From: Candidatus Gastranaerophilales bacterium
Lineage (GTDB): Bacteria; Cyanobacteriota; Vampirovibrionia; Gastranaerophilales; Gastranaerophilaceae
Assembly (NCBI GenBank): GCA_944323595.1
Contig: CALUTF010000019.1
Span: 1 to 33,954, forward strand
Direction: 5' to 3'
DNA length: 33,954 nucleotides
Position 1 is the first letter of the stretch. Each line of letters starts with the position of its first letter. A program made the translations under genes and the position numbers. This document shows, piece after piece, positions 1 through 33,954 of the stretch. The notes beneath the pieces were generated by a model that worked only from the letters and a program-made list of their open reading frames with translations, did not search any database and was not told the origin of the DNA.

Positions 1-1106
1 GGGTAATCAGTAGCAATAATTATCTTGTAACCGTGTTTTGAATTTATAAATCCCGCAATATCATCAAGATTTGCCGCGAAATTTTTTACAGGCTGGGAAT
101 CAAATTCTACAATTTCGTCCATTTCACTATCGAGAAAGTTGTTAAACCCGACTTTTACAAAACTTGCGGCTTTTTGAAGAAATTCGTTGAATGTAAAATG
201 ATTTCTGCCTTTCAACTCTTTGTTTAACCCTGATTTTAGGTTTTCTTCCGCAAGCTTATCGTACTCATCGTCCATAAACTGGTATTTAGCGTAAATTTCA
301 GGAGCTTCATCGTAAACTATTATGTAATCCTTGAAATAATCCAGAACGCTAACAAGGTTTGAATTAAAATAATTCTGGTAAACACCTATCCCCTCAAAAT
401 AGCCCTCTTCTTCACTTAAACCGGTGTTCATATCCTCAAGAACAAATTTATAAACAGGGAGGATTTCAATTTCTTTGGCTTTTTTTACGGATTTTTGGGT
501 TTCGTTATTAAAATATCTTATATCAACAATTTCATCGCCCCATAGTTCAATTCTGACGGGCATTTCATCAATGCCGTAGATGTCGATTATATCCCCGCGA
601 ATACTGAATTCCGATATATCACTCACCATTGTCGCACGCTTGTAGCCAAGATGCGTAACATTTCGGGCAAACTCTTTTATATCAATCTCATCCCCGACTT
701 TAAGCCTAATCTTATTTATCTCAAAAAATCCCTCGTGCGGAAATTTCTCTAAAAGAGTTTTGACCGGCACTATAACAAGGTCAGGTTTTTCCCGCAAAAT
801 CTCTATCTGTTCCGCGTAATCGTAGACATTCGGCATAACACTTTCGTACATTGAAATATTCTGGAACGGCAAGAGTTTTGCATCAACGTCAAACGCTTTT
901 TTCAGGTCATTCTGGTATCTCAGGGCATTTTGTTCTGTTGAAGTGACAAATAAGACCTTCTTTTTTGTAATCTCGCGAATTTTCGTAAGCAAAACAAGCC
1001 GCAGTACAGATGTCAAACCTGTGACGGCAAACGAAAACGAATGCATCAGATTATATCTGAACTGGCTGAAACTCTCGTTATGCTCCGTAAATTTCACTTC
1101 AAACAT
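1..1106 (-). CDS. mfd: Transcription-repair coupling factor Mfd, N-terminal part (partial)
   Basis: Mfd is a DNA translocase that removes RNA polymerase stalled at lesions and recruits UvrA. About 368 N-terminal residues are visible; the rest lies beyond base 1. The reading frame shows the UvrB-like D1 region: an early segment VTGLTSVLRL, then the strongly conserved stretch SEFSIRGDIIDIYG followed by PVRIELWGDEI, typical of Mfd and UvrB. The UvrA-binding surface should lie in this part; the RNA polymerase-binding and helicase domains are not in the window. The ATG at 1104-1106 has no Shine-Dalgarno site, but an extended -10-like box (TGC-TAAAAT) lies 7 nt upstream, so the mRNA may be leaderless. 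It follows an XRE gene on the same strand. The family call is firm; the Walker motifs cannot be checked here. Confidence 0.93.
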   Translation of the reverse strand, partial: MFEVKFTEHNESFSQFRYNLMHSFSFAVTGLTSVLRLVLLTKIREITKKKVLFVTSTEQNALRYQNDLKKAFDVDAKLLPFQNISMYESVMPNVYDYAEQIEILREKPDLVIVPVKTLLEKFPHEGFFEINKIRLKVGDEIDIKEFARNVTHLGYKRATMVSDISEFSIRGDIIDIYGIDEMPVRIELWGDEIVDIRYFNNETQKSVKKAKEIEILPVYKFVLEDMNTGLSEEEGYFEGIGVYQNYFNSNLVSVLDYFKDYIIVYDEAPEIYAKYQFMDDEYDKLAEENLKSGLNKELKGRNHFTFNEFLQKAASFVKVGFNNFLDSEMDEIVEFDSQPVKNFAANLDDIAGFINSKHGYKIIIATDY

Positions 1107-1113
1107 ACAATAT

Positions 1114-1122
1114 ATTTTAGCA
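1114..1122 (-). promoter_or_regulatory. Extended -10 element directly upstream of mfd
   Basis: On the minus strand TGC is followed by TAAAAT (box at 1114-1119), with 7 nt before the mfd ATG. There is no Shine-Dalgarno site. It is one of several similar arrangements in the window and would give a leaderless transcript. No good -35 box is visible. Confidence 0.5.
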
Positions 1123-1197
1123 TATAAATCAGCCAAAGTCGATTTAGTTTCCGCTAAAATGTGTACCAAATACAGGAAAGATTAACCGGTTTCCAAA

Positions 1198-1407
1198 CTA
1201 CATCAACAATAAATAAGGTTCAATTTCTAAAGCTTCAGCTATTTTGATAAGCCGTTTCAGGCTTGGAACCTTTTTACCTCTTTCAATTTCCGACAAATAA
1301 TCACTTGATATGCATGCACGCTCGCTAAGTATCTCTTGCGTCAGGCGTTTTGGAGTTCTATATTTTTTAATATTGTCACTGATTTTTTGTATTATATATT
1401 TTTCCAT
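1198..1407 (-). CDS. Small XRE-family helix-turn-helix regulator
   Basis: A 69-residue protein that is essentially one Cro/C1-type helix-turn-helix domain. Residues about 8-65 carry the pattern LTQEILSERACISSDYLSEIERGKK, where SSDYLSEIERG is the recognition-helix region, followed by PSLKRLIKIAEALEI. There is no sensory or enzymatic domain, so it is probably a DNA-binding transcription factor working as a dimer; its targets are unknown. It lies between the murA operon terminator and mfd, on the same strand as both. A TAAAAT box sits 6 nt before the ATG and no Shine-Dalgarno site is visible, so it may be expressed from its own leaderless promoter. An antitoxin role is possible in principle, but no toxin gene adjoins it. 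Confidence 0.8.
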   Translation of the reverse strand: MEKYIIQKISDNIKKYRTPKRLTQEILSERACISSDYLSEIERGKKVPSLKRLIKIAEALEIEPYLLLM

Positions 1408-1427
1408 ACTGAAATTTTATGTATACT

Positions 1428-1459
1428 AAAAGACTTTCCAGATTTAGGAAAGTCTTTTT
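1428..1459 (-). terminator. Hairpin terminator after the murA operon
   Basis: A 12-bp perfect stem (1428-1439 with 1447-1458, AAAAGACTTTCC paired to its complement) with a 7-nt loop, just after the stop codon of the RWYD-repeat gene. A/T tracts flank it on both sides, so it may work in both directions. Confidence 0.75.
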
Positions 1460-1464
1460 AAAAT

Positions 1465-1806
1465 TTATTTATTTTCTTTATTAGGGCTTTCGTATTCAAT
1501 GCCCATTTCTTTGAGCGTTTTGATAAAGTTCTGAGCGCAGATTTTTTGAGCTTCCGGAGGCACTATTCTCAAAATTTCGACTGTCTTTGAAATTACAGGA
1601 TCTTTATCATACCAGCGGTTGTTTGCATTTACTGGCTTCACCATTGCATAAAATTTATCGACTGTTTCTTTTGAAACTTTTTCTTCAATCTTTTGCAAAA
1701 ATATTTCAGCCTGTGCATGCAGCTCTGTCTGGTAATTTCTTAAAAGCTCAATTACCTCTAATAGCAGTGGATCGTGATCATACCATCGTTTATAAGTAGG
1801 ATTCAT
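1465..1806 (-). CDS. Unknown small protein with duplicated RWYDxDP motif
   Basis: I do not recognise this 113-residue family. The protein is an internal duplication. RWYDHDP at residues 7-13 followed by a helix (LLLEVIELLRNYQ) is matched by RWYDKDP at 64-70 followed by VISKTVEILRIVP. After each copy comes a second amphipathic helix (AQAEIFLQKI near 31-40, AQNFIKTLKEMG near 91-102). There is no signal peptide or membrane segment, so it is likely cytoplasmic and helical. Its start overlaps the 3' end of murA by 17 nt and has a Shine-Dalgarno site (GGAGG, 9 nt before ATG), so it is co-transcribed and probably translationally coupled to murA. A terminator follows. This suggests, but does not show, a role linked to wall precursor synthesis. 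Confidence 0.8.
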   Translation of the reverse strand: MNPTYKRWYDHDPLLLEVIELLRNYQTELHAQAEIFLQKIEEKVSKETVDKFYAMVKPVNANNRWYDKDPVISKTVEILRIVPPEAQKICAQNFIKTLKEMGIEYESPNKENK

Positions 1807-3115
1807 TCCTAATACCCTCCGTTAGGTCAACAGGAGAAATTAACTCATCGTCTTTTCTCTCTATCTTCGCTCCTAACAATCTTAACTTAGTTTCGAAATT
1901 TTCGTATCCTCTATCTATATGATGTAATTTTTCAATGACGGAATTTCCCTCTGCCATCAATGCCGCAACAACCAGAGAAGCACCTGCGCGCAAATCACTG
2001 GCGGTTAAAGTAGCACCTGTAAGTTTTTTAACGCCTTTTATAATTGCATGGTTTCTGTCCTGATGGATATCAGCACCCATTCTTCTCAAGTCCGGCACCT
2101 GCATAAATCTGTTTTCGTACAAACTTTCTGTAATAATCCCGACGCCGTTTGCTGTGGTCAACAACGCCATAGCCATTGACTGCAGGTCTGTCGGAAATCC
2201 CGGATATGGCTGGGTCACGAAATTTATTGAATTTAATCTGTTTTTGCAGCTGACTTCAAGAGTTGTCGGGTCTACAAGTTTTATGTTTGCGCCCATTTTA
2301 AGCAATTTATCGGTAAAGAACGTAAGGTGTGCCGGAAAAACATTTTTTATCACCGCCTTACCCTTAGTCGCAATAATTGCAGCCATAAATGTACCGGCTT
2401 CAATTCTGTCAGGAATTGTAGTGTATTCTATCGGATGTAAATCAGACTGTTTAACACCGTTGATAACAAGTTCTGATGTACCTGCACCGATTACATCTGC
2501 GCCCATCGCATTCAAAAAGTTTGCAAGGTCAACAATTTCAGGTTCCTGGGCTGCATTCTGAATTCTTGTTGAGCCCTCTGCAAGTATGGCCGCGAGCATT
2601 AGATTTTCAGTTGCGCCAACAGACGGCAAGTCTAAATAAATGTCGGTTCCGACAAGTTTATTAGCTTTTGCATGAACATAACCGTTTTCAATTTTTATTT
2701 TTGCACCGAGAGCTTCCAGCCCCTTGATGTGAAAATCAACTCGTCTTTCGCCTATCGCGCATCCGCCCGGAAGTGCAACAATAGCCTCTTTGCATCTTGT
2801 AACCAGAGCACCAAGAATTATAAACGATGCACGCATTTTGCTTACAAGCTCATATTTTGCTGTAACGCTTGTAATATCTGTTGCATCTATGGTTAAAGAT
2901 TTTTCAGTCTTATTATAATGTGTTTTTGCACCGAGCTGCTCTATAACACTGAGCATTATCTCAACGTCAGTCAAATCCGGAACATTATATATCTTTGTTT
3001 CGCCTTTAGCCAGTATGGCAGCTGCCATTAATTTTAATACGGAATTCTTCGCACCACCTATTGATACTTCACCTTTTAAAGGGGTTCCGCCTTTTATATA
3101 ATATTTTTCAGTCAC
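1790..3115 (-). CDS. murA: UDP-N-acetylglucosamine 1-carboxyvinyltransferase MurA
   Basis: MurA transfers enolpyruvate from PEP to UDP-GlcNAc, the first committed step of peptidoglycan synthesis, in the cytoplasm. The 441-residue length is normal. The N-terminal substrate motif GAKNS (K23, N24) is present. The flexible active-site loop reads LPGGCAIGERRVDFH with the catalytic cysteine at C119; this Cys form is normally fosfomycin-sensitive, unlike the Cys-to-Asp variants. The start is GTG at 3113-3115: an in-frame stop lies directly upstream, and an AGGAGG site lies only 4 nt before it, a slightly short spacing. The RWYD-repeat gene overlaps its 3' end. The other mur genes lie about 10 kb away on the opposite strand. 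Confidence 0.97.
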   Translation of the reverse strand: MTEKYYIKGGTPLKGEVSIGGAKNSVLKLMAAAILAKGETKIYNVPDLTDVEIMLSVIEQLGAKTHYNKTEKSLTIDATDITSVTAKYELVSKMRASFIILGALVTRCKEAIVALPGGCAIGERRVDFHIKGLEALGAKIKIENGYVHAKANKLVGTDIYLDLPSVGATENLMLAAILAEGSTRIQNAAQEPEIVDLANFLNAMGADVIGAGTSELVINGVKQSDLHPIEYTTIPDRIEAGTFMAAIIATKGKAVIKNVFPAHLTFFTDKLLKMGANIKLVDPTTLEVSCKNRLNSINFVTQPYPGFPTDLQSMAMALLTTANGVGIITESLYENRFMQVPDLRRMGADIHQDRNHAIIKGVKKLTGATLTASDLRAGASLVVAALMAEGNSVIEKLHHIDRGYENFETKLRLLGAKIERKDDELISPVDLTEGIRNESYL

Positions 3116-3241
3116 TTAGCCTCCTGAAAAAATCACCTATTATCAATCATCTCTCTTATATAATAATACAACCTGCCTGCCATGTTGTAAATAGATTAAA
3201 AATTGTAACAATATTCTTTGTTGTTTTAATTTGAATATGTA

Positions 3242-3270
3242 TTGACAAAATCAAAATAAAATGGTATAAT
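3242..3270 (+). promoter_or_regulatory. Perfect consensus sigma-70-type promoter
   Basis: TTGACA (3242-3247), a 17-nt spacer and TATAAT (3265-3270), with an extended TGG before the -10. It drives the His/Cys-rich gene; the predicted start near 3277 gives a leader of about 16 nt carrying AAGGAGG (3279-3285). It is the strongest-looking promoter in the window. Confidence 0.9.
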
Positions 3271-3292
3271 AGATATAAAAGGAGGCGATAAA

Positions 3293-3595
3293 ATGTTTGA
3301 ACACGAAGAACATTGTAACGGCGGCTGCCACAATCACGGGGAGCATTGTAATCATGAAGGACACGGGCATTGCCACGGTGAACATCACTGCCACGGAGGC
3401 GAAGGTCATGGAGGCTGCCACGGTAAAGGCTCATGGGGCGGCAAACGGGAAAATGCCGGCAGAAAATGCGAAAATCCCAGAATTCCGTTTAACAGAAGAC
3501 TAAGTGAAGAGTCTATCAACAAACTGAAAGAATACGCTGCAGAAAACGGAATTACCGAAACAGAAGCACTGGAAAGAGCAATACAGAACTTATAA
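3293..3595 (+). CDS. His/Cys-rich metal-binding protein with C-terminal ribbon-helix-helix
   Basis: A 100-residue protein with two parts. Residues 1-45 contain 14 histidines and 6 cysteines among Gly and Glu (clusters such as HGHCHGEHHCH), expected to bind transition metals such as Ni, Zn, Cu or Co. Residues 47-58 hold a GGKRENAGRK motif of the GGxRxxAGRK type. Residues 63-100 (RIPFNRRLSEESINKLKEYA, then a turn NGIT and a second helix) fit a ribbon-helix-helix DNA-binding fold. Together they suggest a metal-responsive regulator or a metal store; neither is proven. It has its own consensus promoter, an ideal Shine-Dalgarno site and its own terminator, so it should be strongly expressed as a single gene. 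Overlapping frames here are only shadows created by the repetitive codons. Confidence 0.85.
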   Translation: MFEHEEHCNGGCHNHGEHCNHEGHGHCHGEHHCHGGEGHGGCHGKGSWGGKRENAGRKCENPRIPFNRRLSEESINKLKEYAAENGITETEALERAIQNL

Positions 3596-3606
3596 AATTA
3601 AATTAT

Positions 3607-3641
3607 AAAAAAGAGCGGTTCAAACGAGCCGCTCTTTTTTT
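3607..3641. terminator. Bidirectional terminator between convergent genes
   Basis: A 9-bp stem (3613-3621 with 3626-3634, one G-T pair) and an AAAC loop, extended by a run of A before it and seven T after it. It sits between the His-rich gene and the convergent GGGtGRT gene and can serve both strands. Confidence 0.88.
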
Positions 3642-3664
3642 GCATATATTTGATGGACTTTAAA

Positions 3665-4669
3665 CTATTTGTTCAAAGCACCTGCAACAGCTACAGCAAC
3701 TGCAACGGTAGCACCAACCATCGGGTTGTTACCCATACCGATGATACCCATCATTTCAACGTGTGCAGGAACTGAAGAAGAACCTGCGAATTGAGCGTCA
3801 CCGTGCATTCTGCCCATAGTATCCGTCATACCGTAAGAAGCAGGACCGGCAGCAACGTTATCAGGGTGAAGAGTTCTGCCTGTACCGCCGCCTGATGCTA
3901 CTGAGAAGTATTTTCTACCATTTTCAAAGCACCATTTTTTGTAAGTACCTGCAACAGGGTGTTGGAAACGTGTCGGGTTAGTTGAGTTACCTGTAATAGA
4001 AACGTCAACACCCTCGTGAATCATAATTGCAACACCTTCTGATACATCATCAGCACCGTAGCATTTAACTTTTGCTCTTTCTCCGTCTGAGAATGGTTGT
4101 TCTTTAACGATTTTTAATTCGCCGGTTTTGTAATCATACTTAGTTTCAACAGATGTAAAACCGTTGATTCTTGAAATGATATAAGCAGCGTCTTTACCTA
4201 AACCGTTCAAGATAACTCTCAAAGGAGATTTTCTAACTTTGTTAGCATTTCTTGCAATACCGATAGCGCCCTCAGCAGCAGCGAAAGATTCGTGTCCTGC
4301 AAGGAAGCAGAAACATTGAGTTTCTTCTCTCAAAAGCATTGCAGCAAGGTTACCGTGACCGAGACCTACTTTTCTTGTGTCACCAACTGAACCCGGTACA
4401 CAGAAAGCCTGTAAGCCTTCACCAATTAAGCTTGCAGCTTCAGCAGCATCTTTAGCACCTTTTTGGATTGCAATAGCTGCACCGAGTGTGTAAGCCCAAA
4501 CAGCATTTTCAAATGCGATAGGCTGAATTCCTTTAACAATTGCGTCTACGTCAATACCTTTGGAATCACAAAGAGCTTTTGCATCTTCCAAAGACTTGAA
4601 ACCGTATTCAGGCAGTAATTTGTTTAATTTTGCCTGACGTCTGTCTTGTCCTTCAAATTTTACTGTCAT
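3665..4669 (-). CDS. GGGtGRT family protein, function unknown
   Basis: A 334-residue member of the family named after its GGGtGRT motif, here at residues 260-266 (SVASGGGTGRTLHPDN). Other marked stretches are VPGSVGDTRKVGLGHGNLAA (91-110), ETQCFCFLAGHESFAAAEGA (116-135) and a Gly/Ala/Val-rich C-terminus. No membrane segment or signal peptide is seen. The biochemical function is not known to me. It follows the NifU-like gene by 23 nt with its own Shine-Dalgarno (AGAGGAA), so the two form one operon, a pairing I recall from anaerobic bacteria. Conserved C120/C121 and the link to an Fe-S scaffold make a role in iron-sulfur or sulfur chemistry plausible, but this is inference. Confidence 0.88.
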   Translation of the reverse strand: MTVKFEGQDRRQAKLNKLLPEYGFKSLEDAKALCDSKGIDVDAIVKGIQPIAFENAVWAYTLGAAIAIQKGAKDAAEAASLIGEGLQAFCVPGSVGDTRKVGLGHGNLAAMLLREETQCFCFLAGHESFAAAEGAIGIARNANKVRKSPLRVILNGLGKDAAYIISRINGFTSVETKYDYKTGELKIVKEQPFSDGERAKVKCYGADDVSEGVAIMIHEGVDVSITGNSTNPTRFQHPVAGTYKKWCFENGRKYFSVASGGGTGRTLHPDNVAAGPASYGMTDTMGRMHGDAQFAGSSSVPAHVEMMGIIGMGNNPMVGATVAVAVAVAGALNK

Positions 4670-4692
4670 TTTTATTTCCTCTTAACTTAAAA

Positions 4693-5397
4693 TTACTCTT
4701 TTCTTGGGTCGATTTTTTTGACTGCTTCGTCAAATCTTCCGTAAGTGCTTGTGAATTTTTCCAAAGCTTCTTTCGGGTCAGTTCCTTTTTTAACGGCATC
4801 CATAAATTTGCCTAAGTGAACAAACTTGTAGCCGATAATTTCGTCATTTTTGTCAAGACCGAGTTCAAGAACATAACCTTCAGCAACTTCAAGGTATCTA
4901 GGTCCTTTTTGTTTAGTAGAGAAAATTGTACCTACTTGAGAACGAAGACCTTTGCCCAAATCTTCAAGTCCGGCACCAACAGGCAATCCGTTATCAGAGA
5001 AAGCTGTTTGTGTACGTCCGTAAACGATTTGGAGGAAGAGTTCTCTCATTGCAACGTTAATAGCGTCGCAAACGAGGTCAGTATTTAATGCTTCAAGGAT
5101 GGTTTTACCAGGAAGAATTTCAGCAGCCATAGCAGCTGAGTGAGTCATACCTGAGCATCCGAGAGTTTCAACCAGTGCTTCCTGAATTATACCGTCTTTA
5201 ACATTTAATGTTAATTTACAAGTACCTTGTTGAGGTGCACAGCAGCCGCAGCCGTGTGTCAAACCTGAAATTTCTTCAATTTTTTTAACCTTAGTCCATT
5301 CGCCTTCTTGCGGAATCGGAGCAGGTTCGCCTTTTACGCCGCGTTTTACGCAGCACATTTCTTCTACTTCGTGTGTAAGTTGTATACGATCCATCAT
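4693..5397 (-). CDS. NifU/IscU-like iron-sulfur cluster scaffold protein
   Basis: A 234-residue protein whose middle part matches the NifU N-terminal (IscU) fold: HGCGCCAPQQGTCKLTLNV (residues 49-67), then GIIQEALVETLGCSGM with C81, then GKTILEALNTDLVCDAI with C110. These three cysteine positions correspond to the cluster ligands of IscU/NifU. Extensions before residue 35 and after about 125 are not part of the classic scaffold and are shared with the version that accompanies GGGtGRT proteins. No cysteine desulfurase or other isc/suf/nif gene is next to it. The start is the first of two tandem ATGs; GGGAG lies about 10-13 nt upstream. The GGGtGRT gene follows 23 nt downstream. Confidence 0.85.
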   Translation of the reverse strand: MMDRIQLTHEVEEMCCVKRGVKGEPAPIPQEGEWTKVKKIEEISGLTHGCGCCAPQQGTCKLTLNVKDGIIQEALVETLGCSGMTHSAAMAAEILPGKTILEALNTDLVCDAINVAMRELFLQIVYGRTQTAFSDNGLPVGAGLEDLGKGLRSQVGTIFSTKQKGPRYLEVAEGYVLELGLDKNDEIIGYKFVHLGKFMDAVKKGTDPKEALEKFTSTYGRFDEAVKKIDPRKE

Positions 5398-5466
5398 CTT
5401 TTTTGTACTCCCTTCACGTTATATACAAATACATGTAAATTTTACTTTGGTAAAAATTTCTAGTCA

Positions 5467-5491
5467 AGGTAAAGCCGACACGGGCATACCT
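5467..5491 (+). other. Small hairpin in the divergent region between the NifU-like and GH13-like genes
   Basis: AGGTA and TACCT form a 5-bp outer stem enclosing GCC-GACAC-GGGC. There is no T-run, so it is not an obvious terminator, and I do not recognise a riboswitch. It may be a regulatory RNA element or an operator, or chance. The rest of 5398-5576 shows only A/T-rich promoter-like sequence. Confidence 0.25.
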
Positions 5492-5576
5492 GATATTTGA
5501 GTTTGCTTGCACAAATATAAAATATCTGATAGCATGTATTTATATAGAGTAAGCTGATTAGAGAGGGTATGTTTTT

Positions 5577-7133
5577 ATGAAAAAACTTTTGAGATTATTT
5601 TTTGCTGCAGCGTTGTTTATATCTTCTGCAACAATGTCTTTAGCAGATGAAAAAAACGTCTGGGTTAATAATTTGCGTTCAACATTTTTGAATAACTCGG
5701 CAATAATTTACGGTATAAATTTGAGAACGTTCAACGCACAGGATGCGAACAACAACGGGCTTATTGATTTTGACGAAAATGAAGAGAGCGGAACTTTTTT
5801 AAACGCGATTGACAGACTTGATGAACTTCAAAACCGCGGCATAAATGCCATTCATCTTCTGCCGATTACCCCTGTCGGGACTACAAAAGCGCTCGGAACA
5901 GCAGGTTCATTATATGCAGCATCAGATTTCAAAAGTTTAAACCAGCAGCTTGCAAGTGACAAAACAGCATTATCAATTGAATATCAGGCTAAAAAATTTA
6001 TAACGGAAGCGCACAAACGCGGGATAAGCGTTATTGTAGATTTGCCGTCAATGGGCTCTTACAATCTTTATATGACACGTCCGGAACTTTTTGTTAAAGA
6101 CAAAAGCGGGCAGCCCGTTATCCCTGTAGACTGGACTGACACAAGACTTTTAAATGCAGGAACGGAGTCTGAAATTAACCACGATGTATTTATGGAATAC
6201 AAAGGCTTTGTAGATATGGTTATGGAGCTCGGGGCAGACGGTATCAGGGCAGATGTTGCATCTTGCAAACCCGCAAAATTCTGGAAAGAACTTATTGACT
6301 ATTCACGTAAAAAAGATAACCAGTTCCTCTGGCTTGCTGAAGCCTCTGACACATGGACAAAACCCGTCCACGAAGAAGCTGTGTTCACACCGTATGACAA
6401 ACTGCTTGAAGCAGGTTTTGACGGATTTTACGGAAGTTTCTTTAACCTGAAAGACTGGAAAACAGGAAAAGAATTAACTGACCATATTCTCTTTATCAAA
6501 TCTCTTTACAACAAATATCCTGACAGAAAAACCGCTATAGGAAGTTTCTCCACACACGATGAATTAAGCCCGATATTGATAAACGGCGAACCTTTCAGCG
6601 AAATGGTAATATGGCTGAATGCAACACTCCCGATAAACTCTTACTCAATCGACGGTTTTGCAACAGGTGACAATTATATTTATTTCTGGGCGAACAAAAA
6701 AGCAGACAAAACTTTTACAGATGATGAATATTATTTTGCACACAGAGGCAAAATGGATATATTCAACTTTTCACGTCGTCCTGGCGGACGCAGTAATAAT
6801 TTGTCAGAACAATTTGATGCAGCGAATAAATTTAAACTCTATATGTCATCTGTTCTGAATAACGGAAATATACATATTTTCAAAACTTCCTCCTCATCTG
6901 TTTTTGCCTATGCTATTTCTTATTCAAAACAAACAGTTCTTGTTGTAGGCAACCTTAACAGCAGAGTACAGCAGGAAGTTGAATTTAAACTCCCTAAATT
7001 TGATGCGGATACTAAAATGCTTATGCCTTTAAAACTCATTAACGTTCCGCATGTTGAAAAAAACAAATTCAAAACAACACTCTATCCTGATGAAATTCAG
7101 GTCTATATGATTGAAGATTACGAGATTAAATAG
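5577..7133 (+). CDS. Exported GH13-like (alpha-amylase family) protein
   Basis: A 518-residue protein with a clear signal peptide (MKKLLRLFFAAALFISSATM, probable cleavage after SLA, residue 23), so it acts in the periplasm or outside. The body is a GH13 TIM barrel. DANNNGLIDFDE (residues 56-67) matches the calcium-type loop seen near the start of many GH13 enzymes. GIRADVA (222-228) supplies the nucleophile D226, LWLAEA (251-256) the acid/base E255, and STHDE (325-329) the transition-state Asp D328. Conserved region I, normally DxxxNH, reads VIVDLPSMGS (from 152), with no Asn-His. The C-terminal about 100 residues form the beta domain. The substrate is presumably an alpha-glucan but is not determined. 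GAGGG gives a Shine-Dalgarno site; a strong terminator follows. Confidence 0.85.
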   Translation: MKKLLRLFFAAALFISSATMSLADEKNVWVNNLRSTFLNNSAIIYGINLRTFNAQDANNNGLIDFDENEESGTFLNAIDRLDELQNRGINAIHLLPITPVGTTKALGTAGSLYAASDFKSLNQQLASDKTALSIEYQAKKFITEAHKRGISVIVDLPSMGSYNLYMTRPELFVKDKSGQPVIPVDWTDTRLLNAGTESEINHDVFMEYKGFVDMVMELGADGIRADVASCKPAKFWKELIDYSRKKDNQFLWLAEASDTWTKPVHEEAVFTPYDKLLEAGFDGFYGSFFNLKDWKTGKELTDHILFIKSLYNKYPDRKTAIGSFSTHDELSPILINGEPFSEMVIWLNATLPINSYSIDGFATGDNYIYFWANKKADKTFTDDEYYFAHRGKMDIFNFSRRPGGRSNNLSEQFDAANKFKLYMSSVLNNGNIHIFKTSSSSVFAYAISYSKQTVLVVGNLNSRVQQEVEFKLPKFDADTKMLMPLKLINVPHVEKNKFKTTLYPDEIQVYMIEDYEIK

Positions 7134-7150
7134 ATTAAATAATAATTCAA

Positions 7151-7179
7151 AGGTCGGGCATATTCTGCCCGACCTTTTT
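7151..7179 (+). terminator. Rho-independent terminator after the GH13-like gene
   Basis: A perfect 10-bp GC-rich stem (7151-7160 with 7166-7175, AGGTCGGGCA), a TATTC loop and a T-run. It lies between convergent genes. Confidence 0.92.
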
Positions 7180-7195
7180 ATAATCTCTGCTTCCG

Positions 7196-7411
7196 CTACA
7201 TGTTACAGCAATTGATACATTTTATATTAGCAAGTTCATCAATATCATCCGTAACCAGATTTAATTTTTCAAGAATAATTTTTGTCAGTACCTCAAATTC
7301 ATAAGGAACTTCATTTTCAAAAACACAGCTTGACAGATACTTATTTAAAATCTCTGCCAAATCATCAATATATAGAATATCCTCATATAATTTTTCCATT
7401 TTTTCTTTCAT
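7196..7411 (-). CDS. Small acidic protein of unknown function
   Basis: A 71-residue, Glu/Asp/Leu-rich, probably helical protein that I do not recognise. It has no membrane segment. The C-terminus carries a cysteine cluster (KCINCCNM) that could bind a metal or form disulfides. It is supported as a real gene by a good Shine-Dalgarno site (GAAGGAG, about 5 nt before ATG) and a promoter with TTGACA at 7476-7481 (minus strand). It shares a short divergent promoter region with the XRE regulator at 7503, which may control it. Convergent with the GH13-like gene across a terminator. Confidence 0.6.
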   Translation of the reverse strand: MKEKMEKLYEDILYIDDLAEILNKYLSSCVFENEVPYEFEVLTKIILEKLNLVTDDIDELANIKCINCCNM

Positions 7412-7452
7412 TTTTTCTCCTTCATATAACCAGTAAACTAAACTTTATATCT

Positions 7453-7481
7453 AGTTTATAGCGTAGAAATATTTATGTCAA
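7453..7481 (-). promoter_or_regulatory. Promoter of the small acidic protein
   Basis: TTGACA (minus strand, 7476-7481) with TAAACT at 17-nt spacing (7453-7458), or TATAAA at 15-nt spacing. It faces the -10 box of the divergent XRE gene only 9 nt away, so a regulator bound here could affect both. Confidence 0.6.
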
Positions 7482-7489
7482 TAGAGTAG

Positions 7490-7495
7490 TATAAT
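7490..7495 (+). promoter_or_regulatory. -10 box 7 nt before the XRE start codon
   Basis: A perfect TATAAT with 7 nt before the ATG and no Shine-Dalgarno site, implying a leaderless transcript. No convincing -35 is seen. Confidence 0.6.
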
Positions 7496-7502
7496 TTGTA
7501 TT

Positions 7503-7727
7503 ATGAAAAGTAAACCAACCAATTTTACAGCAGAATTCGGTCTTAAACTAAAAATAGAGAGAATAAAAAAGCGGTACACACAGGAAGAATTGGCAGATAT
7601 TGCGGGCATTAGCCGTGCAGCATACGGTTCAATAGAACGAGGAGAAAGTTCTCCCACCATTGATACGGTAGCTATGCTTGCAAGGGCACTGGGGCTTGAG
7701 GTCTGGCAGCTTTTCAAATTTGAATAA
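7503..7727 (+). CDS. XRE-family helix-turn-helix regulator
   Basis: A 74-residue protein consisting of one Cro/C1-type helix-turn-helix: IERIKKRYTQEELADIAGIS (about 18-37), then the recognition region RAAYGSIERGESSPTIDTVA and LARALGLEVWQLFKFE. No other domain is present. It probably regulates its own divergent promoter region, and perhaps the small acidic protein gene or the ROK kinase 47 nt downstream; that is inferred from position only. ATG follows TATAAT by 7 nt. It resembles the other small XRE protein at 1198-1407 in size and architecture but not closely in sequence. Confidence 0.83.
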   Translation: MKSKPTNFTAEFGLKLKIERIKKRYTQEELADIAGISRAAYGSIERGESSPTIDTVAMLARALGLEVWQLFKFE

Positions 7728-7737
7728 AATAAAATTA

Positions 7738-7766
7738 TTTACTAAAAACAATTTTTAAGATATAAT
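7738..7766 (+). promoter_or_regulatory. Promoter of the ROK kinase gene, leaderless type
   Basis: TTTACT (7738-7743), 17-nt spacer, perfect TATAAT (7761-7766), then only 8 nt to the ATG at 7775. There is no Shine-Dalgarno site. Confidence 0.75.
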
Positions 7767-7774
7767 TCCGGTAT

Positions 7775-8737
7775 ATGAAAAAGTATTCAATAGGAATAGA
7801 TTTAGGCGGCACAAAAATTCTGATAGCGCTGGTTAACCGCGAAACAGGAGAAGTTGCCGCATCCGTTAAGAAGAAGACAAAAAAAGACAAAGGCCCTAAA
7901 AATATTATAAAAAAAATGCTTGACGGAATTGAAGAACTGCTTGAAGAGAGCGGCGTTTCACAAGATGAAATCAGTTCAATCGGCGTTGGAGCAGCAGGTC
8001 AGGTCGACAGAGTTAACGGAATTTTGATAGGCGCCCCGAATCTTGACTGCTACGATTTGAACATAAAACAGCAGCTGGAAGAACATTTTAATATCCCCGT
8101 TCATCTCGGAAATGATGTTGAAATAGCCGCAATAGGCGAAATGAAATTCGGAGCGGCAAAGGGGTATGATGACTTTGTCTGCATATTTGTAGGCACAGGC
8201 GTAGGCTCATCAATAGTAAAAAAAGGAGAAATCCTCTACGGCGCAACCGGTACAGCAGGCGAAATCGGACATGTTATAGTGGATTTGAACGGCAGACCGT
8301 GCGGCTGCGGCGCACACGGATGTCTGGAAGCCTACGCATCCCGTTCCGCAATAGAAAGAAGAATAGAGGGAGCGTTAAGAAAAGGGAGAAAATCCTGCAT
8401 TCTTGATTACCTTGAGGGAGGAAAGTCTATTACCTCCGGTATGATTCAAAAAGCCATTGAGCGAGATGACGAACTTGTTATACAGTGCGTAACAGAAGCC
8501 GCAGAGTACCTTTCAGGCGGACTTGCAAGCGTAATCAATTTTGTAAACCCTAAATTGATTGTACTGGGAGGCGGATTGATAGAAGCCGTTGACTTCTTCT
8601 ACCAGAAAACCATCAAAAAAGCACGCGCTAAATCACTTCCGGTTCCTGCAGAAAAAATAGAATTTAAAAAAGCTACCCTCGGTGATTTTTCAGGTGTCAT
8701 CGGCGCTGCATTCCTTGAAGACAGGAAAAATTTTTAA
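7775..8737 (+). CDS. ROK-family sugar kinase (glucokinase-like)
   Basis: A 320-residue ROK kinase, probably phosphorylating glucose or an amino sugar with ATP in the cytoplasm. IGIDLGGTK (6-14) is the phosphate-binding loop. LGNDVEIAA (111-119) holds the catalytic base D114. VGTGVGSSIV (139-148) is the second ATP motif. EIGH with H166 and CGCGAHGC (C176, C178, C183) form the structural zinc site of ROK proteins. There is no N-terminal DNA-binding domain, so it is an enzyme and not a ROK repressor. Glucokinase is the most likely activity, and ROK N-acetylmannosamine or N-acetylglucosamine kinases are alternatives. With the GH13-like protein nearby it could feed glucose released from glucans into glycolysis. 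ATG lies 8 nt after TATAAT. Confidence 0.9.
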   Translation: MKKYSIGIDLGGTKILIALVNRETGEVAASVKKKTKKDKGPKNIIKKMLDGIEELLEESGVSQDEISSIGVGAAGQVDRVNGILIGAPNLDCYDLNIKQQLEEHFNIPVHLGNDVEIAAIGEMKFGAAKGYDDFVCIFVGTGVGSSIVKKGEILYGATGTAGEIGHVIVDLNGRPCGCGAHGCLEAYASRSAIERRIEGALRKGRKSCILDYLEGGKSITSGMIQKAIERDDELVIQCVTEAAEYLSGGLASVINFVNPKLIVLGGGLIEAVDFFYQKTIKKARAKSLPVPAEKIEFKKATLGDFSGVIGAAFLEDRKNF

Positions 8738-8764
8738 CAATATACTGAAAAATCTTGACAAATA

Positions 8765-8773
8765 TGGTATAAT
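8765..8773 (+). promoter_or_regulatory. Extended -10 promoter of the GGDEF-HD gene
   Basis: TGG-TATAAT (box 8768-8773) with no matching -35 at 17 nt; a TTGACA lies too close (7 nt) to pair with it. The transcript would start near 8780, giving a leader of roughly 34 nt. Confidence 0.6.
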
Positions 8774-8813
8774 AGAAAAGTAAACACATCCAAACGGAGT
8801 TGCAAAAGGGTTT

Positions 8814-10718
8814 ATGGGATTTTTTGACAAAATACGGGAAATAAGGTCAAAAATTTCCGAAGTAGAAAGTGCAATCTACGGCGGGAAACAGGAATATCTT
8901 GAAATTTACGAACGCAACCTCCAGTTGGAAAAAGAAATTGAACAGCGTACCATGGAACTTAACATGGCAAACAAACGCATGTTAACACTCCAGCACATCT
9001 GGGAAATGATGAATTCCTCAAAACCGCTGTTAAGCGTTCTTGATAAAATTGTAAACAGTATTAAAGGTGAATTAGGGTATCTGCATTGTGTAATTATTCG
9101 TAAAGAAACCGATGAACAGGGCGACTTTATGACGATTATCACCCAGTCACAAAACAAGATTATAGATTTTCTAAACGAGAAATTAACCCCGCCTTTACAC
9201 ATGCAGCGAATCGAATACGATGCAGAGGGGAAATTTGCAGAAGCCCTCGTGAATAAAAAAATTGTTCAATCTAATGACCTTAGAGGAGCAATGTCATACG
9301 TAATTCCTGGGCTTTCCGAAGAAAATATAGATATGGTGCTCGGAAAAATGTCCAGCAAATCAATCATCATAATTCCTATATACACACGCCAAAAGCCTTT
9401 CGGCTGGCTGGTCGTATTATCTTCAAGGGATTCGCTGGCTGACTCTGAAACGGATTTTCTGTCAATATTTGCCCAGCAGGTGGAAATGGCTATTACTATA
9501 GCTGATTTGTTTGATGCAGTAAAAGAACAGGCCGTAACAGACGGATTGACAGGTCTTTATAACCGCAGATATTTTGAAGAATACCTTGATAAAGAAGTTA
9601 AACGTGCTCAGCGTCAAAATCAACCTTTCAGCATTATCGGAATTGATTTGGACTTTTTGAAAAAAATTAATGATGCATACGGTCACGCATTTGGAGATAT
9701 TGCAATCAAAGCAGTTGCGGATGTTCTCAAACATAATGCCCGTACAGTTGATACAGCAGCACGTCTCGGCGGAGAAGAATTCAGCGTAATTCTCCCCGGA
9801 GTAGATTCAAAGGGCGCAATGGTTGCCGCGGAAAGAATCAGGAAAGCCATAGAAGATACCGAACTTGATACAATAGGGCATATCACGGCAAGTATCGGGG
9901 TCGGAACGTTCTTGGAACATTCCGATAATATTGAAGAAGTTATTGAACTTACCGATCAGGCTATGTACCAGTCAAAAAGAAACGGCAGAAATCAGGTAAC
10001 ACTTGCAAAACCTGCATCCGAAACATCCTGGCAGGAAGTTGCAATTCATACGTTTATTGATGTTCTATCAAAACACAATGTTCCTGTTGATAAAAAATTA
10101 TCAGACGAGATTTGCGAAAAACTCAGAAATGCAAACAGCCAGACAGAACCGCAAAGAGAACTTCTGTATTCCATTGCAGATATGCTGACTAAGATTTATA
10201 ACCCGCTCCACACAAAAGGCGCCATAAAATCTAAAGTTCAGGTTGCCGTAAGTCTTGCCAAACGTTTCGACCTTTCAAAAGATGAAATAGACAAACTCCG
10301 CGTTGCAACGCTTTTGTATGATATAGGAAACCTCGTTCTGCCGCAGGCAATTTTACAAAAAGCTGGACCTCTGACAGAAGATGAAAAACAACATATCAAA
10401 GAGCACCCTGTTATTGCGGCACAGGAAATTCTTAAACCGATTTCCTACATTCAGGATATTCTTCCTATAATTGAACACCACCACGAAAATTGGGATGGAA
10501 CAGGCTATCCGAATAAAATTGCCAGAGATGAAATTCCGCTGGCCTCCCAGATAATATTGATAGTAGATTCCTACTTTGCCCTGCTTGAACAGAGAGCCTA
10601 CCGCTCAAAATTAAGCCCGCAGGAAGCCTTGATTGAAATAAGAAAAGATGCCGGCAAAAAATGGAATGCTACTCTTGTTAATGAATTTGTAACCCTGATA
10701 GAAAACGATTTAAACTAA
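8814..10718 (+). CDS. GAF-GGDEF-HD cyclic-di-GMP signalling protein with degenerate HD motif
   Basis: A 634-residue soluble protein. Residues 10-55 form a coiled coil and about 57-235 a GAF-like sensor. Residues 236-400 form a GGDEF diguanylate cyclase: TDGLTGLYNRR at 242-252, the active-site motif GGEEF at 319-323, and a product-inhibition site RTVD at 310-313, exactly five residues before it. Residues 470-634 form an HD-GYP-like domain with HHHENWDGTGYP (555-566) and EHP (530-532). The signature HD pair, however, reads LLYDIGN (Y502-D503), so the metal-binding His is Tyr and the usual Lys is Asn. The protein probably makes c-di-GMP; the C-terminal domain may bind but not hydrolyse it. There is no membrane segment. 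A ROK gene precedes it and a metalloregulator follows. Confidence 0.9.
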   Translation: MGFFDKIREIRSKISEVESAIYGGKQEYLEIYERNLQLEKEIEQRTMELNMANKRMLTLQHIWEMMNSSKPLLSVLDKIVNSIKGELGYLHCVIIRKETDEQGDFMTIITQSQNKIIDFLNEKLTPPLHMQRIEYDAEGKFAEALVNKKIVQSNDLRGAMSYVIPGLSEENIDMVLGKMSSKSIIIIPIYTRQKPFGWLVVLSSRDSLADSETDFLSIFAQQVEMAITIADLFDAVKEQAVTDGLTGLYNRRYFEEYLDKEVKRAQRQNQPFSIIGIDLDFLKKINDAYGHAFGDIAIKAVADVLKHNARTVDTAARLGGEEFSVILPGVDSKGAMVAAERIRKAIEDTELDTIGHITASIGVGTFLEHSDNIEEVIELTDQAMYQSKRNGRNQVTLAKPASETSWQEVAIHTFIDVLSKHNVPVDKKLSDEICEKLRNANSQTEPQRELLYSIADMLTKIYNPLHTKGAIKSKVQVAVSLAKRFDLSKDEIDKLRVATLLYDIGNLVLPQAILQKAGPLTEDEKQHIKEHPVIAAQEILKPISYIQDILPIIEHHHENWDGTGYPNKIARDEIPLASQIILIVDSYFALLEQRAYRSKLSPQEALIEIRKDAGKKWNATLVNEFVTLIENDLN

Positions 10719-10720
10719 GT

Positions 10721-10750
10721 TTGCAACAACCTGCCCATATATGTTATAAT
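10721..10750 (+). promoter_or_regulatory. Promoter of the DtxR-family gene, leaderless type
   Basis: TTGCAA (10721-10726), 18-nt spacer, TATAAT (10745-10750), then 7 nt to the ATG at 10758, with no Shine-Dalgarno site. The -35 box begins 3 nt after the stop codon of the preceding gene. Confidence 0.72.
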
Positions 10751-10757
10751 AACCATT

Positions 10758-11201
10758 ATGGAAAAATTCTCGCTATCACAAAGTCAGGAAGATTATCTGG
10801 AAGAGATATATGTAGAAGTTACGCAGCAGGGATTTGCAAGTGTAACAGCGATATCCAACGCACTTAATGTAAAAAAAGCATCCGTCACAGGCGCCCTGAA
10901 TCAGCTTGCTGAAAAAAAACTCATCAATTATGCGCCTTACTCTAAAATAACAATTACCAAAGACGGTGAAAAAATTGCAAAAGAAATTTTAAAAAAACAC
11001 GACACAATAACAAAATTTTTCACGGAAATTCTTTGTCTTCCTGCAAAAGAAGCTGCCGCAAATGCGTGCCGTATGGAACATATAGTTTCCGATGAACTGT
11101 TTGAAAGACTCACCGGATTTGCCGGTTTTATATCGGAATACTCTGCCTCCAACCCTGATTTCAAAACGCAAATAGGGAAAATCTACAATAATAAAAATTG
11201 A
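10758..11201 (+). CDS. DtxR/MntR-family metal-dependent repressor
   Basis: A 147-residue protein with an N-terminal winged helix (about 5-75, helix-turn-helix SVTAISNALNVKKASVTGAL) and the metal-binding dimerisation domain of the DtxR/MntR family. It lacks the C-terminal SH3-like domain of DtxR, as MntR does. Likely ligands are D12 and E15 (SQEDYLEEIY), H81 (KKHDTI), C104, E107 and H108 (ACRMEHIVSDE). D12/E15 is the manganese-type arrangement, while cysteine at 104 is the DtxR/IdeR iron type, so metal preference cannot be called. It should repress metal uptake or related genes when metal is plentiful. It converges on the TolC-like gene, whose promoter holds a DtxR-box-like half site. Confidence 0.88.
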   Translation: MEKFSLSQSQEDYLEEIYVEVTQQGFASVTAISNALNVKKASVTGALNQLAEKKLINYAPYSKITITKDGEKIAKEILKKHDTITKFFTEILCLPAKEAAANACRMEHIVSDELFERLTGFAGFISEYSASNPDFKTQIGKIYNNKN

Positions 11202-11250
11202 CACCCGAATTCATTATAAAATCAGCCTGTATAGATTATTGCTGCCAGCA

Positions 11251-12732
11251 TTACAGACTGTCTTTTTTACTTTTATCTTTTTTAACTTCATCTTCATCGC
11301 AGCCAAGTGCCCTGTTAAGATGTTCTACCAGTTCTTTTGAATGATAATGCATTGCATGTTCCGATTTGTGGTGAATGTCCACCAAATGGAAGTGCATTGC
11401 CATTTCAACCTGAATTAACGACATATTGTAATTATATAAACTTGTAACGTAACGCTTGAGAGCATTAATATAATCCTTTCTGGCATCCTGCAGTGCAACA
11501 TAATTAAGCTCATTCTTTATGTACTGTTCCTGTACAAGTTCAAGATTGTCAAAAGACTGCATAACTTCAAGTTTTGCGGTTGGAATTTCCTTTTCTGATT
11601 TATCAAGATTGTTGAACGCTCTTTTTAATTCAAAATACAAATCCTTTTTAAAAAGCAAAATTTCATTATCCGCAAGATGTACCTGTGCATCAGCACCTTT
11701 AATGCTATGTCTGAGTTCCATAATATTAACGGCAGAAGAAAGATTAACCCCGACCTGAAAACTGTTATTCGTTGCCATATTGGAATTATTAAAACCGTAA
11801 CCTGCACTTGCCGTTAAATCAGGAAGATACGTCCGCTTGATATATAGCAGAGATTGTTCCATTGCCTGCTTTGTTGACATCAACACCTGCAAATCAGGAC
11901 TATTCTCATACGCAATATCAACGGCTTTTTCCCGTGAAAACGGAAATTGCTGAAAGACTAAATTATCATTGTCAAAATTTTTCGGATTATAAGAAAAATC
12001 TTTGTTATAAGCAAACGTTTGGGTAGGTTTAATAATATATTCCGGCTGATTTTCAAGATACATCGCATTGGTCAGATTTACTTTTTCATTATTAAAATCG
12101 TTCAAAGCTTCTATATATTGAACCTGAGCCTCACTTAAATTCAATTCTGCGGTTGTTAAGTCCGATTTTTTCTTATCCCGCGCAAGCTTGACAAACTTTT
12201 CATTAAGCTCCGCATTATACTTTGCAATATCCAAAAACGCCTGTGCGCGCAAAAGATTATAGTATTTCCCTTTTATATCAAATAAAGTAGAGCAAAGGCT
12301 GTCTATAAATTCATATTCTGCCCCTATTTTGTAAAACTCTTCCATCTTTATATAAGCCGTAGTCTTGCCGAAATTCCAGATTAACTTATTAACAGAAACA
12401 CCGACAGACGGCAGCTCTCTATAATGTGAATTGTAATAAATGTTGTCCGAGTTATTTTCATTATAAAAACCGGTTCCGGCATTTATAACAGGGAAATATT
12501 GGGATTTTGCAATACCTACATTACTTTTAGCTATATCAAGATTGTATTTGCGGCGTTTAATCTTAGGACTGTTTTTAAACGCCACGGCAACACAGTCTAT
12601 GACGGACAAAGACGTACCGTTCCTGACCTCGACCAGCTTAAACAGTTCATCATCGTCATCCTGACCATACGCCTTAACAAATCCGCCTAAAATCATAAAT
12701 ATAATCAGCAGGCAAATTTTTCTTCTTATCAT
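11251..12732 (-). CDS. TolC-family outer-membrane efflux protein
   Basis: A 493-residue protein with a signal peptide (MIRRKICLLIIFMILGGFVK, probable cleavage near AYG-Q24). It has the two-fold repeated architecture of TolC proteins: VIDCVAVAFKNSPKIKRRKY near the start and AVDIAYENSPDLQVLMSTKQ in the second half mark the two repeats, each followed by long helices. It would form a trimeric channel for efflux or type I secretion and shows that the cell has an outer membrane. The C-terminal about 60 residues are His- and charge-rich (HFHLVDIHHKSEHAMHYH), which is unusual and may bind metal. No inner-membrane pump or adaptor gene is adjacent. A TGC-TATAAT box lies 8 nt before the ATG, with no Shine-Dalgarno site. 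Confidence 0.88.
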   Translation of the reverse strand: MIRRKICLLIIFMILGGFVKAYGQDDDDELFKLVEVRNGTSLSVIDCVAVAFKNSPKIKRRKYNLDIAKSNVGIAKSQYFPVINAGTGFYNENNSDNIYYNSHYRELPSVGVSVNKLIWNFGKTTAYIKMEEFYKIGAEYEFIDSLCSTLFDIKGKYYNLLRAQAFLDIAKYNAELNEKFVKLARDKKKSDLTTAELNLSEAQVQYIEALNDFNNEKVNLTNAMYLENQPEYIIKPTQTFAYNKDFSYNPKNFDNDNLVFQQFPFSREKAVDIAYENSPDLQVLMSTKQAMEQSLLYIKRTYLPDLTASAGYGFNNSNMATNNSFQVGVNLSSAVNIMELRHSIKGADAQVHLADNEILLFKKDLYFELKRAFNNLDKSEKEIPTAKLEVMQSFDNLELVQEQYIKNELNYVALQDARKDYINALKRYVTSLYNYNMSLIQVEMAMHFHLVDIHHKSEHAMHYHSKELVEHLNRALGCDEDEVKKDKSKKDSL

Positions 12733-12740
12733 ATAATTTT

Positions 12741-12767
12741 ATTATAGCATGTTTGTCAAGGCTAACC
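12741..12767 (-). promoter_or_regulatory. Extended -10 of the tolC-like gene with a DtxR-box-like half site
   Basis: On the minus strand TGC-TATAAT (box 12741-12746) lies 8 nt before the ATG. Just upstream, at 12759-12767, GGTTAGCCT matches nine consecutive bases of the classic DtxR-box centre, placed over the -35 region where a repressor would block transcription. The second half of the box is poor. Confidence 0.5.
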
Positions 12768-12795
12768 CGTGTAAAATATACCGTACACCTGCATT

Positions 12796-13074
12796 TTATA
12801 CGTTATTTTTAGACATTTCAAAAGTATCACCCGCGTGACGTTGAACAGGTTTTTCAGGGATTGAATCTTTTAATGTTTTTTCAAATACATCATGGTTCAT
12901 TAAAGTAGCCTGCGCAGGATTTTTTGTATTAGAAACAGCCATACATTTGTAGCCGTTTTCAAGTTGAACTTCTCTTGCCATGTAACTTTCACCGTTTTTA
13001 TCCGTGTATTTGATAACAGGTTTCTCCGTCGGTGTAAGTTTCGGAGTCAAATTTGTTTTGTCGATTACTGCCAT
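12796..13074 (-). CDS. Small protein of unknown function
   Basis: A 92-residue soluble protein that I do not recognise. It is Lys/Thr/Pro-rich with one probable small beta domain (KPVIKYTDKNGESYMAREVQ, then ENGYKCMAVS). There is no signal peptide or membrane segment. It is supported by a Shine-Dalgarno-like AAAGG about 9 nt before the ATG and by codon use like its neighbours. It lies between the GNAT and tolC-like genes on the same strand, but tolC has its own promoter in the gap, so a shared function is not implied. Confidence 0.62.
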   Translation of the reverse strand: MAVIDKTNLTPKLTPTEKPVIKYTDKNGESYMAREVQLENGYKCMAVSNTKNPAQATLMNHDVFEKTLKDSIPEKPVQRHAGDTFEMSKNNV

Positions 13075-13136
13075 AATTAATTACCTTTCTACCTTATACA
13101 TTATGAATAAAAACACAATGTCCGAAAAATTTGCTT

Positions 13137-13706
13137 TTATTCGAATAAATTTCTAATTTTTTTTACAAAAAGTAAAAGTTTTGAATACATTTTAACTTTT
13201 TTGGGATTTTCCGCTTCAAGCGGAAGATACATCGGGAGATTATCAGCCTTTGACCAGTGCATAGGTTTATGACGTTTAATACATTCATCTATATATTTAA
13301 TTTTATCCTGATAAATTGAAGTAAAACCGCATTTACGGTAAAAAATATGCGGAGGTCTGCGCGGGCAATAAATACGGCTTGCATCAAGGTGTACACGCCC
13401 GTCACACCCCTGACGCCGGCTTTCGGCCTTTGCCAGATTAATAAAGGCTCTGCCGTATCCCTGATTTTGTTCTTCCGTTGCAAGATATTCTATTTTTAAT
13501 GAGTCATACCCGCATAATGTCGGGTAATACTGGGATGTAAAATCCTCGTGGAGTTTTCTGGTATACATTCTTCCGGCAAATTCACCGGTTTCAGTATTTG
13601 CCATATTATATGCGCTTATCATTCCGTATTTTTGTGAGTAAACGTCTTTTGTATAGATAAGCAGCCGCGGCACTTTTTTTATTACAGGGGTTAAATTTGT
13701 TATCAT
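13137..13706 (-). CDS. GNAT-family N-acetyltransferase
   Basis: A 189-residue protein with the GNAT fold: strand LKIEYLATEEQNQGYGRAFI (70-89) contains the acetyl-CoA pyrophosphate loop QNQGYG, followed by a helix (LAKAESRRQ), strand GRVHLDAS and the family-typical PHIFYRKCGFTS, where the Tyr usually acts as general acid. The substrate is unknown. I chose the ATG at 13704-13706 over a TTG seven codons upstream, because nothing supports the TTG. No clear Shine-Dalgarno site is seen for either. The C-terminal 40 residues are basic and could contact a membrane or nucleic acid. A 92-residue protein gene lies downstream on the same strand; the murC operon starts divergently upstream. Confidence 0.8.
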   Translation of the reverse strand: MITNLTPVIKKVPRLLIYTKDVYSQKYGMISAYNMANTETGEFAGRMYTRKLHEDFTSQYYPTLCGYDSLKIEYLATEEQNQGYGRAFINLAKAESRRQGCDGRVHLDASRIYCPRRPPHIFYRKCGFTSIYQDKIKYIDECIKRHKPMHWSKADNLPMYLPLEAENPKKVKMYSKLLLFVKKIRNLFE

Positions 13707-13789
13707 AAAACTATTAAAACCGGACAAAAAAATTTTTGCATAAAATATTAATAAATCATAACATTTAACCGGAATAATTTTTTTAGTAT

Positions 13790-13795
13790 TATAAT
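13790..13795 (+). promoter_or_regulatory. Probable -10 box of the murC operon
   Basis: A perfect TATAAT, giving a leader of about 42 nt that carries AGGAAA 8 nt before the TTG start of murC. Unlike several single genes here, this operon has a normal leader. No clear -35 is present. Confidence 0.5.
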
Positions 13796-13843
13796 ATTAA
13801 CTATATAGATAGTAATTACCATTACAGTTAGGAAACAGCGGTT

Positions 13844-15238
13844 TTGAATAAGAAGTATTATTTTATAGCAATAGGCGGAGTCGGAATGAGCGGGCTGGCA
13901 AAATACTTGCTTGAACAGGGATGTGAAGTCAGCGGTTCTGACATTTGCGACAGCAAATATGTTCAACAGTTAAGAGATTTAGGCGCAGTTATCCATATCG
14001 GACACAGCGCAGAAAATGTACCTGATAATTGTGTTGTAATTGCAAGTACAGCAATACGTGCAAACAATCCTGAAATTCTCAGAGCAAAAGAATTAGGTCT
14101 GCCGATTTACCACCGTTCTGATTTGCTTGCGGAAATTTCACGCGGCGGAAAATTTTTCATAGGATATGCGGGAACTCACGGTAAAACTACAACAAGCGGA
14201 CTTGCATCTTATGTACTGGAAAAAGCAGGTCTTAATCCGTCATTTGTGGTCGGCGGAATAGTTCCGGAAATTTCAACAAACGCACAATATCGCAGCGGAA
14301 AATATTTTGTAGCTGAACTTGATGAAAGTGACGGTACAATTGTCAAATATTCACCGGATACTGTTGTGATTAATAATCTGGAAGCTGACCACCTTGATTT
14401 TTATAAAGAAGGTTTGTCTGCTATTCTGGATACATTTGAAAAATTTCTTTCCGGTTTGAAACCTGATGCCATAATTCTTGCAAATAATGACAGTGACGGC
14501 GTTGAAGAATTAATCGGAGGATGTTCTACATTAATCCCTAATCATATATGTTCATACGGTTTGAATGAAGCGGACTACACTGCAAAAAATATAGTGTACG
14601 GAGAAGATAGCACAACTTATGACATCTATTACAAAGATGAATTCCTTACAGATATGAAAATCATTCTAAAAGGTGTACATAATGTTTATAATTCACTTGC
14701 TGTATTTGCAAGCCTGCATCAGGATGGCGTAGATATTAATCTTATTAAGCCTCATTTTGCAACATTCAGCGGTATGGGCAGAAGATTTCAGAAAGTAGGA
14801 GAATTCGGGGGCATCTCACTCTATGATGATTATGCACACCACCCGACAGAAATAAAAGCTACTCTTTCAGCGGCATCTTCATTTTCAAACCATCGTGTAA
14901 TTGCAGTATTCCAACCGCACAGATACACAAGATTAAAAAGTTTGTGGAATGAATTTTTAGACTCTTTTGACGGAGTGGATAAAGTTATTGTAACAGATGT
15001 ATATGCGGCAAGCGAAGACTCTATCGACGGTATAAATTCCGAAAACTTTACAACAGAACTGCAAACACGGGGAATTCCATGTGAATACATTGCAGGCGAT
15101 ATGAAATCCGTAGCACAACAGCTATACCCTGAATTAAAATCAGGAGATGTTGTAATCGGACTCGGTGCGGGAACTATTACAACACTTGGAAAAGAACTGT
15201 TACAACTTGATAAGGAGATGGAAAAAGTTGCTGGTTGA
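13844..15238 (+). CDS. murC: UDP-N-acetylmuramate-L-alanine ligase MurC
   Basis: MurC adds L-Ala to UDP-MurNAc using ATP, the first step in building the stem peptide. The 464-residue protein starts with the MurC-type nucleotide site FIAIGGVGMSGLA (7-19), has the Mur-ligase P-loop GTHGKTTT (110-117), and shows DDYAHHPTEIKATL and FQPHRYTR, both typical of MurC. The start is TTG at 13844 with AGGAAA 8 nt upstream; the protein begins properly just before the GGxGMSG motif, and no better codon is available. It is the first gene of a compact operon, and murB begins inside its 3' end. Confidence 0.97.
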   Translation: MNKKYYFIAIGGVGMSGLAKYLLEQGCEVSGSDICDSKYVQQLRDLGAVIHIGHSAENVPDNCVVIASTAIRANNPEILRAKELGLPIYHRSDLLAEISRGGKFFIGYAGTHGKTTTSGLASYVLEKAGLNPSFVVGGIVPEISTNAQYRSGKYFVAELDESDGTIVKYSPDTVVINNLEADHLDFYKEGLSAILDTFEKFLSGLKPDAIILANNDSDGVEELIGGCSTLIPNHICSYGLNEADYTAKNIVYGEDSTTYDIYYKDEFLTDMKIILKGVHNVYNSLAVFASLHQDGVDINLIKPHFATFSGMGRRFQKVGEFGGISLYDDYAHHPTEIKATLSAASSFSNHRVIAVFQPHRYTRLKSLWNEFLDSFDGVDKVIVTDVYAASEDSIDGINSENFTTELQTRGIPCEYIAGDMKSVAQQLYPELKSGDVVIGLGAGTITTLGKELLQLDKEMEKVAG

Positions 15239-16118
15239 AGAAAATTTTGACGTCACAAGGCTGACATCGTTTAAATGCGGCGGGAAGATTAAAAAGGTTA
15301 TATTTCCCGAATCCGTGGAAGAATTTGTACAGGTATTAAAAGACTATCCTGATGCAAAAGTTTTCGGCAACCTTACAAATACTCTTGTTTCATCAGACGG
15401 ATATTCAGGTACAATCATCCTGACAACCAAAATGACAAACTTCCGTTTTAACGGAAACAAAGTTGAAGCAGAATGCGGTTTAAAAGGTGCAAAGCTTTCT
15501 CAGGCTGCAGAAGAAAAAGGGTTGAGCGGACTGGAATTTATGATAGCATTCCCAGGAACAATAGGCGGGGAAGTTTTTATGAATGCCGGCGCACACGGAC
15601 AAAATATTGCCGGCTGTTTTGTGGAAGCAAAGTGCTACAATCCGGAGTCCGGCGTTATAACAATGAAAAAAGACGACATGAATTTTTCTTACAGAACCTC
15701 TGTCTGCCAGACAAAAAATTTGATTGTTCTAAGCGCTGTATTTGAACTTCAACCGGCATCAGCAGAGGATATAAAAGCAAAAATGGATGAAAATCTGCAT
15801 TTCAGAAAAACCCATCAACCGTCGCTTACCCTCCCGAATTGCGGAAGCGTTTTCAGAAATCCTGAGGGAAATTCCTCAGGCAGGCTGCTTGAACAGGCAG
15901 GAGTCAAAGGTTATACATCAGGAGGTGCCAGAGTTTGGGAGAACCATGCAAACTTCATTATAAATCAAGGCGGCTCTTCATCTGATATTTTGAATGTCAT
16001 TCAAAAAATGAGAAACAGCGTGAGAGAAAAGTTTAATATAGAACTAAAACCGGAAGTAAGATTTCTCGGTGATAACAGTAAAGAGGTAGAAATATGCAAA
16101 GATTTGAAAATCATATAG
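15228..16118 (+). CDS. murB: UDP-N-acetylenolpyruvoylglucosamine reductase MurB
   Basis: MurB is an FAD enzyme that reduces the MurA product to UDP-MurNAc with NADPH. I set the start at the TTG at 15228, which overlaps murC by 11 nt and has AAGGAG 10 nt upstream; a longer frame from 15165 would merely run through the murC coding sequence. The 296-residue product shows AFPGTIGGEVFMNAGAHG (108-124), SYRTS with R156, GSVFRNP with the proton-donor S207, and PEVRFLG with E276, the expected active-site residues. The SGGARVWENHANFI stretch (231-244) follows the catalytic Ser region. The usual FAD-loop GxGSN appears as GNLTNTL. Confidence 0.95.
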   Translation: MLVEENFDVTRLTSFKCGGKIKKVIFPESVEEFVQVLKDYPDAKVFGNLTNTLVSSDGYSGTIILTTKMTNFRFNGNKVEAECGLKGAKLSQAAEEKGLSGLEFMIAFPGTIGGEVFMNAGAHGQNIAGCFVEAKCYNPESGVITMKKDDMNFSYRTSVCQTKNLIVLSAVFELQPASAEDIKAKMDENLHFRKTHQPSLTLPNCGSVFRNPEGNSSGRLLEQAGVKGYTSGGARVWENHANFIINQGGSSSDILNVIQKMRNSVREKFNIELKPEVRFLGDNSKEVEICKDLKII

Positions 16119-17044
16119 ATAAGAATGCAAAAATAGCTGTATTATGCGGCGGGATGTCTTCTGAAAAAGAAATTTCAATGCGTTCCGGTAAAGGCTGCTA
16201 CGAAGCATTAAAAAGATTAGGCTTTAATAATGCCGAACTGGTTGTAGTCGACAGAAATATTGCAGAGACTTTAAAAAACGGAAAGTACGATTACGCCTAT
16301 AATGCCCTGCACGGCAAATATGGTGAAGACGGCTGTATACAGGGTCTACTTGAAATCCTCCAGATTCCATACACAGGCTGCGGGGTTATGGCAAGTTCTC
16401 TTTGTATGAACAAAGAATATACAAAAAGAATTCTTGCGACCTGCAAAGATATTCCGCTGATTAAATCAGTTTTTGTAAGAAAAGGTGAAGATGTTGTTGA
16501 GGCTTGCAAAGATTTAACATATCCATTAATAACAAAACCTGTATGCGAAGGGTCCAGCTTCGGGATGACTAAGGTAAATTCGCCCGAGGAATTGAAAGCC
16601 GCGTATGAAGAAGCCGCAAAATATAATGATGACGTTTTAATAGAAGAATTTATCAACGGATTTTTTGTAACCGTCGGCGTGCTTGAATATGAGGGTAAAA
16701 ATTTTGCCACAGAAATTCTTGAAATCATCCCTAAAAATGAATGGTATGACTTTGAAGCCAAATATACAAAAGGAATGTCAGAATTTATTCTTCCGGCAGA
16801 ATTGGATGAAGAAACTACAAAACTGGTAAAAGAAATTTCGGTAAAAGCCCACGAAACTGCAGGCTGCAGAGGCGTTTCACGTGTAGATTTTATGATTAAG
16901 GATAACAAACCTTATTTTCTTGAAATCAACACTTCTCCCGGAATGACTGAAACCAGCGATTTACCGGCACAATCAAACGCTATGGGCATAGATTATGACA
17001 ATCTTGTGTTACTTATAATGAACAGCGCAGGCTTAAATAAATAA
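16094..17044 (+). CDS. ddl: D-alanine-D-alanine ligase
   Basis: Joins two D-Ala molecules with ATP to give the dipeptide end of the peptidoglycan stem. The 316-residue protein has an ATP-grasp fold: LCGGMSSEKEISMRSG (17-32), HGKYGEDG (73-80), the EGSSFGMTKV loop (152-161), YDFEAKY omega loop (218-224), and the metal-binding end FLEINTSPGMT. The last Tyr of the omega loop (Y224) matches the residue that sets D-Ala preference; Phe there gives D-Lac ligases, so vancomycin-type depsipeptide synthesis is not expected. It starts at ATG 16094, inside murB by 25 nt, with GAGG about 9 nt upstream. Alr at 27002 would supply its substrate. Confidence 0.96.
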   Translation: MQRFENHIDKNAKIAVLCGGMSSEKEISMRSGKGCYEALKRLGFNNAELVVVDRNIAETLKNGKYDYAYNALHGKYGEDGCIQGLLEILQIPYTGCGVMASSLCMNKEYTKRILATCKDIPLIKSVFVRKGEDVVEACKDLTYPLITKPVCEGSSFGMTKVNSPEELKAAYEEAAKYNDDVLIEEFINGFFVTVGVLEYEGKNFATEILEIIPKNEWYDFEAKYTKGMSEFILPAELDEETTKLVKEISVKAHETAGCRGVSRVDFMIKDNKPYFLEINTSPGMTETSDLPAQSNAMGIDYDNLVLLIMNSAGLNK

Positions 17045-17919
17045 TGGATGAATTCGAAAACAATCAGGAATGTCCGACTGAAGAAGATATTCTTGAAGCA
17101 AAAAAAGTTAAAAAAATTCAACGGGAACGCCAGATTCGCAAAGGCAGAATGTGGCAGGAGCGTATCCGCGGGATTTTTCGTTTTTTTGTAAGTATAGGGA
17201 TTATTTGTCTGTTAATATTTCTGGTGGACTTGCCGCAATGGTATCTGGATAAATCGTCTTTCAAAGTTTATAATCCGGATAATGTCGGCATTGTCGGGAA
17301 TAAAATAGTTCCCTCCGCAAAAATTTTCAAAGTTTTACATGATATAGATGTCCCGAATGTTCCGATGTTTCTGTTTAGAACAGGGGAAATTCAAAACAGA
17401 ATTCTTAAACTCGGACCTGTAGACGAAGTCTATATCAGACGTTATGCTTTTCCTGCCAGACTTGATATCATAGTGAGAGAAAAAATTCCGTCAGTCGTAA
17501 TAGCTCCTGATGAAAAGGTTCAGCCTGTTGCATTCTTTACAAAAGACGGAACGCTTGTAGGACGTGAATATCTCCCTCTCCCGCAGGAATATAAAACAAT
17601 AAAAGTACTCTCCTACGGAAACAAAGGCGATGACTACCATAAATGGAACAAAGAAAGAATACAAAAAATTGAAAAAATTGTCAGATACATAGAAACCTAC
17701 TCAAAAGAACCTGTTCTCTATCTGGATTTCAGAAACCCGAATGATATTTACGCTGAAATTAAAACAGTAAAAATCCGTCTTGGAAAACTTGATGAAACTG
17801 TTTTTGAAAGAATTGAACGGATACCGTCAATTCTGCCGCAGGTAAAACTTATGGATACAAAAATTAAGTATCTGGATTTGAGCTGGGAAAAAGTTAATTA
17901 CATAAAACTTGATGAATAG
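17044..17919 (+). CDS. ftsQ: Cell-division protein FtsQ/DivIB
   Basis: A 291-residue bitopic membrane protein: a basic cytoplasmic tail (1-44), one transmembrane helix (about 46-62, FFVSIGIICLLIFLVDL), then a POTRA-type domain (FKVYNPDNVGIVGNKIVPSAKIFKVL, with later RRYAFPARLDIIVREKIPSVVI) and the FtsQ domain. It belongs to the divisome and links septal wall synthesis to the Z ring. Its ATG overlaps the ddl stop codon (TAATG), implying coupled translation. The order murC-murB-ddl-ftsQ is the classic division/wall cluster, but ftsA and ftsZ do not follow; nadE does. Sequence is diverged, as usual for FtsQ, so the call rests on architecture and position. Confidence 0.88.
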   Translation: MDEFENNQECPTEEDILEAKKVKKIQRERQIRKGRMWQERIRGIFRFFVSIGIICLLIFLVDLPQWYLDKSSFKVYNPDNVGIVGNKIVPSAKIFKVLHDIDVPNVPMFLFRTGEIQNRILKLGPVDEVYIRRYAFPARLDIIVREKIPSVVIAPDEKVQPVAFFTKDGTLVGREYLPLPQEYKTIKVLSYGNKGDDYHKWNKERIQKIEKIVRYIETYSKEPVLYLDFRNPNDIYAEIKTVKIRLGKLDETVFERIERIPSILPQVKLMDTKIKYLDLSWEKVNYIKLDE

Positions 17920-17934
17920 CAGGAGTATAAAATT

Positions 17935-19347
17935 ATGAACATAGCGATTGCACAAACTAAATATAAAACAGGGGACTTTGAATTTAATTTCAATTCCATA
18001 ACTGAAAAAGTTAACCAAACAGATGCAGACCTTGTCATATTTCCGGAAGCTGATTTGTATGATATCGGCGGCAGAGATTTGCTTTTAGACAGCAAAGTTC
18101 AGGAATGCCAGATAAAATTTTATGACAGACTTGCACAAAAACAATTTGACAAAGCAATTCTCATAGGTGATATTCTAATCCGGAATGGCGAGGTAATAGT
18201 TTCAGAAGACGGATTTTTTGATATTAACGGTGCAAAAGTCTACGTTGCTGATGAATACAGCGATGATGTAATTTGTGATTTATACGTTCTTGCAAAAAAC
18301 AGTTATTTTGCCATTGACAAATATACAGAATTTGTTGAAAGCATTAATACAAATAATAATTTTGTTTATATTAACGCTCTCGGAATAGCAGATTACAATG
18401 TATTTGCTGGCGGAAGTTTTGCCAAAAACAGAGAAAACGAAATTACAATGCAGGCACCTCTGTGCAAAGAATTTATCAGCAAAGTTGATTTTTCTGCTCC
18501 TACAGAGTTCAAAGAAGTACCGATGGAACAGCAGGTAATTGATGTAACAACATTCGCACTTAAGGAATACTGTGAGAATACAGGTATTAAAAAAGTTGTG
18601 CTTGGGCTATCAGGCGGGATAGACAGTGCGCTGACTGCTGCACTTGCAGTAAAAGCTTTAGGCTCTGAAAATGTATTCGGTATAATGATGCCGAGTATGT
18701 ATTCTTCTGACGGCAGTGTTCTGGATTCTGTAGAACTTGCAAACAACCTCGGAATAAGGACCGAAAAACATTCTATTACGCCGCTTTTTGAAAACTTTAT
18801 GGAAAAAATTGCGCATGAGAAAAAAGGAGATTTAGCGGAAGAAAATTTACAGGCAAGATTAAGAGCCTTAATCTTGATGTTTTTCTCAAACCGCGGGGGA
18901 TATCTTCTGCTCTCTACCGGCAACAAATCAGAAAGCGCAATGGGATTTGGAACGCTTTACGGCGATCTCGCAGGCGGCTACAATATGATTTGTGACCTGA
19001 CAAAAACAAACGTATACAAAGTTGCAAATTATATTAATAAAGACGGAGAAATTATTCCGCAGGCTATTATTGATAAAGCACCATCTGCAGAACTTCATCC
19101 GGGGCAAAAAGATCAGGACAGACTTCCGGAGTACGCAATTCTGGATGATATTATTGAAATGTATTTTGAACAAAATATTCCGGCAGAAGAAATTTACAAG
19201 AAATACAATAAACCGGTTGTTGACGAAGTTATCAAAAAAACATACAGAATGGCTTACAAACGCAAACAATGCTGCATAGGAACACGCCTTACGGAACGCT
19301 CATTCCTTGCAGGGATTGATTTGCCAATTGTTCAAAAATTTTATTAA
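17935..19347 (+). CDS. nadE: NAD+ synthetase with degenerate glutaminase domain
   Basis: NadE converts deamido-NAD to NAD+ with ATP and ammonia. The synthetase domain (about 200-470) is intact: LGLSGGIDSALTAAL with the P-loop at 226-231, LQARLRALILMFFSNRGGYLLLSTGNKSE, and ELHPGQKDQDRLPEY. The N-terminal 185 residues look like the nitrilase-type glutaminase domain (FPEADLYDIGGRDLL with E38, and NFVYINALG followed by GGSF). It is shortened, however, and where the catalytic cysteine motif ICED is expected it reads YVADEY, so Cys is replaced by Ala105. The Lys of the triad also lacks a clear counterpart. The total of 470 residues is well below the usual glutamine-dependent enzyme. It probably uses free ammonia. 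It follows ftsQ by 15 nt; AGGAG precedes the start. Confidence 0.92.
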   Translation: MNIAIAQTKYKTGDFEFNFNSITEKVNQTDADLVIFPEADLYDIGGRDLLLDSKVQECQIKFYDRLAQKQFDKAILIGDILIRNGEVIVSEDGFFDINGAKVYVADEYSDDVICDLYVLAKNSYFAIDKYTEFVESINTNNNFVYINALGIADYNVFAGGSFAKNRENEITMQAPLCKEFISKVDFSAPTEFKEVPMEQQVIDVTTFALKEYCENTGIKKVVLGLSGGIDSALTAALAVKALGSENVFGIMMPSMYSSDGSVLDSVELANNLGIRTEKHSITPLFENFMEKIAHEKKGDLAEENLQARLRALILMFFSNRGGYLLLSTGNKSESAMGFGTLYGDLAGGYNMICDLTKTNVYKVANYINKDGEIIPQAIIDKAPSAELHPGQKDQDRLPEYAILDDIIEMYFEQNIPAEEIYKKYNKPVVDEVIKKTYRMAYKRKQCCIGTRLTERSFLAGIDLPIVQKFY

Positions 19348-19368
19348 CGTTCATATTCTTGCAATATA

Positions 19369-19403
19369 AAAGATGATTACCTTTTCTACGGGTAATCATC
19401 TTT
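19369..19403 (+). terminator. Long perfect hairpin after nadE
   Basis: A 13-bp perfect stem (19369-19381 with 19391-19403) and a 9-nt loop, 22 nt after the nadE stop. It ends in TTT only, so it is a weak intrinsic terminator or a 3'-end-stabilising structure. Confidence 0.7.
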
Positions 19404-19488
19404 GAATGCCAGCATCATGTACAAAAATTACAAATCGCTGGACAAACTTGCATCTGCTCCGGAAAAACCGCGAAGAGAAATAAAACAA

Positions 19489-19518
19489 AACGGCTTATTT
19501 TATATAAAACAAGCCGTT
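19489..19518 (-). terminator. Terminator of the EF-hand gene
   Basis: AACGGCTT (19489-19496) pairs with AAGCCGTT (19511-19518), extended by further A/T pairs in the loop. On the minus strand it is followed by a T-rich tract, so it ends the EF-hand transcript. Between this and the nadE hairpin (19404-19488) I see nothing else. Confidence 0.75.
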
Positions 19519-19562
19519 AAATTTTTCCCTTTTTAATGTTACTAAGTTTTAGTTATAATATA

Positions 19563-20114
19563 TTAACCGTTAATATTCTTGTATTTATAGCTCAACATAC
19601 TGTATGTATCTGAATCTGAAGATGATGAATCATCTCCGTAGAATGTTGACATATTAGTTGCCATCTGATGGTTAAATTTATCAACCATTTCCTGCTTTGA
19701 AGCATCAACCTGATATGCTGAAATTTCTGCATTTGTAACATATCCGTCATGGTTTGTGTCGATGGCATCAAAATTTTCAAGCACCATAGTAAGCGTATCA
19801 GAGGACATGCCGGACATCATTAGTTGTGATAAATCCTGTCTTGACAGTCCTTTTGATGACATCTGGTTTGTGAGATTAGTCATTTCTGTCGGACTTATGA
19901 TGCCGTCCTCATCTTTATCAATATTATTGAAGTTAGTTTCAAGATAAGACGCAAATGTCTGATTTAGATATAAATTATTTTTAGAATCACCTCTTGCCTC
20001 GTTAATTCCCTCCAGTGTGACACCATCCGGAGAAAGCTGTGAAAGATATGAAAATGTATTGGTAAGCCCTGAATAAAATCCGGCAAATAGTGATGAACCA
20101 TTATAATTAGCCAT
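19563..20114 (-). CDS. EF-hand calcium-binding protein
   Basis: A 183-residue acidic, Ser/Asn-rich protein with two canonical EF-hand loops: DKDEDGIISPTE (66-77) and DTNHDGYVTNAE (119-130), each with Asp/Asn at positions 1, 3 and 5, Gly at 6, a hydrophobic residue at 8 and Glu at 12. They flank a helical segment (LTNQMSSKGLSRQDLSQLMM). There is no classical signal peptide or membrane segment, so location is uncertain. The Gly/Asn/Ser N-terminus and the Ser/Asp-rich tail (DDSSSSDSDTYSM) look disordered. The role is unknown; calcium sensing or a calcium-stabilised surface protein are options. It has a strong Shine-Dalgarno site (AGGAGG, 6 nt before ATG) and its own terminator. Confidence 0.85.
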   Translation of the reverse strand: MANYNGSSLFAGFYSGLTNTFSYLSQLSPDGVTLEGINEARGDSKNNLYLNQTFASYLETNFNNIDKDEDGIISPTEMTNLTNQMSSKGLSRQDLSQLMMSGMSSDTLTMVLENFDAIDTNHDGYVTNAEISAYQVDASKQEMVDKFNHQMATNMSTFYGDDSSSSDSDTYSMLSYKYKNING

Positions 20115-20295
20115 TGTCTAGCCTCCTGCTTTCTACTTTTTCTTATCTTAATGATATTTTGCAAAAAGTCAAACATTCATATAGATGATTTTTCTCAATG
20201 TAAAAATATGTAACGAAATAAATAAAAACACTAAAGTTTTACTAAGAATAAACCGATTACATATATGTACAACAGTTTAATAAGGAGTGTGTAAC

Positions 20296-20505
20296 ATGGA
20301 AGACAAAAAAATTCTTGATATGGAAGATATGATGGTGGATTATGCAGAAATGACAAGCTTTGATTTTAATTCACTTGATTACAGACAAATGCAGGAGTTA
20401 CAAAAAATTACTGAAGGTGACTATGCAAACCAGCCTTATGCTTTTAAATACGGCAAGTTTGATTTAGTTGATTTATTCCACTCTTTTATCTCACAAAAAG
20501 ATTAA
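20296..20505 (+). CDS. Small acidic protein of unknown function
   Basis: A 69-residue acidic protein, rich in Met, Asp and Tyr (MEDMMVDYAEMTSFDFNSLD), that I do not recognise. I chose the ATG at 20296, which has AAGGAG 8 nt upstream; a GTG three codons earlier overlaps that site and is unlikely. No membrane segment or signal peptide is seen. A second small gene follows 33 nt later with no terminator between, so they probably form a two-gene operon ending at the hairpin at 20849. The long 5' region (20115-20295) has an ACATATATGT palindrome near 20263 that could be an operator. Confidence 0.6.
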   Translation: MEDKKILDMEDMMVDYAEMTSFDFNSLDYRQMQELQKITEGDYANQPYAFKYGKFDLVDLFHSFISQKD

Positions 20506-20538
20506 AAACAGTCTAAATAAAAATTAAGGATATGTGAA

Positions 20539-20817
20539 ATGAACGAAGAAAAGTATTTATTCAACAAAAATTGTTTTCTTCCGAGCTGGGGCATAGACGA
20601 TATTGAACCTCATTTCCCGGACGAAGATACTGAAGAATCCAGTCCTGTGGAGGCAGAAATTCAAACAGCAGCGGTATACATTCCGCATCGTAAAAGCCTT
20701 GCGACCTTGTTAGCTGAACTGGAAGAGATAAAAAATTCAATAGAAGATATTAAAGCCAGACAATGGCACCTTGCAAAACTCATGAAATTCCACAAGGAGG
20801 GCTTTGCAAGACAATAA
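20539..20817 (+). CDS. Small coiled-coil protein of unknown function
   Basis: A 92-residue protein that I do not recognise. The first half is acidic and Pro-rich (EPHFPDEDTEESSPVEAE, probably disordered). The second half is a heptad-like helix (LATLLAELEEIKNSIEDIKA and on to about residue 88) likely to form a coiled coil. There is no membrane segment. Shine-Dalgarno AAGGA is about 9 nt before ATG. It is the second gene of a short operon ending in a strong terminator. Its helix could mediate oligomerisation or partner binding, for instance with the preceding small protein; that is a guess from adjacency. Confidence 0.62.
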   Translation: MNEEKYLFNKNCFLPSWGIDDIEPHFPDEDTEESSPVEAEIQTAAVYIPHRKSLATLLAELEEIKNSIEDIKARQWHLAKLMKFHKEGFARQ

Positions 20818-20848
20818 GAGAACGGACTAGCAGATTTGGCGGATTTGT

Positions 20849-20885
20849 AAGCCGGTAGAAGTCTCAGAACTTTTACCGGCTTTTT
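20849..20885 (+). terminator. Strong terminator after the two small genes
   Basis: A roughly 14-bp stem (20849-20862 with 20869-20882, AAGCCGGTA core, one G-T pair) with a 6-nt loop and a T-run. It may also protect against read-through from the convergent flavoprotein gene. Confidence 0.9.
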
Positions 20886-20910
20886 GTGTTTTACTTAAAA
20901 ACTTTATTTG

Positions 20911-21453
20911 TTAGATATTTTTACCGAGGTTATAAGCCTGTTGAAGCAGTTGCGGATGGTTTTCGGCATCAGACGGATTATTAAGTCCGCCGCCGCTGAC
21001 ATACCCGCAGAACTTTACACCGTCAAAACAGGCTATCCAGCCGTTCACGCCGTTAATAACAGTTTGTGCAACATCATCGCCGTCATCTGCTGAGGCTGTT
21101 ATCAGATATACTTCTCTAAATTTATAGTCAGAACAGAATAATGAATTTGCTCTGTCTATAACCGTTTTCATCTGCCCGCACATTTCATAGTAATACACAG
21201 GAGTTGCCCATACTATAACATCCGAATTCTTGATTTTTTCAGTTATATCATTTGCATCATCATTAATGACACAATGTCCAATTTTCTGACAGGCAAGACA
21301 TCCTTTACAGAATTTGATATCCTTATCTTTTAATGAAACAAATTCAACCTCATGTCCTGCATCTTTTGCACCTTTTTCAGCTTCTTTGGCAAGAATTTCC
21401 GAATTGCTGTTATTTCTTATACTTGTTGATATAATCAATACTTTTTTCGCCAT
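20911..21453 (-). CDS. Flavodoxin-fold FMN protein with iron-sulfur-type cysteine motif
   Basis: A 180-residue NAD(P)H-dependent FMN reductase/iron-sulfur flavoprotein family member. KKVLIISTSIRNNSNSE (3-19) is the FMN phosphate loop and WATPVYYYEMCGQMKTVIDR the second FMN motif. C49, C52, C55 and C61 (CKGCLACQKIGHC, spacing C-x2-C-x2-C-x5-C) match the compact cysteine motif of archaeal and anaerobic iron-sulfur flavoproteins that bind a [4Fe-4S] cluster. It probably moves electrons from NAD(P)H or ferredoxin to small acceptors such as oxygen or quinones. I use the ATG at 21453, with GGAG about 6 nt upstream, not an ATG 13 codons earlier whose extension is not conserved in the fold. Convergent with the small-gene operon. 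Confidence 0.85.
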   Translation of the reverse strand: MAKKVLIISTSIRNNSNSEILAKEAEKGAKDAGHEVEFVSLKDKDIKFCKGCLACQKIGHCVINDDANDITEKIKNSDVIVWATPVYYYEMCGQMKTVIDRANSLFCSDYKFREVYLITASADDGDDVAQTVINGVNGWIACFDGVKFCGYVSGGGLNNPSDAENHPQLLQQAYNLGKNI

Positions 21454-21563
21454 CTCTTTCTCCTGTATTTTCTGTACTATCCTGCACATCAATTAGTTTA
21501 TAATATACGGTGAAGAATAGCAAATACTTATCAAGAATATTCATTTATGCCTTAAAAGTATGA

Positions 21564-22136
21564 TTAATCCGGCATTACATTTTTCAAAAAACTCGCCGGA
21601 TTCCCGCAGACAATAGTATTTGGCTCAACATTTTTTGTAACAACGGAACCCGCACCGATAATAGCACCGTCACCGATTTCTACCCCCGGTAGAATTGTTG
21701 AATCTGAACCTACCCAGACATTCTTACCCAGAATAACCGGAGCAGGCAGCATATTTGCTCTTGTTTCAGGATTTAAATCGTGGTTCAAAGTCGCAATTGT
21801 AACATTATGTCCTATAAAACATCCGTCACCAACAGTTATGCCGCCTTGATCCTGAAAACGGCAGCAGGCATTTATAAATACATTTTTCCCGACGGTAATA
21901 TTTTTCCCGCAGTCTGTATAAAAAGGCGGAAACATCCGAAAAGACGGATCAACATCTTTTCCGGTAAGTTTTGAAAATAATTCAACAAGCTCTTCCGGAG
22001 TATGATACTTGTTGTTGATTTCCATAGTAATCTTAATTGCTTCCTGACTCAATGCATTAAAAACTTCAAATAAACCCGAAGAAGCGTCAACTTTTTTGCG
22101 GTTATTCATATAGTCAAAAAATTTTATTAAGTCCAT
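21564..22136 (-). CDS. Hexapeptide-repeat O-acetyltransferase (maltose/galactoside type)
   Basis: A 190-residue acyltransferase of the maltose O-acetyltransferase/LacA group. It has an N-terminal helical cap (about 1-75) and then a left-handed beta helix built from hexapeptide repeats (NITVGKNVFINACC, ITVGDGCFIGHNVTIAT, VEIGDGAIIGAGSVVTKNV). The catalytic His is H119 in TLNHDLNP, and GNPASFLK near the end is the family C-terminal signature. It should form a trimer and transfer acetyl from acetyl-CoA to a sugar hydroxyl; the sugar is unknown. AGGAGA lies about 10 nt before the ATG. Separate from the flavoprotein gene by about 110 nt on the same strand. Confidence 0.92.
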   Translation of the reverse strand: MDLIKFFDYMNNRKKVDASSGLFEVFNALSQEAIKITMEINNKYHTPEELVELFSKLTGKDVDPSFRMFPPFYTDCGKNITVGKNVFINACCRFQDQGGITVGDGCFIGHNVTIATLNHDLNPETRANMLPAPVILGKNVWVGSDSTILPGVEIGDGAIIGAGSVVTKNVEPNTIVCGNPASFLKNVMPD

Positions 22137-22263
22137 ATTCTTCTATCTCCTATTAAAAAAACTATCACTTGCCGGCAGGATTTTATAAACATCGTATACA
22201 GGAGATTTATAAGAAAAACTATAATATAAAAAATAATTATTGTAAAACATAAAAATATGTAAT

Positions 22264-22298
22264 TAAAAAAGCCCGCCCTGAGTAATAAGGCGGACTTT
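22264..22298 (-). terminator. Terminator of the YtxH/DUF948 cluster
   Basis: On the minus strand a GTCCGCC arm pairs with GGGCGGGC through a short loop and is followed by six T. It directly follows the last YtxH gene. Confidence 0.85.
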
Positions 22299-22319
22299 TA
22301 AACTAAATTTTTCAGGTAA

Positions 22320-22589
22320 TTAAGCTTCCTGTTCCTGTTTTTGCTGATTAATAAGGTTTTGTAATTTTTCTTTAATTTCATCGCCTTTTTTCTGCATATC
22401 AGAAACAACATCATCGGCTTTTGCCTGAATTTCTTTTACAGTTGCATCTGCACGTTTTGCAACATCTTTTGCAGTGTCTGCAATCATTGCGCGGGTTTCT
22501 TCACCGGATTTTGGAGCAAGAAGAATACCTGCTACAGCGCCTATAGCACCGCCTACCAAAAAACCTGCTAAAAATTTTGTTGCTGACAT
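22320..22589 (-). CDS. YtxH-domain small membrane protein
   Basis: An 89-residue YtxH-family protein: one N-terminal Gly-rich membrane helix (FLAGFLVGGAIGAVAGILLA, 6-25), then the family motif LAPKSGEETR (24-33), then a long charged amphipathic helix rich in Lys, Asp, Glu and Ala. These proteins are general envelope or stress-associated membrane proteins of unknown mechanism. It has a good Shine-Dalgarno (AAGGAG, about 9 nt before ATG). It is the last of four consecutive small membrane-protein genes and a shorter relative of the YtxH protein at 23045-23359. Confidence 0.87.
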   Translation of the reverse strand: MSATKFLAGFLVGGAIGAVAGILLAPKSGEETRAMIADTAKDVAKRADATVKEIQAKADDVVSDMQKKGDEIKEKLQNLINQQKQEQEA

Positions 22590-22667
22590 AATTAATTCAC
22601 TCCTTTTCTTTTATTCATATTTACTTTAATTCGTTTTACGGATTTATGCACCCCCGATTAGGGCTAG

Positions 22668-23027
22668 TTATTTTTTCGAAAATAAACCCATTACAGTGAC
22701 AAACCCTTTCATAATACCGTTGAAGAGTGATTCGGAAATCATTTTTGTTTTTCCGAAAACATTTTCCACGGCTGTTTTCAAAGAATCAACACCTTTATCT
22801 GTACTGCGAATAATAGAATTTACAGCCTCTAATGTTTCTTTGAGTTCATAAATAGCAGGCCTTAGTTCTTTATTCAAAAGTAATGATGTCTCATTTACAT
22901 TCTTTGCCAGAGTTGATAAATCATACAGGAGTTTAACCAGAAACACGCCGACAACTATTACAATAACACCGGTTGCCCAGGCGAGAAAGGTCAATCCTTG
23001 ATTTAAAGCTATTTGAGATAGTTCCAT
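22668..23027 (-). CDS. DUF948-type membrane protein
   Basis: A 119-residue protein with one N-terminal membrane helix (about 15-36, LAWATGVIVIVVGVFLVKLL) followed by a helical region typical of DUF948 (YoxC-like) proteins (LSTLAKNVNETSLLLNKELRPAIYELKETLEAVNSIIR), which resembles methyl-accepting coiled coils. The C-terminus has a second weakly hydrophobic stretch (GIMKGFVTVMGLF). The function is unknown. It starts 17 nt after the stop of the upstream YtxH gene, so the two are co-transcribed. The DUF948-YtxH combination is common in Bacillota and related groups. Confidence 0.83.
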   Translation of the reverse strand: MELSQIALNQGLTFLAWATGVIVIVVGVFLVKLLYDLSTLAKNVNETSLLLNKELRPAIYELKETLEAVNSIIRSTDKGVDSLKTAVENVFGKTKMISESLFNGIMKGFVTVMGLFSKK

Positions 23028-23044
23028 TCAATTTTTCCTTATAG

Positions 23045-23359
23045 TTAGTATTCGTACTCATCATCGGCAGAAGATTCAAGTTCTTTAGCTTTCAACAACT
23101 TTCTGGATTTAACCATATTATTGAATTTTCTCAATTGTCTTTCCAATTTATATTTCATCAAATCAACAGATTCAAGAGCCTGTTTTTTAGCTTCTTTAAT
23201 AGCCGGAGAATGTTTTTCATACAATTCACAGGCAGCTTCTTTAAGCTCTCTTCTTGATTCTTCTCCCGGTTTAGGCGCAAACAGAACGCCGGCAACTATA
23301 CCGCCGACAACACCTGCCAAAAGCCCCATTCCGAACATAAAAGATTTATTTTTACTCAT
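23045..23359 (-). CDS. YtxH-domain membrane protein
   Basis: A 104-residue YtxH protein: SKNKSFMFGMGLLAGVVGGI leads into one membrane helix and the motif LFAPKPGEESRR, followed by a Lys/Glu-rich helix. I place the start at ATG 23357-23359, with GAGG 9 nt upstream. A TTG 17 codons earlier would include the promoter -10 box in the coding sequence and is rejected. A promoter with 17-nt spacing lies just upstream, so this gene starts a YtxH-DUF948 transcript that may continue to 22320. The acidic tail (SSADDEYEY) is unlike the other YtxH copy. Confidence 0.87.
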   Translation of the reverse strand: MSKNKSFMFGMGLLAGVVGGIVAGVLFAPKPGEESRRELKEAACELYEKHSPAIKEAKKQALESVDLMKYKLERQLRKFNNMVKSRKLLKAKELESSADDEYEY

Positions 23360-23387
23360 AATAATCAACCTCGTCTTTCGTTTACTT

Positions 23388-23416
23388 ATTATAACATATT
23401 GTCGGAGCAATTACAA
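23388..23416 (-). promoter_or_regulatory. Promoter of the YtxH-DUF948 operon
   Basis: TTGTAA (minus strand, 23411-23416), 17-nt spacer and TATAAT (23388-23393). It gives a leader of about 20 nt with GAGG before the chosen ATG and sits immediately after the preceding gene's stop codon. Confidence 0.75.
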
Positions 23417-23424
23417 TCGGCAAG

Positions 23425-23790
23425 TCATGCGTTTGCATAATTTTTGTCATAAAAATCCTTTGCCATTGCAATCATGCTACATATAGATGCAGCTTTTTTG
23501 CATCGTCCTTTCAGGCTAAATAGCAAAACATACATTAGTATATTTTTAATCATATTAATTTGATATCTGCGTTTTTTTCTTTCCAGATATTCAATGCCTG
23601 AAACAATTTTTTCTTTTACCTGAATTATTACGCATCTGACTGTTTTTACATCTTCAATCAAGCCGTCTTTCGATTCAAGCACCTTTTGAGAAAATGCGCA
23701 GACCTTTTTGTCAGCCATTGTGATAAAAAACAGCACAGCCGCAACGATAATTAATTCTGCTATGAAAATTATTGCAATAAAGAAATACAT
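23425..23790 (-). CDS. Small membrane protein of unknown function
   Basis: A 121-residue protein with one strong N-terminal membrane helix (FFIAIIFIAELIIVAAVLFFI, 3-23) followed by a helical stretch (FSQKVLESKDGLIEDVKTVRCVI) loosely like the adjoining DUF948 protein, then a basic segment (ERKKRRYQINMIK) and a second hydrophobic stretch (ILMYVLLFSLKG). The C-terminus is Cys/Met/Ala-rich. I do not recognise the family. It heads the block of four small membrane-protein genes on this strand, with a TATAAT (23815-23820) about 24 nt before the ATG and no clear Shine-Dalgarno site. Divergent from murT. Confidence 0.68.
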   Translation of the reverse strand: MYFFIAIIFIAELIIVAAVLFFITMADKKVCAFSQKVLESKDGLIEDVKTVRCVIIQVKEKIVSGIEYLERKKRRYQINMIKNILMYVLLFSLKGRCKKAASICSMIAMAKDFYDKNYANA

Positions 23791-23879
23791 TTTTATTATT
23801 CTTGCTTTTGTATTATTATATTTGAAGTATAAGATATCAACATGAAAAAGGGAATACGCCCAAAGTAGTATTTAAAATT

Positions 23880-25217
23880 ATGATTAAAGCAATAGTCGGT
23901 AATCTAAGGTTTTATACATCATTAATAGCGGCAAAGGCAGCATTTCTCGGGATTAAACTTCTGAACAAATCCTCAGGAACATCTTTTGCAGGAATGCTGG
24001 TGCTGAAACTTTACCCTGATTTTTTACGCAAATGCCCTGATTATATAAAAGAAAATATTATCACTATTACGGGAACTAACGGGAAAAGTACAACCTCCGG
24101 CTTGATTGCGCATATTTTAGAAAATGCCCATCAAAAAGTTATTCATAATGTACGCGGCGCCAATATGCTCACAGGAATAGCGAATGTTTTCGCTCTGAAT
24201 TTGTATCCTTTCAAACGTTATGATTATGCGGTATTAGAATCTGATGAAGCCTATCTGACAAAGCTTTATGACTTTATAAAATCAGACTATCTTGTCGTAA
24301 CAAATCTTTTCCGCGACCAGCTTGACCGTTACGGCGAACTGAACACAACCGCATCGTATATCCGGAACGCCATTGACAAAAATAAAAATCTGAAACTTAT
24401 ACTGAATGCGGATGACCCGTTAGTTGCAAATTTCGGACATAACAGACAGGCGGTGTATTACGGGTTTGAAGATGTAGTATTTGAAGAGGCACAAAAAGAT
24501 TCAAATGCACCGGAAGAAGCGTTCAACTGTATCTGCGGCAAGCCGCTCCGGTATGAAAAACAATTTTTCGCACAACAAGGACACTATTATTGCTCCTGCG
24601 GATTTAAACGTCCCGAATGTGATTATAAAGCTGATGCCAAAATTCACAAAGATTTTTCCATAATTACAGTAAGACATAACGGTATTATTTCTGAATTTAA
24701 GATAAAACTTGTCGGGTTATACAATGCCTATAATGCACTTGCTGCAATCGCTTTAGGATTTGAAAACGGTCTGAACCAGACAGAAATTCAAAAAGCTCTC
24801 GATACATACAAATCAATCTTCGGAAGAACGGAGCGCAGAATAATCAAAGGTCATTCAACCCTTATTCAGCTTATAAAAAATCCGACAGGCGCAAGTGAAG
24901 TTCTTAAAACCGTTGATTTGAAATCAAATATAGTAATAGCAATCAACGATAATTATGCTGACGGCAGAGATATTTCATGGCTCTGGGACAGTGATTTTGA
25001 ACAATTACAAAATGCAGAAAAACTTGTCATCACATCCGGTACACGTGCAAATGATATGGCCACCAGACTTAAATATGCAGGCATTGCTCAAAACAGGATT
25101 ACTATTGAACCTGATATAAAACAGGCTATTGAAAAAGCTTGCGTTAACGGTGATAATGTAACTATTCTGCCGTCATACACAGCTCTTTTAAAAATAGACA
25201 AAATGAAATTAAAATAA
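23880..25217 (+). CDS. murT: Lipid II isoglutaminyl synthase subunit MurT (Mur ligase family)
   Basis: A 445-residue Mur ligase of the MurT type. It has the P-loop GTNGKST (65-71), the conserved DNYADGRDISWLWD (357-370) typical of the C-terminal DUF1727 domain, and an inserted cysteine ribbon (C217, C219, C238, C240) in the central domain, the zinc element unique to MurT. MurT activates the D-Glu of lipid II with ATP, and its partner GatD supplies ammonia, giving D-iso-glutamine. GatD normally lies directly next to murT, but here pdxJ follows after 15 nt. The cysteine pairs are spaced C-x-C, not the usual C-x2-C. The start has no Shine-Dalgarno site; an 8-codon mini-ORF (23842-23868) precedes it. 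Confidence 0.9.
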   Translation: MIKAIVGNLRFYTSLIAAKAAFLGIKLLNKSSGTSFAGMLVLKLYPDFLRKCPDYIKENIITITGTNGKSTTSGLIAHILENAHQKVIHNVRGANMLTGIANVFALNLYPFKRYDYAVLESDEAYLTKLYDFIKSDYLVVTNLFRDQLDRYGELNTTASYIRNAIDKNKNLKLILNADDPLVANFGHNRQAVYYGFEDVVFEEAQKDSNAPEEAFNCICGKPLRYEKQFFAQQGHYYCSCGFKRPECDYKADAKIHKDFSIITVRHNGIISEFKIKLVGLYNAYNALAAIALGFENGLNQTEIQKALDTYKSIFGRTERRIIKGHSTLIQLIKNPTGASEVLKTVDLKSNIVIAINDNYADGRDISWLWDSDFEQLQNAEKLVITSGTRANDMATRLKYAGIAQNRITIEPDIKQAIEKACVNGDNVTILPSYTALLKIDKMKLK

Positions 25218-25232
25218 GAAAGAAGGTACAAA

Positions 25233-25943
25233 ATGTTACTCGGTGTAAATATTGACCATGTTGCAACATTAAGAAATGCAAGAGGCGGGAAAGAGCCGGA
25301 TACAATACTTGCTGCGGATATTTGTGAGCAAAACGGCGCAACTTCAATCACAACACACCTGAGAGAAGACCGACGCCATATTAAAGATGAGGATGTAAGA
25401 ACTCTTATAAAAACACTTAAAACAAATTTAAATCTTGAAATGGCAGTAACAGAAGAAATGGGCAGAATAGCACTTGAAATAAAACCTCATTCTGTTTGTC
25501 TGGTACCGGAAAAAAGGCAGGAAATAACGACCGAGGGCGGACTTGATGTTTCAGGGCAGCTTGAAAAAATTACAAATTTTGTAAAACCGCTTAAAGATGC
25601 CGGAATTATCGTAAGCTTATTTATCGACCCGAATGAAGAACAGGTTAAAGCCTCTGCCAAAACGGGCGCACAATTTATTGAAATGCACACAGGTCAATAT
25701 TCGGAAGCTTACGGAACCGAAAAAGAGGAAGAAGAATTTCAAAAACTCAAAAAATCAGCTCAATTAGCACAATCTCTCGGGCTAAAAGTCAATGCAGGAC
25801 ACGGGCTAAACTATGATAACGTACACAGAATGCATGAAATTCAAGGGTTATATGAGCTTAATATAGGTCATAGCATAATTTCACGTGCAATATTTACAGG
25901 ACTCGCAGCAGCCGTCAGAGAAATGGCTGATTTAACAAAGTAG
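25233..25943 (+). CDS. pdxJ: Pyridoxine 5'-phosphate synthase PdxJ
   Basis: Condenses 3-amino-1-hydroxyacetone phosphate with deoxyxylulose 5-phosphate to form pyridoxine 5'-phosphate, the last ring-forming step of the DXP-dependent vitamin B6 pathway. The 236-residue TIM barrel shows the complete family pattern: LLGVNIDHVATLRNARGG at the N-terminus (H9), THLREDRRHIKDEDV (41-55), CLVPEKRQEITTEGGLD, SLFIDPN, EMHTGQYSEAY, NAGHGLNY and ELNIGHSIISRAIF near the end. AGAAGG precedes the ATG. It lies 15 nt after murT and ahead of a zinc-ribbon gene and rex, probably in one operon. PLP made here would serve alanine racemase encoded just downstream. Confidence 0.97.
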   Translation: MLLGVNIDHVATLRNARGGKEPDTILAADICEQNGATSITTHLREDRRHIKDEDVRTLIKTLKTNLNLEMAVTEEMGRIALEIKPHSVCLVPEKRQEITTEGGLDVSGQLEKITNFVKPLKDAGIIVSLFIDPNEEQVKASAKTGAQFIEMHTGQYSEAYGTEKEEEEFQKLKKSAQLAQSLGLKVNAGHGLNYDNVHRMHEIQGLYELNIGHSIISRAIFTGLAAAVREMADLTK

Positions 25944-25963
25944 AAAATAAGGATTAATCAAAC

Positions 25964-26278
25964 ATGAAAAGTCACGAAGAAGTAGTAGAAGAAATGCAAA
26001 AAGTCGCTGAACAAATGCGTCTTGATGACATAGAAGAAAATCCTGATATTCTGGATGAATATTTTATATGTGATTGCTGCGGCAAAGAGCAATGTCTTGC
26101 AGGGTCAATCCAATACGGGAATTACAGACTTTGCAACGATTGTGTATTACTGGCTGAAATAGGTTTTGAATTAAAAAAAATCGAAAAAATTGAAGACCTT
26201 ATTGAAAAAATGGAGGACAAAAAACTTGCGGAAGACTGCGAGTATATAAGACAGGAAGAACGCAAAAGAAATAATTAG
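25964..26278 (+). CDS. Zinc-ribbon-type protein of unknown function
   Basis: A 104-residue acidic protein. Two cysteine pairs, CDCC (C51/C53/C54 region) and LCNDC about 25 residues later, form a likely zinc ribbon or rubredoxin-like knuckle (FICDCCGKEQ and YRLCNDCVLL). They are flanked by long charged helices (VVEEMQKVAEQMRLDDIEEN before and EIGFELKKIEKIEDLIEKME after). I do not recognise a named family. Rex follows only 2 nt after its stop codon, so translation of the two is surely coupled, and pdxJ ends 20 nt before it. A regulatory or partner role with Rex is possible but unproven. Confidence 0.72.
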   Translation: MKSHEEVVEEMQKVAEQMRLDDIEENPDILDEYFICDCCGKEQCLAGSIQYGNYRLCNDCVLLAEIGFELKKIEKIEDLIEKMEDKKLAEDCEYIRQEERKRNN

Positions 26279-26280
26279 TT

Positions 26281-26895
26281 ATGGACAAAAAAATATCTGA
26301 TAAAGTAATAGGACGTCTGACATTATATCATTGCATACTGTCGGATTTTATTAAAGAAAATATAGAATTTATCTCCAGCAAACAAATAGCAACACGCCTT
26401 AATATTGACGATTCACAGGTGCGCAAAGACATATCTCTCCTGAATAATTCAGGCAAATCAAGAGTAGGATACATAGTAAAAGAATTGAAAGCCTCCATAG
26501 AAAAGACCCTCGGGTTCAAAAAGGAGAAGAAAGCTTTTATTATAGGTGCCGGCAATCTTGGCTCCGCACTTGCAAAATATGATAACTTTATGAACTACGG
26601 TCTGAATATTCTGGCGCTGTTTGACAATGATAAAAATAAAATCGGGAAAATCGTAAACGGCAAAAAAATATTGGATATCAAAGAACTGGCCAAATTAAAA
26701 CAGGAATTAAATGCTGATATAGCAATTCTGACAGTTCCGCGTGAATATGCGCAAAAAACAGCAGAATATCTGCTGAGTGCAAACATAAAATACATTTGGA
26801 ATTTCACGCCGGTAGTGCTTGAAGTGCCGCAGGATGTACAGGTTTGGAATGAAAACTTAATGGGAAATCTGCTGCAGTTTACTTATAATATTTAA
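26281..26895 (+). CDS. rex: Redox-sensing transcriptional repressor Rex
   Basis: Rex is a dimeric repressor that binds DNA when NAD+ is high and releases it when NADH rises, turning on fermentative genes in anaerobes. The 204-residue protein has the N-terminal winged helix (about 5-75, ISSKQIATRLNIDDSQVRKDISLLNNSGK) and a Rossmann NAD(H) domain beginning KAFIIGAGNLGSALAKY (84-100), followed by ILALFDNDKNKIGKIVNGKKI and the swapped C-terminal helix. The start lies 2 nt after the upstream zinc-ribbon gene, without a Shine-Dalgarno site in the gap. I did not find a convincing Rex operator (TTGTGA with its inverted copy) in this window, so its targets lie elsewhere or are diverged. Confidence 0.95.
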   Translation: MDKKISDKVIGRLTLYHCILSDFIKENIEFISSKQIATRLNIDDSQVRKDISLLNNSGKSRVGYIVKELKASIEKTLGFKKEKKAFIIGAGNLGSALAKYDNFMNYGLNILALFDNDKNKIGKIVNGKKILDIKELAKLKQELNADIAILTVPREYAQKTAEYLLSANIKYIWNFTPVVLEVPQDVQVWNENLMGNLLQFTYNI

Positions 26896-26984
26896 ATCTG
26901 TCAACCTGTGTTTTGCAGGATAATAAATCAAAAGGATTATATATAACAAGATTGAGAGAATACACATAGCTTTTTCCTGTTGTT

Positions 26985-26995
26985 TATAATATAAT
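26985..26995 (+). promoter_or_regulatory. Overlapping double -10 box before alr
   Basis: Two overlapping TATAAT boxes (26985-26990 and 26990-26995). The second lies 6 nt before the alr ATG, giving a leaderless mRNA; the first would give a start about 5 nt further up. There is no Shine-Dalgarno site. Confidence 0.6.
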
Positions 26996-27001
26996 TGTGT
27001 T

Positions 27002-28126
27002 ATGAAAAACGTCAGACAAACGAATATAAACACACACAGGGATGCCTGGATTGAAATTAATTTAGAGAGCCTGGAACATAATATAAAAGAAATCAGAAAA
27101 AATGTCCCGAAAGAAACAAAACTTCTCGGGGTCGTAAAAGCAGATGCTTACGGGCACGGTGCTGTAATGCTTGCGCCGGTAATTCTCGCATCGGGAATTG
27201 ATATGCTCGGAGTTGCCTCCATTGATGAAGGTGTTGATTTACGTAATGCAAAAATCGGATGCGATATTCTTGTTTTAGGAGCAGTACCGGTATGGGCAGT
27301 AGAAAGTGCCGTTGCGGCTGATTTATCTATATCAGTATTTTCAAAAGACCACATTGAAGCCTGCCGTCTTGCTTATGAAAGAACAGGCATAAAACCTAAA
27401 ATCCACGTTAAAATTGATACCGGAATGAACAGAATTGGAGTATCAGTTGACGAAGCCGTTGATTTTATAAAACAGGTTCAAAATTGTGACTTTATAGACT
27501 TCAAAGGGCTATTCACCCACCTTGCATCAGCTGAAGAACGGGATGAAACTCAATTACAGATAGATAAATGGAATAAAATCATTTCACAAATAGACACAAC
27601 AGGGCTTCTTCTCCATATTCAAAATACTGTAGGAACAATGTACTATGAAGTTCCTACTACAAATATGCGGCGTGTTGGTATAGCATTATACGGCTTGTAC
27701 CCAGACCTGCCGCCGGATGCTGACAAAAACAAGTTTGACCTTAAACCGCTTTTGAGTCTTAAAGGGAGAATTGTTCATATCCATGAAGCTCATGACGGTG
27801 AGGGCGTAAGCTATTCCCACACATACAGAGCACAGGGAACAAGAACCATTGCAACTGTTCCTATAGGATATGCAGACGGGGTTCCGAGAATTCTGTCCAA
27901 CAAAATCTGTGGAATTCTAAACGGACAAAAAGTTCCTCAGGTGGGCAATATAACCATGGATCAAATGATGTTTGATATTACCGGTACAGATGCCAAAGTC
28001 GGGGATACAATTACACTACTCGGCAACGGAAACACCATAGATGAGTGGGCACATATTGCAAAGACAATTAATTACGAATTAACCTGCAGATTAAAAGTCA
28101 GACTGCCAAGGGTTTATACAAGATAG
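27002..28126 (+). CDS. alr: Alanine racemase
   Basis: A PLP enzyme that interconverts L- and D-alanine, supplying Ddl and peptidoglycan. The 374-residue protein carries the PLP lysine K46 in VVKADAYGHGA (44-54), IKIDTGMNRIG-type sequence VKIDTGMNRIGV, RVGIALYGLYPDLP, the second catalytic tyrosine region GVSYSHTYRA, and NITMDQMMFDIT. The domain order (TIM barrel then beta domain) is complete. The ATG is 6 nt after a TATAAT box and has no Shine-Dalgarno site. It starts a probable three-gene transcript alr-lpd-lipA, with gaps of 7 and 0 nt. Confidence 0.97.
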   Translation: MKNVRQTNINTHRDAWIEINLESLEHNIKEIRKNVPKETKLLGVVKADAYGHGAVMLAPVILASGIDMLGVASIDEGVDLRNAKIGCDILVLGAVPVWAVESAVAADLSISVFSKDHIEACRLAYERTGIKPKIHVKIDTGMNRIGVSVDEAVDFIKQVQNCDFIDFKGLFTHLASAEERDETQLQIDKWNKIISQIDTTGLLLHIQNTVGTMYYEVPTTNMRRVGIALYGLYPDLPPDADKNKFDLKPLLSLKGRIVHIHEAHDGEGVSYSHTYRAQGTRTIATVPIGYADGVPRILSNKICGILNGQKVPQVGNITMDQMMFDITGTDAKVGDTITLLGNGNTIDEWAHIAKTINYELTCRLKVRLPRVYTR

Positions 28127-28133
28127 GTGAAAT

Positions 28134-29372
28134 ATGGAAAATTTTGATATAGGGATAATCGGAGCAGGTCCGGCAGGGTATACTGCAGCATTTCACGCAA
28201 AATCAAAGGGGCTGAGCGTTGTAATTTTTGAAAAAGACTGCACAGGCGGTGTCTGCCTTAATAAAGGATGCATCCCGACTAAAACAATTCTCCATGTATC
28301 TGAACTCTATCAGGAAATGCAAAATTGTGCAGATTTAGGTCTGTCAGTTGAAAACACAGGCGTTGATTATAAAAAAATTTTAGAACATAAAAATCAGGTT
28401 GTTGAAAAATTAAGAAAAAATCTTGAACTAGCCCTTAAAAACAGCAAAATTCAGGTGATACATTCCGAAGCTGAAATAGTTGATTCAAACACAATAACAG
28501 CAAACGGAGAAACTTTCAAGTGCGGGAAAATCATCGCTGCAACAGGAGCAGAACCAAAAGAACTTAAAGGATTACAGTTTGACCACAAATTCATCCTTAA
28601 CTCGGATGACATATTAAATTTAGAAGAACTGCCCAAAAGTATACTTATTATTGGCTCCGGCGCTATCGGAACAGAATGGGCAAGAATTTTTTCAAACTTC
28701 GGTGTAGAAGTTACTGTTATTGAATTTGCCGGACACCTTTTACCGCTTGCCGACACTGAAGTTTCAAAACGGCTTGAACGGATGTTCAAAACTAAAAAGA
28801 TTAAATTTTATACCGGAACAACTGTTGAGAGAATTGACGGGAAAAATGTTCTGCTCACAAACGGAGAACAGCTTAATCCCGAAAAAATTCTTCTTGCGGT
28901 CGGAAGAAAACCTGTTTCAACAGAAAAAATCAGCGGGGTGACATATATCGGAGATGTATGCGGCTCTATTCAGCTTGCCCATTTCGGCATAAAACAGGCA
29001 ATAGCAGCGATTGACGGAATTAAATTTGATGAAAATCTTGTGCCGTCGGTAGTATACGGCTACCCTGAAATAGCGTGGATAGGAAAACGTGAACAGGATT
29101 TGCAGGAAGGCTCATACAGAAAATCAAATCTGCTTATCTCCGCACTCGGTAAAGCACACTGCGATAACTGTACAGACGGTTTTATTAAAATCCTTTCACA
29201 GGATGACAAAATAATCGGAGCCCACATAGTTTCTAAAGAAGCATCAGCCTTAATTCATCAGATTTTAATAGCTATGCAGAATAATATTACCATTGATAAG
29301 CTGAAAGAAATCTGTTTTGCCCACCCGACCTATTCAGAGGGAATTTTTGAGAGCTTGTGGAGGTTTTCATAA
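28134..29372 (+). CDS. Short dihydrolipoamide dehydrogenase-like flavoenzyme
   Basis: A 412-residue two-dinucleotide-binding flavoprotein. IGIIGAGPAG (7-16) binds FAD, and the redox disulfide is C41/C46 (GGVCLNKGCIPTK). ILIIGSGAIGTEWA binds NAD, and FAHPTYSEG near the C-terminus holds the active-site His/Glu pair of lipoamide dehydrogenases. It is about 50-60 residues shorter than normal; the clearest loss lies between GRKP and GDV, which are about 12 residues apart and not the usual 35 or so. Lipoamide dehydrogenase (E3) is the likeliest role, because lipA starts directly at its stop codon. Related disulfide reductases remain possible. No E1, E2 or GcvH gene is in view. Confidence 0.85.
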   Translation: MENFDIGIIGAGPAGYTAAFHAKSKGLSVVIFEKDCTGGVCLNKGCIPTKTILHVSELYQEMQNCADLGLSVENTGVDYKKILEHKNQVVEKLRKNLELALKNSKIQVIHSEAEIVDSNTITANGETFKCGKIIAATGAEPKELKGLQFDHKFILNSDDILNLEELPKSILIIGSGAIGTEWARIFSNFGVEVTVIEFAGHLLPLADTEVSKRLERMFKTKKIKFYTGTTVERIDGKNVLLTNGEQLNPEKILLAVGRKPVSTEKISGVTYIGDVCGSIQLAHFGIKQAIAAIDGIKFDENLVPSVVYGYPEIAWIGKREQDLQEGSYRKSNLLISALGKAHCDNCTDGFIKILSQDDKIIGAHIVSKEASALIHQILIAMQNNITIDKLKEICFAHPTYSEGIFESLWRFS

Positions 29373-30218
29373 ATGAGAGAAAGACTGCCCGAATATCTTA
29401 AACGTCCTATTATTGACACCGACAAAACAAGAACCGTCCGGAAAATTCTCAAAACAAAATGCCTGAATACTGTTTGCGAAAACGCGCGCTGCCCGAATAA
29501 AAATGAATGCTACACAAAAAACACCGCAACTTTTTTGATTATGGGGAATGTCTGCACTCGCAACTGCCGTTACTGCAACATAGGATGTGCAAAACCGGAA
29601 CCCCTGGACCAGAATGAACCCAAACATGCAGCAGAAGCCATTCAGGCTCTCGGGTTAAAATACGCTGTAATAACATCAGTAACACGCGATGATTTGCCTG
29701 ACGGCGGAGCTGAACATTTCACAAACTGTATAAAAGAAATAAGAACCCTCACGCCTGAGGTTAAAATAGAAATTCTTACACCGGATTTTAAAGGCGACAG
29801 GAATGCTCTTGACGTAATAATTAAAGCGCATCCCGAAGTATTTAACCACAATATAGAAACAGTTGAACGCCTATTTAAAACAGCACGCCCGCAGGCAATA
29901 TATTCCCGTTCTCTTGAAGTTCTAAAATACGTAAAAGATAACAGTGACATTATAACCAAATCAGGTCTGATGGTTGGTCTCGGAGAAACTATTGAAGAAA
30001 TAGAACAAACTCTTCTTGCTTTGAATTCAGCAGGGTGCGATATTGTAACAATAGGTCAGTACATCCAGCCGTCAAAAGAGCACCTCCCCGTTGCTAAATA
30101 TTATACTCCCGAAGAATTTGAAGAGTTAAAAAAGCTTGCTGAAAAATGCGGGATTAAGCATTATCAGATAGGTCCGCTTGTCAGAAGTTCGTACAATGCG
30201 GCAGAACTTCATCATTAG
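29373..30218 (+). CDS. lipA: Lipoyl synthase LipA
   Basis: A radical-SAM enzyme that inserts two sulfurs into octanoyl groups on lipoyl domains. The 281-residue protein has the auxiliary-cluster motif C35-x4-C40-x5-C46 (TVCENARCPNKNEC), the radical-SAM motif C61-x3-C65-x2-C68 (CTRNCRYC), VITSVTRDDLPDGGAEHF, HNIETVERL and the C-terminal RSSY, whose Ser ligates the auxiliary cluster. All ligands are present. It starts directly after the lpd stop codon, a coupling that suggests a lipoate-dependent complex (glycine cleavage or a 2-oxoacid dehydrogenase) encoded elsewhere. No lipB or lplA gene is in this window. Confidence 0.97.
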   Translation: MRERLPEYLKRPIIDTDKTRTVRKILKTKCLNTVCENARCPNKNECYTKNTATFLIMGNVCTRNCRYCNIGCAKPEPLDQNEPKHAAEAIQALGLKYAVITSVTRDDLPDGGAEHFTNCIKEIRTLTPEVKIEILTPDFKGDRNALDVIIKAHPEVFNHNIETVERLFKTARPQAIYSRSLEVLKYVKDNSDIITKSGLMVGLGETIEEIEQTLLALNSAGCDIVTIGQYIQPSKEHLPVAKYYTPEEFEELKKLAEKCGIKHYQIGPLVRSSYNAAELHH

Positions 30219-30259
30219 ATTTTAAGTAACACTCTCACGCACCGGTTCGCTATCGTATT

Positions 30260-30295
30260 CAAATAACATTCCGCACTGTTTATTTGATTTTTATT
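30260..30295 (+). terminator. Weak terminator-like hairpin after lipA
   Basis: CAAATAA (30260-30266) pairs with TTATTTG (30280-30286) over a 13-nt loop, followed by ATTTTTATT. It is A/T-only and weak, but it is the only candidate between lipA and the next gene. Confidence 0.4.
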
Positions 30296-30373
30296 ATAAA
30301 AAAATCCAGTATTATACATACAATTAATACAAAAATATGATAAAAATTTCTATTGACCTGATAAAATTAAATT

Positions 30374-30697
30374 ATGTACGAGTACGAATTAGAGACAGAA
30401 GACAAAGAGCTTAAGAAAGTAGGGCTTGAATTGATGTTTCTCACACCCGAAAAATATGATAATGAAGAGGGAATAACATCAGTTGAACTCGCCAAACTTG
30501 TAGATTTGCCACTTGATATCGTAAAAAAGAAACTTAACATCCTGAAAGATGCCGGAATCGTAAGAGTCAAAGGAATAAAACCCAAATACTGGAAATTTGA
30601 TGAGTATAATTTTCAGAGAATGGATGAACATGATGAACTTTTCAGGCTTTTGTGCAGTTTTGACGATGTAGATTTTGACAGATTTTTCAGTTATTAA
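30374..30697 (+). CDS. Winged-helix-like protein of unknown function
   Basis: A 107-residue acidic protein. Residues about 33-70 (GITSVELAKLVDLPLDIVKKKLNILKDAGIVRVKG) look like a winged-helix DNA-binding motif: helix, turn, recognition helix and wing (IKPKYWKFDEYNF). The C-terminus is acidic and aromatic (FDDVDFDRFFSY). It may be a small transcription factor or a protein-interaction winged helix. It has no Shine-Dalgarno site; TTGACC lies upstream, but no -10 box fits it well. It is monocistronic, with lipA before it and an unrelated membrane-anchored gene after it. Confidence 0.68.
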   Translation: MYEYELETEDKELKKVGLELMFLTPEKYDNEEGITSVELAKLVDLPLDIVKKKLNILKDAGIVRVKGIKPKYWKFDEYNFQRMDEHDELFRLLCSFDDVDFDRFFSY

Positions 30698-30762
30698 TAT
30701 TTTTATTTTTGTTTTATTATTTTTATTGTTAACCCCGTTATATAGTAATTATCAGACAAAAT

Positions 30763-31425
30763 ATGCGTATAAATTCAATAAAAAATCTTGCAATGGCGGC
30801 TGCTGTTCCGCTTTCTTTCAAACAACACCCCAATCATATAAATAATAAACAGCAGTCAGACCGTTTTGAAAAACAAAAGTCAAATACAAAACCTGAAAAA
30901 ATCTTTACTGCCATAATTATACCGGCAGCAGTACTGGCGATTGGAGTCTTAACTCTTGCACTGACACAAAAAGAGAAAACTCCGGAGCCGCAAACAAGCG
31001 CACACAAAGCATTGAAAGATGCATCAAACGGTATCTTCTGGCTTAAATCAAAAGAGGAAATCTCAAAAAGCATTAAAATCTCTCAAACCCTATCGAGGGA
31101 AAAACTGGACGGTAAACGTACAGGCGATATGCTGCTGGATTTTTTAAATTCGGATGTAAGACAGTTTCAATACCACGCATATAATGTATTTACAAACATT
31201 GAACACGACAAAATGACCGCAATTCTAAAACCGTACCTTGAAGACAGAAATTTGCAGTTTCACGGTCACGACAGCACCAACCTGCGCGCACAAATATTCA
31301 GCATACTGAAAGAAAAGGGCACAGGTAAAGATATAGAACTGCTTCAGCCTTATTTAAATCCGAAAGACGAATGGTATAAGTTAGCACGTGAATCTCTCGA
31401 TGCCATAGCAAAGCGCAGCAGATAA
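30763..31425 (+). CDS. Membrane-anchored protein with possible HEAT-like helices
   Basis: A 220-residue protein that I cannot assign. Residues 1-46 are basic and Asn/Gln-rich, about 47-66 form one membrane helix (FTAIIIPAAVLAIGVLTLAL), and the rest is helical. The segments DMLLDFLNSDVRQFQYHAYN, LRAQIFSILKEKGTGKDIEL and YLNPKDEWYKLARESLDAIA have the rhythm of HEAT-type repeats (helix, short turn, helix), with residues suggesting position-specific conservation. A protein-binding scaffold on the membrane is a plausible reading only. A TATAGT lies 16 nt before the ATG, without a Shine-Dalgarno site. Its stop codon directly abuts the mnmE stop codon of the opposite strand. Confidence 0.7.
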   Translation: MRINSIKNLAMAAAVPLSFKQHPNHINNKQQSDRFEKQKSNTKPEKIFTAIIIPAAVLAIGVLTLALTQKEKTPEPQTSAHKALKDASNGIFWLKSKEEISKSIKISQTLSREKLDGKRTGDMLLDFLNSDVRQFQYHAYNVFTNIEHDKMTAILKPYLEDRNLQFHGHDSTNLRAQIFSILKEKGTGKDIELLQPYLNPKDEWYKLARESLDAIAKRSR

Positions 31426-32760
31426 TTATTTACCTATACAGAAGTGGTCAAAGATATTATTGAGAATATCATCCGTTATAACTTCGCCTGTGAGTTCATC
31501 CAGATACAAAAGCGCCTGTTTCACATCAATTGATATTAAATCCTGAAGTTCGCCGTATTCTGCCGCTCCGAGCGCTGTTGTAAGGCTTTCTTTTGCTTTT
31601 GCCAGACAATCCTGCTGTCTTTTGTTTGTAATAAATTCCGTATCATCAAGCGAAAAATCACACACTATTTGTTTAATTCTGTTTTTGAGTTCTTCCAACC
31701 CCTCACCGGTAACTGTGGAAAGATAAAAAATATCAGGTTTTCGTTCTGTTATAAGATCACATTTATTGGCAATTATGATATGCCTTTTATCTTTTAAAAG
31801 CTCTAAAATACTTATATCATCGTCATTCATGCCGGTCTGTGCATTATATAAAAACAGAACCAGATCAGCTTCATCAACAGATTGTTTTGAATATTCAATC
31901 CCGATTTTTTCTACTTTTTCAACTTCATCATTGTCACGGATGCCTGCAGTATCAATCAGAGTAATTGCAACATCCCAATCAAGATTTTCTTTCAAAACAT
32001 CACGGGTAGTACCTGCAATATCAGTTACAATTGCACGTTCTACATTCAACAATGTATTAAAGAGAGAAGACTTACCGACATTTGGTTTGCCGGCAATGGC
32101 AATTTTAACACCCTGACGCATAATATCCGACGCCTGTGCGCAGGATAAAATTTTATCTATCTTTTCAATAGCTTTTTTAAATTCATCAATAAGATATGAA
32201 TATTCAGGTTCACGAACATCTTCAGGAAAATCTATTCCCGCGACGATTCTTGAAAGTACCTCAAAAATATCTTTTCTGATTTCGGCAATTTTACCTGCAA
32301 GCACTCCTGCAAGATTTTTGGCTGACTGTCTGGCAAACTGTTTTGTTTTGGAGTGGATTAAATCAGCCACCGCCTCGGCCTGTGACAAATCCATTTTGCC
32401 GTTCAAAAAAGCCCGTTTGGTAAATTCACCGCGTTCCGCCATACGCGCCCCGTACTGCAAAACGAGGTCAAGAATGTTTCTTACAACATTAATCCCGCCA
32501 TGGCATTGAATCTCAATTACATCTTCACCTGTATAGCTGTTAGGTTTTTTAAAAGGAAGTACAACAACTTCATCAATTTTTACATCGCCGTCTACAATCC
32601 AGCCATGGGCAATTTTTCCGGCTTCCGGATTTTTTTTGGAAAAAATCTTGTTTATAATATCAAAACTGTTATCGCCGGAAATTCTAATAACGCCGACTCC
32701 GCCCGTTCCTATCGGTGTTGCTATTGCCGTAATTGTATCAAATTCTTGCGTGATATTCAT
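31426..32760 (-). CDS. mnmE: tRNA modification GTPase MnmE
   Basis: With MnmG, MnmE installs the carboxymethylaminomethyl group on wobble uridine of certain tRNAs. The 444-residue protein has the N-terminal tetrahydrofolate-binding domain (TITAIATPIGTGGVGVIRIS, 9-28), a helical domain, the inserted G domain (P-loop GKPNVGKS 224-231, switch I TTRD 251-254, DTAG 270-273, NKCD later) and the invariant C-terminal FCIGK. I set the start at ATG 32758-32760. A TTG six codons upstream would place a TATAAT box inside the gene; with the ATG, that box lies 6 nt before the start. mnmG is not in the window. Confidence 0.97.
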   Translation of the reverse strand: MNITQEFDTITAIATPIGTGGVGVIRISGDNSFDIINKIFSKKNPEAGKIAHGWIVDGDVKIDEVVVLPFKKPNSYTGEDVIEIQCHGGINVVRNILDLVLQYGARMAERGEFTKRAFLNGKMDLSQAEAVADLIHSKTKQFARQSAKNLAGVLAGKIAEIRKDIFEVLSRIVAGIDFPEDVREPEYSYLIDEFKKAIEKIDKILSCAQASDIMRQGVKIAIAGKPNVGKSSLFNTLLNVERAIVTDIAGTTRDVLKENLDWDVAITLIDTAGIRDNDEVEKVEKIGIEYSKQSVDEADLVLFLYNAQTGMNDDDISILELLKDKRHIIIANKCDLITERKPDIFYLSTVTGEGLEELKNRIKQIVCDFSLDDTEFITNKRQQDCLAKAKESLTTALGAAEYGELQDLISIDVKQALLYLDELTGEVITDDILNNIFDHFCIGK

Positions 32761-32766
32761 ACGATT

Positions 32767-32772
32767 ATTATA
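32767..32772 (-). promoter_or_regulatory. -10 box 6 nt before mnmE
   Basis: A perfect TATAAT on the minus strand, 6 nt before the chosen ATG, with no Shine-Dalgarno site. No -35 is visible. It also argues against the upstream TTG start. Confidence 0.6.
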
Positions 32773-32789
32773 ATACAAAGAGAAGAAAA

Positions 32790-32809
32790 GCGGGGAATTT
32801 CTTCCCCGC
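32790..32809 (-). terminator. Terminator of the helical N/Q/S-rich gene
   Basis: A perfect 8-bp stem, GCGGGGAA with TTCCCCGC (32790-32797 and 32802-32809). On the minus strand the loop is the stable tetraloop GAAA, followed by a T/C-rich tract. It separates this gene from mnmE. Confidence 0.85.
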
Positions 32810-32815
32810 CGCTAT

Positions 32816-33478
32816 TTAAAATCGTGACTTTAAAAAAGCCTGCCCTATTGTAGAAAGAAGATTTGCGTAATCAATCGATGACCCGCCACCGCCGCCGTTT
32901 GTTGCGTTATAGCTAGCCTGATTGTAAGAGTTGCCGGCAGAACTGTTTTGCATAGCAGCACCGAGATAACTCATAATATTATTTATCATCTGGTTTTGTG
33001 TTCCGCTCAATAAATTCAAATAATTATAACGCCGCGAAAGTTCATCATTAATCAAATTTGACTGTTGTGTCAACACGTCCTGTGCTAGAGAATTCATAGC
33101 ATCAGCTCTGTTGCTTTCGATTGAATTTAAGTTATCCATAAATACGGAATTGTCAAAGTTCCCGAATCTTGACGCTATGTCATTTTTAAGGTCATTAATC
33201 ATAGGTGTATAGGTATCGTTGATTAAATCCAAACCTTTATTTGTATAAGCGTCAACCTGTGCCTGTAAATTCTTTTTTGTGTCATCATCAAATACATTAA
33301 CGTTTTTCAGAGAATCTGTAAAAGAATTTTGTACATAATCATAAAGATTTTTTTCAGAATCAGACATATTATAATTTGTGGTGACAGTATTGCCGTTTTT
33401 ACTGGTAGTTGCTATAGTCTGACCGTTTACGGAAACTGCACCGTTAGAAAATGCGGGGTATTTACTTTTTTTGCCCAT
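32816..33478 (-). CDS. Helical Asn/Ser/Gln-rich protein, possibly virion-like
   Basis: A 220-residue protein that I cannot assign with confidence. It has a basic start (MGKKSKYP), a short beta segment (GAVSVNGQTIATTSKNGNTVTTNY, 13-36), then long helices rich in Asn, Asp, Ser and Gln (about 39-180), and a Gly/Ser linker (NGGGGGSS, about 194-201) before an amphipathic C-terminal helix. Proteins with this look are often phage structural or ejection proteins, but no phage gene adjoins it, and it has its own promoter and terminator between mnmE and a TPR gene. There is no signal peptide. Shine-Dalgarno AAAGGA is about 8 nt before the ATG. It could be a domesticated phage gene or a host surface or scaffold protein. 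Confidence 0.65.
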   Translation of the reverse strand: MGKKSKYPAFSNGAVSVNGQTIATTSKNGNTVTTNYNMSDSEKNLYDYVQNSFTDSLKNVNVFDDDTKKNLQAQVDAYTNKGLDLINDTYTPMINDLKNDIASRFGNFDNSVFMDNLNSIESNRADAMNSLAQDVLTQQSNLINDELSRRYNYLNLLSGTQNQMINNIMSYLGAAMQNSSAGNSYNQASYNATNGGGGGSSIDYANLLSTIGQAFLKSRF

Positions 33479-33533
33479 TTTTTGTTCCTTTCATTAGAGG
33501 AACAAGGGGAAATTCTTGTGTGTGTGACACTAT

Positions 33534-33563
33534 ATTATACCATATAAACGCAAAATCTGTCCA
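33534..33563 (-). promoter_or_regulatory. Promoter of the helical N/Q/S-rich gene
   Basis: TGGACA (minus strand, 33558-33563), 18-nt spacer, and TGG-TATAAT (box 33534-33539). The leader of about 48 nt carries the Shine-Dalgarno site. Confidence 0.75.
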
Positions 33564-33569
33564 GCCGTT

Positions 33570-33598
33570 TTGTACAAAATATTTTTTTAAGGTATAAT
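33570..33598 (+). promoter_or_regulatory. Promoter of the TPR gene, leaderless type
   Basis: TTGTAC (33570-33575), 17-nt spacer, TATAAT (33593-33598), then 6 nt to the ATG at 33605. It lies back to back with the minus-strand promoter, 6 nt between the two -35 boxes. Confidence 0.75.
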
Positions 33599-33604
33599 CG
33601 GGGT

Positions 33605-33954
33605 ATGGAAAAGATGACTTTAGAACAAATTAACGAGCTTATATCAGACAAGAAATTTGAAGAAGCACAAAATTCACTCAAAGAATTATTACACGACGAC
33701 GAAAAAAATATAGAAGCCCTGAAACTTTCAGGATTATGCAATGTTAATCTTGAAAAGTACGATGAAGGCAGAAAAGATTTTGAAACAGTAGTAAAATACA
33801 AACCGGAAGATGCGTCAAGCTGGTTTTATCTTGCAAACTGCTATGACAACATGGATGATTTTTTGCATGCAAAATCTGCTTATCAGGAGGTTATCCGTCT
33901 AAGAGAAAACTACATTGATGCATACAAAAACCTATGCGTAGTTTATGTTAAATC
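33605..33954 (+). CDS. TPR-repeat protein, N-terminal part (partial)
   Basis: Translating from the ATG at 33605 gives an open frame of 116 residues that runs off the window end. It shows tetratricopeptide repeats: KKFEEAQNSLKELLHDDEKN, then LEKYDEGRKDFETVVKYKPE, then MDDFLHAKSAYQEVIRLREN, each a helix-turn-helix of about 34 residues with the TPR pattern of Ala/Leu/Tyr at the packing positions. There is no signal peptide in the visible part, so it is likely cytoplasmic and involved in protein-protein contacts. The total length and any further domain are unknown. The start lies 6 nt after TATAAT, with no separate Shine-Dalgarno site. Confidence 0.85.
   Translation, partial: MEKMTLEQINELISDKKFEEAQNSLKELLHDDEKNIEALKLSGLCNVNLEKYDEGRKDFETVVKYKPEDASSWFYLANCYDNMDDFLHAKSAYQEVIRLRENYIDAYKNLCVVYVK

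Follow-up and report, generated by a model that had tools for sequence, protein, structure and literature searches.

A two-domain NAD(+) synthetase of the Gastranaerophilales that appears to keep its glutaminase domain without the catalytic triad

The nadE gene and its neighborhood

The window, a stretch of 33,954 nucleotides from a Candidatus Gastranaerophilales genome, carries a nadE gene for NAD(+) synthetase at 17935..19347 on the forward strand. The gene begins with an ATG at 17935, preceded by a good ribosome site (AGGAG), and runs as an uninterrupted frame of 470 codons to 19347. Its 470-amino-acid product joins a degenerate N-terminal glutaminase domain to a synthetase domain, and it is the sole NadE found in the genome (G000; 98.48% complete, 77 contigs). 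The only other match (L002, E 0.001) was rejected as a second NadE because its sequence looks like the tRNA thiolase MnmA. The three closest named matches, at 87, 84, and 83% identity, are on contigs titled Candidatus Gastranaerophilales.

The synthetase domain (18523..19344, +) was called complete in the preliminary description, and its SGGIDSA, GNKSE, LYGD, and PSAELHPGQ motifs are all intact. The Pfam model NAD_synthase (PF02540) covers residues 206–445 with 239.9 bits against a cut-off of 21, and the general nadE model TIGR00552 gives 199.2 bits against a cut-off of 63.65. With a synthetase domain above the curated cut-offs and the ATP-binding SGGxDS motif (here SGGIDSA), the protein qualifies as an NAD(+) synthase. 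The NCBIfam model for the glutamine-type enzyme, PRK13981, scores 406.2 bits, below its equivalog cut-off of 479. The closest solved structures are the two-domain enzymes 5kha, 4f4h, and 3n05, and the domain ends in a C-terminal extension common to such enzymes, which can be aligned almost to its end with 4f4h and with 5kha (residues 512–542 of the latter). The C-terminal loop and alpha18 of the synthetase are given as the signature of two-domain NadE by De Ingeniis et al. (PMC3376133), who describe this C-terminal stretch as a glutaminase contact; alpha18 itself was not located in the window protein.

Genes for murC, murB, ddl, and an ftsQ-like protein (13844..17919, +) lie directly upstream, overlapping or nearly so, and the gene order first described, with nadE in fifth place, is correct. 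A hairpin at 19369..19403 (+; −17.5 kcal/mol, z −5.0), 21 bases past the nadE stop, is the probable end of the operon. A promoter scan returned fewer sites than in shuffled sequence, and the pattern scan also did not list this hairpin. Just downstream of the operon, on the opposite strand, a small protein with two EF-hand-type calcium motifs is encoded at 19563–20114. Elsewhere in the window, a MurT-type ligase (23880–25217, +; MurT_C and Mur_ligase_M) is found with its partner GatD not adjoining, and a GATase_3 protein fitting GatD is located on another contig (C3:88289–88870, L197). A dihydrolipoyl dehydrogenase homologue of 412 amino acids (28134–29372, +) is followed by lipoyl synthase; its match to the family model is split in two, which looks as though a segment were absent after residue 262.

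Loss of the glutaminase triad

The N-terminal domain (17935..18522, +; approximately residues 1–196) looks like a pseudo-glutaminase of nitrilase fold. There is no match to the Pfam CN_hydrolase model in the first 200 residues of the protein. The domain had been described as short: 14 intact relatives from the order have a median length of 268 residues, and the window domain, at 198, is about 70 shorter. The Glu–Lys–Cys triad of the intact relatives sits in the motifs IFPE (Glu), K-x-LLP-x-Y (Lys), and ICED (Cys). The window enzyme still has the equivalent of the catalytic Glu, E38 (codon 18046..18048, +), which by a pattern count is present in 12 of 67 sequences of the same lineage, termed type I here. 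The segment with the catalytic Lys is deleted, and the short type-I forms listed likewise show a gap at the Lys position.

At the nucleophile, the ICED strand is replaced by YVADEY, in which A105 (codon 18247..18249, +) is at or adjoining the site of the lost Cys. The preliminary description had read this as a change from Cys to Ala. A profile alignment to 14 intact type-I domains (prob 99.2, E 9e-19) places a gap over ICE, so the substituted residue is ambiguous while the absence of Cys at the site is certain. The same loss extends to the relatives: none of the 67 type-I sequences has Cys at this position, which is occupied by Ser in 50, Asp in 10, Ala in 6, and Thr in 1. The profile alignment also indicates that the dead domain lacks two stretches, one of 13 residues around K-x-LLPFY and another of about 25 that comes after the nucleophile.

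In human and Mycobacterium tuberculosis NadE, the ammonia tunnel is lined by the YRE loop, which also connects one active site with the other (PMC6946656). By our own alignment, this loop appears to fall inside the deleted 13-residue stretch around the Lys. With triad states read from one alignment each, the dead domain has lost the Cys, the Lys, and a loop of regulatory function, and most relatives no longer have the Glu either.

Distribution and number of losses

Enzymes missing part of the triad, called dead here, make up 91 of 161 distinct full-frame NadE sequences of the order, a set that leaves out frames under 400 amino acids and contig-edge fragments (L087–L090). All three residues are present in 70 and none in 64; only Glu remains in 17, Glu and Lys in 7, and only Lys in 3. 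At the level of genomes, 139 in the family have a match and 125 could be classified (the rest have mostly long-type genes or fragments); in this sample, which is uneven because genomes entered it by their match to the window protein, 71 genomes have only a dead NadE, and the other 54 have one or more intact copies. Outside the order but in the same phylum, the triad is kept in 90 of 90 NadE sequences (the 30 best matches and 60 further ones from the same list).

The short type-I form is known from 68 distinct sequences with full-length frames, spread over at least 13 genera and contigs of several assembly projects. L045 and L072 were left out of the 67-sequence set, and L081 was left out of the tree; the triad state of L045 (all gaps) is unsure because the sequence is cut at a contig edge. 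Placing the 75 dead type-I rows in one clade gives a log-likelihood 11.3 higher (p-AU 0.668), and a scheme of four separate type-I losses was dropped in favor of this better tree. Genomic context points the same way. Among loci with at least 1.5 kb upstream, ftsQ adjoins nadE in all 33 dead type-I cases (27 of the short form and 6 of a long form), and murC is present in 32; the divergent dead enzyme of genus g32 (L306) has the same four genes upstream. None of murC, murB, ddl, and ftsQ was found upstream of 13 intact type-I loci from sister families, several of which have less than 4 kb of flank. The shared mur–ftsQ place, where testable, and the tree test favor a single event, and the loss in the type-I lineage probably happened once.

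Type-II enzymes are longer and are encoded elsewhere in the genome, behind ftsQ in none of 34 loci. Dead and intact type-II forms are found within one genus in g2, g3, g8, g22, g25, g35, and g41. The type-II tree calls for 11 changes, at least 5 of them forced by well-supported branches. Grouping all 16 dead type-II rows into one clade is rejected (p-AU 3.5e-5), and with it a common loss. The type-II NadE of the order has lost the triad repeatedly. Cases known from a single sequence, such as L094, where only the Cys is changed (to Ser), could be errors.

Some genomes seem to capture intermediate or alternative states. Genome G074 has two type-II NadE genes (L099 and L179), one intact and the other dead through a change of Cys to Gly, which looks like a stage between duplication and loss. 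In genus g11, some species have a dead type-I enzyme (L012, L015, L019, and L024), and others have only an intact type-II enzyme encoded elsewhere (L082 and L083), a pattern suggesting that one type of NadE has replaced the other. In four genomes over 90% complete (G058, G130, G160, and G162), no NAD synthetase was found beyond weak matches that are probably MnmA-like; these bacteria may have a different route to NAD, or their assemblies may lack the gene. A further difference is seen on the synthetase side, at position 339 (window 18949–18951) near the LYGD motif, where 67 of 67 dead enzymes have Gly and 103 of the 104 intact type-I enzymes have Cys. The Gly is possibly an adaptation of the synthetase to free ammonia.

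Fold and selection on the dead domain

An AlphaFold model built from a 14-row alignment gives the N-terminal domain a pLDDT mostly of 75–92, with dips, and the synthetase half mostly 30–80, the low confidence of the latter coming from the shallow alignment. Compared by VIA-align, the N-terminal domain (model residues 1–188) matches nitrilase folds with Z about 16, including 7elf (Z 16.1, rmsd 2.8, 182 residues). The whole model aligns to 5kha over 400 residues (Z 20.1, rmsd 8.9) and to 4f4h over 373 (Z 19.8, rmsd 3.5). A nitrilase fold is therefore predicted to be retained in the domain fused to the synthetase.

The dead domain is also under purifying selection. Median dN/dS in the dead enzymes is 0.128 for the N-terminal domain and 0.060 for the synthetase half (25 usable of 130 pairs), compared with 0.084 and 0.049 in intact enzymes (8 usable of 49 pairs). 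Selection on the domain is relaxed about twofold yet still firmly constraining. The suggestion that the old domain is being kept agrees with these values and with the retained nitrilase core. No two-domain NadE that had simply dropped its N-terminal domain was found in the set; one family genome (G028, 84% complete, 4% contamination) has a 246-amino-acid single-domain NadE instead.

A retained scaffold, or a new task

The reading we favor, and hold to be likely, is that the window gene encodes an ammonia-dependent NadE that keeps its former glutaminase domain as a scaffold. A working synthetase would amidate deamido-NAD with free ammonia, which would enter the synthetase site directly from solvent. 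The synthetase would still need the emptied domain in order to fold, assemble, or close, and the domain would be kept for that reason; the C-terminal extension by which two-domain enzymes hold the glutaminase is still on the synthetase. A steady supply of ammonia in the gut may have made glutamine hydrolysis dispensable, with the change taking place once in the type-I lineage of the murC–murB–ddl–ftsQ cluster and several more times in type II.

A less likely account gives the domain a new job. Here it would bind a ligand or partner, such as a nitrogen or redox signal or a division or wall protein, through a patch formed by C114–D115, N122, and Y124, and would regulate the synthetase. All 67 dead type-I sequences have C114, D115, L119, Y124, G159, S161, and F162 unchanged, and 66 have N122; C114 and N122 mark the dead clade and are not features of the intact relatives. 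The invariance of C114, D115, and Y124 is stronger than mere filler would need, and a further function is possible. The constant place of nadE behind ftsQ (33 of 33) would also suit a link to division or wall synthesis, but it may mean only co-transcription, and many of the invariant residues belong to the shared core or to the stretch that joins the synthetase, as a scaffold predicts too. The PII protein is a partner of some NadE enzymes. No PII was found by Pfam in this genome, which removes PII regulation as a candidate here and counts against a regulatory role. It is more doubtful still that the whole of a broader scenario holds, in which the order switched the nitrogen of NAD synthesis from glutamine to free ammonia many times, silenced the glutaminase in place each time, and rebuilt the type-I domain around a new invariant Cys–Asp/Asn/Tyr patch serving as a sensor of a ligand or partner and as a gate on the synthetase.

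Source of the nitrogen

Two-domain NadE can also use free ammonia (PMC6946656), which is the simplest nitrogen source for the dead enzyme. From its sequence, the window NadE very probably does so. The Amt transporter was not found in the genome by Pfam. Amt is present in 11 of 146 family genomes, with no clear link to the state of NadE; three of the 11 (G081, G089, and G127) carry a dead enzyme.

It is highly improbable that a separate glutaminase acts in trans on the dead NadE, in the manner of the remote subunit called type R by De Ingeniis et al. The genome does have two unlinked, stand-alone proteins of the nitrilase family (L146 and L147), both with an intact triad, and these could in principle supply ammonia, but by our reading they look like general amidases, and the docking site would already be taken by the dead domain. 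In genus g10, a dead NadE of the same kind is the only one, and CN_hydrolase gave no match at E ≤ 1e-8 in any of 6 genomes (95–99% complete). This excludes a nitrilase-type partner in that genus, and such a helper is therefore rejected as the general answer; the comparison covers nitrilase-type glutaminases. As a separate observation, only two class-I glutaminases (PF00117) were found in the window's genome, a small number for 2 Mb: a PabA/TrpG-like protein (L195) and PyrG (L196). No PF00117 match fits GuaA or CarA.

There is very little chance that an active glutaminase site has been rebuilt with C114 or another Cys. C114 (codon 18274..18276, +) had been raised as a residue that might occupy the active site, and its invariance would suit such a role, but it aligns past the nucleophile elbow and just before the next strand (model residues 116–119), and on this alignment it was rejected as the nucleophile. 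There is also no equivalent of the Lys and the Glu is usually replaced, so a working triad with C114 is very unlikely. Decay of the gene or domain, or an assembly artefact, can be practically dismissed: the named relatives are metagenome assemblies and dN/dS is about twice as high in the N-terminal domain as in the synthetase half, but dN/dS is far below 1 in both halves, which rejects decay, and full-length frames recur across genera and assembly projects.

Implications and comparison with known systems

A two-domain NadE is taken to mean the use of glutamine, and in the scheme of De Ingeniis et al. all characterized enzymes of this kind (type F) do use it (PMC3376133). For a whole clade and several more lineages in this order, the rule very probably fails. 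The repeated losses, which put intact and dead enzymes side by side in one genus, amount to natural replicates and make two questions testable: the level of free ammonia that lets a cell do without glutamine channeling, and the reason that a fused glutaminase domain stays in place instead of being dropped. No published report of such a NadE was found among open-licence PubMed Central papers. The enzyme is best described, from comparison of the sequences, as a recurrently evolved new form of a known enzyme that would resemble vertebrate carbamoyl phosphate synthetase (CPS1) in principle.

The nearest relatives are the two-domain glutamine-dependent enzymes (type F NADS; PRK13981; 5kha, 4f4h, and 3n05), from which the window NadE descends. 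The domain order, synthetase, nitrilase fold, and C-terminal extension are the same. Unlike these enzymes, it has no catalytic Cys, Lys, or YRE loop, its N-terminal domain is about 70 residues shorter, and it scores below the PRK13981 cut-off; by the triad and the loop, it would not be a functional member of the group. With the single-domain ammonia-dependent enzymes (type N; Helicobacter pylori 1xng and E. coli), it shares the predicted use of free ammonia, and Gly at position 339 is also found in H. pylori 1xng. It differs from them in keeping a conserved N-terminal domain of about 196 residues and the C-terminal extension, and its synthetase is closer to those of the two-domain enzymes. The two-subunit systems with a separate glutaminase (G) subunit (Thermus, type C/R) are alike in that ammonia might come from another protein. 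In contrast to these, the window NadE is still fused to its domain and has no adjacent G subunit, and genus g10 lacks a nitrilase-type candidate.

The closest parallel in principle comes from a different enzyme. In human CPS1, Ser294 replaces the glutaminase Cys, the domain is retained, and ammonia comes from outside (PMC4655335). Vertebrate CPS1 and the window NadE would thus both be amidotransferases with a retained, Cys-less glutaminase domain, the use of ammonia being a prediction for NadE. The glutaminase class and the synthetase of CPS1 are unrelated to those of NadE. In NadE, moreover, loops have been excised along with the catalytic residues, and the loss recurs within one bacterial order.
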